A DNA stretch of 64,000 nt from assembly GCA_003667865.1 (NCBI GenBank), contig CP033051.1, forward strand, positions 4,471,001 through 4,535,000, given 5' to 3'. The position numbers and the translations under genes are program-made. Below the pieces are notes generated by a model. That model made no database searches. It was not told the DNA's origin and was given only the letters and a program-made list of their open reading frames with translations. This DNA is from Rossellomorea marisflavi. Lineage in GTDB: Bacteria; Bacillota; Bacilli; Bacillales; Bacillaceae_B. Below, one piece after another: positions 1 through 64,000 of the stretch; position 1 is the stretch's first letter; each line of letters opens with the position of its first letter.

Positions 1-18
1 AAGTGGATATTTGCTCAC
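1..18 (-). CDS. 5' end of a gene running off the left edge
   Basis: Only six codons are visible (GTG start, reading MSKYPL). An AGGAGG ribosome site at 27-32 lies 8 nt upstream of the GTG, so the start is credible. It follows the PRC-barrel gene on the same strand after 17 nt, so it is probably in the same operon. In this context it may be a pilus assembly gene, but the sequence here is too short to say. Confidence 0.45.
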
Positions 19-35
19 CTTGGCATCCTCCTTTT

Positions 36-782
36 TTATTCTTCAACATTCATTGTCAACTCAACGAATACCGCAGGACCTGCTTCTTGAGCAGAAGAAA
101 TGTGAATTCCTTCAAGAAGTGTGCCTTTCGAAATTAAAATGTCACCTTTAGCATTGTAGATATCTTTTGTTACTCTTTTCCCTTTTAGAAGCTCTGCTTG
201 CTTTGAACGGATATCTTCAAAGTCCTTATTTGACGCAGGTGCAGAAACCTCTTCAAGAAGCTCTTCTCCAGCAGTAGCTTGGGTGAAAAGATTTTCAAAA
301 GAATCAGCAAAATAATTGCTTGCATCTTCATTAACAATGATAATATCTTTTCCGAATGTCATCACTTGTTGAGCAGCTAGATAAACCTCTTGCTCTTTAA
401 CTTTTAGAACCATCGCTGCAATGTTACCTGTTTCATCATCAACGATATATTCGGTTACGAGTCCGATTAATTGCCCTTTACGCGTCATTACTTTCGTATC
501 AATAATTCTAATTTTTTTATTTACTAATTGATTTGCAATCGGAATTTCATTTAAATCGATTACAGCATTTTCATTTTCAACCGTTACAGCATATTCACCA
601 ATACCGATTACCTTTTTGAAAGGAATTGCCTTTACACTTACTTGCCAATCTTCGTGCTCAATAGTTAGAAAGTCAACAGATCCTTTTTCCGGATTAATCA
701 CTAGTGATTTCACCATTCCAATTTCACTACCATCCGCAATTGTAATAATTGGTAAGCCTCTCATTTCTGAACTCTTTTTCAT
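36..782 (-). CDS. PRC-barrel domain protein
   Basis: A 248-residue soluble protein with two tandem PRC-barrel-like segments, about residues 1-75 (MRGLPI..GSEIGMVKSLVI) and 85-165 (GQLIGLVTEYIVDDETGNI). PRC-barrels are small beta-barrels found in ribosome-maturation and photosynthetic-reaction-centre proteins and in many membrane-associated Firmicute proteins. I chose the ATG at 782 because AGGTG sits 8 nt upstream; GTG at 791 and ATG at 788 are alternatives. There is no signal peptide. It lies 26 nt downstream of the acidic two-TM protein and just ahead of the gene leaving the window, so the three are likely co-transcribed. A pilus-associated role is inferred from position only. Confidence 0.75.
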   Translation of the reverse strand: MKKSSEMRGLPIITIADGSEIGMVKSLVINPEKGSVDFLTIEHEDWQVSVKAIPFKKVIGIGEYAVTVENENAVIDLNEIPIANQLVNKKIRIIDTKVMTRKGQLIGLVTEYIVDDETGNIAAMVLKVKEQEVYLAAQQVMTFGKDIIIVNEDASNYFADSFENLFTQATAGEELLEEVSAPASNKDFEDIRSKQAELLKGKRVTKDIYNAKGDILISKGTLLEGIHISSAQEAGPAVFVELTMNVEE

Positions 783-808
783 TATCATCACACCTATTCT
801 ATTTGTAT

Positions 809-2329
809 TTAGTCATGTAACTGCTGGATAATGTTTCTCCACGCATATTCTTTATATAGTTCTAACTCAAGTTGTAATACAGGATACGAAATGAATTTCA
901 ATTCTAATTCTTCAACTAAGCCTTTTAAATCTTCTAGCTTTTCACTGCTAACATAATGCTCTAATAGCATCTTTGCAAATGTATAATAGTCACGGTCTGG
1001 AAGGCTAGGCTGTAGGTATTGTTTAATGATATTTTCATAGTTATGAGGACTTGTGTTCATTCTTAATGCTTCTAGCTCTTGCACCATCGTATGGATCAAT
1101 TGCTGCTGAACAGGTGATGCTATTCGTTCTTCTTGTTCTACCGGTGTGTCTGGTTGGTTAGAGTGGTTATTGCCCTCAAATAACTCCTCTTCGTCTAGAT
1201 CTTCTATAAAATGGTTATTGTTATTTACAGATTCATTCATTACTTCTTCATCTTCATATTCTTTTTCAACTTCTGCGATTTCATCCAAATTTTCTGCCGG
1301 TGTTTCTGAAAGATGTTCTTCTTGATTCTCACTCGTAGGGTCATTGTCTTCAAGAAGTACTGGTTGGTCTTGAAGTATATCTGCAAATAGGACTTCTAAT
1401 TCTTCTTCCTCTTGAAGTGAAAACTCAATTTCTTCTACATTCACTTCATTCGAATTTTGTGAATCACGGTTCTCAGTTTTTGTAGACATTGGACTCATGT
1501 CTTTTTCTTCCTCCAGTTCCTCAAGAGCAGACTTATAATCCTCTTCTACTACATGTGGAATCTCTTCCTTGTAACTGTCTTCAACCGCTAGATCTCGGTT
1601 TTCTAGCAATTGCTCAAGTTCATCTGCTTCATCATTCTTGTTGTCTTCCTCATGTATAGTTTCAATCTCTTCTAGATGATTACGTTCTTCAAGTTCGTCT
1701 TCATATTGTTCTACTACATTATGAAACTCCGATACATCGTTAACATTTTTAGAAGAATCATTTTTGAATGTACCAATTTCCTCGATTGCTTCTAGCTCAT
1801 CCATTGTAGTCAATTCATGAGTGTTACGTTCAGCTTCTGTCGTTCCATCGGTAGACTCTAAAGGTTGAACGATTTCAATTGTATTGCTTTCATCTATCTC
1901 TTCTAGGCTTGGTTCTATTGGTTCTAGTAGAGAATCTTCTTTTTCTATTGCTGTGTTTATTGCTATGTCCTCTAGCTCCACATTCACTTCTTGCTTCTCT
2001 TCTAGTTCTTTTTCACTAGTAAGATCAGGTTGTTCTACTGTTTCAACAGGTAGTTCTTCTTCCGCAGTGGCTGCTTCATTTGCAGATTGTAGTAGGATTT
2101 TTCCAAAACGTGTTTCCAGAATGTACGAAATGAATACAACTAATAAAATAAGAATTAATGCGATCTGCCATACTGGAAATATTTCACTTGCTAGAATTCC
2201 TAAATACGTAATCACTAAAGCAATTGAAGAAATCATCACCTTAGCTTTGAAGCTCAATCCCATTGGAATAAAGTAAAGAATGGGTAATAAAAAGATAAAA
2301 GCAATTACAGCAAAAATTGACAGTGTCAT
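809..2329 (-). CDS. acidic two-TM membrane protein, function unknown
   Basis: 506 residues, not recognised. The N-terminus has two or three hydrophobic helices (about 1-25, 32-50 and 54-72). A long acidic, low-complexity middle (about 85-395), dominated by Glu, Asp, Asn and Ser with many EEL/LEE runs, is probably disordered. A compact C-terminal segment (about 405-506) is helical and conserved-looking (QQQLIHTMVQELEAL..DRDYYTFAKMLLEHY). GGAGTGAGG precedes the ATG. It is divergent from the prepilin operon across a 118-bp gap and upstream of the PRC-barrel gene. A membrane anchor that displays a cytoplasmic helical domain on an acidic stalk is one reading; there is no catalytic motif. Confidence 0.7.
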   Translation of the reverse strand: MTLSIFAVIAFIFLLPILYFIPMGLSFKAKVMISSIALVITYLGILASEIFPVWQIALILILLVVFISYILETRFGKILLQSANEAATAEEELPVETVEQPDLTSEKELEEKQEVNVELEDIAINTAIEKEDSLLEPIEPSLEEIDESNTIEIVQPLESTDGTTEAERNTHELTTMDELEAIEEIGTFKNDSSKNVNDVSEFHNVVEQYEDELEERNHLEEIETIHEEDNKNDEADELEQLLENRDLAVEDSYKEEIPHVVEEDYKSALEELEEEKDMSPMSTKTENRDSQNSNEVNVEEIEFSLQEEEELEVLFADILQDQPVLLEDNDPTSENQEEHLSETPAENLDEIAEVEKEYEDEEVMNESVNNNNHFIEDLDEEELFEGNNHSNQPDTPVEQEERIASPVQQQLIHTMVQELEALRMNTSPHNYENIIKQYLQPSLPDRDYYTFAKMLLEHYVSSEKLEDLKGLVEELELKFISYPVLQLELELYKEYAWRNIIQQLHD

Positions 2330-2447
2330 TTCCTCACTCCTAACAGCCCAACAATCGACACATTCGAGAAATTTTTACTGATTTAAACAATTTTCGACTC
2401 TATGATATTGTATAATAAAGTTAGTCAAATTGAAAGAAGGGTATGAC

Positions 2448-2960
2448 ATGAGACGTAGTAAAATTGTGGGAGAAAAGGGACTTTCTTTACTCGAAGTTCT
2501 AGTTTCTATTACTCTTTTAAATATTATCCTTATATCTTTGTTATCATTCTTTACACAATCTTATCAATATACGATTGGAAATCAGAATCAAACGGTTGGA
2601 ATAAATGTCGCACGTAATGTCCTTTATTATATGGAGCAACAGGATTTCGATAAAATTTATAATCAGTATATTTCAGGTATAAATACCGGGACAAAGGTCC
2701 CACTAACGATAGACAACTGTGATGATTCTCCATTTGTTGATCTAAATAACTCATCTCGCTGCAAGGAATTTTTCTCTTCTACGATTAACAACTATCAATA
2801 TTCAGCAGCAGTTGCTCTTGAAAAATATTCGAATGATGATCAATCAAGTGCTGACAATGCAGTATTGGAAAAAACAATGATTCCAGTAGAAGTGACTGTT
2901 ACATGGGGAAATAATAATCAATTCAATACAACAGTCAGGGGGTTTATAAAAAATGAATAA
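2448..2960 (+). CDS. type IV prepilin-like protein 1
   Basis: A 170-residue minor pilin or pseudopilin. The N-terminus has the prepilin peptidase signature: a short basic leader ending EKG, cleavage before LSLLEV, then Glu at mature position 5 and a hydrophobic helix of about 20 residues (LVSITLLNIILISLLSFF). The rest is a globular domain with two Cys. I chose ATG 2448 because AGAAGGG lies 6 nt upstream and the leader has the usual length; an in-frame TTG at 2430 would add six residues. It is the first of three plus-strand genes whose neighbours read minus. A TATAAT hexamer at 2411-2416 is a possible -10, but no good -35 was seen. Confidence 0.85.
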   Translation: MRRSKIVGEKGLSLLEVLVSITLLNIILISLLSFFTQSYQYTIGNQNQTVGINVARNVLYYMEQQDFDKIYNQYISGINTGTKVPLTIDNCDDSPFVDLNNSSRCKEFFSSTINNYQYSAAVALEKYSNDDQSSADNAVLEKTMIPVEVTVTWGNNNQFNTTVRGFIKNE

Positions 2961-3528
2961 ACCCTATAAACAAAACGAACAAGGGCTTACATTGGTTGAA
3001 CTACTAGTAACGCTTACGATTTCAATGATTTTTGCTTCTACAATTTATGGTGTATTTATCTCTGGAATTAATTTGTATCAACAAACATCTACGATTGGAA
3101 ATATTCGAGATGAAGCAGATTATATTGTTACATCCATTATGAATGAATTTTATAACGAAGAACCGGATTATGTAGAAGCATTTCAGGATGGATCTACTGT
3201 TGGTGTCAAGTTGATTAGAAATCCTGACAAAAAAGTAGATCGTTATATTGTTGAAGAATCTGATGATCCACCGACAGAAGTCATTATTTCAATTGTTAAT
3301 GATACGTTTACCATAGAAAATACATCTAAGAATGAAATCACTACTTTAAATACTAATGCTTTGCAGTTAGGAGATAATAGTTACATTACAATTGATTGTC
3401 CTAATAGAACGACAAATGGAACAGGACGTTGCTATCAGGGGTTAGTCGAGATTAAAATTGAAGCAATTCCGACAAGACAAACTGATGATGTTGATCCAAT
3501 TCTTTTAAATAGTAGCTTCGGTTTCTAA
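2953..3528 (+). CDS. type IV prepilin-like protein 2
   Basis: 191 residues. The leader MNKPYKQNEQG is followed by cleavage before LTLVEL, Glu at mature position 5 and a hydrophobic helix (LLVTLTISMIFASTIYGVFI), which is a standard class-A pilin start. The globular part has a Cys pair near the C-terminus (DCPNR..GRCYQG), likely a disulfide loop. The start overlaps the previous gene by 8 nt, so translation is probably coupled. It resembles PilW/GspJ-type minor pilins in organisation; exact family assignment would need profile searches. Confidence 0.85.
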   Translation: MNKPYKQNEQGLTLVELLVTLTISMIFASTIYGVFISGINLYQQTSTIGNIRDEADYIVTSIMNEFYNEEPDYVEAFQDGSTVGVKLIRNPDKKVDRYIVEESDDPPTEVIISIVNDTFTIENTSKNEITTLNTNALQLGDNSYITIDCPNRTTNGTGRCYQGLVEIKIEAIPTRQTDDVDPILLNSSFGF

Positions 3529-3546
3529 TGAAGGAGGTGACTGGTA

Positions 3547-5178
3547 TTGATACTTAAAAATGAAAAAGGATATACATTATTAACAACCATGCTCGTTTTC
3601 ATTATTTTTATGGTTCTTGGTGTTAGTATACTAGCCATGAGTATTGGCGGAGCTAAAAGAACAAGCATGCTCGAATCTAATGTTGTTACAGACTTAGATG
3701 CAATGAAAGCAATAGATGAAGGGGTCACGTTACTAAAGTACGAACTCCAAAAAGATGAGTTTACGAATATATCTCTAGATGAATATAATTCAAAATTGGA
3801 GCTTCTATTACAAAATATCCAATGCTCTCAAGTCGATAAAACCCCAACATGCTTTACTATTAAGAATATAACCCCAGACGATATTGAGCAGGATCAATAC
3901 TATACCAGAGTTTTTGACGTTTCTGCAGTAGGATCCAATGGTCAAGCATATAGACAAAAAGTCTTCGTGACCTCAATGCCTAGTTTTCTGAAATATGCCG
4001 CAGGTTCACGTGGAGAGCTTACAATTAATGGTAGTGGCTATTTTGAAGGCGATTTGTATGCTAATGGTGGAATAAATATGGCGAATGACGCCTTGTACAT
4101 TTATAACGGAAATAAGCAAATCGTCAATACCGTGTTCCCTACTATAAAGGCGGGTGGCGAGCTTATCTTAAACGGGAATGCATCCACGTGTGAAAATAGT
4201 ATTAACAATGCCACTCGTTGTTATAATCAGGATCACGAAAGACTCTCAACAAACTGGAGTCAGGTCGACTACGCTATGATCCCAAATATCTTTACAGCGT
4301 CTGGACCAACAGTTGTAAGTAACCAAGATTATATTTCCGTTGAAGTAAAAAACACAGCTGTTGATAAGTTCCTGTCACTTGAAAGTGGACTAACAGAAAA
4401 TACGATAAAAAAAATGATGGATCAGAATAGCTTACTAAGTTTGCTATCTCAAGATGAGGTTAAAGATTTAGTAACAGATCAATTTGAGGTTCATATGGGA
4501 AATACGATGACAAACCCTGATCCAGAAAAGAGTCACCTTTATTTAGGCAACACACTGGTAAAAGGTACTTCTATAAATGTTAATAAGGACGATTGGATCA
4601 TTGTTAACGGTGATCTAACCATTGAAAACCCAGGAAATGAAAGATTAGAATTTAACGGTAACCTAATCGTTACAGGCAATGTAACGATCAGAGGAGACAT
4701 CTACTTTGATTCTGTTATGTATATCATTGGTAACACAAGAATTAATGATGCAAATATTAATGATATCGGAACATCAAATGATGACCAATACAAAGATAAA
4801 GAGCTTATTCTAATGACAGAAGGAAGATTAGAACTAGCTCGATTTAATAAGTTTCAGGATGTTGATAAAGGGACAAAACTGAAGGCATACTTATACACAG
4901 AACAGGATGCTGTAGTGTATGCAGTAGGTTCATATGTTTATATTGAAGGGGGAATTTTCTCTAATGGCTCCCTAACCTTAAATGGTTTTCGGGGAGATGC
5001 TGCACCCAATGCGGGTGATTCTGATTTAAAATTCACTCCACCTAATGATCAAAACCAATATACGAAGTCCAGGCTTACCATTGTGAACAATCCAAAGTTA
5101 TTTCTTGATCAACAGGCAGCACTACCTCGTGTTGATAAATTAAATGTTATTATTGATAATATAGAAAAAGCAGACTAG
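3547..5178 (+). CDS. prepilin-like protein 3 with beta-helix-like passenger
   Basis: 543 residues, far longer than an ordinary minor pilin. The start is TTG with an unusually perfect ribosome site (aaggaggtga, 3531-3540). The leader MILKNEKG precedes YTLLTTML and a hydrophobic helix. Mature position 5 is not Glu, as in some PilX/GspK-like minor pilins. From about residue 150 there are repeated short strands rich in Gly and Asn (GRGELTINGSGYFEGDLYANGG; later VNGDLTIENPGN, FNGNLIVTGNVTIRGDIYF, YIEGGIFSNGSLTLNG). These look like the right-handed beta-helix of bactofilin or polymer-forming proteins. It is the last gene of the operon, and its stop codon lies in a terminator stem. Confidence 0.8.
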   Translation: MILKNEKGYTLLTTMLVFIIFMVLGVSILAMSIGGAKRTSMLESNVVTDLDAMKAIDEGVTLLKYELQKDEFTNISLDEYNSKLELLLQNIQCSQVDKTPTCFTIKNITPDDIEQDQYYTRVFDVSAVGSNGQAYRQKVFVTSMPSFLKYAAGSRGELTINGSGYFEGDLYANGGINMANDALYIYNGNKQIVNTVFPTIKAGGELILNGNASTCENSINNATRCYNQDHERLSTNWSQVDYAMIPNIFTASGPTVVSNQDYISVEVKNTAVDKFLSLESGLTENTIKKMMDQNSLLSLLSQDEVKDLVTDQFEVHMGNTMTNPDPEKSHLYLGNTLVKGTSINVNKDDWIIVNGDLTIENPGNERLEFNGNLIVTGNVTIRGDIYFDSVMYIIGNTRINDANINDIGTSNDDQYKDKELILMTEGRLELARFNKFQDVDKGTKLKAYLYTEQDAVVYAVGSYVYIEGGIFSNGSLTLNGFRGDAAPNAGDSDLKFTPPNDQNQYTKSRLTIVNNPKLFLDQQAALPRVDKLNVIIDNIEKAD

Positions 5179-5201
5179 CTATACGCTAGGCTGCTTTTTT
5201 T
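5170..5201. terminator. bidirectional Rho-independent terminator
   Basis: Stem GCAGACTAGC / GCTAGGCTGC (one mismatch), loop TATAC, T7 on the plus side and an A-run on the other. It separates the convergent prepilin operon and ankyrin gene. Confidence 0.85.
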
Positions 5202-6123
5202 ATCGTAATTGTTCAATTACTTCTTTATGGTCCCACTCGTTCGCATAATCGAGTGCTGTCATATCCTGTTCACTTACAATGGTTGGATCAGCTCCATTAG
5301 CAAGGAGGACTTTTACTGTGTTCGCATAACCGTACTCACTTGCATACATTAGCGCCGTTTTACCAAGTTTGTTTTGGTGATTAATGTTATCATATTTTAC
5401 AAGCATTGAAACAATTTCATCATGTCCTACTTTAGATGCTTCTATTAAAGGCGTATCTTCTTCTAGATTGAGGATGTTCCCATCATAATGTTCTTCAATT
5501 AGATTTTTAAAGGACACTAGATTGGACGTAGCAATGATATGAAAGCTAGTGTTTCCTAGTATATCTTTTTCCTCAAGTGAAACACCCTTCTCAATAAGCC
5601 ACTGCGCAATCTCAACATTATCATTTATCACGGCAACCTGTAAGGCATTCTGTTCCTGTTCATTTTTCTCTTTTAAGAGATTTTTGTCTATCGACACCAA
5701 TTTTGAAAGAAGCTCGATATATATGCTCTCATTTGCAGCAGTCTCACTTAATTGCCCATTTAACACATTGGATATTACTAGATGAAGATATGGAACGCCT
5801 TGAAATTTCTCCTCAATACCGGCTCCTTTATCTAGTAGATATAATGCTATTTCAGGCTCTTTATAAATAATAGCCGTTGTTAACGGAGAGAGTCCTTCTT
5901 CGTTTATCGCATTTAGAGAGCTGTTATCCTTCTCAACTAGTTCTTGAACTTTACCTATATCACCATTTTTTATAAAATCAATTATTTCATTAGATGGTGT
6001 TTCTGCTGTAGACGTATTTTGCTTGTCATTATAAAGGGTCGTAACAACATATAAAATGATTCCAAAGAAGACTATTGAACCAACGAATAGAAAAAGAACA
6101 CGTGATTTAGGATTTAGTTTCAT
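5200..6123 (-). CDS. membrane-anchored ankyrin-repeat protein
   Basis: 307 residues. One N-terminal hydrophobic segment (VLFLFVGSIVFFGIILYVV) is probably a signal anchor with the rest outside the membrane. It is followed by about six to seven ankyrin repeats (recognisable GLSPLTTAIIYKEPEIALYLLDKG, NALQVAVINDNVEIAQWLIEKG and KTALMYASEYGYANTVKVLLANGAD). Ankyrin repeats bind proteins; there is no enzymatic domain. I chose ATG 6123 because AAAAGGTG is 6 nt upstream; GTG 6132 is an alternative. It is monocistronic between two hairpins. Its position between pilin and DUF5057 genes suggests a cell-surface partner, but that is inference. Confidence 0.8.
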   Translation of the reverse strand: MKLNPKSRVLFLFVGSIVFFGIILYVVTTLYNDKQNTSTAETPSNEIIDFIKNGDIGKVQELVEKDNSSLNAINEEGLSPLTTAIIYKEPEIALYLLDKGAGIEEKFQGVPYLHLVISNVLNGQLSETAANESIYIELLSKLVSIDKNLLKEKNEQEQNALQVAVINDNVEIAQWLIEKGVSLEEKDILGNTSFHIIATSNLVSFKNLIEEHYDGNILNLEEDTPLIEASKVGHDEIVSMLVKYDNINHQNKLGKTALMYASEYGYANTVKVLLANGADPTIVSEQDMTALDYANEWDHKEVIEQLR

Positions 6124-6186
6124 AATGAACACCTTTTCCTTACATTATGACTTGTACATAGTTTAGATTATCCAAAATAATGAAAG

Positions 6187-6260
6187 AATAGGGTCAGTCT
6201 TTTCACAATCACCTTTTGACACTAGCTTAAAAGGATTGCTGATTGACAGACCCTATTTTT
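6187..6260. terminator. nested hairpin between DUF5057-like and ankyrin genes
   Basis: Outer arms AATAGGGTCAGTC (6187-6199) and GACAGACCCTATT (6245-6257) pair with one mismatch. The 45-nt interior holds a second stem (AATCACCTTTT / AAAAGGATT). T-rich tails exist on both sides. It is probably the terminator of the large minus-strand gene at 6277. Confidence 0.65.
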
Positions 6261-6276
6261 CTAACCTTAAAAGAGA

Positions 6277-9200
6277 TTAATAAACATCGCTTTCTCGGTC
6301 ACCATTTTGAGAATCTTGTTTTACTACTCGAACCTTAATTGTATCAATGATGTCGACTTTATTCCGGTTTTCATCCAAACCGGTAACCGTAACCCTAACT
6401 GTGGCTTCGCCTAATAACACACCTTCTACGACACCACTTGTTGATAAGTTAATATAGGCCTCATCTTCTGCTTCTTCTATGCTAAATGCCATTGTCACAT
6501 CTGAAGCATCTGCAGGAGTATATTTAACTAAAGTAGAAAGATCATACTGATCTCCTTTTTCAATATCTATGACATCTTCAGTGAAGTAGGCATCAGCCAA
6601 CGGTGTTGTTACATAGACTGTGACCGTCTGATAAACCGTGCTATTCTCTGCACTTACTTTAATTGTTGTTTGACCAGATCGCACTGCTCTTATTTCACCC
6701 GGCTTAACAACTTCTACAATCGTTGAATCAGCAGATTCCCAAATTAGCTTTTGATCCTTTGCAGCTTCGGGAAGTATTGTAATGTTAAAATCTTTATAAA
6801 TTTCATTTTTCATTAAATATACTTCTGAAGGTGAGATTGTGATTGACTCGATATCTTTACTAATGACTTTAACAACAGCTTCTGCAATCACCTTAGTACC
6901 ATCACTTTTAATTCCAACAGCAGTAAGCTTTGTTTCCCCTGCTTTTTTTCCATGAATAGTCTTTCCATTATTGACAGTTGCTATATCAGGATTATTGATA
7001 GTAAATTCAATACTACTTGTTGCATCAGTAGGTGTAACCGTTATAGGAATCGTTGCTTCTTCTCCGACATAGACCTCTATATTCTCAAGTTGAATTGCTT
7101 CAATTGGAACACGGACAGTTACCTTAGACTTTTTAATAATTTCAGTACCAAAGGCATCTTTTACCTTTACAGTTAATATGGCTGTTCCTGATTTCACAGC
7201 TTGGATTACGCCATCCTCACTAACTTTAATAATGCTGTTATCACTGTCTTCTGACCAAATAATCTCTTGAACAGCAGCATCTTCTGGATGGATGACAAAA
7301 TCACCACTTGCCTCTAAGTTTCGTGTTAAGCCACGATCTATAATGATTGTATCTGATAAATCCACACTTTTAATTGGCCGTTGTGCGGCAATTGTTATAG
7401 TGTTAAAAGAACTTTCAAAGGATTGATCATAAAAATCGCTATATGAAACTGCGCTATTGGTAAGGATGTGTGTGCCACTTTCCATCGCTTTTACCTTTAT
7501 GGAAAAAGCTTCTTCATCAGCAGTATATATTTCTCCATTTTTTTTGTAGGTTACGGTGATTGGAGTACCCGTAATAGTATATCCTTCTTTCAGTGAACCA
7601 CTAGCGGTTAGACCCTCTGGTAGTTCGACGATTTCCACATTCGGCGGTAACGTTTCACTAAATTCCATATTTTCAATTACTAATTCATTTTCAAAACGCT
7701 CTGACTTTATAGGATCGAAGTCTTTTGGCTTTATATCATATTTAATTTCAATGACTTCTTCTTCGACTTTATATAGGTCTTTTGCTGGAACTAATGAACG
7801 AGATACCTCTAATAGATTTTCATTTTCATAGACATAAACCGTTAGCTCTTTTATGATTTCTGCTCCTGATTTATCTCTTGCAACTATTTTTATATCGACC
7901 TCACCAGACTTTGCAATTCCGTGGTCAAGCATTGCATTAATCGTCTTACCATTTCGAACATTATTCTCTTGATATGCCAGTTTTCCGTTCACATAAACCT
8001 CAGTATCAAGAAGTTGGTCTTGTAAATCAAAATCTTCTAACGTATATGCTAGCGCAATCTTTTGATTTGACGGAATCTCTGCGTTGTTCGCAGGAGATAA
8101 TACCGTTAAAACCGGAGCATGGTTTGAGCCTAAGAAAGCTCGATACATAGTATTAACAAATAGTTTTTGCTCCTCAATTGGAAAATGTGAATTTGTATGA
8201 CCAGTACCTGAATACGTTACACTACCTTTTGAGTAAGTATAGTAATGATTCCAGCTATCATATTCATCACGATTACTACCAATAATGTTGTACCAAGGAA
8301 TCACATTCTCATCTTCAAGATTCAACGTATAGTATTGGTTATGTGTTGAAGCAATTTGAACGTTGTCATCCAATAGGTAAGGATAACGTGTCATCATTCC
8401 ATCGTTAACCTTTTTGGTTGATGTCGATCTATTTGGAGCATTTAACCCTAGGTTTGTTTGTGGTGCTTGTTGTCCAGTAGCGTCCATAAAGTTATTAACC
8501 CAAACGTTGTTCGAACCGTATATCGTATCATGTGTAAACATAATACTTTGTTCTGATTTTAAGTATTCTTGTAATGAACGAACAGAATTTGCATTTAATG
8601 TTGCATTATTGTAAACATCAGCAAATCCAAATATAACCATATCGTAAGACCCATTAATTGATTCATGAGAGTACTTTTTATTATCATTACTTAAATCTCT
8701 TTTACTCTTATTGAACGTATCAAAATAAGTAGGGATCACATCAATTTTGTACATTCCTGAATCAGATAAAAAGCTTTGGGTCATTCTTTGACTATTCGTT
8801 AAGGAGCTATCCACACCATTTTTCATTACTTGCAGCACTTTAATATCTATTTGGCGGTCTTGAAATAAGAAAGTACCCTTTTTAAAATCTGTTAGTGTGT
8901 ATCCACCTTGCTTTACTTCAAGTAATTCAACCTTCCAATTTCGAATACCTGAAAATCCCAGTGGAAGCTTGTAGCTTATAGTTGGAGATGATGAATCCAC
9001 ATTCTGTTCTTTCACAACTTCACTACTATCAAATTGATCATCAAAATTCATATCAATATATAAACGCAATTTTAGATTTTGCTTTTGGACATCTGTAGGA
9101 TATAAAATATTCAATTTATAATTTATCGTTTCATTACGTTTGTATTTGTGCCCAGTTCCTAAATCCTTTGGTGAAGTCACAAGCTCAAAAGTAGGCTTAG

Positions 9201-9735
9201 GATCATAGTAATTTCTGAAAAAACTTAGAATGTTATTAGACAATGGGAGGAAAAACCAACTGTTATTGCTATAAAACATCACATTTCTAAGTCCACGATA
9301 CTCATACTGCGCAAAATACTGCTGTAACACTCCATTATTCTTAAAGCTATTTCTATCAATGAAAACAGGCTGTCCTTTTTCAATAAAGTCACTAATTATT
9401 TCTTTTGCCTTTAGGTGTGTAATATCATTTTTGATATTTTTAGTATCATGATTTTGGTTTCGGACCTCTCCTTCATTATAAGGTCCTTCTCCGATAACAA
9501 TCGCATCATAGACTCCATCTAGCTCCGAACGCATCGCGACAAATTTCTTCATCGACATCGTAGTCACTTTAACATTACTAAGACTACGAATATCACTTGG
9601 AAAATCCGAACTTCCATCTGCTGTAATTTCTAAGAAATGTCTAAAAATCGTTTGTTCATTAGCTTTTGCTTGGTCTAGAGGTATAAGTGGAATCAGTAAG
9701 AGTATCGACAAAAAAATGAAAGATATTTTTCTCAT
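6277..9735 (-). CDS. large secreted DUF5057-like protein with Ig-like repeats
   Basis: 1152 residues with a Sec signal peptide (MRKISFIFLSILLLIPLIPL..AKA). The N-terminal half has two alpha/beta segments that read like a ThuA/class-I amidotransferase-type fold (YDAIVIGEGPYNEG.. about 80-140; YDMVIFGFADVYNN.. about 380-440; GSVTYSGTGHTNSHFP near 520). This architecture matches what I know as DUF5057, function unknown. Next come an Ig-like domain after HAPVLTVLSPANN, a DUF11-like adhesin segment, and about four Big_2-type repeats (IKSVDLSDT.., IEAIQLENIEVYVGEE.., IESITISPSEVYL..). There is no LPXTG or SLH motif. ATG 9735 was chosen because GGAGGGG lies 10 nt upstream; the longer TTG start at 9759 would swallow that site. 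Confidence 0.75.
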   Translation of the reverse strand: MRKISFIFLSILLLIPLIPLDQAKANEQTIFRHFLEITADGSSDFPSDIRSLSNVKVTTMSMKKFVAMRSELDGVYDAIVIGEGPYNEGEVRNQNHDTKNIKNDITHLKAKEIISDFIEKGQPVFIDRNSFKNNGVLQQYFAQYEYRGLRNVMFYSNNSWFFLPLSNNILSFFRNYYDPKPTFELVTSPKDLGTGHKYKRNETINYKLNILYPTDVQKQNLKLRLYIDMNFDDQFDSSEVVKEQNVDSSSPTISYKLPLGFSGIRNWKVELLEVKQGGYTLTDFKKGTFLFQDRQIDIKVLQVMKNGVDSSLTNSQRMTQSFLSDSGMYKIDVIPTYFDTFNKSKRDLSNDNKKYSHESINGSYDMVIFGFADVYNNATLNANSVRSLQEYLKSEQSIMFTHDTIYGSNNVWVNNFMDATGQQAPQTNLGLNAPNRSTSTKKVNDGMMTRYPYLLDDNVQIASTHNQYYTLNLEDENVIPWYNIIGSNRDEYDSWNHYYTYSKGSVTYSGTGHTNSHFPIEEQKLFVNTMYRAFLGSNHAPVLTVLSPANNAEIPSNQKIALAYTLEDFDLQDQLLDTEVYVNGKLAYQENNVRNGKTINAMLDHGIAKSGEVDIKIVARDKSGAEIIKELTVYVYENENLLEVSRSLVPAKDLYKVEEEVIEIKYDIKPKDFDPIKSERFENELVIENMEFSETLPPNVEIVELPEGLTASGSLKEGYTITGTPITVTYKKNGEIYTADEEAFSIKVKAMESGTHILTNSAVSYSDFYDQSFESSFNTITIAAQRPIKSVDLSDTIIIDRGLTRNLEASGDFVIHPEDAAVQEIIWSEDSDNSIIKVSEDGVIQAVKSGTAILTVKVKDAFGTEIIKKSKVTVRVPIEAIQLENIEVYVGEEATIPITVTPTDATSSIEFTINNPDIATVNNGKTIHGKKAGETKLTAVGIKSDGTKVIAEAVVKVISKDIESITISPSEVYLMKNEIYKDFNITILPEAAKDQKLIWESADSTIVEVVKPGEIRAVRSGQTTIKVSAENSTVYQTVTVYVTTPLADAYFTEDVIDIEKGDQYDLSTLVKYTPADASDVTMAFSIEEAEDEAYINLSTSGVVEGVLLGEATVRVTVTGLDENRNKVDIIDTIKVRVVKQDSQNGDRESDVY

Positions 9736-9950
9736 TAGGGACCGTCCCCTCCGGTTCAATAAGTAATTACTACTATTATATCAACATCTTAAACTACTTA
9801 ATAGTCATAGTATCGCCCTTTTTCATGACTTTTTTACTGTTTTGTAAAAAAATATAAGAAAATTACAAAATATATCATATTTTTACATTTTTAACCTAAA
9901 AATAATCTGTAATATGTCTATCGTTATCTATCACCATTTATTTCCATATA

Positions 9951-9981
9951 AAAAGCCAATAGAAGTCCACCTCTATTGGCT
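9951..9981 (-). terminator. Rho-independent terminator after the GGDEF gene
   Basis: Perfect 10-bp stem AGCCAATAGA / TCTATTGGCT, 8-nt loop, T-run on the minus strand. It overlaps the stop codon of the cyclase gene. Confidence 0.85.
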
Positions 9982-11687
9982 TATGATTTCACATATTGTG
10001 CAACACGATTTCGCCCTGCCTGCTTTGCACCGGTATAAAGGGCTCTGTCGGCATGACGAATAAGAGCAAGAGCATCATCTGCATCTTCAGGAGCTGATGC
10101 TACTCCAATACTAGCGGTAATCGTAACCATTAGTTCTCTTCGCTCCAGGTCTAAATCGCTATGCAGTATAAATGGGTATTCGGCAATGCCTATTCGAATG
10201 TCTTCTGCCACATCCATAGCATCTGAACGAATTATATTTGGTAGCAGGATGACAAACTCCTCCCCACCATAACGTGCGACAGTACCTCTGGATCCAATAA
10301 TCCTTTTTAAGCGTTGCGCAAGTTCTGTTAAAATTTCGTTTCCACTTTGATGACCATACGTATCGTTCACTGATTTAAAATGATCTATATCTAGCATGAT
10401 CAAAGATAAACATTGTCTCTTCCCAACCTGTAAGTGATTAAATTCCTCGAATAGAATTTCTTCAAAGTATCGATAATTGTAAAGCTTTGTTAATCCACAA
10501 AGCTCACTATTCAGTTTGGTTTTTTCGTAGTGTCTTGCATTTTCAATGGCGACTCCAAAGTATGAGCAAAGCATATCGACAATCATTAATTGATATTTTT
10601 CATACGCTCTTTTTTTCGTTGATGCGAGTAATAATATCCCTCGTACCTTTTGACTTCTTACGATTGGTACACAAATGACACTCTCAACATCTTCTGGCAT
10701 ATAGCCTTGTACAATATCAACCCACTCTGATTTTGTACGGTACAAGGTAGATACTCCTGTCCTCCATACCAAGCCGCTTATTCCCTCTCCCTTTTGAATT
10801 GGAGGGATACTATTTGGCTGTTTCATTCCTTTTTCTACTCTTCTTAGTAACACAAGATGATCATCCTGTACATCCAAGATATAAGCATAATCTACTGGTA
10901 GTGTTGCTGTTATTTTTTTGATAAAAAGCTCTAGTACTTCATTTACTTGTAAGCTCTCGGTAAGCTGATGTCCGATTTCTACTGCCTTTTGCAGATAATG
11001 ATTGATTTTTTCAGTAGCATTGTACCTTCGAAGGATAATTGATACCGTAATAAAAGGAATTCCTATAAAGATTATTGCCAAGAAACCAAGTCCGCCTGAT
11101 AAGTAATAAAGAGCTAATGATAAGGGAAACATCACCATATTCGAGATAAAATCAAATTGTAAATCATCACTAATGAACTTATAGTCTCGATTTAAGAATC
11201 GGTACACCAATACTAGTACACATTGATTCACAAGCACAGAAACAACTTGATAAATTAAGATAGGAATAAACACGCTATTTAAAGGCTGTTCTCCAAACTC
11301 GCCGCCTACTTGTATATAAACGAGACCACTTATAAGCGATACAAAAAAGAACATTGTTGAGTTTAATGGGAAACGATACCATTCACTCTTGGTTACTCTT
11401 ATACGTAATAGTAATGGTATGATCGCAAACTGCATGAGGACAATTTCCAAAAACAGCCCGTACCGAACCAGTGCTACTATACTTAGCCATTGAATTAAAA
11501 AGACTGGTGTTCCATTTATTACAATTGGCACAGTTGCCATTAAGGTTGCAAAAACAAACAAGCTAAGTACGGTATAAATATTATCTATTTGCGGAGGAAA
11601 GAAGTGGTATGTTATAAAAAGGCTTGGAAGAACAATAACTGCCCATGAGAATAATATAAAATGCTTTTTGCCCTTTGGGATGTCCAT
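9981..11687 (-). CDS. membrane GAF-GGDEF diguanylate cyclase
   Basis: 568 residues. About six to seven TM helices (residues 10-225) form a membrane sensor module. A GAF domain (about 245-390) and a C-terminal GGDEF domain (about 400-565) follow. The active-site loop reads RYGGEEF (about 472-478), with DIDHFKSVNDTYGH upstream, so it should make cyclic di-GMP from two GTP. The I-site RxxD normally a few residues before GG(D/E)EF is absent (RGTV instead), so product inhibition through that site is unlikely. GAAGGAGGAAG precedes the ATG. It sits between folC and the surface-protein genes; control of pili or matrix by c-di-GMP is a reasonable inference. Confidence 0.9.
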   Translation of the reverse strand: MDIPKGKKHFILFSWAVIVLPSLFITYHFFPPQIDNIYTVLSLFVFATLMATVPIVINGTPVFLIQWLSIVALVRYGLFLEIVLMQFAIIPLLLRIRVTKSEWYRFPLNSTMFFFVSLISGLVYIQVGGEFGEQPLNSVFIPILIYQVVSVLVNQCVLVLVYRFLNRDYKFISDDLQFDFISNMVMFPLSLALYYLSGGLGFLAIIFIGIPFITVSIILRRYNATEKINHYLQKAVEIGHQLTESLQVNEVLELFIKKITATLPVDYAYILDVQDDHLVLLRRVEKGMKQPNSIPPIQKGEGISGLVWRTGVSTLYRTKSEWVDIVQGYMPEDVESVICVPIVRSQKVRGILLLASTKKRAYEKYQLMIVDMLCSYFGVAIENARHYEKTKLNSELCGLTKLYNYRYFEEILFEEFNHLQVGKRQCLSLIMLDIDHFKSVNDTYGHQSGNEILTELAQRLKRIIGSRGTVARYGGEEFVILLPNIIRSDAMDVAEDIRIGIAEYPFILHSDLDLERRELMVTITASIGVASAPEDADDALALIRHADRALYTGAKQAGRNRVAQYVKS

Positions 11688-11742
11688 GATTGCCTTCCTC
11701 CTTCTTTCGCCACGGTGCTACATGATTTTACTGTCAATTTTA

Positions 11743-13080
11743 TCAAACCCGACCAGGTCTGTCACCTTTATTTTTTTTATTTTCTAATAATTCGACAACT
11801 CTTGGTTTAGCTTCTGAAATAAAATACAAAGAGCCTGTAATAATTAAGACACTGTTAGGTTCTGCATGATCTAGATACTGTGCAACATAATCAATCCAAT
11901 GATCAGCTATTTGTTTCTCTTGAATGGTACAAAGGTCATATAGCTCCTTAGCTTTAGAGGCTCTAGGATAATTAAAACTTGTAAAGACCATTTTAGAAGC
12001 AACATGCTCCAATTCCTCTACCATAGGACGAAGCTCTTTATCATTTAGAGCTGTAAAAAGAACTGAAACGTTATGATTTGAAAATCGACTCTGAATCGTC
12101 TTTGTTAATGCTTGAATCCCCTCTTTATTATGAGCACCATCAATATATATGTTTGGAATGTGTGAAAGCTTTTCCATTCTTCCTGGCCAATAAGCCTTCT
12201 TTAATCCCGTTTCAATTGAATCTTCCTTTACGTTCAATAGGTCAAGACGATTTAATAGTTCCACTCCACGTATAGCCAACGCAGCATTACGAGTTTGGTG
12301 TTCTCCCACCATGAGAATCTCAAAGCTTCTGTGTAATGATTCTGATTTATAATTGAAAACCTCACCTGATTCTGTGCTTTTTACATGTTCCACAAAAAAG
12401 TTCTTATGCAAAAGATGTAATGGTGATTGATTTTCATTACTTTTTCTCTCAATTACCGCAACAGCTTCATTCTGGTCTACCCCTGAAATTACAGGCACCT
12501 TCTCTTTTATAATCCCTGCTTTTTCAAAAGCGATATCTTCAATTCTATCCCCAAGAAACTGTGTATGATCCATGCCGACATTCGTAATAATGGATAGGAT
12601 TGGTTGAACGACATTTGTTGAATCAAGTCTCCCACCTAACCCTACTTCATATAAAACAATATCGACAGGATGGATTTTAGCAAAATAATAAAAACTCATC
12701 GCTGTGATCACTTCAAATTCAGAAGGTCCACCCAATTCCGTTTTCTCTAGTTCCTCAGCAAGGAGTTTGATGATCGCAACTAATTCTGTAATTTCATCAT
12801 CGGTTGCTGGATTCCCATCTATACTAATCCTCTCATTAAATTGCTCAAAATATGGTGATGTGAACGTCCCAACGGTATAACCTTCTTCACTTAAAATATT
12901 CCTCAGATACGTTACGGTTGATCCCTTCCCATTGGTCCCACCAATATGAATTGCCTTAATGCTTTTGTGAGGGTTTCCTAGCTTTTCAAGAAGCCATTCC
13001 ATCCTACTTAATCCTGGTTTGATTCCTAAGCGTAGCCTAGCATGTATCCATTCAACTGCTTCTCTATACTGTAGACTCAT
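11743..13080 (-). CDS. folC: folylpolyglutamate synthase / dihydrofolate synthase
   Basis: 445 residues, normal length. A Mur-ligase-type ATP-dependent enzyme that adds glutamate to folates, and glutamate to dihydropteroate in the bifunctional type. The P-loop GTNGKGST is near residue 50. The family motifs YEVGLGGRLDSTN (about 140), NVGMDHTQFLG and YIDGAHNKEG are present. It follows valS by 138 nt, the usual Bacillus order (valS-folC). In B. subtilis comC comes next; here the surface locus follows instead. A terminator-like hairpin lies between valS and folC, so expression may be partly uncoupled. Confidence 0.95.
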   Translation of the reverse strand: MSLQYREAVEWIHARLRLGIKPGLSRMEWLLEKLGNPHKSIKAIHIGGTNGKGSTVTYLRNILSEEGYTVGTFTSPYFEQFNERISIDGNPATDDEITELVAIIKLLAEELEKTELGGPSEFEVITAMSFYYFAKIHPVDIVLYEVGLGGRLDSTNVVQPILSIITNVGMDHTQFLGDRIEDIAFEKAGIIKEKVPVISGVDQNEAVAVIERKSNENQSPLHLLHKNFFVEHVKSTESGEVFNYKSESLHRSFEILMVGEHQTRNAALAIRGVELLNRLDLLNVKEDSIETGLKKAYWPGRMEKLSHIPNIYIDGAHNKEGIQALTKTIQSRFSNHNVSVLFTALNDKELRPMVEELEHVASKMVFTSFNYPRASKAKELYDLCTIQEKQIADHWIDYVAQYLDHAEPNSVLIITGSLYFISEAKPRVVELLENKKNKGDRPGRV

Positions 13081-13161
13081 GTCTTCTACACCTCTTTCAA
13101 TGATTCATATGTAAAGGCTTATTTATAAAAGTGAATGATATCCTTACCTCATTTCATTTCT

Positions 13162-13197
13162 AAAGGGCTGACAACCAGTGCATTTGTCAGCCCTTTT
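13162..13197 (-). terminator. hairpin between valS and folC
   Basis: Perfect 13-bp stem AAAGGGCTGACAA / TTGTCAGCCCTTT around a 9-nt loop. The T-tract is stronger on the plus side than the minus, so read-through into folC is possible. Confidence 0.7.
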
Positions 13198-13218
13198 TCT
13201 TTAAGGAGGAAAATAGTT

Positions 13219-15864
13219 TTATAATGTTTTTAACTCTTGTATTCGCGCTTCCACTTTCGCTCTCTTTTCTAAATAATCCTTTTCTTTAGCACGTTCCTCT
13301 TCTACAACACTTTCAGGTGCTTTGCTAGTGAATTTTTCATTATTTAGCTTCCCTTGAACACGTGCCACTTCTTTGTTTAGCTTTTCTAGTTCTTTTGAAA
13401 GACGAGCAACCTCTTCATCAATGTTGATTAGTCCTTCAAGAGGTAAGAAAAGATCTACACCTGTTACAACAGCAGACATTGCTTTTTCTGGTGCTGAGAT
13501 ATCTGTTCCCATTGTTAGCTCTTCTGGGTTACAGAAACGCTCAATGTAGGATTTATTTTTCTCAAGTACAGAAAGTGTTTTTGAATTCGAAGCTTTAAGA
13601 ATTAGCTTAATTTGCTTACTTAAAGGTGTGTTTACTTCTGCACGGATGTTACGAACAGAACGAATGATATCAACTAACAGCTTCATTTCCTCTGCTGCTT
13701 CTTTATCTGTAAACTCATCTTTTACTGTTGGCCAGCTTGCAGTCGTAATAGATTCGCCAGCATGCGGCAAGTTCTGCCATATTTCCTCGGTAATAAATGG
13801 CATGAACGGATGTAAAAGTCTCATCGTTTGATCTAATACATAAGCTAGAATTGAGCGAGTTGTCTTTTTAGCTGCTTCGTCCTCACCATATAGAGGGAGT
13901 TTCGCCATTTCAATATACCAGTCACAGAAATCATCCCAGATAAAGTTATATAGTGCACGCCCTACTTCACCAAACTCGTAGCGATCAGCCAATTTCGTAA
14001 CCGTTTCAATCGTTTCATTTAAACGAGTTAGAATCCATTTATCGGCTACTGACTTTTCACCGCTTAAATCAATTTCTTCGTATGTCATACCACCCATATT
14101 CATTAGTGCAAAACGAGAAGCATTCCATATTTTATTAGCAAAGTTCCATACGGATTCAACCTTTTCAAATGAGAAGCGTAAATCTTGACCAGGTGAGCTA
14201 CCTGTTGATAAGAAATAGCGTAAGGAGTCTGCACCATACTTTGCAATAACATCCATTGGATCTACACCATTTCCTAATGATTTACTCATTTTTCTGCCTT
14301 GATCATCACGAACCAGTCCATGAATTAAAACGTCTTTAAACGGTCTTTCATTTGTAAATTCTAACCCTTGGAAAATCATACGGGATACCCAGAAGCCAAT
14401 AATATCATATCCAGTTACAAGCGTATTTGTAGGATAATAACGTTTGAAATCTTCAGCATCCGTATTCGGCCAGCCCATTGTTGAGAATGGCCATAACGCA
14501 GAGCTAAACCATGTATCAAGTACATCTTCTTCTTGAGTCCAATTTTCAAGATCTGCAGGTGGCTGTTTGTCTACATGAATCTCACCTGTTTCCTTATGAT
14601 ACCAAGCTGGAATTCGGTGTCCCCACCATAGCTGACGTGAAATACACCAATCACGTGTATTCTCCATCCAACGCATATACATTGTTTCAAAACGATCTGG
14701 TACAAAATTCACTTTATTGTCTTTACTTTGTAAGGCCACAGCTTCATCTGCAAGAGGCTGCATTTTTACAAACCATTGTGTTGAAAGATATGGTTCTACA
14801 ACCGCTCCACTTCTCTCTGAATGCCCAACTGAGTGCATATGCTCTTCAATCTTGAATAGCACCCCATCTTCTTGAAGATCCTTTACGATTTGCTTACGGC
14901 ATTCAAAACGGTCCATTCCATTATATTTTCCTGCTTTCACATTCATCGATCCGTCTTCATTCATTACGAGAATTCTTTCGAGATTATGACGGTTACCAAT
15001 TTCAAAGTCATTCGGATCATGTGCAGGAGTGATTTTTACAGCACCTGAACCAAATTCCATATCTACATAATCATCACCAACAATTGGAATCTCTCGTCCA
15101 GTGATTGGTAGAACAACGGTTTTTCCGATTAAGTGCTTGTAACGCTCATCTTCAGGATGAACAGCAACAGCAGTGTCTCCTAGCATGGTTTCAGGACGTG
15201 TTGTCGCAATTTCAATATGTCCTGAACCATCTGCTAATGGATATCTCAGATGATAGAAAGCCCCTTGTACATCTTTATAAATTACCTCAATATCAGAAAG
15301 AGCTGTTTTCGTATGTGGATCCCAGTTGATAATATATTCTCCACGGTATATTAGCCCTTTTTTGTATAAAGTAACGAATACTTCTTGAACAGCATCTGAT
15401 AGCCCTTCATCTAATGTGAAGCGTTCACGACTATAGTCTAAACCAAGACCAAGCTTTGCCCATTGCTGGCGGATATGCTCAGCGTACTCTTCTTTCCACT
15501 TCCAAGTTTCTTCAACAAATGCCGTACGACCTAGATCGTATCGAGTTTTTCCTTCTTCACGTAGCTTCTGCTCGACCTTTGCTTGCGTTGCAATTCCAGC
15601 ATGGTCCATTCCTGGAAGCCATAGTACATCATAGCCTTGCATACGCTTCATTCTTGTTAAAATATCTTGAAGTGTTGTATCCCAAGCGTGACCAAGGTGT
15701 AGCTTCCCTGTTACGTTCGGTGGAGGAATAACAATCGTATAAGGCTCCTTCGTTTCATCACTTGTAGCTTCAAAGTATTTTCCTTCTAGCCACCATTCAT
15801 ACCTTCCCTTTTCAATTGCATTGGGATCGTATTTCGTTGGCATTGTTAATTCTTGTTCACTCAT
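13219..15864 (-). CDS. valS: valyl-tRNA synthetase
   Basis: 881 residues, full length for a bacterial ValRS. It charges tRNA-Val and edits mischarged threonine. HIGH-class motif [15 protein letters not shown] near residue 50, KMSKS ([14 protein letters not shown]) near 530, and a C-terminal coiled coil ([21 protein letters not shown]). Ribosome site GGAGG is 8 nt before ATG. Expression is controlled by the T-box leader immediately upstream and a sigma-A promoter beyond it. Confidence 0.98.
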
Positions 15865-15924
15865 CCCTTTTTCCTCCTTACAGTTTTTATGATAGGCATT
15901 TTTATCAATACAGTTAAAAAATAA

Positions 15925-16195
15925 AAAACTCCCTCGTCTCTAAAAGGACGAAGGAGTTCATTTCGCGGTACCACCTTTTTACACAAAGCAAATAAAATAA
16001 CACAATTGCTCTGGCTCTTAATTGCTATAACGGCTCTTCACCGGCTTCTACTACTGTAGTTCATAGAAACAGCTCATGGGCGACCTTCTATTGCTTTTTC
16101 CTAGAAAACCTCTCAGCTAATGGTTTTCCTCTCTTAAGGCAAGTGTCAATATACTCTTCCCATTCTTTGCTTTTGGATGTGATTTAATTTTTATA
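15925..16195 (-). promoter_or_regulatory. T-box riboswitch (tRNA-Val sensing leader of valS)
   Basis: The minus strand contains the invariant T-box sequence aaGGTGGTACCGCG (15962-15975). It is followed by a terminator stem (GAACTCCTTCGTCC / GACGAGGGAGTTTTTT). Upstream is Stem-I-like structure with the GAGAGG K-turn region. A GTA valine triplet lies in the region where the specifier is expected (acaGTAGTAgaag), but I could not fix the specifier loop by eye. Uncharged tRNA binding should stabilise the antiterminator and allow valS transcription. Confidence 0.93.
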
Positions 16196-16201
16196 ATAAG
16201 T

Positions 16202-16230
16202 ATATTATCGAAAAATGAATCTGTTCGCAA
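16202..16230 (-). promoter_or_regulatory. sigma-A promoter of the valS T-box transcript
   Basis: -35 TTGCGA (16225-16230), exactly 17 bp, -10 TAATAT (16202-16207) on the minus strand. The predicted start is near 16195, just ahead of the T-box Stem I. Confidence 0.75.
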
Positions 16231-16346
16231 TCATTATCGCCCTTTTTTTCTTAAAACATTCATAAAAATTTTCTTCAATTGTAAATGACACGAAAAATAG
16301 GGATGAGCATAGACTATCATAAGGACAATAGTTTGGAGGGTTTATG

Positions 16347-16535
16347 ATGAGAAGATACAATCCTTATACATTGCCACCATGGTTACGTAAGTGTAGAGCT
16401 GTCGCAAGACAATTTGTTATCCCATTTTGTATTTTTCAGGGAATCCGTACTCTTTTTCTCCCAACCACTTTTGATGTTTTACTTTTAGCAGTTTTAATCG
16501 CGCTAGCCTGTGCCTTAATATTTGAGTGGATTTAA
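16347..16535 (+). CDS. small membrane protein, 62 aa
   Basis: Not recognised by name. It has a basic N-terminus (MRRYNPYTLPPWLRKCRAV) and two hydrophobic segments (FVIPFCIFQGIRTLFL and VLLLAVLIALACALIF), so it is probably a two-TM small protein. GGAGGG (16335-16340) is 6 nt before ATG 16347; ATG 16344 is also possible. It is divergent from valS and convergent with ysxE. Placement between well-ordered genes and a good ribosome site support it being real. Confidence 0.65.
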   Translation: MRRYNPYTLPPWLRKCRAVARQFVIPFCIFQGIRTLFLPTTFDVLLLAVLIALACALIFEWI

Positions 16536-16536
16536 A

Positions 16537-16582
16537 AAAAGACTGACAATAAAAGGAAACAACCTTCCTTCTGTCAGTCTTT
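16537..16582 (-). terminator. terminator of the spoVID-ysxE unit
   Basis: Stem AAAGACTGACA / TGTCAGTCTTT with an inner AAGGAA/TTCCTT stem, followed on the minus strand by T7. It may serve the convergent small gene weakly. Confidence 0.8.
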
Positions 16583-16601
16583 GAGGTTCTTATAGAGTAG
16601 T

Positions 16602-17648
16602 TTATTCAGCGGCTTCTTCCTTTGCCTTTTCTTCTTGCTCTTTTTTCTTCCTTTCAATCTCTTCTAACTGCATGACAACATATTCTGTATTTTTCATAAA
16701 CCAGTAATATCGTTGAAGCTTTCTAACAAATCGTTGTTCATTACGTTTTTCGACTGGTGTATGATAGTATCTTTCAGTTATTGCGATTAGTGAACTAGGA
16801 TAGGCAAGATAGCTTAAAAATAACTGCATTTCTTCTTTTCGGAAAGAAAAATGCTGAAAATAAACATTTAGCCATTCAAGGCATTCATCATAGGGCTTTG
16901 GATAGTTTTTTAAGGTCCTTGTAAGGAATGGTAACAAGTCATGAAACGGTGCTGCAACCTTTGATCCCTCAAAATTATGCATGTAGCCTTTTCCTCTTTC
17001 ATCAAACAAATAGTGCTCATTGGAGAGCTTACCATGGATGATTACCGTTCGAACTTTTTCATTTTCCTTGGATTCTTCATACCATTCATTAAATTTTCTT
17101 TGCGAATATTTCAATGCCTGAGTAAGCTCATTATAATACATACAAAAGTAGAGTTGAAAAGGAGACATATATTCACTGTTTTCACATTGCTCCACGTACT
17201 CCTCAAGGAATTGCTGTTCTTTTTCCCATCTTGAAGTAAGCATCTCATAATGCTCATTTCGTTCTTCTTTATTTATTTCGACTTCTTTTGAGGACAATGT
17301 GTGCATTCGTGCTAATTCACGGAAGAGCATTTGATTCTTTTCAACTCGATTTTCTTTTTCTTCATTGGCAAGCCAAGGCATGATGTAATATAAACGGTCA
17401 TTTGACCACACAGCATATCTGCCATCCTGCGTCGGGAAAATAGGGACAATATTGTTATAGCCTCGCTGATATAGATAGTGAATGTTTCGAACAAAATCTA
17501 CACCTTTTTTCGTTTCAATCTCCTTTATAGCAAGTGTACCTTTATTCGAGTATACTTTGTGCACCTTACCAAAGGACTCTAGAAAATAAGGTTCCACACC
17601 ATATGGCTGTAAAACGGTTTTTATTGACTCCATTGAATGTTGGACCAT
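16602..17648 (-). CDS. ysxE: spore coat protein, CotS/YsxE family
   Basis: 348 residues related to the CotS/aminoglycoside-phosphotransferase fold. In Bacillus ysxE lies directly downstream of spoVID and encodes a coat-associated protein of the mother cell. The N-lobe-like start is YGVEPYFLESFGKVHKVYSNKG. The loop that carries HGD in active kinases reads VIIHGKLSNEHYLF (about 225), with Lys replacing Asp, which suggests a pseudokinase. A lysine/glutamate-rich tail (ERKKKEQEEKAKEEAAE) ends it. I chose ATG 17648 over GTG 17657 because GGGTG lies 6 nt upstream of the ATG. Confidence 0.85.
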   Translation of the reverse strand: MVQHSMESIKTVLQPYGVEPYFLESFGKVHKVYSNKGTLAIKEIETKKGVDFVRNIHYLYQRGYNNIVPIFPTQDGRYAVWSNDRLYYIMPWLANEEKENRVEKNQMLFRELARMHTLSSKEVEINKEERNEHYEMLTSRWEKEQQFLEEYVEQCENSEYMSPFQLYFCMYYNELTQALKYSQRKFNEWYEESKENEKVRTVIIHGKLSNEHYLFDERGKGYMHNFEGSKVAAPFHDLLPFLTRTLKNYPKPYDECLEWLNVYFQHFSFRKEEMQLFLSYLAYPSSLIAITERYYHTPVEKRNEQRFVRKLQRYYWFMKNTEYVVMQLEEIERKKKEQEEKAKEEAAE

Positions 17649-17681
17649 TACAATCACCCACTATTAAGATTAAATGGAAAC

Positions 17682-17724
17682 GGACTGACCCTATGTATAG
17701 AAAGCAGGGACAGTCCAGGTTTTT
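17682..17724. terminator. hairpin between spoVID and ysxE
   Basis: Stem GGACTGACCCT / AGGGACAGTCC, one mismatch, T-rich on the plus side. As it lies between two minus-strand genes it may be an attenuator or mRNA-processing hairpin. Confidence 0.55.
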
Positions 17725-17735
17725 CATTTTATTTA

Positions 17736-18989
17736 TTAGTTACTAAAAAGTGGTACATCATTCGGGATATATAATACTTGACCCTCATACACATCCTGAT
17801 TGGCTTCAAGCTTATTTACTCGTAATAGCTGAGCAATTTGAACCTCGTATTTTTCTGCAATATATTCAAGACTCTCGCCTTCTTGAACAATGCAGACCTT
17901 CATTTTTGCTGGTTGCTCTTCTTCTTTACGAGCAAAGAAATCGGTTAAGGAAATACTCTCGTATTTACCTTTTTTAATTTTAGGCTTCTTTTCCACTTCA
18001 ACCTCGACATCTACATCAACATCGACATCAACGTTAAGTAAAGCATCGTCTGAGGATGATGATTCTTCTTCCTCAAACTCTACCTCTGCAATCTCAGGCT
18101 TGTTTTCTTCAACAGCTTCTTGTACATCTGCTGATTCACTTAGCTCTGGTTCAGGCATTTCATACACATTTTCTTTTCTTTCAGACTGTTCTTTATCGTT
18201 TTGAGCACCATAATTAATGAGTACAGGCACTTCATTTTCTTCTTCCTCGATCTCTTCAACTTCTTCTTGATTGTCAACATACAGATCCGCTTCTTCTACT
18301 TCTTCATCCACAGATTTTCTTGCTTCAAATGCAAACGGTTCAAACTCACCTTCGTTTGATTGCTGTACCGCTTCATAGCTTGTATATCCATAATCTTCGT
18401 TTTGATTTTCTGAATTCGTAGACTCTTGAACTTGCTCATTTTCTACGACAATCTCTTCTTCTACTTCTTCATCAAAGGTTGCTTCACGATGAATCGGTTC
18501 AATGACTTGCTCTTCTGCAAGTTCCATAGGTGTAACCGTTTGTTGTTCACCGTAAATTCCTGAAATCGTTAAGTCAGCTGTTAGCTTTAAGCAAGCATTT
18601 TCAGGTACGACATAATCAAATGATTCTACAAATACATCAATCTCACCTAAATTAGCTATGCGATTTTTAGGAATGGTAACATCTACAGGAAAGCGATGTA
18701 CAAACTCACATTCACCTTTATCGCGAGCATTTACTTGTTGGACAAATTTTCCTGCTTGTTGCAGCTGGTCCCAGTTTACTTCCTCTTCATCTAGCTCCTG
18801 TACGGTTGAAGGTAAGTATTCACCAGTTAGATCCAGGCTACCTCGAATCAGAATGTATTGCTCTTGTTCTTGGATCGTTATATGTGGATCTAAGGAGATA
18901 GATAATAGTTCTTCAAGTTCCTGTCCTTTTTTAAACCAAATCGATTCTTCCAATGAAAATCGTAAGCACGATTGTTGTTCTTGTGACAA
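17736..18989 (-). CDS. spoVID: stage VI sporulation protein D (coat assembly)
   Basis: 417 residues. SpoVID encases the forespore by linking the morphogenetic coat proteins to the surface. The N-terminal domain (about 1-150, SCLRFSLEESIWFKKGQELEEL) is the conserved SpoVID region. The middle (about 170-340) is acidic and disordered, ending in a Val-Asp/Val-Glu dipeptide run (VDVDVDVDVEVEVE, about 333-346). The C-terminus is a LysM domain (about 365-412, VQEGESLEYIAEKYEVQIAQ) as in B. subtilis. Start is TTG with AGGAGG 8 nt upstream. It is separated from hemL by 756 nt of repeats. Confidence 0.93.
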   Translation of the reverse strand: MSQEQQSCLRFSLEESIWFKKGQELEELLSISLDPHITIQEQEQYILIRGSLDLTGEYLPSTVQELDEEEVNWDQLQQAGKFVQQVNARDKGECEFVHRFPVDVTIPKNRIANLGEIDVFVESFDYVVPENACLKLTADLTISGIYGEQQTVTPMELAEEQVIEPIHREATFDEEVEEEIVVENEQVQESTNSENQNEDYGYTSYEAVQQSNEGEFEPFAFEARKSVDEEVEEADLYVDNQEEVEEIEEEENEVPVLINYGAQNDKEQSERKENVYEMPEPELSESADVQEAVEENKPEIAEVEFEEEESSSSDDALLNVDVDVDVDVEVEVEKKPKIKKGKYESISLTDFFARKEEEQPAKMKVCIVQEGESLEYIAEKYEVQIAQLLRVNKLEANQDVYEGQVLYIPNDVPLFSN

Positions 18990-19127
18990 AGAGAGCTCCT
19001 CCTTTCAAGTTCCCGTTTACGAGTGTATGACAATGTCATTAACAATTTATGAGAGGAAGAGCTTGAATATGTCTAAAAATTTGTGAACGAGTGGAGTTAT
19101 TGGTTCGTTATTCGTTTCTTTTTTAAG

Positions 19128-19275
19128 GGCCGCTTTGTTCCACTACAGTCTGTTAGCTTTCCGCTAGGCAGGTCTAGTGTGCCTCCTATGAAGGTTCTCC
19201 GTTCCATTACAGTGAAAAACTTTGCTCTCACCTATATGCTAATCCCACAGGAGTCATGCCCTTCCACTTCAAACA
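19128..19275. repeat. family A palindromic repeat, degenerate copy 1
   Basis: A diverged copy of the element seen better at 34.7 and 46.9 kb. The left end reads gccgctttgttccactac..gctttccgc and the right end tcccacaggagtcatgccc..ttcaaacaac. It lies 3' of the hem operon. The short frame open across it is not coding. Confidence 0.7.
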
Positions 19276-19379
19276 ACTTATTCTTGTTAGGAATAGCGGA
19301 CAAACTAATAACGAATTTCGGTGATACTTTATCTCTATGTAACCTTTTGATGATTACATTTTTTAAAAAATTTTTATAA

Positions 19380-19423
19380 AAAAAGTCTTACGAACAGAAT
19401 GGTTCCTGTTCATAAGACTTTTT
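19380..19423. terminator. strong bidirectional terminator
   Basis: A 17-bp stem (AAAGTCTTAcGAACAG / CTGTTCaTAAGACTTT, one mismatch) with A/T runs on both sides. It is a likely end point for the hemL transcript after the family B element. Confidence 0.8.
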
Positions 19424-19473
19424 GATTCATACATTAAATTGTGGCAGTTAGCTTAAAAGAGGGTAGATGGTAT

Positions 19474-19665
19474 TTTGTAACGGACATATGATACCATATT
19501 TGTTTAATAATACGGATTTCAAGTTACCTAACGGACATTTAAGCCCTTATTTACTGAAATACAGAGTATTACGCTGCATTTTTTGCTAAATAGAGGAACA
19601 TATGTCCGTTTGGCCTACCAAAAGCGCTTTTTTTGACTAAACAGCGCTTTATATGTCCGTTAGCT
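19474..19665. repeat. family B repeat (GGACAT four-arm element), locus 1
   Basis: Two direct motifs (taacggacatatg about 19477, taacggacattta about 19527) are followed by two inverted ones (catatgtccgttt about 19598, tatatgtccgtta about 19650). Neighbours are about 50-70 nt apart. The same layout occurs at 40.5 kb. It lies in the 3' region of hemL and no gene is seen. Confidence 0.7.
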
Positions 19666-19745
19666 CTCCGAGAATTGAATGACACTCACAAACGTAATCA
19701 CACCACTCTATACCAAAAGCCATACAGTGTAACCACAATACTTAA

Positions 19746-21035
19746 TCACCCACGAATCTTAGCAAAAGCTTTTTCAGCAGCTGCGATCGTACGCTCAATA
19801 TCTTCATCAGAGTGAACGGTTGATAAGAACATTCCCTCGAATTGTGATGGTGGTAGGAATATGCCTTCGTTTGCCATTTCCTGATAATAGGTTGCAAACA
19901 TGTCTAGATCAGAGCTTTTTGCATCTTCATAGTTGAGTACCTTTTTGTCTGTTAGGAAGAAGCCAACCATTGATCCGACACGATTAAAGGAATGTGGAAT
20001 CTCATATTTTTCAGCAGCTGCACGGATACCATTTTCTAGCATTTCTGCTTTACGATCAAATTCCTTATAAGACTCTGGTGTTAATTGGCTTAGTGTTTCG
20101 TATCCAGCTGTCATTGCTAATGGATTACCGGAAAGTGTACCCGCTTGATAAATCGGTCCACTAGGAGCGATTTGCTTCATAATTTCAGCCTTACCGCCGT
20201 AAGCACCTACAGGAAGTCCGCCACCGATTACTTTTCCTAAGCATGTTAAGTCAGGTGTTACACCAAAATGGCCCTGTGCACACTCATAGCCTACACGGAA
20301 ACCTGTCATGACTTCATCAAAAATGAGCAATGCACCGAACTCATGTGTAAGGTCTCTAACACCTTCAAGGAATCCTTCTTGCGGAAGAACTACACCCATG
20401 TTCCCAGCAACCGGCTCAATGATAACTCCGGCAATATCATCTCCATATTGCTCAAAAGCATAACGAAGACTCTTTAGGTCATTGTATGGAACTGTAATGG
20501 TATTCTTAGCAATCCCTTCAGGAACACCTGGGCTATCAGGTAAACCAAGTGTGGCAACACCTGAACCTGCTTTAATTAAAAGAGAATCGCCGTGGCCGTG
20601 GTAACAGCCTTCAAATTTCACAATTTTATTGCGTCCAGTATAACCACGCGCTAGTCGAAGCGCACTCATTGTAGCTTCTGTTCCAGATGAAACCATACGA
20701 ACAATTTCCATTGATGGAACACGATCGATTACAAGCTTTGCAAGCTTATTTTCTACTTCTGTTGGCGCACCAAAGCTCGTACCCAATTCAGCGACTTTTT
20801 TAATTCCTTCTACAACTCGATCATTTGTATGTCCTAGAATTAATGGTCCCCAGGAAAGAACATAATCAATATATTCATTTCCATCGATGTCATAGATTTT
20901 TGAACCTTTTCCTCGTTCCATGAAAATCGGATCCATTTTTACCGATTTAAATGCACGTACAGGGCTATTTACACCACCAGGCATTAAAGAAAGAGCTTCT
21001 TTAAACGCTTGCTGTGATTTTTCATAAGATCTCAT
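19746..21035 (-). CDS. hemL: glutamate-1-semialdehyde 2,1-aminomutase
   Basis: 429 residues, normal length. A PLP enzyme that moves the amino group of glutamate-1-semialdehyde to give 5-aminolevulinate. The PLP lysine is in [17 protein letters not shown] (about 265-270). [29 protein letters not shown] and [10 protein letters not shown] are family landmarks. It is the last gene of the hemAXCDBL cluster, separated from hemB by 289 nt containing a family A repeat. AGGAGG is 8 nt before ATG. Confidence 0.98.
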
Positions 21036-21123
21036 ACTATGTACCTCCTTCTTAACGTATAAACAATAGACTCTTACATGAATCTACTCTAGTATTTTTA
21101 TTTGATTCTACTTTTAACATGTT

Positions 21124-21270
21124 CGTTACAGTGCGCTCCAGACACTTGCTTTCCACGGGGAGGAAGTCGAGCCTCCAGGGTGGACGGTTCCGTTTCAGTA
21201 GGTACGGAACCCGGGTCTCGACCTTTCCTCTATTCCCGTAGGAGTCATGTGTCTTCCGCTCCATTTCACT
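21124..21270. repeat. family A palindromic repeat, copy 2 (inside the hem operon)
   Basis: Left arm ccagacacttgctttccacg, right arm cccgtaggagtcatgtgtct. The inner arms include an additional inverted pair (ggacggttccgt..tacggaaccc). It sits between hemB and hemL, so it should be transcribed as a structured intercistronic spacer. Confidence 0.8.
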
Positions 21271-21324
21271 ATGAGATTTATTATGATATTCATATTCAAC
21301 AATCTTTACGGAAACAGTCTTCTA

Positions 21325-22299
21325 TTATGATAACCAGTTTGCTACATCCTTTGCAAAGTATGTGATGATAAGATCAGCACCGGCACGCTTCATACTTGTT
21401 AGCTTTTCCATTACGATTGATTGTTCGTCAATCCAGCCATTTTGTGCAGCTGCTTTAATCATTGAATACTCACCACTTACGTTATAAGCAACAACAGGTG
21501 CATCAAAGCCATCTTTTACTTCGCGAATAATATCTAGATAAGAAAGAGCTGGCTTTACAATTAAGAAATCAGCACCCTCTTCAATATCTGATTGCGCTTC
21601 ACGCATTGCTTCTCTTCTGTTTGCTGGATCCATTTGGTACGTTTTTCTGTCGCCAAATTGTGGTGTACTATGGGCAGCATCACGGAAAGGACCGTAAAAA
21701 CTTGAAGAATATTTTACTGCATACGACATGATTGGAATATCTGTATAGCCTGCATCATCAAGTCCTTTGCGAATTGCTGCTACAAATCCATCCATCATAT
21801 TAGAAGGAGCAATAATATCAGCACCCGCTTCAGCTTGACTAACAGCTGTTTTTGCTAAAAGGTCTAGTGTAGGGTCATTTTGTATTTGTCCATTTTCGAC
21901 AATACCGCAATGTCCGTGGCTTGTGTATTGGCATAAACATGTGTCAGCAACGACAACCAATTCAGGAAATAATTCTTTTGCCAATCTGGTAGCCTTCTGA
22001 ACAATACCATTTGCATTGTAGGCCTCTGTTCCAAGCTCATTTTTCTCTGCAGGAACCCCAAATAAAATAATTGATTTAATTCCCAGTCCTACTACTTCAG
22101 TGAGTTCTTCTTTAAGAAGGTCTAGTGAGATATGGTAAACTCCTGGCATAGAAGCTACTGGATTTTTAATATTTTCACCTTCTACAATAAATAGAGGATA
22201 GATTAAGTCTTCTTTTCGTAAAAACGTTTCTCTCACCATAGAACGTAGATTTTCAGATCGACGTAAACGACGGTGACGTGCAAATTGTAGGTTTTCCAT
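21325..22299 (-). CDS. hemB: delta-aminolevulinic acid dehydratase (porphobilinogen synthase)
   Basis: 324 residues. It condenses two 5-aminolevulinates to porphobilinogen. The zinc-site cysteines are present in [14 protein letters not shown] (about 120-133), marking a Zn-dependent type. Active-site lysines lie in [15 protein letters not shown] (about 195) and [12 protein letters not shown] (about 250). It starts 2 nt after hemD ends, with its GGAGGG site inside the hemD end, so translation is coupled. Confidence 0.98.
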
Positions 22300-22301
22300 A
22301 G

Positions 22302-23099
22302 TTATTTTCCCTCCACTGAATGTTCGTTATAGTATTGGATTATTTCATGGATCATATCATGAACAGTATATACTTTTGGACAAATATTTACATGTAAGTT
22401 GTATTCTTCAGCTGTCCTTTTTGCGATAGGACCGATACAAGCAACAACTTTATTCATGAGTCGATCTTCTAATTGGTAGTCATGAACGACTTTCATAAAG
22501 TGATGAATGGTAGAGGAACTAGTAAACGTGTACACGTCAATAGAATCATTTTTTATGATTTTAGCAAGCTCAACTTTACTTTGTTCCGGTAAAAATGTCT
22601 CATAGATAATCCATTCGTCACATATAAAGCCCTTTTGCTCAAGCGATGTTGCGATGACATCACGAGCAAGGTTTCCTTTTGGAATCAGTATTTTGGCAGG
22701 TGTGATGTTTCGCTGCAAAAATGCCTCCACGACTCCCTCTGCCGAAAAGTCATTTGGAAAGAATGAAACCGAGATATGATGTTTCTCCACATATTCCTTT
22801 GTTTTCTTACCAACAACAACAACTTTTGCTGTTACATCTTCTAGTTGAAAGTTGTTATTTTTCAGTATTTCAACAAAAAAAGAGACAGCATTTTTACTTG
22901 TGAAGATAATCCACTCATAGCTGTTTAGTTCATTTATGTATGTATGTTCCCGTTTGTCTTGATGATAGCGAAAAGAGAGAAGAGGGACATGATGCACAGT
23001 CCCTCCGTATGTCTTAATATCCTCTGCCATTCGCTTACCTTCATGTAAACCTCTTGTAACCAAAATATCTTTACCTAAAAGCGGCAAAGCATTTTTCAT
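22302..23099 (-). CDS. hemD: uroporphyrinogen-III synthase
   Basis: 265 residues. It closes and isomerises hydroxymethylbilane to uroporphyrinogen III. The two-lobe HemD fold is suggested by [21 protein letters not shown] at the start and [15 protein letters not shown] and [19 protein letters not shown] in the second lobe. Sequence conservation in this family is low, so operon position between hemC and hemB carries much of the weight. Its ATG overlaps the hemC stop by one base (TAATG). Confidence 0.95.
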
Positions 23100-24031
23100 T
23101 ATTGATCAAGCTCCTCTTTCACTTGGTCAATTAAAGCCTTTGCTCCTCTGTCACTTAAGATTGCAGCAGCTTCTACTCCAACATTTATCGGATCTTTTCC
23201 TACAACCGTTTCTTTATAGATTGTTTTTCCATCTGGAGAAGCAACTAAAACAGTAAGAGATACATCCTTTTGATCTGTCATTGTCGCAAACCCTGCGATT
23301 GGAACCTGACAGCCACCCTCCATTTTATGAAGAAAGGCACGTTCTGCTTTTACTGTCGTCGTTGTATACTCATCTGCAAACTTATTTAAAAGCTCTAACA
23401 GTTCATGATCGTCCTCACGACATTCAATTGAGAGTGCTCCTTGTCCTACAGCAGGTAGACACACTTCTGGCTCTAGATACTCGGTAATGACCTCCGAGCT
23501 CCAGCCCATACGAGACAAGCCTGCAGCTGCTAGGATAATGGCATCATACTCCTCATGCTTCAGTTTATCTAATCGTGTATCAATATTTCCACGAATCCAT
23601 TTGATTTCTAAGTCCGGACGTTCTGCTAAAAGCTGTGCTGATCGACGTAGACTACTCGTTCCAACAATAGATCCCTTTGGTAAGTCTTGAAGCTTCGTAT
23701 GATCTTTCGAAATAAAAGCATCACGATGATCTTCACGAACTGGAATACATCCAATCGTTAAGCCTTCTGGAAGAACGGCAGGCATATCTTTCATACTATG
23801 AACAGCCATATCAATTTCTTTATCAAGCATAGCCTGTTCGATTTCTTTTACAAAAAGGCCTTTTCCACCAACTTTTGAAAGCGTAACATCAAGAATGCGG
23901 TCACCTTTTGTGACAATTTCCTTCACTTCAAAATCAAATGAGGGATGTAACGCCTTAAGTTGTGAGATGACCCAATTCGTTTGGGTTAATGCTAATTTAC
24001 TTCGACGAGATCCTACTACAATTTTCCGCAT
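23099..24031 (-). CDS. hemC: porphobilinogen deaminase (hydroxymethylbilane synthase)
   Basis: 310 residues. It polymerises four porphobilinogens on a covalently bound dipyrromethane cofactor. The cofactor cysteine is in [14 protein letters not shown] (about 241). [33 protein letters not shown] and [11 protein letters not shown] are family signatures. It lies 14 nt from hemX and overlaps hemD by one base. Confidence 0.98.
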
Positions 24032-24045
24032 AATATCCTCCTAGT

Positions 24046-24879
24046 CTATGAGTACCAAAAATGGAATGATGAAAGTCTACTTACAAGTAAAAAGTTAATT
24101 AGAATTATTAAAAAGGATGCAATATTTAAATACGCAAGATTCTTACCATAGAGATTTCTACGAACCCGTAAATAAAGGTAGACACTATAAAAGATTAATA
24201 CTATAAAGGAACCAATTATTTTCGGATCATACCAAATAAATGTCGGTAGTTTAATAAATGCCCATTGTAACCCTAAGATAAGGCTTAATAACAGCATTGC
24301 CACTCCTACTGAATTTAATATATAGGATACCCTCTCTAATTTCGAAAGATCACTAATTCTCCACAGTCGTTGTCCCCATTTTTTCTCCTTTAATAGCTTA
24401 TGCTGAAACAAATAGAGGGAAGAAAAAACAAAGGATAATGAAAAGGCACCATAGGATAAAATGGCCATTGTAATGTGTATAAATAGAAGCTCTGACACGA
24501 GCTGCTCTGCCATTGCCTTTGATTCAATTTGAACGGGGGCAAAGGTATGAATGGCCATGATGATAAAGCCTAATATATTTGTGAAAAATACAGTAAAATC
24601 AACACGAAGTACTCGATTTATTGTAAGTGATAATGTTACCAATACCCATGCATAAAAATAGAGCCCTTCAAAAATCGTTAATACTGGAAAACGACCTGTA
24701 CGAATCATGTACATAATTAAAAAAATTGTTTGAAGAACCCAAACAATTGCAAGTAACCAGAAGGCATACTGATTCGCCTTCCGGTTTTTGTTCAAGAAAT
24801 CTATAAAATAAAGCAATATGCTAAGTGCATACAGAACAATCATTAGTTCATGCAGCCTGGTCATCGCAGTTTCATACAT
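24046..24879 (-). CDS. hemX: HemX-type membrane protein (CcsA family)
   Basis: 277 residues with about eight hydrophobic helices. It is related to the cytochrome-c assembly CcsA family and occurs after hemA in Bacillus. In B. subtilis HemX keeps HemA levels low. Landmarks: FPVLTIFEGLYFYAWVL and FIHITMAILSYGAFSLSF (a histidine in a TM helix). It is 15 nt downstream of hemA. Confidence 0.93.
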   Translation of the reverse strand: MYETAMTRLHELMIVLYALSILLYFIDFLNKNRKANQYAFWLLAIVWVLQTIFLIMYMIRTGRFPVLTIFEGLYFYAWVLVTLSLTINRVLRVDFTVFFTNILGFIIMAIHTFAPVQIESKAMAEQLVSELLFIHITMAILSYGAFSLSFVFSSLYLFQHKLLKEKKWGQRLWRISDLSKLERVSYILNSVGVAMLLLSLILGLQWAFIKLPTFIWYDPKIIGSFIVLIFYSVYLYLRVRRNLYGKNLAYLNIASFLIILINFLLVSRLSSFHFWYS

Positions 24880-24894
24880 TCAACAAAACCTCGC

Positions 24895-26244
24895 TTACGA
24901 TTGAAAAGAAGGCTGTAATTCTACTCGGTGGTTCTCTTTCTTTTCGTGGGCTGCTTTTACTTCCGTTTGTTCTAGAACCTGATTTTCAATATCGAATATC
25001 TGAATAAATAAATCTAATTTCTCTTGTGCATTGGGTGATCCTGCAAATTCTTTTACTTGTAAAATAGGATCCTTTAATAGCTGATTAATAATACTCTTCG
25101 TGTGTTTATTTAACACTTTACGTTCACGATCTGTAAGGTTAGGCATTTTGCGTTCAATGCTTTCCATCGTCTCAGCTTGAATGGATAGTGCTTTCTGACG
25201 TAAAGCTGAAATTACTGGTACAACACCAAGCATGCTTAACCATTCTTTAAATGCTACGATTTCTGCTTCAATCATAATCTCAATTTTCTCAGCAGACTTT
25301 TGACGCTCCGCAAGGTTTGCTTCTACAATGCCTTCAAGATCATCAATATCGTATAAGAACACGCTGTCTAGATCAGAAATAGCAGGATCCAAATCACGTG
25401 GAACAGCAATGTCGACCATGAATAATGGACGCCCTTTTCTCATACGCTCAACAAGCGCCATCATTTCTTTTGTTACAACATAGTCTTTTGCACCTGTTGA
25501 ACTAATAAGAATGTCTGCTTCAACAAGAGCACATTGTAGCTCTTGTAGCGTCTTTGCTTGACCCTCAAAACGCTCAGCAAGCGTTTGTGCTTTTTCAAAC
25601 GTTCTATTAATAACCGTAACCTTTGTTGCTCCGCTGCCATGAAGGTTTTGGATTGCTAGTTCGCCCATTTTACCAGCACCAAGAACTAACACATGCTTTT
25701 TGTTTAACGAACCAAATACCTTTTTAGCAAGCTCAACAGCTGCATAACTAACAGAAACAGCATTTGAACCAATCTCTGTTTCTGAGTGTGCTTTTTTCGC
25801 TAATGTAATGGCTTGCTTAAATAATTGATTAAATACTGTACCTGTAGAATCCGACTCTTGAGCTGTTAAAAAGCTACTACGAATTTGACCTAATATTTGT
25901 GTTTCACCTAACACCATAGAGTTTAGCCCGCAAGTTACTTTCAGCAAATGCTCAACAGCACCATCTTGTTCGTAAATGAACAAATATGGAGAGAATTCAT
26001 CTTTATCTATATTAAACCATTGCGATAAAAATTCTTTAATATAATAACGTCCTGTATGAAGCTGATCCACTACTGCATAAACTTCCGTTCTATTACAAGT
26101 CGAAACAATTACATTTTCTAAAATACTCTTTTTATCCTTAAGAGCCTTCATTGCCTCTGGAAGAGCCGCTTCATTAAAAGATAATCGTTCTCGAATCTCT
26201 ACAGGGGCCGTCTTGTAGTTTAAGCCGACGACTATAATATGCAT
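24895..26244 (-). CDS. hemA: glutamyl-tRNA reductase
   Basis: 449 residues. It reduces glutamyl-tRNA to glutamate-1-semialdehyde with NADPH, the first committed step of heme synthesis. The catalytic cysteine is in [12 protein letters not shown] (about 50). The NADPH domain has [13 protein letters not shown] (about 190), and a C-terminal dimerisation helix follows. ATG 26244 was chosen because GGGGGTGAG is 7 nt upstream; the open frame extends six codons further. It is the first gene of the hem operon. Confidence 0.97.
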
Positions 26245-26280
26245 AAAATAACTCACCCCCATGAAAAAATCATTAGCTCA

Positions 26281-26289
26281 ATTATAACA
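26281..26289 (-). promoter_or_regulatory. extended -10 promoter element upstream of hemA
   Basis: TGTTATAAT on the minus strand is a TGn-extended -10. No good -35 lies 16-18 bp upstream. It is 37 nt from the hemA ATG, so the leader is short. Confidence 0.5.
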
Positions 26290-26478
26290 TGTCCTATACA
26301 ATTCAGTATGTGAATTTGTGAACAGAAAATGAAACATATGTTAAGATGAAAATGTACGAGCTTTATTTGTATGCATGATTAAAATAAATATGAATGCTTT
26401 TTTTCGACATATTCCTTACTCTAGTAGGTTAACAAATTCATCGAAAACATTCAAGTGAAGTAGACTATGGAGGAGAAA

Positions 26479-26964
26479 ATGAAACAGCAAAAAATATTTC
26501 CAGGTGTGATTCTAATTGGATTTGGTCTTTATTTCTATTTACATCAATCAAATATCCTCATTTTTCGAGAATTTTTCACATGGCCAACCCTGCTTATTAT
26601 TGTAGGAGTAGCCTTTCTAATCCAAGGCTATGCTGGAAAAGACTACGAGGCGATTTTACCTGGAACCATCTTGGTTGGCTTTGGAATTCACTTTCATGTG
26701 GTCAACAAACTTACGATTTGGCCAGATCATATCGGTACTTTTATATTAGTCATTGCTTTAGGATTTTTACTTCGTTACCAAAAAACAGGTGCTGGCTTTT
26801 ATCAGGGTGTCCTTTTTATGACATTATCTATTTTATTATTATTTTATGACAAGCTAGGCAACTGGCTCGGTTTTGTTGAAGGAACAGTAAGTGTAGCATG
26901 GAAATTCTGGCCGTTTTTATTGGTTATATGTGGATTATTCATTATTTTCTTTAAGAAAAAATAA
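26479..26964 (+). CDS. multi-pass membrane protein, LiaF/DUF5668-like
   Basis: 161 residues with about six hydrophobic segments arranged as a repeat: FPGVILIGFGLYFYL, WPTLLIIVGVAFLIQG, LPGTILVGFGIHFH, GTFILVIALGFLL, GVLFMTLSILLLFY and WPFLLVICGLFIIFF. The recurring G-hIGhGhhhh pattern resembles the TM module of LiaI/LiaF-like proteins. ATG 26479 has GGAGG 5 nt upstream; ATG 26467 overlaps that site. It is divergent from hemA, in roughly the position B. subtilis uses for ysxD, but I do not assign that name. Confidence 0.75.
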   Translation: MKQQKIFPGVILIGFGLYFYLHQSNILIFREFFTWPTLLIIVGVAFLIQGYAGKDYEAILPGTILVGFGIHFHVVNKLTIWPDHIGTFILVIALGFLLRYQKTGAGFYQGVLFMTLSILLLFYDKLGNWLGFVEGTVSVAWKFWPFLLVICGLFIIFFKKK

Positions 26965-26977
26965 AATGCACATTAAA

Positions 26978-27006
26978 AAGGTAGTGAGTATGTATCTCAC
27001 TACCTT
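26978..27006. terminator. bidirectional terminator
   Basis: Perfect 11-bp stem AAGGTAGTGAG / CTCACTACCTT, 7-nt loop, with T5 on the minus side. It ends the ABC transporter operon and faces the convergent membrane-protein gene. Confidence 0.85.
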
Positions 27007-27065
27007 ATCAGTATATTCATGTTTCTGGGTGTAGTATAGGCTTTTGTCCTAATGTACTACAACCA

Positions 27066-27800
27066 TTAAAGAATCGAATCTAAAAATGCTTTTGTTCTTT
27101 CTTCCTTTGGTTCATTAAAAATGTTTTCAGGATGACCAACTTCAACGATTTTTCCATCATGCATGTACACAACCCAATCTGCCACCTCACGAGCAAAGCT
27201 CATTTCATGAGTAACAACAACCATCGTCATGCCCTCTTCTGCTAGCTCCTTCATTGTTGCTAACACTTCACCAACTAACTCTGGGTCTAAAGCTGATGTT
27301 GGCTCATCAAACAGCATAATATCAGGCTTCATGGCTAGTGCACGAGCTATCGCTACACGCTGTTTTTGACCTCCGGATAACTTTGATGGATAGACATCTG
27401 CTTTGTCTAGAAGACCTACCTTTTCTAACAGCTGCATTGCTTCTTCTTTTGCGTTAGATTTGGCTAACTTTTTCACTTGTGTAGGAGCTTCCATAACATT
27501 TTCTAAGACGGTTTTATGCGGAAATAGGTGAAAGTGCTGAAACACCATTCCTACCTTTTCCCGAACCTTGTTCAAATCATGAGAGTCCTTATTAATGTCT
27601 TCTCCTTCAATGACAATGGTTCCATTATCTTTAATCTCTAGAAAGTTTAAGCAACGTAGTAGTGTGCTTTTTCCGGAACCACTGGCTCCAATCAAGCATA
27701 CAACATCACTTTCCTTTACACTCATATCAATATCTTTTAAAACGTGAAGATCACCAAAAGATTTATTCAGCTTTTCAACACGTATCATTTCTTGACTCAA
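27066..27800 (-). CDS. polar amino-acid ABC transporter, ATP-binding protein
   Basis: 244 residues, the usual length for GlnQ/HisP/TcyN-type ATPases. Walker [10 protein letters not shown] (about 37-45), Q-loop FQHFHLFPH, signature LSGGQKQR (about 140), Walker [12 protein letters not shown] and H-loop THEM are all intact. It powers uptake of a polar amino acid together with the two upstream genes. It has a TTG start with GGAGGG 6 nt upstream. The substrate cannot be told from the ATPase. Confidence 0.95.
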
Positions 27801-27820
27801 ATGAATCCCTCCGATGTATT

Positions 27821-28468
27821 TTAGTCACTAATGGACATACGCTTTTCTACATAGTTAACAAGGATTGAGAAGAACAATACTAGAACTAAGTAATACACTG
27901 CAACAATTAACAGATAGGTCATATAGTCAAAGTTATTTGAACCTAAAGTCGTTGCTACACTGAATAATTCGTACATTCCAATGAATGAGGCAAGGGATGA
28001 ATCCTTTAAAGCAATAATAAATTGATTCCCTAATGGAGGGAGTGCTCGCCTAAATGCCTGTGGTAGAATAATCCTTCTCATTGACAATCCAGCTGTCATA
28101 CCTAGTGAACGACCGGCTTCCATTTGCCCCTTATCAATCGACTGAATGGTTCCACGAAAGATTTCGGCGATATAGGCTCCATTATGAAAGGCAAGTCCGA
28201 GGACAACAGACCAGAAGTCTGAAATTTGAAGAGACGTTAGTCCAAAGTAGAATATGAAGATTTGAACAATGAGCGGGGTCCCACGAACAACAAATATATA
28301 TACATCAGCAATCCATTCAAGGATCTTTACTTTAGATATTTTTAAAAAGGCAAAAAATAATCCAATTACAATTGCAATAAGAACGGCAACAAAGGTTAAT
28401 TGAAAGGTTAGTAACATACCTTTCAGGAAGATATCGTATGTGTCTAGAAAGGTTTGAAATAGATCCAA
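27821..28468 (-). CDS. polar amino-acid ABC transporter, permease
   Basis: 215 residues, HisM/GlnP family, with about five TM helices. The cytoplasmic EAA loop reads [33 protein letters not shown] (quoted in parts: [20 protein letters not shown]) and contacts the ATPase. There is a single permease gene, so it should act as a homodimer. TTG start, GGAGGG upstream. It is separated from the binding-protein gene by a terminator and from the ATPase gene by 20 nt. Confidence 0.95.
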
Positions 28469-28503
28469 GTTTTTCCCTCCTAAGTTGTCTAATTTTAGAA
28501 GAT

Positions 28504-28577
28504 AAAAAAACTGTCCCAGCTAATATTCGAGCACGAGCTTACTATTTTCAATATGTGCTCGAATACAAAAGGACAGT
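28504..28577 (-). terminator. nested intra-operon terminator/attenuator
   Basis: Outer ACTGTCC / GGACAGT and inner perfect TATTCGAGCAC / GTGCTCGAATA stems, followed by T7 on the minus strand. It lies directly after the binding-protein gene and before the permease gene, so it should leave more binding-protein mRNA than transporter mRNA. Confidence 0.85.
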
Positions 28578-28597
28578 CATCTTATTTTCTGTACCTT

Positions 28598-29380
28598 TTA
28601 CTGGCTATCTGGATCTGTTGTAATATCATCACCGAAATACTTTTCACTAATTTCAGCTAGCGTACCATTTTCTCGAAGCGTTTCTAATGCTGCATTAATT
28701 TCTTCTAATAGTTCAGGGTTATCCTTTGAAACCGCGATGGCTTGTTCGCTCCTACCAAGAAGCTCTCTTCCCTCTATTGACAACTCTGCCGCAATCGCTT
28801 CTTTACCTGTAATGAAATCAGTGATAACTGCATCATGTTTCCCTTTGCTTAAGGCTTCTAATGCTACAACATCACTATCATACTGTTGAATGTTTTCTGT
28901 CACTTCTGCTGCAGTATCTGCATACGTAGAGCCCTTAGAAACAGCAATTTCTAGCCCTTCAAGATCGGCTAATGTTTCTACTGAACTATCTGGACGTACA
29001 AAGATTTGAGGACCAGAGTAGTAATATGGTGTCGAGAAATCTACTTCTTCTAAACGCTCTTCTGTTATTGTATGACTTGCTACCGCTGCGTCAAATCTTC
29101 CGGATTTAACACCTTCTACAATTCCTGAAAACTTAAATTTTTTCTGAACTGGTTGCAGCCCTAACTCCTTTGCTATAGCTTCACCAACCTCAATATCAAA
29201 ACCTGACATCGTGCCATCAGCTTCTGTTACGCTAAACGGTTTGAATTCACCTGAAGCTGCAAACGTAAACTTGTCTGCCTCTGCTAACGATGCCCCACTA
29301 TCAGTTGTTGCACTTGTTCCACAAGCTGCCAAAGCAATAATAGTCAGAACCATAAATAGTGAACTTATCCACTTTTTCAA
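28598..29380 (-). CDS. amino-acid ABC transporter substrate-binding lipoprotein
   Basis: 260 residues, solute-binding family 3. A lipoprotein signal (LTIIALAACGTS; lipobox LAAC) anchors it outside the membrane. Family landmarks: GFDIEVGEAIAKELG, GRFDAAVASHTITEERLEEV, and LEGLEIAVSKGSTYADTAAE. It captures a polar amino acid; glutamine, arginine and cystine types cannot be separated by eye. TTG start with GGGGGAG 8 nt upstream. It is first in a three-gene operon with its own promoter. Confidence 0.93.
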   Translation of the reverse strand: MKKWISSLFMVLTIIALAACGTSATTDSGASLAEADKFTFAASGEFKPFSVTEADGTMSGFDIEVGEAIAKELGLQPVQKKFKFSGIVEGVKSGRFDAAVASHTITEERLEEVDFSTPYYYSGPQIFVRPDSSVETLADLEGLEIAVSKGSTYADTAAEVTENIQQYDSDVVALEALSKGKHDAVITDFITGKEAIAAELSIEGRELLGRSEQAIAVSKDNPELLEEINAALETLRENGTLAEISEKYFGDDITTDPDSQ

Positions 29381-29429
29381 TGTACAAACTCCCCCTTATG
29401 TAATCGTGATAATTCTCTTTACCCTTAAA

Positions 29430-29458
29430 ATTGTACTAATAAACATGAATTTTCTCAA
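29430..29458 (-). promoter_or_regulatory. sigma-A promoter of the ABC transporter operon
   Basis: -35 TTGAGA (29453-29458), 17 bp, -10 TACAAT (29430-29435) on the minus strand, about 50 nt ahead of the binding-protein start. Confidence 0.7.
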
Positions 29459-29690
29459 AATTTATAATGACTGCTATCCTTTCAAATACTATGATTTACA
29501 GTACCTGGTCATCCCGTAATTCAAAAATCCATAATCTTCCTTAATTTTCCTCCTTCTCTTAGCATTTGAGTTCTTATTTACTGAAATACTGTATAAAATT
29601 TACGTTGTTATAGTTTAGAGAGTACGTAAGAGGGACGGACCTACACGGAAAACTACATGTTACGTAAGGGAGGAAACATACCAACTCAAA
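29459..29690. other. intergenic stretch without a gene
   Basis: No coding frame with a ribosome site is seen. It shares a 17-nt match (29573-29589, cttatttactgaaatac) with the family B locus at 19546-19562. It also has two close copies of tacgtaagrgrg near 29618 and 29660, so it may be a decayed repeat. Confidence 0.4.
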
Positions 29691-29692
29691 AC

Positions 29693-29734
29693 AAAAAAGC
29701 CGTTGAAAGAGCTAAATGACTCCTTCAACGGCTT
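29693..29734 (-). terminator. terminator of lonA-engB
   Basis: Perfect 11-bp stem AAGCCGTTGAA / TTCAACGGCTT followed by T6 on the minus strand. Confidence 0.88.
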
Positions 29735-29773
29735 GTATTTATTATGATAAAGCTAAAACACCAACCAGTAACT

Positions 29774-30355
29774 TTAGTACAATTGCTGAATCGCCTTCCA
29801 AGCCTCATCTTTCCCTTGCCCGGTTTCCGAAGAAAACATCACAATTTGATCGTTTGGATCTAGTTTTAATGTTTCTCTTGTGACCTTAAGGTGCTTCTGC
29901 CACTTTGATTTCGGAATCTTATCTGATTTCGTTGCAATGATAATACATGGAATTTCATGATACTTTAAAAAGCCATACATCATTACGTCATCCTTTGTAG
30001 GAGGATGGCGTAGGTCAACGATCAAGATAACACCGTTGACGCGATCTCCTGAGGTGATATATTGTTCAATCATCTTGCCCCAGGCTTCTCTTTCTTTTTT
30101 AGATACCTTTGCGTATCCATAACCAGGAACGTCAACAAAATATAAGGTTTCTTCAATTTTGTAAAAGTTAAGCGTTTGTGTTTTCCCTGGTTTTGATGAA
30201 ATTCTAGCTAGGCTTTTTCTAGCAAGCATTTTATTAATAAAGGACGATTTACCGACATTTGAGCGTCCTGCTAAGGCGAACTCTGGTAGCACGTTCTCTG
30301 GATATTGATCAGGCCTTACAGCACTAATCACTAATTCAACATTGTTTACCTTCAC
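29774..30355 (-). CDS. engB: ribosome biogenesis GTPase EngB/YsxC
   Basis: 193 residues. An essential circularly ordinary TRAFAC GTPase needed for late 50S assembly. G1 [12 protein letters not shown] (about 30-41), G3 [10 protein letters not shown], and G4 ATKSDK are present. The GTG start overlaps the lonA stop by 4 nt (GTGA), as in other Bacillus genomes, so translation is coupled. A strong terminator follows. Confidence 0.97.
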
Positions 30356-32673
30356 TTCTTTTCCCCCACTAATGCCCTACTTAACACTTCATCAATATGT
30401 GCAACTAAGATAAATTTCATGTCACTTCGAATGCTTTCAGGAATATCATCGATGTCTTTTTCGTTGTCCTTGGGTAGAATCACCGTTTTAATTCCGGCTC
30501 TATGAGCACCTAACGATTTCTCCTTGACTCCACCTATCGGTAATACTCGACCTCTTAGTGTAATCTCTCCAGTCATTCCAACTTCTCGATCTACATATTG
30601 TCCTGTAAGAGCCGATACTAATGCCGTTGTAATCGTAATTCCTGCTGAAGGTCCGTCCTTTGGAACCGCGCCCTCAGGAACATGGATATGAATATCATAT
30701 TTCTCATGGAAGTCCTCTGCAATGCCAAGCTCAGATGCTTTCGAACGAACATAACTAAATGCCGTTTGAGCAGATTCCTTCATAACATCTCCTAGTTTTC
30801 CTGTAAGAACAAGCTTGCCTTTCCCTGGTGCAAGTGACACTTCAATTTGAAGCGTATCTCCACCAACAGTCGTGTAGGCAAGTCCTGTTGAAACACCAAT
30901 TTGGTTTTCTGTTTCTGCTTGACCAAAACGGAATTTCTTTTTACCTAGGAAGTCTTCGATATTCTTGCTTGTTACAACAACCTTTTTCTTTTCTTCTGCA
31001 ACAATGATTTTTGCTGTCTTTCTACAAATTGTTGCAAGCTGTCTTTCTAATCCACGTACACCAGCTTCTCTCGTATAATAACGAACGACATCTGTAAGGG
31101 CATCTTCTCTTACTTGAATTTGTCCCTTCGATAATCCATTTTCTTTTACTTGTTTCGGTAAAAGATGCTCTTTCGCAATATTGATCTTTTCTAATTCTGT
31201 ATACCCGGCAATCGTAATGATTTCCATACGATCACGTAATGGTCCAGGAATTGTTGATAAGTCATTAGCTGTTGCAAGGAAGAGTACCTTCGAAAGGTCA
31301 TAGGTTTCCTCAATGTAGTGATCACTAAAGTTATGGTTTTGTTCTGGATCTAGTACTTCAAGCATCGCTGCAGAAGGATCTCCTCTAAAGTCACTAGACA
31401 TTTTATCAATCTCATCTAATAAAAAGACTGGGTTTATCGTTCCCGCCTTTTTCATTCCTTGGATAATACGTCCTGGCATTGCACCGACATACGTACGACG
31501 ATGTCCACGAATCTCAGATTCATCACGAACTCCACCTAAAGAGATGCGGACAAATTTGCGACCAAGAGACTCTGCAACAGAGCGTGCTAAGCTTGTTTTC
31601 CCCACACCTGGAGGTCCTGCTAAGCAAAGAATCGGTCCTTTCAACGAACGAGTAAGCTGTTGAACGGCCAAGTATTCTAAAACACGTTCTTTTACTTTTT
31701 CAAGTCCATAATGCTCTCTGTTTAGAATTTCTTCAGCATGATGAATGTCTAATTGATCTTCTGTTTGATTGGACCAAGGTACTGACACAAGCCATTCAAT
31801 GTAATTTCGAATGACGGAGCTTTCTGCTGAGCTTGATGGTACTTTTTCATAACGAGCTAACTCTTTTAATGCCGCTTTTTCGACATGCTCAGGCATTCCA
31901 GCTTCAGCAATTTTCTTTGTTAGATCCTCGACTTCACCGGTCTTACCTTCTTTATCTCCAAGCTCTTTTTGAATTGCTTTCATCTGCTCACGAAGATAGT
32001 ATTCCTTCTGAGTGCGTTCCATTGAACGTTTTACACGCTGGCCAATTTTCTTTTCTAGATTTAGAACTTCTTTTTCATTATTGATTAGTTCAATTACATG
32101 CTGCAAGCGTTCATTAATATCTAGGATTTCTAATACATTTTGTTTTTGCTTAATTTTTAATGGAAGATGTGATGCGATGATATCGGCAAGTCTTCCTGGC
32201 TCTTCAATATCGGAAACAGTAGAATACGTTTCTGCTGAGATCTTTTTAGACAATTTTATGTATTGTTCAAAATAATTAAGTAACGTTCTCATCAACGCTT
32301 CTGTTTCTGAATCCTTGTCAAGAAGATCATCAAATTGTTCGACTTCTACCTGGAAAAAGTCTTCTTCTTGTTCAAAGGAGCTTATTTTTGCTCTATTTAA
32401 TCCTTCAACTAAAACACGAATTGTTCCATTTGGAAGCTTGAGCATTTGTTTTACTTTTGTTAATGTTCCCATTTCATAGAAATCATCTTGAGTAGGTTCA
32501 TCTATATTCATATCAATTTGAGTTGTTAGAAAAATTAAGTGATCTTCCATCATTGCGGTTTCTAATGCTTGTACAGACCGCTCTCTGCCAACATCTAGGT
32601 GTAACACCATAGTAGGATATACGAGCAAACCTCTTAATGGAAGGAGGGGCACCGTTACATTATTTTTAGCCAA
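30352..32673 (-). CDS. lonA: ATP-dependent protease Lon (LonA)
   Basis: 773 residues, full length. It degrades damaged and regulatory proteins in the cytoplasm. An N-terminal substrate domain ([15 protein letters not shown]), coiled coil, AAA+ module (Walker [10 protein letters not shown] about 355; Walker [12 protein letters not shown]) and C-terminal Ser-Lys protease ([10 protein letters not shown] with Ser about 677, Lys in [13 protein letters not shown]) are all intact. TTG start with GGAGGTG 7 nt upstream. It is co-transcribed with engB. Confidence 0.97.
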
Positions 32674-32798
32674 TTAAAAACACCTCCGAAAATGTTCCTT
32701 CTTTATCAGTCGAGTCTTTGTACAATTCTATCTTATTTGTGTAGTAGTGTCTATTAATCAGGTCGCTACCGATGTGTGGTTCGTATCTCAGCAAGAAT

Positions 32799-32831
32799 AG
32801 ACCGATTCGAGAGCTTTAAACGAATCGGTCT
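32799..32831 (-). terminator. terminator between lonB and lonA
   Basis: Perfect 11-bp stem AGACCGATTCG / CGAATCGGTCT, 11-nt loop, modest T content on the minus side. Confidence 0.75.
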
Positions 32832-32841
32832 TGTTAAAGCC

Positions 32842-34509
32842 TTACACACTTTTCTTATCTATATTATTTTGGAGAAGAGGTAGTTCCCTTTCCATCGTAC
32901 CTTCTCGATCAAGGGCAATTTCTAAGACTTCCTTAATATGCTTGACAGGAATAATCTCTATATTGCTGATCTCACCTAAGATAGACTGCTTATTTTCAAA
33001 TGGTATTATAGCTGTTGTTGCTCCCGCTAATTTTGCTGCTTTCACTTTAGGGAAAACACCGCCTACAGGCTTAACCATTCCATGAATGCTAATTTCACCA
33101 GTTATCGCTACATTATGTTTTACTGGAATTTTATAAACAGCAGAGTAGATTCCGATAGCCATGGCGATTCCTGCTGATGGTCCGTCGACTGGAACTCCTC
33201 CAGGGAAGTTGACATGTATATCATACTGATCTGCCGGAACACCCATTGAGCGTAATACTGTAATAACGTTTTCAATGGATCCTTTTGCCATACTCTTTCT
33301 TCTAATCGATTTACCTTGATTCCCGATGCTTTCTTCTTCCACAATACCCGTAATATTTATAGAGCCTTTTTCTTCAGCAGGTATAACCGTTACTTCTATT
33401 TCTAGTAATGAGCCTGAGTTTGGTCCTGTGACGGCAAGACCATTTACTAGTCCAACACTTGCTTCTTTCTTGATTTTCTTATCATATCTAGGTGAAAGCT
33501 GACTTGATTGAATGATCCATTCAATGTCATTTGCGTAGATTTCAGAGCGATTTTCATTTGTTGCAATTCCAGCTGCTATTTGAATAATATTAACTGCTTC
33601 TCGTCCATTTGTTGCATACGTAGAAACTGTGTTAATACTTTCATCACTAATGGTCATTTTCACCTTATCCACAGCTCTTCTGGCAACTGCACTAATTTCG
33701 TCGCGATTCAATTCTCTGAAAAATACTTCCATACATCTCGAACGAATCGCTGGAGGTATTTCATTTGGTGTGCGTGTCGTTGCCCCAATTAACCGAAAAT
33801 CAGCAGGAAGTCCGTTCTTAAAAATATCATGAATATGTGATGGAATTTGCTGATTCTCCTGATTATAGTACGCACTTTCAAGAAAAACTTTTCGATCCTC
33901 TAATACTTTTAGTAATTTATTCATTTGAATAGGATGTAATTCTCCTATCTCATCAATAAATAGAACGCCTCCATGAGCATTGCTTACAGCCCCTTGTTTC
34001 GGCTGAGGAATTCCAGCTTGCCCCATTGCCCCTGCACCTTGATAGATTGGATCATGCACAGATCCAATTAGCGGATCTGCAATGCCTCGTTCATCAAATC
34101 GTGCTGTTGTAGCATCGAGTTCAACAAATACAGCTGACTTTCTAAATGGAGATTTTGGATTCTTTTTTGCTTCTTCTAGTACAAGACGTGCCGCAGCTGT
34201 TTTCCCAACCCCAGGTGGTCCATAAACAATTACATGCTGTGGATTTGGACTGCATAGTGCTGCTCGTAATGAGCGAATTCCATCTTCTTGACCTACTATA
34301 TCATCAAAACTTGTCGGGCGAACCTTTTCTGCTAACGGCTCTGTTAATGCAACAGAACGCATTTTCCGTAATTCTTCCATTTCTTTTTTTGATTCACGGT
34401 CAATCGATACTTTCTGAGTTCTTTGGTTTTTTAACAGATTCCAGAAATATAAACCGATTATGACCCCAAAAAACAATTGTATGAACAAAGCAATTCCTGT
34501 CCAACTCAT
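32842..34509 (-). CDS. lonB: ATP-dependent protease LonB
   Basis: 555 residues. A membrane-anchored Lon paralogue found in spore formers; in B. subtilis it is made in the forespore. An N-terminal TM helix (GIALFIQLFFGVIIGLYFW) replaces the usual Lon N-domain. AAA+ follows ([13 protein letters not shown] about 95; VLFIDEIGELH) and the protease domain (PVDGPSAGIAMA, catalytic Ser about 455; Lys in KVKAAKLAGA). The order clpX-lonB-lonA is typical for Bacillus. Here repeats and an IS200 element separate it from clpX. Confidence 0.96.
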   Translation of the reverse strand: MSWTGIALFIQLFFGVIIGLYFWNLLKNQRTQKVSIDRESKKEMEELRKMRSVALTEPLAEKVRPTSFDDIVGQEDGIRSLRAALCSPNPQHVIVYGPPGVGKTAAARLVLEEAKKNPKSPFRKSAVFVELDATTARFDERGIADPLIGSVHDPIYQGAGAMGQAGIPQPKQGAVSNAHGGVLFIDEIGELHPIQMNKLLKVLEDRKVFLESAYYNQENQQIPSHIHDIFKNGLPADFRLIGATTRTPNEIPPAIRSRCMEVFFRELNRDEISAVARRAVDKVKMTISDESINTVSTYATNGREAVNIIQIAAGIATNENRSEIYANDIEWIIQSSQLSPRYDKKIKKEASVGLVNGLAVTGPNSGSLLEIEVTVIPAEEKGSINITGIVEEESIGNQGKSIRRKSMAKGSIENVITVLRSMGVPADQYDIHVNFPGGVPVDGPSAGIAMAIGIYSAVYKIPVKHNVAITGEISIHGMVKPVGGVFPKVKAAKLAGATTAIIPFENKQSILGEISNIEIIPVKHIKEVLEIALDREGTMERELPLLQNNIDKKSV

Positions 34510-34679
34510 CTGTTTCCCTCCAGTAAGTACATGTTGTATATTTGCTAGTATTTCCTGGAGGCTATATGAATAAACAAAAATTTCAAGTCTGGTTGGTTTG
34601 ATGTATTGCTTTGTATGTAGGTTTTGGATGATTGTTAATATTTACATTGTTTGCTGAGGTTTGTCTTTAAAGTCTTTAT

Positions 34680-34830
34680 AAAGGGGCCGTTGCTTTCCAC
34701 TCCAGGTGCTTGCTTTCCGCGGGGCCGGGGTGAGCCTCCTCTTCGCTGCGCTCATGCGGGGTCTCGCCATTCCGGCTGTGTCCCGCAGGAGTCAAGCACC
34801 TTCCGTTCCAAGCAACTCTACGGTTTGAAA
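34680..34830. repeat. family A palindromic repeat, copy 3 (best preserved)
   Basis: Left arm ggtgcttgctttccgcgggg, right arm cccgcaggagtcaagcacct, with inner GC-rich arms (ccggggtgagcctcc; ggggtctcgccattccgg). It can fold over its whole length. It lies in the lonB 5' intergenic region and has GC content well above its surroundings. Confidence 0.85.
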
Positions 34831-34924
34831 GAATTCCTCTTAAATAATTGAATTTCCTTACTATCAACAATAACTACTTTCCTTTTCTAGGTAGTTTCAG
34901 CCTTTCTTCTTAGCTTTATAACCT

Positions 34925-35008
34925 TCAAGTGGCTACTGAACTTTGTCTCACTACCCACTGTCCAGCTGGGAGTCATGCACCTTCTGTTCCAAGCAACACT
35001 GCGGTTTT
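34925..35008. repeat. family A repeat, partial copy 4 (right half only)
   Basis: Matches the right half of copy 3 (gtctcactaccc..gggagtcatgcaccttctgttccaagcaac). The left half is absent or decayed. It is about 100 bp from copy 3. Confidence 0.6.
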
Positions 35009-35257
35009 AAAATATCATTTAAGTAAGTCTTATCCTCTGTTTTATTATTAATACTCTCTTACTCATGGGGAATGTTTAGCCTGCTGCTCCAATTGTGTTA
35101 GCGGAGTGATGTTCCAAAGTAGTCAGTGCTTTCAGTTTAAACAATCTCTGTGATAAAAATAAAATCATTTAAATTAAATCGCATATCCTAAACAATTTTT
35201 TTCAAGTCAAAACCACCCGTGAGAACGGGTGGTTTGCTCTGCGGCTGAAAGCCTTTG

Positions 35258-35336
35258 TTACTGACCAAACCCTAAAGGGCTACTGAATGGTTCGCCAGTT
35301 GTACTACTTTTACTGGCCAGACCTCAAAGGCCTACT
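35258..35336 (-). repeat. two 27-nt imperfect direct repeats in the IS 3' region
   Basis: Units at 35310-35336 and 35258-35284 (minus strand, agtagscctttrrggtytgg core) match at 22 of 27 positions, 52 nt apart. Each can form a small hairpin. They lie between the tnpA tail and the right-end hairpin. Confidence 0.65.
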
Positions 35337-35413
35337 ACCTATTTTTTTCTTTTTCTTTACCTCTTCACCTGTAAATGGATCAATGTATTCCATCATACTT
35401 AATTGTTCTGCGA

Positions 35414-35818
35414 CTATACATCTTGTATTTGATTACGTATATATTCTTCTATTACTTTCTTGATTCTTCCAACTGTATCCACATAATATCCTGTACACCA
35501 AAATTTTCGATTCCCGTATCTATATTTTAAGTTTGCATGGCGATCAAATATCATCAAGCTGCTTTTTCCTTTTAAATATCCTACAAACTGGGATACACTT
35601 ATTTTGGGTGGAATACTCACTAACATATGTACGTGATCCTTACAGGCTGTTGCTTCAATAATTTCAACACCTTTTCTCTCGCATAGAGTACGTAGTATCT
35701 CTCCAATGTCTTTTTTGATTTTTCCATAAATTACTTGTCTTCTATACTTTGGTGCAAACACAATGTGATACTTACAATTCCAAGTTGTGTGTGCTAAACT
35801 GTTAGTGTCTTTTGACAT
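35414..35818 (-). CDS. tnpA: IS200-type transposase TnpA, C-terminal frameshift
   Basis: 134 residues of a Y1 HUH single-strand transposase. The HUH motif is DHVHMLV (about 62), and the catalytic tyrosine is expected in IEEYIRNQ (about 127). The frame stops right after NQIQDV. Shifting frame by one base recovers the normal tail (VAEQLSMMEYIDPFTGEE..), which runs to 35310. So a 1-nt deletion near 35418 has truncated it. All catalytic residues remain, so activity may or may not be lost. GGAGGAG is close to the ATG and lies in a stem that could hide it. Confidence 0.85.
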   Translation of the reverse strand: MSKDTNSLAHTTWNCKYHIVFAPKYRRQVIYGKIKKDIGEILRTLCERKGVEIIEATACKDHVHMLVSIPPKISVSQFVGYLKGKSSLMIFDRHANLKYRYGNRKFWCTGYYVDTVGRIKKVIEEYIRNQIQDV

Positions 35819-35914
35819 TTAAACTCCTCCGTATGCTTATATTTTGGTTGGCGAACCAAAAATATTTTAGCACCTCGGGGGAGTTTTTTTAATACCACGC
35901 TAGAAGCTTTTTAG

Positions 35915-35946
35915 AACCCTAGGCCTAGCCTAGGGTTTTCTTTTTG
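35915..35946 (+). terminator. terminator-like hairpin beside the IS left end
   Basis: Perfect 9-bp stem AACCCTAGG / CCTAGGGTT with a 5-nt loop, and a T-rich tail on the plus strand. It lies between the IS and the clpX terminator. Confidence 0.6.
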
Positions 35947-35953
35947 ATAAAAC

Positions 35954-35987
35954 AAAAAAAGGAATGACAGATTAATGTCATTCCTTT
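35954..35987 (-). terminator. clpX terminator
   Basis: Perfect 12-bp stem AAAGGAATGACA / TGTCATTCCTTT, 6-nt loop, T7 on the minus strand. Confidence 0.9.
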
Positions 35988-35993
35988 TACTAT

Positions 35994-37268
35994 TTAAGCA
36001 GATGTTTTTGTTTGTTCAGAACCTTTTACGACAGTACCATCTTCCATAACTAAGTTAGGTGGTGCGTCGTTAAGGATTGTTTCTTTTGTAATGATACACT
36101 TTTTAATATCATCTCTAGAAGGCAGGTCAAACATGACATCTAGCATAATGCTTTCGATGATAGAACGAAGTCCACGAGCACCTGTTTTTCTCTCAATTGC
36201 TTTCTTTGCAATTTCGATAAGTGCTTCGTCTTCGAAATCAAGTTCTACATCATCAATTTCAAGCATTTTTTGATATTGTTTTACAAGTGCATTTTTCGGT
36301 TTTGTCAGAATCTCAACCAGTGCCTCTTCATCAAGTGGCTCTAGACTTGCGATAACTGGTAGACGACCGATAAATTCTGGAATTAATCCGAATTTTAATA
36401 AGTCTTCTGGCAGTACTTTTGAAAGTAATGACTTATCATTTTCGTTTTCAGCATTTTTCGGATCTCCGCCGAAACCAATAACCTTTTGTCCTAAACGACG
36501 TTTAATGATTTGTTCAATTCCATCAAAAGCTCCTCCACAGATAAACAGGATGTTTGATGTATCAATTTGGATGAATTCTTGATGAGGATGCTTTCTTCCC
36601 CCTTGTGGCGGAACGCTTGCTACTGTTCCTTCAAGAATTTTTAATAAGGCTTGTTGAACACCTTCACCAGAAACATCTCTTGTAATGGATGGATTTTCTG
36701 ACTTTCTTGCAACTTTATCGATCTCATCAATGTAGATAATTCCCTTTTCAGCTTTCTCAACATCATAATCTGCTGCTTGAATCAGCTTTAATAAGATATT
36801 TTCTACATCCTCACCTACATATCCCGCTTCCGTTAAGGACGTTGCATCTGCAATCGCAAACGGAACATTCAGGATTCTTGCAAGTGTTTGAGCAAGTAAT
36901 GTTTTCCCGCTACCTGTAGGTCCAATTAACGAGATATTACTTTTAGAAAGCTCAACTTCATCTACTTTACTGCTTGAATTAATACGTTTGTAATGGTTGT
37001 AAACAGCTACAGCTAAAGATTTTTTAGCCTGTTCTTGCCCAATTACATACTCATCTAAAATTTCTCTAATTTCACGTGGCTTAGGTACATCTTTAAATTC
37101 TACTTCTTCTTCTGTTCCTAATTCTTCTTCTACAATTTCAGTACATAACTCAATACATTCATCACATATATATACACCTGGTCCTGCTACAAGTTTACGA
37201 ACCTGGTCCTGAGTCTTACCACAAAAGGAACATTTTAACTGACCCTTTTCATCATTAAACTTAAACAA
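35994..37268 (-). CDS. clpX: ATP-dependent Clp protease ATP-binding subunit ClpX
   Basis: 424 residues. The AAA+ unfoldase that feeds ClpP. The N-terminal zinc-binding domain has four Cys ([13 protein letters not shown], 10-40). Walker [13 protein letters not shown] (about 115), Walker [10 protein letters not shown], the pore loop GYVGED, and the ClpP-binding loop IGFGG (about 268) are all present. TTG start with GGGGTGAG 5 nt upstream. It is monocistronic with its own terminator; tig lies upstream on the same strand. Confidence 0.98.
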
Positions 37269-37304
37269 TGAAACTCACCCCTTATAAAAAGCTGCTAATT
37301 CATT

Positions 37305-37325
37305 TTACGATAATTAAAATCGTAA
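37305..37325. promoter_or_regulatory. palindrome upstream of clpX
   Basis: TTACGAT and ATCGTAA are perfect 7-bp arms separated by 7 nt, 37 nt upstream of the clpX start. This could be an operator or just a leader hairpin; no known regulator motif was recognised. Confidence 0.4.
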
Positions 37326-37690
37326 TATTAATTCTTTGTAAAGGTATTTCTCCAAATTGTTATGTATTGCATTTTATCATATTGTATGTGTAAAAAGGAA
37401 TTTATACGATTCGAAATGAACCATTGTGATTATGTATTACTTTATATCTGGACCTACAGAGTTATGTATTGATTAAATTCCCCTACTAATTAAGGTTTAT
37501 CCAAATTTCGTATTATGTATTCTAGAAATGAATTTATTTTTATATACTAAAGTCTTAAAAGCATCTCTTAAAATGCATATAAAAATTGTGAGTATATCCC
37601 TATTAAACCCCTGCTACATAAAACTTTATCTTGTGTTCGTTCTAAAGGATGCTGACCTATTCTTTGAAAATTCTTTAACAAGATTATTTT
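37326..37690. other. AT-rich clpX-tig intergenic region
   Basis: No gene was seen. It holds four copies of TTATGTATT (37360, 37430, 37462, 37513). The clpX promoter is presumably here, but no clear -35/-10 pair was found by eye. Confidence 0.5.
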
Positions 37691-37724
37691 TAAAAACAAG
37701 GCACGAAAAAATCGCGCCTTGTTT
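37691..37724 (-). terminator. tig terminator
   Basis: Stem AAACAAGGC / GCCTTGTTT (extended by CG pairs) followed by T5 on the minus strand. Confidence 0.85.
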
Positions 37725-37735
37725 CATTACTTATA

Positions 37736-39022
37736 TTATGCAATAGTTTTGCTGTTTTCCACAAGAAATTCAACTGCTTTACGAACTTGTAAATCTGCTT
37801 TTAGATTATCTAATCCACCAAGTGCTTGCTTGATGTTATCAGCAGGCATGTTATATTGTGCAGCTAATTCTTCTACTTCTTTTTCTGCTTCTTCATCAGA
37901 AACTTCAATGTTCTCTGCTTTTGCGATTGCTTCAAGCGTTAAGTTTGTTAACACACGCTTTTTCGCATCCTCTTGCATTTGCCCACGAAGATCTTCTTCT
38001 GTTTGACCAGAGAATTGGAAGTAAAGTTCTAAGTTCATACCTTGCATTTGTAGACGTTGACCAAACTCATCCATCATGCGGTCAACTTCGTTTTTCACCA
38101 TTACTTCTGGTACTTCTACTTCTGCATTTTCAGCAGCTTTTTCTACTAGAGAATCACGTAGCTTTTGCTCTGCTTCATTTTTCTTAGATTCTTTAAGTCT
38201 ATTTTCAATTTTTTCTTTAAGTGCAGCAAGAGTTTCAACCTCTTCATCTACATCTTTTGCGAACTCATCATCAAGTTCTGGAAGTTCTTTTGTTTTAATT
38301 TCGTGTAATTTCACTTTGAATGTTGCTGGTTTACCAGCTAATTCAGCTGCATGGTATTCCTCTGGGAAAGAAACCTCAACTTCTTTCTCAGCTCCTGCTT
38401 CTAAACCAACTAATTGCTCTTCAAATCCAGGAATGAAAGAACCAGAACCAAGTTCTAAAGCGTAGTTCTCAGCTTTACCACCCTCGAATGCTTCACCATC
38501 AACAAAACCTTCGAAATCAATTGTTACAGTATCGCCTTCTGCTGTTTGTCCTTCTTCTTTCACAGCAAGCTCAGCATGACGTTCTTGTAGTGCTTTAATC
38601 TCAGCATCTACATCTTCAGCTGTAACTTCTGTTTCAACCTTTTCAACTTCTAATCCTTTGTAGTCTCCAAGCTTCACTTCAGGTTTCACTTGAACTGTTG
38701 CTTTGATGATTAGAGGTTGACCTTTTTCTAATTGTTCTACATCGATTTCTGGACGATCAATTGGTTCAATTCCAGCTTCCATAACCGCATTTGCATACGC
38801 TTCTGGTAGTAAGATGTCTAAAGCATCTTGGTAAAGTGCTTCAACACCAAATCGTTTTTCGAACATTCCTCTAGGCATTTTCCCTTTACGGAACCCAGGT
38901 ACGTTTACTTGTTTTACAACTTTGTTAAATGCAGCGTCAAGACCTTTATTGACAGTATCTGCATCTACTTCAATCGTAAGAACCCCTTGGTTCCCTTCTT
39001 GTTTTTCCCATTTTGCAGACAT
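37736..39022 (-). CDS. tig: trigger factor (ribosome-bound chaperone, PPIase)
   Basis: 428 residues, the normal length. It binds at the ribosomal exit tunnel through the signature [17 protein letters not shown] (about 42-58). The FKBP-type prolyl isomerase domain is central ([20 protein letters not shown], about 155-175), and the C-terminal chaperone arms are long helices. ATG 39022 was chosen because GGAGGG lies 6 nt upstream; the open frame continues 22 codons upstream without such a site. A clear sigma-A promoter precedes it. Confidence 0.98.
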
Positions 39023-39149
39023 ACGTTTCCCTCCAACAATATATAATTGATAGTTTTTAGTTAACAAACTTTTTGGATAGTACTCCATTTCATTATGTAT
39101 TACTATCAGGTAAAAAACACTATATGTTTTTTTACTTTACAACCACTCC

Positions 39150-39177
39150 ATTATAACATACTAAAGGACTCTTTCAA
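39150..39177 (-). promoter_or_regulatory. sigma-A promoter of tig
   Basis: -35 TTGAAA (39172-39177), 16 bp, -10 TATAAT (39150-39155) with a TG one base ahead, on the minus strand. Confidence 0.75.
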
Positions 39178-39186
39178 GAAAAACAC

Positions 39187-40209
39187 TTAAATAGTAGGAG
39201 AAGATATTTCCTCAAGCCTAACAATTTTCTCTAGTAATTCTTGTACGTTTTCATTCTTTTCAAGACTTTCCTTTTCACCATGATCAATAGAATAGATTCC
39301 ATATAAAGTATGACCAAACAATTCATAAGCCTTTCCTATTTGCTCTGTCTCGCCTTCTAATTCAAAAGGATACATAACAAAACAATGCTGTTTAAAGCTC
39401 TCCATAATTTGTTGATACAGAGTTGGATTTTTATGTAATACGTGATCCTCTAAATACGATGATATACGAAGGAAGTAGGCTGTATCAAACACTCCAGCCA
39501 ATTCACTAGGATTGATTTCCCCTGTAAATCCAAATTTATTCATTTCAACCTTTTCGTTGATACCATGCTCGATTAAAACATTCAATATCATTGTTTGTAG
39601 GAAAGGATGAGATTCATTCTTTTGGAGTATATCATAAAACTCCTTTTTAAAAGGCTGGATATTGCGGTTCACTAGTTGTGCTAGGAATAAGGTTTGTTCC
39701 TCTAGTCCTTTTCCTGTCAGTACTAACGGAGGATTTTCGGTTGACACATCTATGTCCTGGTCCTGGTCTAGTTCCTTTACACGACCTCCTTTGAGGATCT
39801 TCTCACTAAAGCTCAATAGTTTTTTAAAATGATCCTCTTTTTCAAATGGAATCTCCTTCTCCTCGAAAAGAGCATGAATCGTGTCTATGACTTCCTTATG
39901 CTCACTAAGCTGTATGAGAATCATTAGATAGAGTTCTACGATTTCAAAGTATTCGCCTACTCCTTCTAAGAGAAGCTCTTTACATACAGTCTTTGCTTCC
40001 TTATATTGCTTATTCTCGTACAAGGAAAGAACTAGTGCACTTGAGATGTCAGGATTTGTTGGATCAATCTCATAAGCTTGTCTTAGAAGTCTTGACGCTT
40101 CATCATATTGCTTTTGTTCAAGAGCCGCGATTCCTTTTTCTAAGAGCCTATCCTTAAGGAAGGGAAAATAAACAATATTTTTATTCTCATTGTTTTTCTC
40201 TTTTGTCAT
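39187..40209 (-). CDS. ysoA: TPR-repeat protein YsoA
   Basis: 340 residues, soluble. Tetratricopeptide repeats are clear near the N-terminus (LEKGIAALEQKQYDEASRLLRQAYEIDPTNPD in parts: GIAALEQKQYDEAS, AYEIDPTNPD; next LVLSLYENKQYKEAKTVCKE). The rest is helical without a catalytic motif. Position next to tig matches ysoA of B. subtilis. The function is unknown; TPRs suggest a protein-binding role. Confidence 0.8.
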   Translation of the reverse strand: MTKEKNNENKNIVYFPFLKDRLLEKGIAALEQKQYDEASRLLRQAYEIDPTNPDISSALVLSLYENKQYKEAKTVCKELLLEGVGEYFEIVELYLMILIQLSEHKEVIDTIHALFEEKEIPFEKEDHFKKLLSFSEKILKGGRVKELDQDQDIDVSTENPPLVLTGKGLEEQTLFLAQLVNRNIQPFKKEFYDILQKNESHPFLQTMILNVLIEHGINEKVEMNKFGFTGEINPSELAGVFDTAYFLRISSYLEDHVLHKNPTLYQQIMESFKQHCFVMYPFELEGETEQIGKAYELFGHTLYGIYSIDHGEKESLEKNENVQELLEKIVRLEEISSPTI

Positions 40210-40262
40210 GAAAATACCGCCTATTTATTAGTTAGTTTCAGTGTAGCATTTATGATGGGTGT

Positions 40263-40412
40263 GCACAAAGGGGCCCGTTGCTATTTGCTCCAAGGACTTG
40301 CTTTCCATGGGCCGCGAGTAGCCTCCTCCATGGTACGTACTGTTCAGGTATGTACGGATCCGCGTCTCAACTTCCCTTAGGAATCAAGCACACTTTCGGT
40401 CAATGTAACTCA
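40263..40412. repeat. family A palindromic repeat, copy 5
   Basis: Left part ggcccgttgctatttgctcc..acttgctttccatggg, right part cccttaggaatcaagcacac. An inner inverted pair (ggtacgtactgttcag / aggtatgtacggatcc) resembles copy 2. It lies upstream of ysoA. Confidence 0.75.
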
Positions 40413-40517
40413 ATGGACAATACCCTATATTTTAGATTAGTTAAACACTCCAAAAAGTGAGCTAGAGAAGACTCACCGGGAATAGGTTAAGATAGTCAAC
40501 AAAATTCATATTAAAAA

Positions 40518-40702
40518 CACCGGACATTTATTCCGTTATTATTAGTAAAAACATTGATTATGAAGTTCTGGCGGACATTTGTTCCGTTATTTAATAAGAT
40601 TTGAACAAATTCACTACAATTTTAGTCAAATAGCGGAATAGATGTCCACATAACCATCAAAATGAAGGGTTTTTGTGAAAATAACGGAATAAATGTCCGC
40701 GC
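40518..40702. repeat. family B repeat (GGACAT four-arm element), locus 2
   Basis: Direct motifs cggacatttattccgttat (about 40522) and cggacatttgttccgttat (about 40573) are followed by inverted motifs agcggaatagatgtcc (about 40632) and aacggaataaatgtccg (about 40683). The spacing and order match locus 1. It lies between ysoA and tRNA-Arg. Confidence 0.78.
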
Positions 40703-40831
40703 GAAGAGATACGAATTTAAGTAGTGCCTGATCACCAGCTAGATATGTGCACCTTAAACAGGACAGCTTCGTTCATATGAACTGTGCTTTTTATGGAAAT
40801 AGAGGCGAGTATGCCTTACTTTTTTAAGTAT

Positions 40832-40859
40832 AAAAAAAGCTCACCAGTATGGTAAGCTT
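40832..40859 (-). terminator. terminator of tRNA-Arg
   Basis: Stem AAGCTCACC / GGTAAGCTT (one mismatch), loop agtat, T7 on the minus strand, 24 nt past the tRNA 3' end. Confidence 0.85.
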
Positions 40860-40882
40860 TAAAGGACTTTGTTATGTATTAA

Positions 40883-40959
<77 letters not shown>

Positions 40960-40999
40960 TTAAGAAAAAAATGTTACTTGTTTTTTAAGGACAATACTC

Positions 41000-41028
41000 A
41001 TTATATTCACATAACAATCAAAAGTCAA
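41000..41028 (-). promoter_or_regulatory. sigma-A promoter of tRNA-Arg
   Basis: -35 TTGACT (41023-41028), exactly 17 bp, -10 TATAAT (41000-41005) on the minus strand, about 40 nt before the mature 5' end. Confidence 0.85.
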
Positions 41029-41062
41029 CACATTTTCTACTTTTTTAGAAAAAGAATGAAGT

Positions 41063-41149
41063 AGGTTATCTGAAAGAAAATCCCATCTCCTTTGACTAGT
41101 ATATACGATCATCAGATTAGAGTGAATAGTTCTTTCAGACAACCTTCAT
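41063..41149 (-). terminator. long hairpin after ysnB
   Basis: Arms GGTTATCTGAAAGAA and TTCTTTCAGACAACC pair with one mismatch around a loop of about 55 nt. A T-rich tail follows on the minus strand. It is probably the end of the rph-rdgB-ysnB operon. Confidence 0.55.
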
Positions 41150-41152
41150 CAT

Positions 41153-41668
41153 TTATTTCGCAAAAGGAAACTGAACATCACGGTCGGTAAGTTTTTTATG
41201 TTGATCATTATAGAATGCAACATCTATCGTAGCATTGTTGGTTTCTACAATTGCATAACTTTGTTCTTTGTGACCACGTGGTAATAAAATACTTCCTGGA
41301 TTTAAAAACAACGTTCCATCAATCATCTCAGCTCCGAGGACATGTGAATGTCCAAAGAATACGATGTTGGCATTATGTTCCTTTGCTTTGTATTGTAAGT
41401 TTAATAAAGACATCTTCACATTATATAGATGACCATGTGTCATAAAAATTCGGTGACCATCTATTTCTTCTAGTCGATCATTCGGATATCGAGAGTCAAA
41501 ATCGCAATTTCCTCTTACTGTGAGAAATGTTTTCATGATAGGATGGTCAAATTCCAGTTCAGAATCGCCACAATGAAAGATCGCATCAACCTTACCTTCA
41601 TATTCCTTTTTTATGCTCTCGATCTCTTCTATAGACCCGTGGCTATCACTAACAACTAAGACTTTCAT
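41153..41668 (-). CDS. ysnB: YfcE/MJ0936-type metallophosphoesterase
   Basis: 171 residues, complete. A small dimetal phosphodiesterase. All five metal-site blocks are present: VSDSHG (6-11), HCGDSE (about 33), RGNCD (about 53), THGH (about 76) and GHSH (about 104). The natural substrate is unknown. It is last in the rph-rdgB-ysnB gene order of B. subtilis, 42 nt from rdgB. Confidence 0.92.
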   Translation of the reverse strand: MKVLVVSDSHGSIEEIESIKKEYEGKVDAIFHCGDSELEFDHPIMKTFLTVRGNCDFDSRYPNDRLEEIDGHRIFMTHGHLYNVKMSLLNLQYKAKEHNANIVFFGHSHVLGAEMIDGTLFLNPGSILLPRGHKEQSYAIVETNNATIDVAFYNDQHKKLTDRDVQFPFAK

Positions 41669-41710
41669 TCTAACACCTTCTTTAATAAGGATCTGAAGCC
41701 TTTTCTAAAC

Positions 41711-42313
41711 CTATGAAAAGAATCCTTCAGCAAGCTCCTTTTTAAGCTTCTCTAGTGCATTGCCTCGATGGCTAATACGACTTTTTTGTTCTGGTTCTAG
41801 TTCTGCCATTGCTTTTCCATAAGACTCTACAAAGAATATCGGGTCGTATCCGAAGCCACCGTTCCCACGACGCTCTTCTAAGATAATGCCTTCGCATGTA
41901 CCTGCGAACGTCCTTGTTGGTTGATTTGGTCCTGATACAGCTAGCACACAATGGAATCGGGCAGTTCGTTTTTCTGCTGGTACTCCTTCTAGCTCAGTTA
42001 ATACTTTATCAATATTGGCTTCATCACTTTTTTCTGTACCAGCATAACGTGCAGAATACACACCAGGTCTCCCATCTAGTGCATCAATGGACAGCCCGGA
42101 ATCATCTGCGATCACAAGCTCATTTAGTTGTTTCGCTACTTCTTCGGCTTTCAAAATTGCGTTTTCCTCAAAAGTAGTACCTGTTTCGTCCACTTCAGGG
42201 ATATGTGGGAAGTCCTTTAATGTAAATACCTCATAGCCGAATGGTGCAAACATTTGTTGAAATTCCTTCGCTTTCCCTTGATTATTTGTTGCGATAATCA
42301 CTTTCTTATTCAT
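41711..42313 (-). CDS. rdgB: RdgB/HAM1 non-canonical purine NTP pyrophosphatase
   Basis: 200 residues. It hydrolyses XTP, ITP and dITP to the monophosphates and so keeps deaminated purines out of nucleic acids. Substrate loop [11 protein letters not shown] (7-17), [23 protein letters not shown] (in parts: [19 protein letters not shown]; about 68-90), and GFGYDPIF (about 150) are conserved. ATG 42313 is supported by GAGGG 5 nt upstream; the open frame extends ten codons further. B. subtilis calls it ysnA. Confidence 0.96.
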
Positions 42314-42326
42314 ATTTTCCCTCTTT

Positions 42327-43061
42327 CTATATGCGAGATGCAATATCTCCTAATGCTTCTTTTTGAATATCAAAAAGCTTCTTAATGCCTTCTTGACCAA
42401 GTGCTAATAATTCCTGTAGCTGACCAGCAGAAAATGTTGCTTCTTCTCCCGTTCCTTGCAGCTCAACAAATTCCTCTAATCCAGTCATAACAATATTCAT
42501 ATCCACTAATGCCTGACTATCCTCAATATAATTTAGATCTAGAACAACTTCCTCATTTGAAAGAATACCTACACTTGTTGCTGCTAGGTAGCTTTTTATC
42601 GGAAACTTTTTTAATTTTTTCTCATCTTGAAGTTTGGCTAATGCAATCGCCATTGCGACAAATGCTCCTGTTATGGAAGCAGTTCTTGTTCCTCCATCAG
42701 CTTGAATAACATCACAGTCAATCCAAATTGTTCGTTCTCCAATCATTTCTAAATCAACAACCGCTCGTAACGCTCTTCCAATCAATCGTTGAATTTCCAT
42801 TGTACGTCCAGTTATCTTCCCTTTTGAGGATTCACGAATATTTCGTTGTTCAGTCGCTCTTGGTAGCATGGCATATTCTGCTGTAATCCAGCCTTTCCCA
42901 CTATTTCGTAAGAATGGAGGCACTCGATCTTCTATACTCGCATTACAAATAACTTTTGTATCACCAACTGAAATTAGTACAGAACCTTCCGGATGCTTTA
43001 CATACCCTGTTTGAATTTCTATGGGTCTTAACTCAGCACGTTCTCTTCCATCTGCTCTCAT
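42327..43061 (-). CDS. rph: ribonuclease PH
   Basis: 244 residues. A phosphorolytic 3'-5' exoribonuclease that trims tRNA 3' ends. Landmarks: [16 protein letters not shown] at the start, [14 protein letters not shown], and [19 protein letters not shown] (about 115-133). It is first of the rph-rdgB-ysnB group; rdgB starts 13 nt later. AGGAGG is 8 nt upstream of ATG. Confidence 0.98.
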
Positions 43062-43160
43062 TTATGTTACCTCCTATATCAAAATAAAACCTCGGTCGTA
43101 CACGTTATGTATGAAAAGAAGCTTCGTTAAATAAAGAGTGTGTAACTCAATACTTATCGA

Positions 43161-43197
43161 AAGAAAAAAGTAAGAGGCGGGCATATGCCAACCTCTT
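43161..43197 (-). terminator. gerM terminator
   Basis: AAGAGG / CCTCTT with inner GGCATATGCC, followed by a T-rich tract on the minus strand. Confidence 0.78.
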
Positions 43198-43233
43198 CGT
43201 CAACTCTATTATAGTATATCAAAATTGTTTAAA

Positions 43234-44310
43234 TTAAAAACTAATCGCATTAATATTTTTTGGTCTTGTAACAGGTTGAGTAATCTCTTCACCGTTGCCG
43301 TTTACGACAGTAGCTTCACCATTTACTTGAACAGACACACTATTAACACCTGCTTGTTCAGTAAGTGAAAGCACTAGTGAGTTTAACATATGTTCTGAAA
43401 TCATTTTTTCTTCAACGCTACCATAAACGGCTTCATTAAAGTTTAATGTTACAGCTCCATCCTTGATTGTCGGTTCCTCTAATAACTTCACTCCTGTAAA
43501 ATCACTTACAAGTGTTGAGGCATAACCAGGTCCTTCAATTAATTCATTTAATACTGTTGTAATTTGGTTTTCACCTTCATCTGCAACACGCTTTGTTACT
43601 GGAACATAGTAAGTTGAGTCACCGTTCTGTGCTACATAATATACCGTTACTGGCTTCGTATTCGTAATGTCTAGTACACCAGATGCATCATAGTTGATTC
43701 CCATCGTTCTAGAAAGTCCGTCTTCACTAATAGGTGTTCCGTTTACTGGCATTTCTGTTAAGTCATAGCCATTGACGCGTAATTGTACTTTATCAATGCT
43801 ATCAAATTGAGTTAAGGTCCAAGTTACAGACTGTAGAATTTTTTGTTCATCAGCAGGTTGATAGTTTGCAAATTCTTGAGAGAAATCTACAACCGCCGTA
43901 TTATCCTTCACATTAACTGTCATTTGTGTATCAGCTGGAATAACTGCTCTGAAGCCATTTGGTATAATATTTTGAGCAGGGCCATTTACAACTAAGTGTT
44001 CAAGTGCTTGCTTTGCAACACTTTCTGTATTAGGTAGTGGCAATGTTTGAGAAACAACATAACCATTTTCATCAATTAAATACAATTCTGTCATCACAGT
44101 TTTATCTGCTTCTTCATCCTGAGCCACTTCTTCTGTGGACGTTCCCTCACCTACAACGGTTTCTACAGTTTCACCTTCTTGTAAATAAGAAACATCCTCT
44201 GGTGGATCAATCTTTTCCTTTTCACCAAAACTTAAAAGTCCACAGCCTGAAAGATATACTGAAGATGCTAACACTGTTACTGCAATGGTTGTTTTTGTTT
44301 TTTTACTCAT
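43234..44310 (-). CDS. gerM: germination/sporulation lipoprotein GerM
   Basis: 358 residues. Lipoprotein signal with lipobox LSGC near residue 23. Two GerMN domains follow (about 75-200 and 225-340), each with a VDFSQEF / LNFNEAV strand. GerM is needed for normal sporulation and germination and sits in the intermembrane space of the developing spore by analogy with B. subtilis, where it interacts with the engulfment/channel machinery. AGGAGG is upstream of ATG. A possible sigma-E promoter is 33 nt upstream. Confidence 0.93.
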   Translation of the reverse strand: MSKKTKTTIAVTVLASSVYLSGCGLLSFGEKEKIDPPEDVSYLQEGETVETVVGEGTSTEEVAQDEEADKTVMTELYLIDENGYVVSQTLPLPNTESVAKQALEHLVVNGPAQNIIPNGFRAVIPADTQMTVNVKDNTAVVDFSQEFANYQPADEQKILQSVTWTLTQFDSIDKVQLRVNGYDLTEMPVNGTPISEDGLSRTMGINYDASGVLDITNTKPVTVYYVAQNGDSTYYVPVTKRVADEGENQITTVLNELIEGPGYASTLVSDFTGVKLLEEPTIKDGAVTLNFNEAVYGSVEEKMISEHMLNSLVLSLTEQAGVNSVSVQVNGEATVVNGNGEEITQPVTRPKNINAISF

Positions 44311-44342
44311 TCCGTTACCTCCTAAAAGACAGTTTGTACTAC

Positions 44343-44372
44343 TATGTATACGAGCCCTTTCTCAAATTAGAC
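44343..44372 (-). promoter_or_regulatory. candidate sigma-E promoter of gerM
   Basis: On the minus strand GTCTAATT (-35-like) and TATACATA (-10-like, compare CATACAnT) are 13-14 bp apart. The fit is partial. It agrees with the mother-cell expression known for gerM. Confidence 0.4.
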
Positions 44373-44524
44373 CAATTCTCTATAAAAAATTTCAAAAACA
44401 TAAAACATTTAAAATGAAATTCGTATGAAACAAAGAGGTACCGGAGGGTTTGAGCTCCAAAAACTCAGTCCATTTATTGCAGGCATAATCACATATTTAT
44501 ATAAATCTACCACTCTTGGATAAA

Positions 44525-44575
44525 AACAAAAAAGCATTCATCGTAAGACAAAAAATGCCTTACAAATGAATGCTT
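44525..44575 (-). terminator. racE terminator
   Basis: Outer stem AAGCATTCAT / ATGAATGCTT and inner GTAAG/CTTAC, followed by T6 on the minus strand. The 5' arm overlaps the last racE codons. Confidence 0.83.
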
Positions 44576-45354
44576 TCAATATCAATTTTCTCTAATTGCA
44601 GCCACTTAAGAGCAATTCGGGAAAAGATTGTTGAAGAACCTGTGGTGAAAAATCTGTGCTCTGGTATGTCTGTTTGTTTATTGTACAGATTTCGAAAATG
44701 GAGAATCGTACTAACTTCACGAGCCGTTTCGTCTCCAGAGTTAATGATCTCAACATGCTCCCCTAGATAGCTTTGAATTTTCGGCTGAAGAAGTGGGTAA
44801 TGAGTACAACCTAATATTAACGTATCAATATCAGAGTCCTTAAGTCCCGCTAATGTCTCTTCTACTACTTTAGTCGCTGTCTGGCCTTCATATTCTCCGC
44901 TTTCTACAATTGGAACGAATTTCGGACACGCTAACGATGATACCTCCACCTTTTGATGAATGGAACGCAATGCATAATCATAGGCTTCGCTTTTAATCGT
45001 ACCAACTGTCCCAAGTACACCAATCTTATTATTTTTTGTTTGTTTAATTGCAGATCTTGCTCCTGGGTCAATTACACCTATCACTGGGATATCTAGCTCA
45101 TTCTGGATCTCATTTAGAACAACAGCTGTCGCAGTGTTACATGCAATAACAAGCATTTTAATGTTGTATTGCTGGAGATATCTAGTTAGCTCCCAAGTGA
45201 ATGCTTTTACTTCATCTGCTTGCCGTGGACCATACGGACAGCGAGCCGTATCACCTAAATAATAAATGGTTTCTCTTGGCAACTGTCTCATAATCTCTCT
45301 GGCAACAGTTAAACCACCTACGCCTGAATCAATGATTCCAATCGGTAAGTTCAC
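44560..45354 (-). CDS. racE: glutamate racemase
   Basis: 264 residues. It makes D-glutamate for peptidoglycan, using two cysteines. First Cys in [11 protein letters not shown] (about 74), second in [11 protein letters not shown] (about 185). N-terminus [17 protein letters not shown] is typical. The GTG start has GAGGGG 5 nt upstream. It follows ysmB by 9 nt, as in B. subtilis (ysmB-racE), so the two form an operon. Confidence 0.97.
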
Positions 45355-45363
45355 ATTTTCCCC

Positions 45364-45822
45364 TCATTCTGTAGTCATTTCTCGATGTAGCTTCGAAAGG
45401 CTATTTTGAAGCAATATAATCTCCTCTTCTGAAAAGTTTACGAGAACATCCTGAAGATATTCCTGTCTTTTGTTTATTACTTCTTCGATGATACGTTCTC
45501 CCTCTGCTAATAAGTGAATTCGAACAACTCTTCGATCATTCTCATCCTTTACACGCTCTACCAGCTTTGTCTTTTCCATTCGATCGACAAGATCTGTTGT
45601 TGTACTGCATGCTAAATACATTTTGTTGGATAGTTCTCCAATGGTCATATCTCCACCCTCATAAAGCCACTGTAGGGCTACAAACTGTGGTGGGGTAATT
45701 GTATATTGACTTAGTATTTCGCGACCTTTTTGCTTGGTGATAGAAGCTATGTAGCGCAGGTCCTTTTCTATAGTTGCAAAGGTTTCTCTATTAATTTGTC
45801 TATTAGTGCTAGCTTGGTTCAT
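45364..45822 (-). CDS. ysmB: MarR-family transcriptional regulator YsmB
   Basis: 152 residues, a normal MarR dimer subunit. The winged helix spans about 45-125 (ITPPQFVALQWLYEGGDMTIGELSNKMYLACSTTTDLV in parts: TIGELSNKMYLACSTTTDLV), with the wing DENDRRVVRI. A ligand is not known. ATG 45822 was preferred because AAGGAG lies 8 nt upstream; GTG 45831 overlaps that site. It is upstream of racE in the same operon. Confidence 0.9.
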   Translation of the reverse strand: MNQASTNRQINRETFATIEKDLRYIASITKQKGREILSQYTITPPQFVALQWLYEGGDMTIGELSNKMYLACSTTTDLVDRMEKTKLVERVKDENDRRVVRIHLLAEGERIIEEVINKRQEYLQDVLVNFSEEEIILLQNSLSKLHREMTTE

Positions 45823-45926
45823 TTTGGTCACTCCTTAAAAGACACTTCTTATATGCATTTTCACCTAGTTTCACTAAAATTTCAAGGAGGATTTATTATC
45901 CAACCCACACTGTGCTGAAATTTAAA

Positions 45927-45975
45927 GAGACTAACTCTAGTAATTTGCATATGCAAACTTCTCTGAGTTAGCCTC
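45927..45975 (-). terminator. gerE terminator
   Basis: GAGACTAACTC / GAGTTAGCCTC with an inner TTTGCATATGCAAA palindrome; T-rich on the minus strand. Confidence 0.75.
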
Positions 45976-45983
45976 TAATGTTT

Positions 45984-46208
45984 TTAAAGCTTGAGTTCCC
46001 CCATGCGAAGAAGCTCCACGACAGCTTGAGAACGCCCCTTCACTCCAAGCTTTTGCATGGCGTTGGAAATATGATTTCGAACTGTTTTCTCGCTAATAAA
46101 TAGTTCACTAGCAATCTCTTTCGTCGTTTTATCTTGAACTAACAGTTCGAATACTTCTTTTTCTCTTTTGGTAAGCAACGGTTTGTGTGTAAAATCATTG
46201 TCCTTCAA
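45984..46208 (-). CDS. gerE: GerE, late mother-cell transcription factor
   Basis: 74 residues, a stand-alone LuxR/FixJ-type helix-turn-helix. GerE activates and represses late sigma-K coat genes. The HTH TTKEIASELFISEKTVRNHI (about 28-47) is followed by KLGVKGRSQAVVELLRMGEL. TTG start with AAGGAGGG 9 nt upstream. It is almost identical in layout to the B. subtilis protein and is flanked by the same genes (ysmB and ysmA). Confidence 0.97.
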   Translation of the reverse strand: MKDNDFTHKPLLTKREKEVFELLVQDKTTKEIASELFISEKTVRNHISNAMQKLGVKGRSQAVVELLRMGELKL

Positions 46209-46276
46209 TTATGATAACCCTCCTTGCCTTCGCCAGCTTTAAACCGCGGGGATGGGTATATTGTTGGTCGTCACGA

Positions 46277-46305
46277 TATCATATGTGATATTCAGGCTTA
46301 GAGTG
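46277..46305 (-). promoter_or_regulatory. sigma-K-type promoter of gerE
   Basis: On the minus strand CATATGATA fits the sigma-K -10 (CATAnnnTA). An AC (-35, in CACT) lies 17 nt upstream. The predicted start is about 60 nt ahead of gerE. This agrees with sigma-K control of gerE in B. subtilis. Confidence 0.6.
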
Positions 46306-46356
46306 ACTTGAGGAGGCGTCATTTTTGAAAAATAGGCTGCATTTTAAAGAACATCA

Positions 46357-46827
46357 TCAGGCCAAGTGGTATGAAGTGACTTCTTCATCTAATCTAGCTT
46401 TCATTGCTTCTGACCACGCTACTCCCTTACCTGTCTTCTTTGAAATTTGTACAATGGTTCCTCTACCTACAAAACAAACGTGTTGTTTTGAGTCAAGGGC
46501 CATATAATGTAGATCAATAGACGATGTACCAACTTTTTTCACCTTAACATAGACCTTGATTTCTTCATCGAAAAATACCTGTTTGATAAAATCACATTGC
46601 AAGTCAGCAACAACAGGAATTGTCTCATGTTCAGGCTTTACCCAATCTTCCATAAACCCGATGTATTTTAAAAATTCAATTCTCGCTTCTTCAAAGTACG
46701 TGAAGGGTACTGTGTTGTTCATATGTCCGTACATATCTGTTTCTGAGAAACGTACCTTGACGTTGTAGAAAAAGCGAAAATCATCTTTCCATTTGTTCAT
46801 ATCTTCAATGTATGTAATGTGCTTCAT
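46357..46827 (-). CDS. ysmA: hotdog-fold acyl-CoA thioesterase YsmA
   Basis: 156 residues. The 4HBT-type hotdog motif is clear: VRFSETDMYGHMNNTVPFTYFEEAR (in parts: VRFSETDMYGHMNN, FTYFEEAR; about 27-50). The Asp/His/Asn cluster is the usual active region of YbgC-like thioesterases. The substrate is not known. GGAG is 6 nt before ATG. Position beside gerE and sdhB is the same as in B. subtilis. Confidence 0.88.
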   Translation of the reverse strand: MKHITYIEDMNKWKDDFRFFYNVKVRFSETDMYGHMNNTVPFTYFEEARIEFLKYIGFMEDWVKPEHETIPVVADLQCDFIKQVFFDEEIKVYVKVKKVGTSSIDLHYMALDSKQHVCFVGRGTIVQISKKTGKGVAWSEAMKARLDEEVTSYHLA

Positions 46828-46884
46828 ATTTGCTCCTTTTTGGTGCGTTTTTGTTGGTTTCTAGTTTTATAAGGCTTGCAAAAG

Positions 46885-47180
46885 TACTGAGTCCGTTGCT
46901 TTGCGCTGCAGGTGCTTGCTTTCCGCGGGGCGGGAGTGAGCCTCTTCACCGAAAAGCAGAGGTGAGCGCTTAGGGACGTACGGATTGGAGCGAACCGCAC
47001 TAGATAAAGGAAACACGACGAACGTAGTGAGTCGATGTTGACTTATCGAAGGAGGATTCGTGAAATTCGATAGTCCCTGCGAGCCGGAGCTAGACATTCG
47101 CTACGCTCATGCGGGGTCTCACCATTCCCGCTAAGTCCCGCAGGAGTCAAGCACCTTTCGCTCCAAGCACTCTGTACGTG
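46885..47180. repeat. family A palindromic repeat, copy 6, carrying an insertion
   Basis: Left arm ggtgcttgctttccgcgggg and right arm cccgcaggagtcaagcacct are nearly identical to copy 3. The internal loop is interrupted by about 150 bp (see next entry). It lies between ysmA and sdhB. Confidence 0.85.
46946..47095. repeat. GC-rich element nested in family A copy 6
   Basis: Absent from the other family A copies. It starts near gcagaggtgagcgcttag and ends near gagccggagctagac. Inside are short inverted pairs (ttatcgaa / ttcgatag, tagggac / gtccct). No protein frame with a ribosome site is seen. It may be a second repeat type or a structured RNA. Confidence 0.6.
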
Positions 47181-47304
47181 TTCAAAGTTACATCTATTAC
47201 GTACTTAAATAAGTTACCGCAGACACATTTTATATTGTTCTAAGTACATGTGTTCATTAATCTCTCATGCTTACTTCTGTACAAAATCACTAAAGCGAAT
47301 TGTT

Positions 47305-47340
47305 TGAAAAAAGCACTTGCCATGTGAATGACAAGTGCTT
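47305..47340 (-). terminator. sdhCAB terminator
   Basis: Perfect 9-bp stem AAGCACTTG / CAAGTGCTT followed by T6 on the minus strand, 6 nt past the sdhB stop. Confidence 0.9.
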
Positions 47341-47346
47341 TGACAA

Positions 47347-48114
47347 TTAGTCTACCATATGGTCGCTTCCGAAGAAGTTTTTGAACATTTGGAATGTTGT
47401 TTCGCGGTTTAGTGCCGCGATTGATGTTGTTAATGGGATTCCTTTTGGACATGATTGAACGCAGTTTTGTGAGTTTCCACAGTTTGCAAGTCCTCCGTCT
47501 CCCATGATTGCTTCTAGACGTTCGTCTTTGTTCATTGCTCCTGTTGGATGAGCATTGAATAAACGAACTTGTGATAATGGAGCTGGTCCAATGAAATCTG
47601 ATTTGCTGTTTACATTTGGACATGCTTCAAGACAAACACCACAAGTCATACATTTTGATAACTCATATGCCCATTGACGCTTTTTCTCTGGCATACGTGG
47701 ACCTGGTCCTAAGTCATATGTTCCATCGATTGGAATCCAAGCTTTAACCTTTTTCAAGGAATCGAACATACGGCTACGGTCTACTTGAAGGTCACGTACA
47801 ACAGGGAATGTACGCATTGGCTCTAAGCGAATTGGTTGTTCTAATTTATCAACTAGTGCTGTACACGATTGACGTGGTTTCCCGTTGATGACCATTGAAC
47901 ATGCACCACATACTTCTTCAAGACAGTTCATATCCCAGTTGATTGGAGTTGTTTCTTCTCCTTTTACGTTTACAGGGTTACGTCGAATTTCCATAAGTGC
48001 AGAGATCACATTCATATTAGGACGATAGTCTAATACAAATTCCTCTGAGTAAGGAGAAGTCTCAGGGCTGTCTTGACGAGTAATGATAAAACGGACTGTT
48101 TTCTTTTCACTCAT
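47347..48114 (-). CDS. sdhB: succinate dehydrogenase iron-sulfur subunit
   Basis: 255 residues. It carries electrons from FAD to menaquinone. [2Fe-2S] cysteines are in CLEEVCGACSM..SC (about 65-85). [4Fe-4S] and [3Fe-4S] cysteines are in CMTCGVCLEACP (about 155) and CVQSCPKGIPL (about 215). Its ATG overlaps the sdhA stop by one base. Confidence 0.98.
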   Translation of the reverse strand: MSEKKTVRFIITRQDSPETSPYSEEFVLDYRPNMNVISALMEIRRNPVNVKGEETTPINWDMNCLEEVCGACSMVINGKPRQSCTALVDKLEQPIRLEPMRTFPVVRDLQVDRSRMFDSLKKVKAWIPIDGTYDLGPGPRMPEKKRQWAYELSKCMTCGVCLEACPNVNSKSDFIGPAPLSQVRLFNAHPTGAMNKDERLEAIMGDGGLANCGNSQNCVQSCPKGIPLTTSIAALNRETTFQMFKNFFGSDHMVD

Positions 48115-49877
48115 TACTCTTTACCCCCTTTTTTCTTAGTATAATCACGCTTACGTGGCTCGATTAAACCAGTATCTACTTCTTCGTAATGGAATTCTGG
48201 AGAGTTCGTTTCAGCATTGTATTTGGCCATTGTTGTTTTTAAGAACTCTTCATCATTACGGTCAGGGAATTCTGGCTTGTAATGTGCTCCACGGCTTTCA
48301 TTACGGTTAAGTGCACCAATAGTGATAACACGAGCAAGCTGTAGCATGTTTTGAAGCTGACGAGTAAATGTCGCTCCTTGGTTGCTCCATTTTGCCGTAT
48401 CGTTAATATTAATATTTTTATAACGATCCATAAGCTCAAGAATCTTATCATCCGTAGCTTTTAGCTTGTCGTTATGACGTACAACAGTAACGTTATCTGT
48501 CATCCACTCACCAAGCTCTTTATGAAGTACGTAAGCATTCTCAGTACCGCTCATAGACATGATATTATTCCATTTATCTTCTTCTTGTTTTACATAACGA
48601 TCAAATAATGATGAAGATAAAGAATCAACGCTCTTCTCTAGACCAGCAATATATTTCACTGCATTTGGTCCCGCTACCATACCACCATAGATGGCAGATA
48701 GTAATGAGTTTGCTCCTAAACGGTTTGCACCATGTTGAGAGTAATCACACTCACCAGCAGCAAATAGACCAGGAATATTCGTCATTTGGTCATAATCAAC
48801 CCATAGTCCACCCATAGAATAGTGAACTGCAGGGAAAATCTTCATTGGTACTTTACGTGGGTCATCACCCATGAACTTTTCATAAATTTCAATGATTCCA
48901 CCAAGCTTGATATCAAGCTCTTTAGGATCTTTATGTGAAAGGTCAAGGTATACCATGTTTTCACCGTTAATTCCAAGCTTTTGATTTACACACACGTCAA
49001 AGATTTCACGTGTTGCGATATCACGTGGAACAAGGTTACCGTAAGCAGGGTATTTTTCTTCTAAGAAGTACCATGGCTTACCATCTTTATATGTCCATAC
49101 ACGTCCACCTTCACCACGTGCAGACTCACTCATTAGACGTAATTTATCGTCTCCTGGAATCGCAGTAGGGTGGATTTGAATGAACTCACCATTCGAATAA
49201 AATGCACCTTGTTGGTACACAATAGACGCTGCAGAACCTGTGTTAATAACAGAGTTTGTAGACTTACCGAAGATAATACCAGGACCACCAGTAGCCATGA
49301 TAACAGCATCTGCTGGGAATGATTTAATCTCCATTGTTTTAAGATCTTGACATACTACTCCACGAGCAATTCCTTCATCATCTACGATAACTCCAAGGAA
49401 TTCCCAGCCCTCATACTTCGTAACAAGACCTGCTACTTCATGACGGCGAACTTGCTCATCTAGAGCATATAGTAATTGCTGACCTGTTGTAGCACCAGCA
49501 AATGCAGTACGGTGATGCTGTGTTCCACCAAAACGACGGAAGTCTAATAAACCTTCTGGAGTACGGTTAAACATAACTCCCATACGGTCTAATAAGTGGA
49601 TAATTCCAGGTGCAGCTTCAGTCATAGCTTTAACAGGTGGTTGGTTTGCTAAGAAATCCCCACCATAAACTGTATCATCAAAGTGTTCCCAAGGAGAATC
49701 CCCTTCTCCTTTTGTATTAACAGCACCGTTAATACCACCTTGAGCACATACAGAGTGAGAACGTTTAACGGGTACTAAAGAAAATAGATCAACAGGTGTT
49801 CCTTTTTCTGCTGCTTTTATTGTCGCCATTAAGCCGGCTAATCCGCCACCGACTACAATGATTTTACCTTTACTCAT
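48114..49877 (-). CDS. sdhA: succinate dehydrogenase flavoprotein subunit
   Basis: 587 residues. It oxidises succinate to fumarate. FAD dinucleotide motif VVGGGLAGLMATIKAAE (5-21). The covalent-flavin region SVCAQGGINGAVNTKGEGDSP is in parts (SVCAQGGINGA). Substrate-binding and proton-shuttle residues lie in HPTAIPGDDKLRLMSESARGEGG (HPTAIPG, SESARGEGG; about 240-262). It lies 67 nt after sdhC. Confidence 0.98.
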   Translation of the reverse strand: MSKGKIIVVGGGLAGLMATIKAAEKGTPVDLFSLVPVKRSHSVCAQGGINGAVNTKGEGDSPWEHFDDTVYGGDFLANQPPVKAMTEAAPGIIHLLDRMGVMFNRTPEGLLDFRRFGGTQHHRTAFAGATTGQQLLYALDEQVRRHEVAGLVTKYEGWEFLGVIVDDEGIARGVVCQDLKTMEIKSFPADAVIMATGGPGIIFGKSTNSVINTGSAASIVYQQGAFYSNGEFIQIHPTAIPGDDKLRLMSESARGEGGRVWTYKDGKPWYFLEEKYPAYGNLVPRDIATREIFDVCVNQKLGINGENMVYLDLSHKDPKELDIKLGGIIEIYEKFMGDDPRKVPMKIFPAVHYSMGGLWVDYDQMTNIPGLFAAGECDYSQHGANRLGANSLLSAIYGGMVAGPNAVKYIAGLEKSVDSLSSSLFDRYVKQEEDKWNNIMSMSGTENAYVLHKELGEWMTDNVTVVRHNDKLKATDDKILELMDRYKNININDTAKWSNQGATFTRQLQNMLQLARVITIGALNRNESRGAHYKPEFPDRNDEEFLKTTMAKYNAETNSPEFHYEEVDTGLIEPRKRDYTKKKGGKE

Positions 49878-49944
49878 CGAGACTCACTCCTTTATTAACG
49901 AGTAACAAAATTACTATTATTCTCATAACTATATAAACTAAGGA

Positions 49945-50553
49945 TTATACAAAAGCGAAGATCGAACGTAAGCCTACGACTGATAATGCTACGAAAATAC
50001 CAATTGTTACATAAGTAGCGATTAACTGAGAACGTGGCGTTACTGTGATACCCCAGCTTACTAGGAAAGACCATAATCCATTAGCAAAATGAAAGATCGT
50101 AGAAATAACCCCTACAATATAAAATACTAACATAAATGGTGAAGCTAAGATATTCTCCATCATCTGGAAGTTTACCTCAGTACCGAATGCTGCCGCTACC
50201 CTTGTCTCCCATACATGCCATGTAATGAAGATTAGCGTAATAACCCCAGAAATACGTTGCAACAAGAACATCCAGTTACGGAAATAACCGTAGTTGCTTG
50301 TGTTGTTTTTCGCAGTAAATGCAATGTATAATCCATATACTGCATGGAACAATAATGGTAAGAAAATAACAAAAGTTTCAAGAAGATAGCGGAATGGTAA
50401 GCTTTCCATAAAGTGAGCAGCCTTGTTAAAGGATTCCTCCCCACCTGTTGCAAAATGGTTGACTACTAAGTGTTGGATTAGGAATAATCCTACTGGAATG
50501 ACACCTAGTAATGAATGAAGCCTACGATAATTAAATTCACGATTTCCAGCCAT
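49945..50553 (-). CDS. sdhC: succinate dehydrogenase cytochrome b558 subunit
   Basis: 202 residues with five TM helices. A di-heme membrane anchor that reduces menaquinone. The heme-ligand histidines are expected in HSLLG (13), HLVVNHF (about 28), HAVYG (about 70), HVWE (about 113) and FHFANG (about 155). First gene of sdhCAB, with a strong sigma-A promoter about 105 nt upstream. Confidence 0.96.
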   Translation of the reverse strand: MAGNREFNYRRLHSLLGVIPVGLFLIQHLVVNHFATGGEESFNKAAHFMESLPFRYLLETFVIFLPLLFHAVYGLYIAFTAKNNTSNYGYFRNWMFLLQRISGVITLIFITWHVWETRVAAAFGTEVNFQMMENILASPFMLVFYIVGVISTIFHFANGLWSFLVSWGITVTPRSQLIATYVTIGIFVALSVVGLRSIFAFV

Positions 50554-50902
50554 GATTTACCCCCCTTAATATTGAAACGCGCTACGCTTTCTTTTGCCCT
50601 AAAAAAATTAGAAAGATTGCATTGTTTCGTAATATATTAGTTATGTGACATTTATCATTTTACTCTCATGTATTACAAGCGTCAAGAAAACGTATTCATT
50701 AAAATTTCAATCGTAAAAAAATTTTTTTCTTCAAAAAATCAATATCCATGCTAGTTTTTCACTAATTCCAGAAGAATATAAGAAAGTACTGCCAGTAATA
50801 TTATTATATCGCCAAAATATCCCATAATTTTTTCACATATCTATAGGAATGAATTTCCGTCCATTAACGTATATAATAGTTTTATAGAAAGAGGGGATTA
50901 AT
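50554..50902. other. divergent sdhC / yslB control region
   Basis: AT-rich with no gene. It holds the sdhC promoter and, on the plus strand, a TATAAT at 50872-50877 that may be the yslB -10 (no good -35). The sdhC leader of about 95 nt is long enough for post-transcriptional control. Confidence 0.5.
50657..50685 (-). promoter_or_regulatory. sigma-A promoter of sdhCAB
   Basis: -35 TTGACG (50680-50685), exactly 17 bp, -10 TAAAAT (50657-50662) on the minus strand. Confidence 0.8.
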
Positions 50903-51337
50903 TTGGGTTTCAATAATGAAATAAAAGAACTAGAACAAGTCCCATTATTCGGACATGAACTTTTACGAGATATTCTGTTACCAGAAATTCTGGGTAAGCA
51001 TACAAATGAAATTCTCTACTGGGGCGGTAAAACGATTGCTCGAAAATTCCCACTAGTCAGCATTGATGAGATTCGTTCGTTCTTTGCTGAAGCCGGTTGG
51101 GGTGAGCTTTATCTACTTGCCGAGAAAAAACATGAACTTCACTTTGAATTAAAAGGTAACCTTGTTGAAAGAAGACTAAACCTAAAGCATGATACAAATT
51201 TTAAGATTGAAGCAGGCTTTTTAGCTGAACAATTACAGCTCCAAAAAAATGTTCTTGCTGAAGCTGTTGAAGACATACAAAAAAGAGCAAAAACGGTTCA
51301 CTTTACTGTTCGTTGGGATGAACATGTTGATTCATAA
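50903..51337 (+). CDS. yslB: YslB, DUF2507 family protein
   Basis: 144 residues, soluble. It matches the conserved Firmicute family represented by YslB (VPLFGHELLRDILLPEILGK, ILYWGGKTIARKFPL). The biochemical function is unknown; the fold is related to V4R/heme-NO-binding-like small domains in some predictions, which I treat as unproven. TTG start with GAGGGG 6 nt upstream. Divergent from sdhC and convergent with lysC, the same placement as in B. subtilis. Confidence 0.88.
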   Translation: MGFNNEIKELEQVPLFGHELLRDILLPEILGKHTNEILYWGGKTIARKFPLVSIDEIRSFFAEAGWGELYLLAEKKHELHFELKGNLVERRLNLKHDTNFKIEAGFLAEQLQLQKNVLAEAVEDIQKRAKTVHFTVRWDEHVDS

Positions 51338-51350
51338 AGAACAGAAAGAA

Positions 51351-51391
51351 AAGGGTCTGACCACACAATTGTAGTGTGGATTCGGACCCTT
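51351..51391. terminator. bidirectional terminator yslB/lysC
   Basis: Stem AAGGGTCtGAcCACAC / GTGTGGaTTCGGACCCTT with a short central loop. T-rich on the plus side and A-rich (T-rich on minus) at 51341-51350. Confidence 0.85.
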
Positions 51392-51400
51392 CTTTATATT

Positions 51401-51904
51401 TTACACTAGTGACTCTTTTACCTCATTTTGATCTAAATGAAATGCAGTATGAAGAACCTCTGCTGCTTTCACCATATTTTCTCTGTCCACTACAGTTGAA
51501 ACTTTAATTTCTGATGTACTAACCATTTTGACTACAATATCATTGTCCGCAAGTACTTGGAACATTTCAGCTGCAACACCTGGATTTGAAATCATACCAG
51601 AACCTACAATTGACACTTTCGCTAAATTGCTTTCTTGCTCAATATGAGTAAAGTTCAAATCATCCTTGTACGTTTCAAGCACACGAGTCGTTTCTTCTAA
51701 ATCATTGTGTTTAATCGAGAAAGATAGGTTTGTACAGTTCTCATCTGTCTGGCTCTGGATAATGATATCAACATTAATTTGATTTTTTGCTAAAGTAGAG
51801 AAGATAGCAGAAAGCCCTGTTAATGCATTCTTTAATCCAAAGACCGTAACTCTGGTAATGTTATCTTCAAAAGCGATCCCTCTTACTACTAAACTTTGCT
51901 CCAT
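51401..51904 (-). CDS. lysC: aspartokinase II beta subunit (internal start within lysC)
   Basis: B. subtilis aspartokinase II is an alpha2beta2 enzyme whose beta chain starts inside the same frame. Here residue 246 is Met (TMIEEEASMEQSLVV), and its codon is preceded by GAGGAGG with an 8-nt gap, a better ribosome site than that of the full-length start. The product would be 167 residues: the two ACT domains alone. Confidence 0.75.
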   Translation of the reverse strand: MEQSLVVRGIAFEDNITRVTVFGLKNALTGLSAIFSTLAKNQINVDIIIQSQTDENCTNLSFSIKHNDLEETTRVLETYKDDLNFTHIEQESNLAKVSIVGSGMISNPGVAAEMFQVLADNDIVVKMVSTSEIKVSTVVDRENMVKAAEVLHTAFHLDQNEVKESLV

Positions 51905-52639
51905 TGATGCTTCCTCCTCAATCATCGTACCATCTATTCTTTCCATACTTGAACGAACAACAAGTGGAATACTGTAATTTTTTGCAAACTCAACTGCACG
52001 TGGATGCAAAACACCGGCCCCTAGATTTGCAAGTTCTAGCATTTCATCATAAGAGATCGATGAAAGCTTTCTTGCAGATGAAATGTATCTAGGGTCTGTT
52101 GTATACACACCATCTACATCTGTATAGATGTCACAACGCTCGGCTTGCAATGCAACAGCTAATGCAACAGCGGTCGTATCAGAGCCACCTCGTCCCAAAG
52201 TCGTAATTTCATGTTCCTTTGTCCAACCTTGGAAACCTGCTGCAACAATGATTCTTCCTTTTTTCAATTCACCTTGAATTCTAGATGGATCAATATTCGT
52301 AATTCGAGCATTACTATGTACTGGCTCTGTTTCAATACCTAACTGCCAGCCTGTTAAAGAAATCGCATCATAGCCTTTTTCCTGTAATGCCATTGTTAAT
52401 AGAGAAATCGTTACCTGCTCACCAGTCGTTAATAGCATATCCATTTCTCTTTTACTTGGGCGAGAGGTGATATCATTTGCAAGCTTCACTAATGAGTCTG
52501 TTGTTTTTCCCATTGCAGAAACAACTACGACAACATCATTGCCTTGTTCTTTTTCCTCAATCACTAAGTTTGCTACATTTAAAATTCTTTCTACCGATCC
52601 AACCGAGGTACCGCCAAATTTCTGTACAATTACACCCAC
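51401..52639 (-). CDS. lysC: aspartokinase II (lysine-sensitive)
   Basis: 412 residues. It phosphorylates aspartate, the first step towards lysine, threonine and methionine. N-terminal kinase domain with VQKFGGTSVGS (5-15), TTGEQVTISLL and GRGGSDTTAVALA (about 150), and two C-terminal ACT domains (about 265-330 and 340-400; VSIVGSGMISNPGVAAEMF). GTG start with GAGGGAG 5 nt upstream. Preceded by a lysine riboswitch. An internal start for a beta subunit is present (separate entry). Confidence 0.97.
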   Translation of the reverse strand: MGVIVQKFGGTSVGSVERILNVANLVIEEKEQGNDVVVVVSAMGKTTDSLVKLANDITSRPSKREMDMLLTTGEQVTISLLTMALQEKGYDAISLTGWQLGIETEPVHSNARITNIDPSRIQGELKKGRIIVAAGFQGWTKEHEITTLGRGGSDTTAVALAVALQAERCDIYTDVDGVYTTDPRYISSARKLSSISYDEMLELANLGAGVLHPRAVEFAKNYSIPLVVRSSMERIDGTMIEEEASMEQSLVVRGIAFEDNITRVTVFGLKNALTGLSAIFSTLAKNQINVDIIIQSQTDENCTNLSFSIKHNDLEETTRVLETYKDDLNFTHIEQESNLAKVSIVGSGMISNPGVAAEMFQVLADNDIVVKMVSTSEIKVSTVVDRENMVKAAEVLHTAFHLDQNEVKESLV

Positions 52640-52689
52640 ATTTTCTCCCTCTTTCTCTTGTTTTCTTAAGGATTAGTGGAGAGTCTACA

Positions 52690-52935
52690 ACAAAAAAGGC
52701 AATGAGAAGAATATCCCATTGCCTGTGAAAACGTAATAAAGTATATACGTGCGCTCACATGTGAGATAGCTCTCCAAGATGTTTCTCATCTTGACAATTC
52801 TACATTTCTTAAACGTAGAACCAGCAGAATCAGCTATGAGACTGATTATACTTCGGCGACCCTCCCCTTTCACTGCATGTCCTTGGAGCTCATCCCCCTC
52901 TTTGCACCTACTTTTGAAGTTCGCACCTCTATCAT
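52690..52935 (-). promoter_or_regulatory. lysine riboswitch (L-box) upstream of lysC
   Basis: The minus strand carries the L-box core: AGAGGTGCGAACTTC (52916-52930), AAGGGGAGGGTCGCCGAAG near 52850-52868, and closing GAGCTATCTCACATG near 52760. A terminator (GGCAATGGGATATTCTTCTCATTGCC in parts: GGCAATG / CATTGCC, T6; 52691-52722) follows. Lysine should promote termination and shut off lysC. Confidence 0.93.
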
Positions 52936-52991
52936 CACTTCACAAATTCTAGCTGAATTTGTTTAAAAGTGATAATTATGAAATTTTCATC

Positions 52992-53020
52992 ATTATAGCA
53001 TATGAGATAGCATGCCACAA
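52992..53020 (-). promoter_or_regulatory. sigma-A promoter of lysC
   Basis: -35 TTGTGG (53015-53020), 17 bp, -10 TATAAT (52992-52997) with an upstream TG, on the minus strand, directly before the riboswitch. Confidence 0.78.
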
Positions 53021-53022
53021 TA

Positions 53023-54795
53023 TTATTCCTTTAAATTTTCAAATAATGTTTCTGCCACTTTTTGGGGAAGTCCTGCCTCAATGAATTCCTCAATAGTTGC
53101 TTCCTTCATTTTCTTTAGCGATCCAAAGTGTTTTAGTAGCTGTTTTTTTCGTTTCGGTCCAATTCCATCAATTTCATCAAGAGCAGATTGAAACGCAGTC
53201 TTTCCTCTCAGCTGACGATGGAAGGTAATCGCAAAACGGTGCACTTCATCTTGAATGCGTTGAAGCAAATAGAACTCTTGACTTCTTTTTCCTAATGGTA
53301 CAATTTCTAAAGGATCACCATACAGAAGTTCCGACGTTTGGTGCTTATCATCTTTTGCCAACCCAGCTACAGGAATCTCTAATGAAAGCTCATTTTCCAG
53401 CACATCTTTTGCCGCATGAATCTGGCCTTTTCCTCCATCAATAATAATTAAATCCGGTAAAGGCAGGTTTTCTTTTAATACTCTCGTGTAACGACGCCTT
53501 ACAACTTCTCGCATAGACTCATAATCATCTGGACCTTTTACCGTTTTAATTTTGTATTTACGGTATTCTTTTTTTGCTGGCTTACCATCAATAAAAACAA
53601 TCATTGCAGAAACCGGGTCAGTCCCCTGAATATTTGAGTTATCAAATGCCTCAATACGATGAGGTGTATAAATTCCAATTGCCTCTCCTAATCGGTCAAC
53701 TGCTTTGATTGTCCGTTCTTCATCACGTTCAATTAGAGCAAACTTCTCTTGCAGCGCAATCGTAGCATTTTTCTCTGCTAATTTAATTAGTTCTTTCTTC
53801 TGCCCTCGCCTTGGTTGTAGCACCTTGACATCAAGTAATTGCTGAGCAAGATCTCCATCTGCATTTTCAGGTAAAAACAATTCCTTTGGTTTGAAGTGGT
53901 TCGTTTTCGTGTAAAACTGACCAAGAAACGTCAAAAACTCTCCCTCTGGATCATCATAAATCGGAAATAATGAAACATCTCTTTCAATTAACTTTCCTTG
54001 ACGCACAAAAAATACTTGTACACACATCCAGCCTTTGTCGACAGAATAGGCAAACACATCTCGGTCCGTAAAATCCGTCATCGTCATTTTCTGCTTTTCC
54101 ATCGTAGCTTCGATGTGTAATATTTGGTCACGAAATTCCTTTGCACGTTCAAACTCAAGATTCTCTGAGGCCTTATTCATCTTCTCACTAAGTTCTTTTT
54201 TAATTTCTTTATAACCACCGTTGAGGAATCGTGTAATTTCATCTGTCATTTCCCGGTACGTTTGTTCCGAAACTTCTTTCACACAAGGTGCTAAGCATTG
54301 GCCCATATGATAATACAAGCAAACACGGTCAGGCAACGTCTGACATTTACGAAGAGGATAAATTCGATCCAGTAATTTCTTTGTTTCATTAGCAGCCCCA
54401 ACGTTTGGGTACGGTCCAAAATATTTTCCGTTCCCTTTTTGGACCTTCCTTGTTGTAATCAATCGTGGATGTCTTTCTGCCGTTAATTTTATAAAAGGAT
54501 AGCTTTTGTCATCCTTTAACATTACATTATATTTCGGATCATGCTTTTTAATTAGGTTGATTTCTAGTACAAGTGCTTCTAAATCTGAAGACGTCACGAT
54601 ATATTCAAAATCTTCTATTTCGCCAACCAACCGCTGTGTTTTTCCATCATGCGATCCAGTAAAATAAGAGCGCACTCTATTTTTTAGAACCTTCGCTTTA
54701 CCAACATAAATAATGGTTCCCTGACGATCCTTCATTAAGTAACAGCCAGGCTGATCGGGAAGTAAAGATAATTTATTTGAGATCAATTCATTCAT
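53023..54795 (-). CDS. uvrC: excinuclease ABC subunit C
   Basis: 590 residues. The dual nuclease of nucleotide excision repair. GIY-YIG domain for the 3' cut ([19 protein letters not shown], 18-36), UVR domain that binds UvrB (about 195-230, [30 protein letters not shown] in parts), RNase H-like domain for the 5' cut ([20 protein letters not shown] in part, about 385), and C-terminal tandem HhH ([20 protein letters not shown]). The end is immediately followed by the lysC promoter. Confidence 0.98.
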
Positions 54796-54969
54796 CCTTA
54801 CTTCTCCTCCTCTATATTTGGGTACTGTCCTTATATAGCTTAAAAAAGAGTACCATTCTTTGAAGTAAAAAATCCACCTTAAAAATTTGTAAATATTTTA
54901 CGATTAATTCTACAACGGTATGGGATATTCCTTTATAGTAAGGCGAGGATATTCATAGGGGCATACTAT

Positions 54970-55000
54970 AAGAAAAGGCTGACCCAGTTGGATCAGCCTT
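54970..55000 (-). terminator. trxA terminator
   Basis: GGCTGAcCC / GGaTCAGCC with a 4-nt loop, then T4 on the minus strand. Confidence 0.8.
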
Positions 55001-55017
55001 GAGAATCGATTTATGAA

Positions 55018-55332
55018 TTAAGCATGTTTTTCTAAAAGTTCAGCTAATGCTTCTTTTGGTTGGAAGCCAATCACTTTATCAACTTCTTGACCGTCTTTTA
55101 GTACGATTAGAGTTGGGATACTCATAACACCATACTTGCTAGCTGTTTCTTGGTTATCGTCAACATTTACTTTAACGATTTTTACTTTGTCACCCATTTC
55201 ACCGTCTAGCTCTTCTAGAACTGGTGCGATCATCTTACAAGGTCCACACCAAGGTGCCCAAAAGTCAGCTAGTACTAAACCTGATTCTGTTTCTGTATTG
55301 AAATTTTGATCTGTTGCATTTGTAATTGCCAT
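55018..55332 (-). CDS. trxA: thioredoxin
   Basis: 104 residues, complete. Reductant for ribonucleotide reductase and other dithiols. Active site WCGPC (about 28-32) in ADFWAPWCGPCKM, cis-proline in MSIPTLIV (about 73). AGGAGG upstream of ATG. Monocistronic. Neighbours uvrC and the etf genes match B. subtilis. Confidence 0.98.
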   Translation of the reverse strand: MAITNATDQNFNTETESGLVLADFWAPWCGPCKMIAPVLEELDGEMGDKVKIVKVNVDDNQETASKYGVMSIPTLIVLKDGQEVDKVIGFQPKEALAELLEKHA

Positions 55333-55491
55333 TTATATTCGCCTCCTAATATATCAAGTATGGTCAGTATATCACCGTTTCATCAGCGATGCTAATATTT
55401 TGCTTCAAAGGTAATATACCCTAAATCGTTATAAATATGTGTTCCTTACTGGAATATTATAGGTGAAATTGTACTAGAACTGCAACTGTAT

Positions 55492-56466
55492 TTATAAGAT
55501 GTCTTGAAAGTGTTTAGCTAGATCGTATGTTCTTGCGCTGTAGTTGCCTTCGTGGGGGATATTTTCACGTCTTATTAAGTATCTTACTGTACTACTTGAC
55601 TCAAGTTGTAAGAATTTTTGTATCTCATCATTCTTCACTTCTTTTTGCATTAGTAGCATATAGTCCAACACGGCTTGTACATGTGCTTCTTGATTCTTTT
55701 GCTTACAGTGTATACAATACCAAGTGGTTCTTAAGCGAATCATCCCGAGATTTTTGCAATAGCTACAAAATACCCCTGGCTTGACCTCTTCATCATGTAT
55801 ACCAAAACGTAGTTTGTTTGGAAATAGTGTTTCATGACTCTTTAACAAAACCCTTTTAAGTTTATTCAGCTGTTTTTTGTCTAAGAATTCTTTCTCCATC
55901 ATATTTTCGAACTCAAGAAAGGTAAAAGGAAGTTGATGAAGGTGAATAACCTTTAAAGGTTCTCCATTTTTATTAGTAGTCTTAATAATTGTAGAGGGTT
56001 TGCTTATTACGATGTAATAAAAAATAGGAATTGGAGGTATTCTCTCTTTTTCGAGGAATGATTTTAATAAAAGACGATGCCTTTTCGCCTGGGATATTGG
56101 ATCTTGAAACCCTTCTTCTTTATTATCTAACACTCTAATTAGCTGGTGAAACTGATTATCAAAAATAACTGTCCCCGCCATATTCTTAACTTCTAAAATT
56201 AAAATAAAATGGTTACAAACAACTAATGCATCTATTTGAAAAAATTGTTCTCCTATTGGCAGCCTTAGACCGTAGTAAATTTGATACTTGTACTGATCTA
56301 AATTCCTAAGTTGCAACTCTAAAAGTTTCTCCCCCTTAAAACCAGCAGTTCGTTTGAGTAAATCATCCTTGATCATGTCAATTTTATCATGTTGCTTGTG
56401 AATTCTTCTTACTAATCCCTCATTCATACGTAATTGAAGAGGTTTTTGTAGCGATTTTATTATCAA
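55492..56466 (-). CDS. NERD-domain protein with C-terminal zinc ribbon
   Basis: 324 residues. Helical N-terminus, then a NERD (nuclease-related) domain at about 45-160: GEKLLELQL, IDALVVCNHFILILEVKNMAG (in part) carries the D..E-x-K core of a PD-(D/E)XK-like fold. The C-terminal third has a four-Cys zinc ribbon (CSYC..CIHC, about 238-262) and a helix-turn-helix-like tail. Function unknown; DNA or RNA processing is a guess from the family. TTG 56466 was chosen because AAGGAGG is 7 nt upstream. It is not in the B. subtilis version of this segment, so probably acquired. Its upstream side is the 21-bp iteron array. Confidence 0.8.
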   Translation of the reverse strand: MIIKSLQKPLQLRMNEGLVRRIHKQHDKIDMIKDDLLKRTAGFKGEKLLELQLRNLDQYKYQIYYGLRLPIGEQFFQIDALVVCNHFILILEVKNMAGTVIFDNQFHQLIRVLDNKEEGFQDPISQAKRHRLLLKSFLEKERIPPIPIFYYIVISKPSTIIKTTNKNGEPLKVIHLHQLPFTFLEFENMMEKEFLDKKQLNKLKRVLLKSHETLFPNKLRFGIHDEEVKPGVFCSYCKNLGMIRLRTTWYCIHCKQKNQEAHVQAVLDYMLLMQKEVKNDEIQKFLQLESSSTVRYLIRRENIPHEGNYSARTYDLAKHFQDIL

Positions 56467-56566
56467 AATATCACCTCCTTCTGATTTCACTCTAAAAGTT
56501 CAATATTTAATTCGAAAATCCTTCATTTTAATTGCTTATTTTCAATTAATTTAAGTAATTTGTATC

Positions 56567-57056
56567 AACTTGTGCTTCTAATTAGATAACTTGTGCATCT
56601 GTTCATAAAACTTGTGCATGTCTTTGCAAAACTTGTGTATCTTTTTAAGAAACTTGTGCATATTACCAAAAACTGTAAACTCAAGCGTCACTATTTTGGC
56701 AGCATGTACTGTAACTAAGCACTAACAGCATAGAAAATCATCTTTTTAAGCATCTTTCTTATCAAACTTGTGCTTCTAATTAGGTAACTTGTGCATCTGT
56801 TCATAAAACTTGTGCATGTCTTTGCAAAACTTGTGCATCTTTTTAAGTAACTTGTGCATTTTACCAGAAATTGTATACTCTAGCAGCACTATTTTGGCAG
56901 CATATACTATAACTCAGCACTAACAGCATAGAAAATCATCACTTTGGCATCTTTCTGATCAAACTTGTGCTTCTAATTAGGTAGCTTGTGCATCTGTTCA
57001 TAAAACTTGTGCATGTATTAGCAAAACTTGTGCATCTTTTTAAGAAACTTGTGCAT
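56567..57056. repeat. iteron array: three 197-198-bp units, each with five motifs 21 bp apart
   Basis: The 9-bp core aacttgtgc starts at 56567, 56588, 56609, 56630, 56651; then 56765, 56786, 56807, 56828, 56849; then 56962, 56983 (agcttgtgc), 57004, 57025, 57046. Spacing is exactly 21 bp inside a unit, and the unit period is 198 and 197 bp. The roughly 95-bp linkers are also conserved between units 1 and 2 and 2 and 3. No ribosome site or credible gene is seen. Confidence 0.9.
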
Positions 57057-57114
57057 TTTACCAAAAATTGTATTCCTCCCCTCCACACAAAAAATTCAAC
57101 TATCCAAACATCCC

Positions 57115-57147
57115 AAACCAAAAAACCCCACGGCAAGCCGCGGGGTT
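57115..57147 (-). terminator. etfA terminator
   Basis: AACCCCACGGC / GCCGCGGGGTT (one mismatch), 2-nt loop extended, T5-6 on the minus strand. Confidence 0.88.
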
Positions 57148-57177
57148 CAACAAACAAAATTCAATTCATAGTACAAA

Positions 57178-58158
57178 TTAAGAACTAGCAACCTTTAACT
57201 TCTTAAACTCTTCTGTAAGCATTGGAACTACTTCGAATAGATCTCCTACGATTCCGTAGTCTGCTACGTTGAAGATGTTTGCTTCAGGGTCTTTGTTGAT
57301 CGCAACGATTACTTTAGAGTTTGACATACCAGCTAAATGTTGGATGGCTCCAGAAATACCACATGCGATGTAAAGGTCTGGTGTTACAACCTTACCTGTT
57401 TGACCAATTTGTAGTGAGTAGTCACAATAATCAGCGTCACATGCTCCACGAGAAGCTCCAACGGCTCCGCCTAGAACGTCTGCAAGTTCTTTTAGCGGTT
57501 CAAAACCATCTTCACTTTTCACTCCACGTCCACCAGCGATAACAACTTTTGCTTCTGATAGGTCTACACCTTCACTTGCTTTACGAACAACCTCTTTAAT
57601 GATTGCGCGTAAATCTTTGATTTCTACAGAAACAGAGCTTACATCACCAGAGCGGCTTTCGTCTTTTTCTAGTGCAGCAATATTGTTTGGACGAATTGTT
57701 GCAAACACGATACCATCTGTAACAATTTTCTTTTCAAATGCTTTACCAGAATAGATTGGACGAGTGAATACTAGGTTTCCGCCACTTACTTCTAGTGCTG
57801 TTGCATCAGAAATTAGTCCTGTGCTTAGTTTACTTGCAATCTTTGGAGATAGATCTTTACCAAGAGCTGTGTGTCCGAACACAATTCCCTCAGGACTTTC
57901 TTGATCAACAACTGCCATGAAAGCTTGAGAATAACCATCTGACGTATATTGTGCAAGCTTCTCATCTTCAACTGTTACAACACGATCCGCACCGTATTGA
58001 ATTAATTCGTTTCCTAAAGCGCTTACAGATTCACCAATTAATACCGCTACTACTTCTCCACCTTCAGAGATTGTTTTCGCAGCTGCAATGGCTTCAAATG
58101 ATACGTTACGTAGTGAACCGTCACGAGCTTCTCCTAATACTAATACTTTTCTAGACAT
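57178..58158 (-). CDS. etfA: electron transfer flavoprotein alpha subunit
   Basis: 326 residues. With EtfB it takes electrons from acyl-CoA dehydrogenases. The C-terminal FAD domain is clear: GGRGVKSEDGFEPLKELAD (about 208), GASRGACDADYCDYSLQIGQTGK (in parts), LYIACGISGAIQHLAGM and VAINKDPEANIFNVADYGIVGD (in parts). Last gene of the fadR-fadB-etfB-etfA group, 42 nt after etfB, with GGGGG upstream of ATG. Terminator follows. Confidence 0.97.
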   Translation of the reverse strand: MSRKVLVLGEARDGSLRNVSFEAIAAAKTISEGGEVVAVLIGESVSALGNELIQYGADRVVTVEDEKLAQYTSDGYSQAFMAVVDQESPEGIVFGHTALGKDLSPKIASKLSTGLISDATALEVSGGNLVFTRPIYSGKAFEKKIVTDGIVFATIRPNNIAALEKDESRSGDVSSVSVEIKDLRAIIKEVVRKASEGVDLSEAKVVIAGGRGVKSEDGFEPLKELADVLGGAVGASRGACDADYCDYSLQIGQTGKVVTPDLYIACGISGAIQHLAGMSNSKVIVAINKDPEANIFNVADYGIVGDLFEVVPMLTEEFKKLKVASS

Positions 58159-58200
58159 GCTTCATACCCCCTGATTGTGTAATGGTTGATTTTTATGCTA

Positions 58201-58974
58201 TTAAATGACCTTTGCTTCGCTACGTAGTAGGCTTACTAATTCTTTAACTTGAGCGTCTAACTCACCTTCGAGAACTTTACCAGCTTGTTTTTCTGCTGGA
58301 AGGAAGATTTCGATTGTTTTCGTTTTTGCTTCGACATCGTCTTCTTCAAGATCAAGATCATCAAGTTCTAGCTCTTCTAAAGGCTTTTTCTTTGCCTTCA
58401 TAATTCCTGGTAATGAAGGGTAACGTGGTTCGTTAAGACCTTGTTGCGCTGTAACAAGTAGTGGAAGTGATGTTTCAATTGTTTCTGAATCCCCTTCAAC
58501 ATCTCTTACAACTGTTACTGTATCTCCATCAATTTTTAGATCTGTAATCGTTGTTACGTATGGAATATCTAACAGTTCTGCTACGCGTGGACCAACTTGA
58601 CCAGAACCACCATCAATTGCAACATTTCCTGAGATGATTAGGTCTACTTCTTGGTCTTTTAAGTATTGTGATAAAATTTTTGCTGTTGTGAATTGATCAC
58701 CATAATCTAGATCATCTTCAGTATTGATTAGAACTGCTTTGTCAGCACCCATTGCTAGAGCTGTTCTTAATTGTTTTTCTGCCTCTTCGTCACCTACAGT
58801 TACAACGGTTACTTCTCCCCCATGCTCATCACGAACCTGGATCGCTTCTTCAACCGCGTACTCATCATAAGGGTTGATGATAAATTCAGCACCATCTTCA
58901 CTGATACTGCCATTTTGAATCGTAATTTTTTCCTCTGTATCGAACGTTCTTTTTAAAAGTACAAAGATGTTCAT
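58201..58974 (-). CDS. etfB: electron transfer flavoprotein beta subunit
   Basis: 257 residues. AMP-binding partner of EtfA. Landmarks: MNIFVLLKRTFDTEEKI, NPYDEYAVEEAI (about 32), VAELLDIPYVTTITDLKID and the recognition-loop region NEPRYPSLPGIMKAKKKP (about 185-202). ATG 58974 has AGGAGGG 7 nt upstream; the frame continues 15 codons further without support. Confidence 0.97.
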   Translation of the reverse strand: MNIFVLLKRTFDTEEKITIQNGSISEDGAEFIINPYDEYAVEEAIQVRDEHGGEVTVVTVGDEEAEKQLRTALAMGADKAVLINTEDDLDYGDQFTTAKILSQYLKDQEVDLIISGNVAIDGGSGQVGPRVAELLDIPYVTTITDLKIDGDTVTVVRDVEGDSETIETSLPLLVTAQQGLNEPRYPSLPGIMKAKKKPLEELELDDLDLEEDDVEAKTKTIEIFLPAEKQAGKVLEGELDAQVKELVSLLRSEAKVI

Positions 58975-59061
58975 GTATAACCCTCCTAAAATTTTGACTC
59001 GAATTATTATTGGAAACATTCAATTCCTTAAAAATTTTTAGAAAATTTATAGTAAAAAAAT

Positions 59062-59835
59062 TTACTTCCCTACAAAATTTGGAGTTCTTTTTTCAATAAA
59101 AGCTGAGATTCCTTCTTTCGCATCTTCAGATACAAAGACAGTACCAAATAACTCTGCTTCTTTTGAAACTCCTTCATAGAATTGACTATGCTTTGAATAG
59201 TTTAATAGTTCAATAGCTGCTTTCATCGCAACAGGGCTCTTTTTAGCAATTTTATGTGCTAGCTTTAAAGATTCTTCAAAAACTACTTCTTCTGGGTAGG
59301 CTCTGCTTGCTAGTCCCCATTGAACAGCTTCTTGTCCAGTAATTGGATCACTTGTTAATAGCATTTCAGCTGCTTTTACAGGACCTACTAGTCTAGGAAG
59401 ACGTTGTGTTCCTGCGAAGCCTGGAACAAGTCCTAGCTGCAGCTCAGGTAGTCCAAGCTTTGCTGTTTCACTAACTACTCGGATATGACATCCCATTGCT
59501 AGCTCAAGACCTCCACCTAATGCTGCTCCGTGAATAGAAGCAATGATTGGCTTAGGGAATGTTTCCATTCTTTCAAAAACATCTTGACCTCTTTTGGCAA
59601 GGATAGCAAATTCCTCACCACTACTAATAGAAGTAAATTCTTTAATATCTGCTCCAGCTGAGAAAAATCTTCCATCACCATGAAGTAGAATGAGACGAAC
59701 TTCTTCATTATTTTCAAACTCATCTAGTAGACTATTAATCTCTAGAATTAAACCACTTGATAGTGCATTTGCTGGAGGTCTTTGAATCGTGACAATAGCC
59801 ACATGCTCCTCCAGCTTCCAAGATACATTCTCCAC
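59062..59835 (-). CDS. fadB: enoyl-CoA hydratase (crotonase family)
   Basis: 257 residues. It hydrates trans-2-enoyl-CoA in beta-oxidation. The oxyanion-hole segment FFSAGADIKEF (about 58-68) and both catalytic glutamates are present (GGGLELAMG about 106; LPELQLGLVPGFAGTQRL about 128). GTG start with a weak ribosome site. It lies 25 nt after fadR and 87 nt before etfB, matching the B. subtilis lcfA-fadR-fadB-etfB-etfA order. Confidence 0.95.
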   Translation of the reverse strand: MENVSWKLEEHVAIVTIQRPPANALSSGLILEINSLLDEFENNEEVRLILLHGDGRFFSAGADIKEFTSISSGEEFAILAKRGQDVFERMETFPKPIIASIHGAALGGGLELAMGCHIRVVSETAKLGLPELQLGLVPGFAGTQRLPRLVGPVKAAEMLLTSDPITGQEAVQWGLASRAYPEEVVFEESLKLAHKIAKKSPVAMKAAIELLNYSKHSQFYEGVSKEAELFGTVFVSEDAKEGISAFIEKRTPNFVGK

Positions 59836-59860
59836 TAGCTACACCATCCCCTTACACTTT

Positions 59861-60442
59861 TTATCCATTTAAGCCGTTGATAAGCATCTTATGAATGGAT
59901 GGTACTTGCTTCATAAGGTCGTATTTTTGATCGCTCATGACCCAGCTTGTCACCATTTCATCAATGGTGCCAAAAATCATTTGCCGAGCGAGACGAACAT
60001 CAAGATCCTGAGAGAATTGCTTCTCTTCGATTCCACTAATAATCACTTTATCAACTAGCCTTAAATAACCTTTTAATACTTCGTTAATCTTAAGTCGCAA
60101 ATCTTTACTTGATTGACGAAGCTCTAACTGTGTAACAATCGCTAAATGGCGATCATCATTTAAGTTTTTGCAATGATTTTCAATCATTACTAATAACTTC
60201 TCTGAAGCCGTCAGATCTCCTGCTATTAAATTCTCTATTTTTTCGACTAAAGAAGTTAATTTTTCTGTAAAAAGAGAAATTAAGATATCTTCCTTATTTT
60301 CAAAATAAAGATAAATCGTTCCATCAGCTACTCCAGCTTGTTTTGCAATTTTTGAAACCTGGGCTTGATGATAACCATTTTCTGCAATAACCACGACAGC
60401 AGCATCAATAATTTGCTTGTATTTTGGTTTGTTTTTTCTCAT
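59861..60442 (-). CDS. fadR: TetR-family fatty-acid degradation repressor FadR
   Basis: 193 residues. N-terminal HTH (IIDAAVVVIAENGYHQAQVSKIAKQAGVADGTIYLYFENKED in parts: VSKIAKQAGVADGTIYLYF; about 10-50). The helical C-domain binds long-chain acyl-CoA, which releases the DNA in the B. subtilis homologue. A matching operator sits at the start site of its own promoter, so it should repress itself and the fadB-etfBA genes downstream. Confidence 0.94.
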   Translation of the reverse strand: MRKNKPKYKQIIDAAVVVIAENGYHQAQVSKIAKQAGVADGTIYLYFENKEDILISLFTEKLTSLVEKIENLIAGDLTASEKLLVMIENHCKNLNDDRHLAIVTQLELRQSSKDLRLKINEVLKGYLRLVDKVIISGIEEKQFSQDLDVRLARQMIFGTIDEMVTSWVMSDQKYDLMKQVPSIHKMLINGLNG

Positions 60443-60498
60443 TTCATTGACCTGCCTTACCTATACTGAATGACGTATCACTCATGTTTCCGCATTAA

Positions 60499-60516
60499 TG
60501 AATGACCATTCATTCA
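60499..60516. promoter_or_regulatory. FadR operator
   Basis: TGAATGACCATTCATTCA is a near-perfect inverted repeat and fits the Bacillus FadR site (TGAATGA..TCATTCA). It lies just downstream of the -10, over the expected start of fadR transcription. Confidence 0.85.
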
Positions 60517-60523
60517 TAATTTA

Positions 60524-60552
60524 ATAATAAAAGCGATTTCATAAAATGTCAA
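60524..60552 (-). promoter_or_regulatory. sigma-A promoter of fadR-fadB-etfBA
   Basis: -35 TTGACA (60547-60552, consensus), exactly 17 bp, -10 TATTAT (60524-60529) on the minus strand. The FadR operator begins 8 bp after it. Confidence 0.88.
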
Positions 60553-60739
60553 GAATAGAATTCTTGTCCTTATATTCTTATAAATGATAGCGGCAGAGTT
60601 TGACTAGGGAAATTTTATTTCATAATCGGTTATCATGATGTACATTCTAAAGTTGTCTCACACGGCCGCATGTATGAAGGTTTTTATTAGCTATTTTACC
60701 CTTTAAAATTATAAAAAGCAAAAGTCTGATATATCATTT

Positions 60740-62431
60740 TTATCCTAGTTTTTGATCCTCTTGTTTTTTCTTTTCCTCTTCAACTAGTGCTCTTCTTAAA
60801 ATCTTTCCAACAGCTGTCTTTGGTAATTCTTCTCTAAATTCATAGATTCTTGGAACTTTATATGCTGCTAGATGCTTTCTTGCAAATGCGTCTAGTTCTT
60901 CTTCTGATACAGTATTATTTTGCTTCAATACAATGTATGCCTTTACCGTTTCTCCTCGATATGGGTCTGGTACACCTGCAGCAACAACCTCCTGAACAGC
61001 TGGGTGCTCATACAGTACTTCTTCAATTTCTCTTGGATAAATATTAAAGCCACCTGCAATAATCATGTCTTTTTTGCGATCAACAACATAAAAATATCCC
61101 TTTTCATCCATATAGCCGATATCACCGGTTAGTAGCCATCCATCATGTAATGTTTGAGCTGTATCTTCAGGGCGATTCCAGTAGCCTTTCATTACTTGTG
61201 GTCCTTTTATAACTATTTCACCAATTTCATTCGGGGCTAAATGCTCACCATTCTCCAATGAACGAATTGCTGCATCAGTATCCGGCCAAGGAACACCGAT
61301 ACTCCCTTTTACTCTCTCTCGATCCCATAAAAAATTTGAATGGGTTACTGGTGAGGACTCAGTTAATCCGTAACCTTCAACAAGTTTTCCACCTGTTACT
61401 TCTTCGAATTTTTGTTGAACATCAACTGGCAAAGGAGCTGATCCACTAATACATGAATCAATTGATGATAAGTCATATTTTGAAAGATTAGGATGATTTA
61501 AAAGTCCAATATAAATCGTTGGTGCACCAGGAAATAGAGTTGGTTTCTCCTTGTGAATCGTTTTTAGGGTAGTTTCAGCGTCAAATTTCGGTAATAGAAT
61601 CATTTTATGTCCTTGCATAACCGTTAAAATCATAACGGTCGTCATTCCATATACGTGGAAAAATGGTAAAAGTCCTAAAACCTTTTCTTCTCCTTTTTTG
61701 CATTTATAGAGCCAAGCATCACACATTGAAGCATTTGCAATTAAGTTTCGGTGGGTTAACATAACTCCCTTAGGAAATCCCGTTGTTCCACCTGTGTATT
61801 GAAGTAACGCTAAGTCTTCTTCAAAATCAAGTTCTATCTGAGGCTCATCTGCCATTGTAGATTGAAAAATATCCTTAAACATATGGACCTTATCACTTGG
61901 CTGAAGTTTCACAACAATCCCTGTTTGCTTTTTTTGAATAAATGGATACACTAAATTTTTGGGAAACGGTAGAAAATCCTTGATAGCCGTTACAATAACA
62001 TGCTCTAGTTCCGTATTCTTCATTACCTTTGATACTTTTGGAAACAGAATATCTAATGTAAGAATCACCTTAGCACCAGAATCCTTCATCTGATACTCTA
62101 ATTCTCTTTCCATGTAAAGTGGGTTTGTCTGTACAACGACTCCCCCTGCATATAGCGCACCAAAGTACCCTATAACCGATTGAGGTGTATTCGGAAGCAT
62201 AATAGCAACTCGGTCACCCTTCTGAATTCCTATGCCTCTTAAATAATTTGCAAACTGTAATGCTTTCTCATAAAGATCTTTATAGGTCATTTCTTTTCCC
62301 ATAAAATGAATAGCAGGCTTATCTGGGTATTGCTGAGCAGACGTAGTTAAGTACGTCTGAACCGGCACTTGCTCGTACTGTAGTGTTGATGGAACTTCAG
62401 CTGGATACTGCTCAATCCATGGTTTCGTCAT
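60740..62431 (-). CDS. lcfA: long-chain fatty-acid-CoA ligase
   Basis: 563 residues. It activates fatty acids with ATP and CoA. AMP-binding motif YTGGTTGFPKGVMLTHRN (about 210-227), YGLTESSP (about 355), GDIGYMDEKGYFYVVDRKKDMI (in parts: GDIGYMD, VVDRKKDMI; about 440-460), and C-terminal catalytic lysine in KTAVGKILRR (about 545). AGGAGG is 7 nt before ATG. It has its own promoter, and 297 nt with a separate regulated promoter separate it from fadR. Confidence 0.97.
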   Translation of the reverse strand: MTKPWIEQYPAEVPSTLQYEQVPVQTYLTTSAQQYPDKPAIHFMGKEMTYKDLYEKALQFANYLRGIGIQKGDRVAIMLPNTPQSVIGYFGALYAGGVVVQTNPLYMERELEYQMKDSGAKVILTLDILFPKVSKVMKNTELEHVIVTAIKDFLPFPKNLVYPFIQKKQTGIVVKLQPSDKVHMFKDIFQSTMADEPQIELDFEEDLALLQYTGGTTGFPKGVMLTHRNLIANASMCDAWLYKCKKGEEKVLGLLPFFHVYGMTTVMILTVMQGHKMILLPKFDAETTLKTIHKEKPTLFPGAPTIYIGLLNHPNLSKYDLSSIDSCISGSAPLPVDVQQKFEEVTGGKLVEGYGLTESSPVTHSNFLWDRERVKGSIGVPWPDTDAAIRSLENGEHLAPNEIGEIVIKGPQVMKGYWNRPEDTAQTLHDGWLLTGDIGYMDEKGYFYVVDRKKDMIIAGGFNIYPREIEEVLYEHPAVQEVVAAGVPDPYRGETVKAYIVLKQNNTVSEEELDAFARKHLAAYKVPRIYEFREELPKTAVGKILRRALVEEEKKKQEDQKLG

Positions 62432-62480
62432 ATTTCAACCTCCTTGTAAAATTTTTAGAAAATTTAAATACTTTAATGCT

Positions 62481-62509
62481 ATTATAAACTACAAGTAAAG
62501 CGGTTACAA
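62481..62509 (-). promoter_or_regulatory. sigma-A promoter of lcfA
   Basis: -35 TTGTAA (62504-62509), exactly 17 bp, -10 TATAAT (62481-62486) on the minus strand. No FadR-like site overlaps it. Confidence 0.75.
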
Positions 62510-62525
62510 TTTGTATTTTGTTATT

Positions 62526-62553
62526 AAGCATATGCTTTAAAAAGCTTTTTAAA
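62526..62553. promoter_or_regulatory. two adjoining palindromes upstream of lcfA promoter
   Basis: AAGCATATGCTT (12 bp, 62526-62537) overlaps TTTAAAAAGCTTTTTAAA (18 bp, 62536-62553); both are perfect. They start 17 bp upstream of the lcfA -35. Possible operators; not a motif I recognise. Confidence 0.4.
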
Positions 62554-62629
62554 CTTAGAAGCTTTGGCTATGGCACTTGAAGAGGAAAAAAGAAGATAGT
62601 ATTGATTGCAAAACATCGGAGGTGATTGA

Positions 62630-63015
62630 ATGAAAAATGGATATTTATTTCTATAGGACTGGTAATTGTATGCATTAGCAGCTATCTGATATTTTCTAAT
62701 GGTTTTTCTACTATCGAGAGCATTAAAGTACAAACATTTGATAGAAACACAGATACATATAATAAAGGCAAAGTTATGAAAGAACATTCCACTTTAGAAA
62801 CATTTACAAAGATCATAAACAGAGCAAGTCGTTAGGGAAATGCACATTATGAAATGGCTCATAAAGAAGACTATAAGGTTACTATTACTTAGATACTACG
62901 ACAGAAGTATTACTTGTTTGGGAAAAGTCCGGTGAGAACACCTTTATCATTAGACCTAGCAAAAATGAAGCATTCAGAATAAAAAATGCTCATCATAATA
63001 CAACAGTTTCTTGAA
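62630..63015 (+). pseudogene. decayed gene for a small membrane-anchored protein
   Basis: GGAGGTGA precedes ATG 62630, but that frame stops after eight codons. A +1 shift reads KWIFISIGLVIVCISSYLIF (a TM anchor) and IESIKVQTFDRNTDTYNKGK up to a TAG at 62833. The frame stays open again (GNAHYEMAHKEDYKVTIT), then a second shift near 62890 is needed to read LDTTTEVLLVWEKSGENTFI to a TGA near 63013. So two frameshifts and one stop break a gene of about 125 codons. It resembles YhfM-like extracytoplasmic proteins, tentatively. Confidence 0.7.
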
Positions 63016-63027
63016 TTATTGACATAA

Positions 63028-63067
63028 AAGAAAAACGCTTGGAAAAATTTATTCCCAAGCGTTTTTT
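63028..63067. terminator. bidirectional terminator
   Basis: Perfect 11-bp stem AAAACGCTTGG / CCAAGCGTTTT, T6 on the plus side and T-rich on the minus. It separates the pseudogene from the convergent sulP gene. Confidence 0.85.
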
Positions 63068-63141
63068 ATATTTTTTTGATTCAATATGAATTTACTCGTT
63101 TCATCGGATCTTAAAATACACAACAACAAACCAACTAACTA

Positions 63142-64000
63142 TTAATGATTTGCCACTTTTTCAAGTCCGCCTGGTTTATTATGAACAGCAAGCTTTTCAA
63201 TTAGCTTTGTACTGTCATTATTAAGCCCAATGAGATTCACTTTTACTCCATTTTGGTGGTATTTAATAACAACCTTATCGATAGCACCAACTGCTGAATC
63301 GTCCCATAAATGAGTATGTGTTAAGTCTAAGGTTACTTCTTTTACATTCTCATTATAGTCAAAGCTTTCTAGGAAATCTGTTACAGATGCGAAGAAAAGT
63401 TGACCTGTAACACGATACACTTTTTTGTTTAAGTCATCGGTAGCAAGTGTTGTAATCTTTACTTTTGATATTTTTGCAGCAAAGAAAATAGCACTTAATA
63501 TAATCCCAACTAATACACCTTTGGATAAATCGTGAGTCAAAATGACCGTTGCAACCGTAACAAGCATCACTACTGTATCCGTAACTGGTGCTTTGTGTAA
63601 CGTCTTTAATGAAGACCAATCAAACGTTCCAATCGATACCATGATCATAACCCCAACAAGAGCAGCCATCGGGATTTGTACTAAGAAATCGTTTAATAAT
63701 ATAATTAATGTCATTAGAAATACACCAGCAACTAGAGCAGATAATCTACCTCTACCACCCGATTTGACATTGATAACAGATTGCCCAATCATGGCACATC
63801 CTGCCATTCCACCGAAGAAACCAGAAACAATATTCGCAATCCCCTGACCTCGTGCTTCCTTGTTCTTATCACTTGTAGTATCTGTCATATCATCAACGAT
63901 AGAAGCTGTTAATAGAGATTCAACAAGTCCTACAATGGCAATAGATAAAGCGTAAGGGAAAATAATTTGTAGCGTTTCAAAGTTTAACGGAATATCCGGA
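63142..64000 (-). CDS. SulP-family anion transporter with STAS domain (5' end off window)
   Basis: The reading frame stays open to the right edge (upstream residues read GLVESLLTASIVDD), so the apparent Met at 63888 is internal. SulP permeases move sulfate, bicarbonate or other anions. Visible are the conserved SLLTASIVDDMTDTTSDKNKE segment (in part) and GQGIANIVSGFFGGMAGCAMIGQS (in part), several TM helices, and a C-terminal cytoplasmic STAS domain (about the last 110 residues; VTGQLFFASVTDFL, DLTHTHLWDDSAVGAIDKV). The substrate is not determinable. It is probably complete at the 3' end. Confidence 0.92.
   Translation of the reverse strand, partial: PDIPLNFETLQIIFPYALSIAIVGLVESLLTASIVDDMTDTTSDKNKEARGQGIANIVSGFFGGMAGCAMIGQSVINVKSGGRGRLSALVAGVFLMTLIILLNDFLVQIPMAALVGVMIMVSIGTFDWSSLKTLHKAPVTDTVVMLVTVATVILTHDLSKGVLVGIILSAIFFAAKISKVKITTLATDDLNKKVYRVTGQLFFASVTDFLESFDYNENVKEVTLDLTHTHLWDDSAVGAIDKVVIKYHQNGVKVNLIGLNNDSTKLIEKLAVHNKPGGLEKVANH

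What the first reader, a model, noticed from the sequence alone, without database searches (positions are those of the whole stretch)
56567..57056. Fifteen 21-bp iterons in three 197-198-bp tandem units
The core aacttgtgc recurs at exactly 21-bp steps, five times per unit, and the unit itself repeats three times with conserved linkers. Exact 21-bp phasing places every motif on the same DNA face. This could be a binding platform for an unknown protein, a partition or silencing site, or a structured RNA source. It sits beside an accessory NERD-domain gene and before the etfA terminator. It is the most regular structure in the window that no annotated feature explains.
Basis: seen in the sequence. 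Interest (0 to 1): 0.68.

Follow-up and report, generated by a model that had tools for sequence, protein, structure and literature searches.

The report
Nuclease gene with private DNA repeats
The 21-base repeat block belongs with the gene next to it: in these bacteria most genes of this nuclease-like family carry a 20-21-base repeat array in front of them, spelled differently from one gene type to another, and the same repeats are scattered round the chromosome, which suggests a partner protein for a class of bacterial repeats whose role was unknown.

Summary
In detail: window 56567-57066 holds 15 iterons (AACTTGTGC + 12 variable bp) in exact 21-bp phase, in three five-iteron units; shuffles give none.

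The genome (genus Rossellomorea) has at least 16 such loci; in 15 the array lies just behind an intrinsic terminator, in one orientation to it.

The neighbouring NERD gene is the key. Of 93 full-length NERD genes from the genus, 83 have a 20/21-bp array within 330 bp upstream; at the same cut-off 8/190 control ORFs and 1/28 NERDs without the zinc-ribbon/HTH tail. Cores differ between paralogs. A second core (TCGCYGWTA) is abundant in 15 genomes: 13 have a NERD with at least three such cores, a 14th a broken one with two; among 21 other genomes one has two cores.

Best reading: the array is the cognate binding platform of the NERD protein (nuclease residues invariant in 93/93). Binding, cleavage and biological role are inferred. 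The repeats fall in the 20-21-nt Bacillus class of Subirana and Messeguer (PMC8161180), for which they found no function. Against: for the window's own core, several array-bearing genomes show no matching NERD.

The parts
56567..56671 (+). unit 1, five 21-bp iterons (ACTTGTGC strand; reads GCACAAGT on the NERD coding strand)
56765..56869 (+). unit 2, five iterons
56962..57066 (+). unit 3, five iterons
56672..56764 (.). linker 1 (locus-specific, duplicated with the unit)
56870..56961 (.). linker 2
57046..57073 (+). terminal iteron plus conserved tail facing the terminator; TTTTACCAA (TTTCACCAA in one) recurs at the end of all 16 arrays seen in this genome
   Evidence: read by eye
57123..57148 (-). 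intrinsic terminator hairpin of etfA (T tract on the - strand, 57115-57122), 49 bp from the terminal iteron's tail
57178..58158 (-). etfA, gene whose 3' end faces the array
   Evidence: name recalled from the sequence and the finding
56495..56524 (-). sigma-H-like promoter of the NERD gene (GAAGGATTTTC 56524-56514, TATTGAACTTT 56505-56495), between array and gene
   Evidence: sigma-H consensus recalled
55492..56490 (-). NERD-domain gene (PF08378): PD-(D/E)XK-type residues E54, D87, E100, K102, Q116, zinc-ribbon-like C242/C245/C259/C262, HTH-like tail; the likely true start is TTG at 56466 after the Shine-Dalgarno AAGGAGGTGA
   Evidence: start choice read from the sequence

Best explanation
The array is the cognate DNA platform of the adjacent NERD protein. 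Shown: NERD genes with a zinc-ribbon/HTH tail are a multi-copy, fast-changing family; most copies carry a 20-21-bp tandem array directly upstream, with a core that differs between paralog groups; for two cores the same repeat is also dispersed in the genome, mostly just behind intrinsic terminators. Inferred: the C-terminal zinc ribbon + HTH reads the core, one protein per two helical turns, so that copies line up on one face; at its own gene the array sits just upstream of a sigma-H-type promoter and acts as an autoregulatory operator; the dispersed arrays load the protein, with its apparently intact PD-(D/E)XK nuclease domain, at fixed chromosomal places in transition or early-sporulation phase. 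What the loaded nuclease does (recombination or copying of arrays, chromosome organisation, or self-marking in defence) is not settled. Order of likelihood as judged here: repeat-maintaining selfish or defence-like nuclease, then origin-domain organiser.
For: 93 full-length Rossellomorea NERDs: best period 20/21/40-42 within 330 bp upstream at 44/84 or more in 83, at 46 or more in 79; same rule in control ORFs 8/190 and 7/190 (the control set includes the array loci themselves), in NERDs without the C-terminal tail 1/28 and 0/28. In 108 NERD loci the best of lags 12-60 is 20, 21 or 40-42 in 102. Outside the genus, tailed NERDs 18/36, tail-less 0/4 (there period 60 was accepted too). TCGCYGWTA: 15 genomes with 12 or more pairs, 13 with a NERD bearing three or more such cores, 0 of 21 others, Fisher 4.5e-8 uncorrected for kinship; at two or more cores 14 of 15 (G032, gene broken) against 1 of 21 (G029). 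Sister species G030 and G032 lack a full ACTTGTGC array at the 9 loci aligned, with remnants at three, and no NERD fetched from them has that core. Nuclease and cysteine residues invariant in 93/93. Sigma-H-like box 36/94 against 1/195 control ORFs and a mean of 0.3 in 100 shuffles. Foldseek of a low-confidence model puts R.BspD6I small subunit first (E 5e-4). HTH similarity tracks array similarity beyond NERD-domain similarity, partial r 0.226, 0/500 permutations.
Against: No binding or cleavage data. G006, G031, G010 and G015 carry ACTTGTGC arrays (12, 7, 7, 2 profile hits) but the NERDs examined there (5 of 9 matches, 2 of 2, 6 of 6, 1 of 1) have no GCACAA upstream (drafts). G017 and G013 keep arrays although their matching NERD is broken. 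A pattern test of ACTTGTGC arrays against NERD core was weak (4/8 against 4/28, p 0.054; the loose pattern also caught unrelated cores). G005 has a NERD with the related core TGGCCC but no ACTTGTGC profile hit. Dispersal was measured for two cores only. The HTH correlation is small and the middle region scores almost as well (0.200). Half of the tailed NERDs outside the genus (18/36) show no array. The model has mean pLDDT 52, its HTH part is below 50, and the best Foldseek hit has TM-scores of only 0.21/0.33. Ten of 93 full-length NERDs miss the cut-off.
Confidence: 0.72

Rival explanations
1. REP/RAYT-like selfish module: the NERD nuclease cuts at or near its iterons and so copies or re-homes arrays behind hairpin terminators; arrays have no host function and decay when the gene is lost.
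For: Patchy, species-specific loci: downstream of etfA the array occurs in 1 of 30 species, and no other NERD match listed lies near etfA as placed. Loss or decay in G030/G032. Local duplication of array plus linker. Several NERD copies contain stops or are in pieces. Arrays sit next to terminator hairpins. Invariant nuclease residues.
Against: No target-site duplication or element boundary was shown; no phage or mobile gene was seen alongside (not searched systematically); the fixed orientation to the terminator in G000 and G017 is not obviously needed.
Confidence: 0.35
2. Chromosome-organising system of the sporulation or transition phase (in the manner of RacA-ram or Noc sites, recalled): NERD binds polar arrays in the origin-proximal half.
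For: G000: 16 of 16 loci have the same polarity to the fork and lie within 1.25 Mb of dnaA (half-length 2.3 Mb); G017: 11 of 13 polar, 10 of 13 within 0.55 Mb of the origin. Sigma-H-like promoter.
Against: Polarity may simply follow gene orientation; the second core type is not polar to its terminators (5' side 9, 3' side 11 of 26); the terminus is assumed opposite, not measured; paralogs differ in core and copy number, unlike a housekeeping organiser.
Confidence: 0.2
3. Neutral satellite: tandem repeats that persist only in untranscribed spacers behind terminators and happened to be near NERD genes.
For: Arrays are intergenic and behind terminators; sizes vary; arrays are absent in sister species.
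Against: 83/93 NERDs against 8/190 other ORFs and 1/28 tail-less NERDs; core more conserved than filler; match of core type and NERD across genomes.
Confidence: 0.06
4. The array is transcribed into small RNAs or forms a structured RNA.
For: Subirana and Messeguer report transcription of the separate 52-nt class in B. coagulans (passages of PMC8625621).
Against: 24 units folded on both strands: 4 of 48 energies lie more than 2 sd below mononucleotide shuffles (counted by hand); no Rfam match at gathering score in 55300-57300.
Confidence: 0.04

Closest known systems
20-21-nt constant-length tandem repeats of Bacillus (Subirana and Messeguer 2021, PMC8161180)
   Same: Period 20-21, several families per genome, species-specific sequence, a short conserved signal, non-coding
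   Different: They name no partner gene and no terminator rule: 'nuclease', 'NERD' and 'terminator' occur 0 times in the main text. Their 2020 paper is not held and was not read
REP/BIME repeats with RAYT (recalled)
   Same: One protein gene with its own repeats, dispersed in extragenic 3' regions, species-specific
   Different: REPs are hairpins handled by a Y1 transposase; here direct 21-bp iterons and a PD-(D/E)XK-like protein
Plasmid iterons with Rep, ParB-parS, RacA/Noc sites (recalled)
   Same: Helically phased direct repeats, or dispersed chromosomal binding sites
   Different: No such gene recognised alongside; paralog-specific cores; nuclease domain
NERD domain proteins (PF08378), e.g. 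SmdA of Staphylococcus aureus
   Same: Domain
   Different: SmdA is a membrane protein in cell division and lacks several conserved NERD residues (passages of PMC9040797)

Membership tests
20-21-nt Bacillus tandem repeats | constant 20-21-nt period with variable sequence | tested here: met
[quoted passage not shown]
   stops in all six frames of the window array
20-21-nt Bacillus tandem repeats | short signal conserved in the repeats of a genome | tested here: met
   AACTTGTGC in 84 in-phase blocks of 21 units
NERD family PF08378 (neighbouring gene) | NERD domain over the curated cut-off | tested here: met
   78.7 bits against 22.1
NERD family PF08378 (neighbouring gene) | PD-(D/E)XK-type residues | tested here: met
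   E54 D87 E100 K102 Q116 invariant in 93 of 93 proteins of at least 300 aa (motif meaning recalled)
NERD family PF08378 (neighbouring gene) | nuclease activity | not testable with these tools
   sequence only
CRISPR array | long direct repeats separated by unique spacers | tested here: not met
   9-bp core, 12-bp filler that recurs between units and loci
REP/RAYT | palindromic hairpin repeats | tested here: not met
REP/RAYT | Y1 transposase partner | not tested
   no search for this family was run
plasmid iteron origin | lies on a plasmid replicon beside a rep gene | tested here: not met
   single 4.59-Mb contig, between etfA and NERD/trxA
structured RNA (Rfam) | match at gathering score | tested here: not met
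   55300-57300

The most novel reading that the evidence does not exclude
A previously unrecognised class of gene-repeat systems: paralogous site-specific NERD nucleases, switched on by sigma-H, each with a private 20-21-bp DNA code written in tandem at its own promoter and at fixed places behind terminators, so that one genome can hold several coexisting codes (up to ten NERD matches per genome). The arrays would hold or direct the nuclease on self DNA (addiction, self-marking or array copying), which would give the enigmatic constant-length satellites of Bacilli a cause.
Probability: 0.45. Interest if true: 0.92.

Novelty: categorically new. Interest (0 to 1): 0.8.

Why it matters
A class of bacterial satellite DNA with constant length and changing sequence was described without partner or function. 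Here a specific nuclease-like family is tied to it by statistics within one genus and, less completely, in other Bacilli, with a sequence-level code (the core) that can be tested by swapping tails or cores. [quoted passage not shown]

Tried and rejected
Coding repeat: 21 is 7 codons and long spurious ORFs exist in Lentibacillus, but G000 arrays carry stops, the long ones (L061, L064, L067, L069, window) in all six frames; some short arrays leave a frame open. Structured RNA. Phage origin: 12 viral-contig stretches with a pair of cores, none with three exact cores in the printed stretch, 10 of 12 with a frame open across it; two single-protein scans found no NERD relative in viral contigs. A general rule of terminator polarity: it holds for the ACTTGTGC type in G000 (15/16; the 1,843-kb locus fails) and G017 (11/13; the 3,130- and 4,614-kb loci fail), but for the TCGCYG type terminators point at the array from either side (19 of 26 with at least one, 7 of 26 with one pointing away, counted by hand from the rows). 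The 1,843-kb array lies between divergent genes. In G017 the arrays at 63.6 and 1,943 kb break fork polarity and lie beside another repeat family. Empty sites: at two of the nine loci (L175, L183) G013 lacks the array too, and L181 had no G013 row, so there gain in G017 is as possible as loss. Other genera with ACTTGTGC: 2 of 398 Bacilli genomes by exact pattern, own included; 4 of 200 in the family of G173 by profile, stricter filters. Four of 14 stretches in the named-genome scan (L083, L085, L088, L089) looked like unrelated repeats and were set aside. The iteron logo was built from triplets chosen for a match to the core, so it does not show core conservation by itself; one search does this without that choice. 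A Fisher test printed set a 44 cut-off against a 46 one and is not used.

Rows dropped before counts: of 110 NERD loci, 1 without tblastn hit and 1 with short upstream; 106 proteins, 94 of at least 280 aa, of which 93 had enough upstream DNA; the residue count uses the 93 of at least 300 aa. The tail-less set is 28 of 30 loci, 2 clipped. Of the TCGCYG loci 26 of 30 were counted, the script leaving out the other four as repeats or too near an end. NERD loci were fetched from 35 of 36 genomes (none from G020), and not for every match; full NERDs with the zinc tail are confirmed in 32 of 36, G028 and G034 having been fetched later and not classed.

Literature: searches (listings). For PMC8161180 I read the abstract, the first of two parts of Results (3.1 to 3.4 and the opening of 3.5), the Discussion, tables and legends, and ran a term search; for PMC6749651, PMC8625621, PMC9040797 and PMC12802215 only passages; for the other papers only the listings. 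No paper linking NERD to repeats was seen in these searches.

Full report
What is there. The window array (56567-57066, + strand) is 15 iterons in three five-iteron units, phase exactly 21 bp, units 198 and 197 bp apart; shuffles give no such pair. In 84 in-phase blocks before the terminal iteron of 21 units of this genome, taken without selecting on the core, positions 1-7 (AACTTGT) are 88-100% identical and 8-9 (GC) about 80%, followed by a T-rich stretch and freer bases. The fifth iteron of each unit has a special end (TTTTACCAA...) that recurs at the end of all 16 arrays seen in the genome (by eye).

Dispersal. The window lies at 4,471,001-4,535,000 of a 4,591,517-bp contig. The genus is Rossellomorea: contig G007:C5 has the length of a contig of R. 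aquimaris AcN21-5 that carries the same array. Exact pairs fall at 15 loci (clustering mine) and a profile adds one at 1,843 kb (which scored 150 of 1776 candidates in this genome, so 16 is a lower bound). Blocks run from about 3 to 14 iterons, one to five blocks per locus, five iterons per unit being the commonest form. With dnaA at 1,073,394, GCACAAGT reads from origin towards terminus at all 16; in G017 (dnaA at 122) at 11 of 13. All 16 lie within 1.25 Mb of dnaA; in G017 10 of 13 lie within 0.55 Mb. The terminus was taken as opposite; GC skew was not examined. Because Bacillus genes mostly run with the fork (recalled) and arrays follow a gene's 3' end, polarity may be secondary.

Place. 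At the first 15 loci a gene points at the array's terminal side (at one, L072, the gene is a short one read from the sequence) and a hairpin with T tract lies 26-131 bp before it. With a stricter finder: G000 15/16 on the expected side and strand, 3, 0 and 1 of 16 in the other three positions; G017 11/13 against 2, 1, 3; 200-bp windows drawn at random from the NERD loci 14/219. Arrays at NERD genes: 39/73 have a terminator in the 200 bp before the array on the NERD strand, 3/73 on the other.

Turnover. R1, a sequence-only profile, hits 11 of 36 Rossellomorea genomes. Downstream of etfA, of 30 species compared within 1.5 kb only the window species has the array. Nine loci of G017 aligned with its relatives show no full array in G030 and G032, with remnants at three; G013 has an array at most of the loci where it could be aligned, but not at two. 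So at several loci the array was lost rather than never gained.

The partner. A search for the window NERD found matches in 36/36 genomes, 1-10 each. Their upstream regions show arrays of other cores: TTTCGCCGTTA, TTCGCTGATA, GACGCAAT, GACGCATA, GGCTGGAT, GTCGATAAT, GGCAGATA, GCATGAT and more. Of 108 loci, 102 have a best lag of 20, 21 or 40-42. Of 93 full-length genes 83 pass 44/84 and 79 pass 46/84; control ORFs 8 and 7 of 190; NERDs without the zinc-ribbon tail, from other Bacilli and one from this genome, 1 and 0 of 28. Among 40 further NERDs of other genera, tailed ones pass in 18/36 and tail-less in 0/4. Lentibacillus jeotgali has a NERD gene (PF08378, 65.6 bits) next to an AACTTGTGCG array.

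Match of core and gene. TCGCYGWTA pairs: 15 genomes with 12-101, 21 with 0-4, reversed-pattern control 0 in all. NERD with three or more such cores: 13 of the 15 and 0 of 21; with two or more, 14 of 15 (G032, broken gene) and 1 of 21 (G029). The fifteenth, G009, is 84% complete. For ACTTGTGC the fit is weaker: intact matching NERD in G000 and G014, a variant core (TGGCCC) in G007, broken copies in G017, G013 and G004, none seen in G006, G031, G010, G015. Relics or an unseen partner are possible; this stands against a strict one-to-one rule.

The protein. NERD domain at 50-163. E54, D87, E100, K102, Q116 and cysteines 242, 245, 259, 262 are invariant in 93/93 proteins of at least 300 aa, the pattern of a PD-(D/E)XK nuclease and a zinc ribbon (recalled); the Lentibacillus protein has D in place of E100. 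A two-sequence AlphaFold model (mean pLDDT 52) gives an alpha-beta core and helices in the tail; Foldseek puts R.BspD6I small subunit first (E 5e-4, TM 0.21/0.33), with R2 protein, Bax1, RecU and Hjc lower at E above 0.001. This is weak support. A sigma-H-like box lies upstream in 36/94 NERDs, 0.3 on average in shuffles, 1/195 in control ORFs; the consensus is recalled. In the window it lies at 56495-56524, about 42 bp from the first iteron. The listed GTG start at 56490 is probably wrong: a Shine-Dalgarno followed by TTG at 56466 fits the N-termini of the relatives.

Mechanism. Shown: association, specificity for the tailed subfamily, different cores per paralog group, co-occurrence of core and gene for one core type. 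Inferred: direct binding by the tail; autoregulation; loading at dispersed arrays; nuclease action. HTH similarity correlates with array similarity after removing NERD-domain similarity (partial r 0.226, 0/500 permutations), but the effect is small and the middle region behaves alike.

Known or new. The repeats belong to the 20-21-nt class of Subirana and Messeguer (PMC8161180), who suggest a protein polymerising on DNA or small RNAs and name no gene in what was read. The NERD link was not seen in the literature searches run. I therefore rate the gene-repeat system as categorically new, while the repeat itself is a member of a described class.

Noticed in passing
G017 loci L175, L182; also G013, G030, G032: A second interspersed repeat (GTCCAGCTCC...GGCTCGAGGTCATAAG...AAAAAGGC...GCGCCTTT) occurs in dozens of copies, often in tandem at about 126-bp steps, with a hairpin; two polarity-breaking arrays lie beside it.
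   Followed up: partly
L082 2641-3114 (Lentibacillus jeotgali): Another intergenic repeat beside the 21-bp arrays, listed as an ORF with a repeated HPRAKFR motif.
   Followed up: no
G000:C1:1701642, 2484987, 3883345: Three 263-aa frames with near-identical weak DnaA-domain scores, perhaps copies of an insertion-sequence ATPase (guess).
   Followed up: no
G017 arrays: Iterons alternate AACT/TTGT before TGTGCC, coupled to the preceding base (A or T), as if an A- or T-tract is needed on either strand.
   Followed up: no
window 56490-57178 and orthologues: The etfA-trxA spacer takes inserts: in G008 and G024 trxA is about 600 bp away, and in G011, G029 and G033 it was not found within 1.5 kb.
   Followed up: partly
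window 545-597: A 24-bp tandem repeat of 2.2 copies.
   Followed up: no
genus-wide: Several NERD genes contain stops or are in pieces, and pairs of NERD paralogs about 10-14 kb apart in the same orientation recur in several genomes.
   Followed up: no
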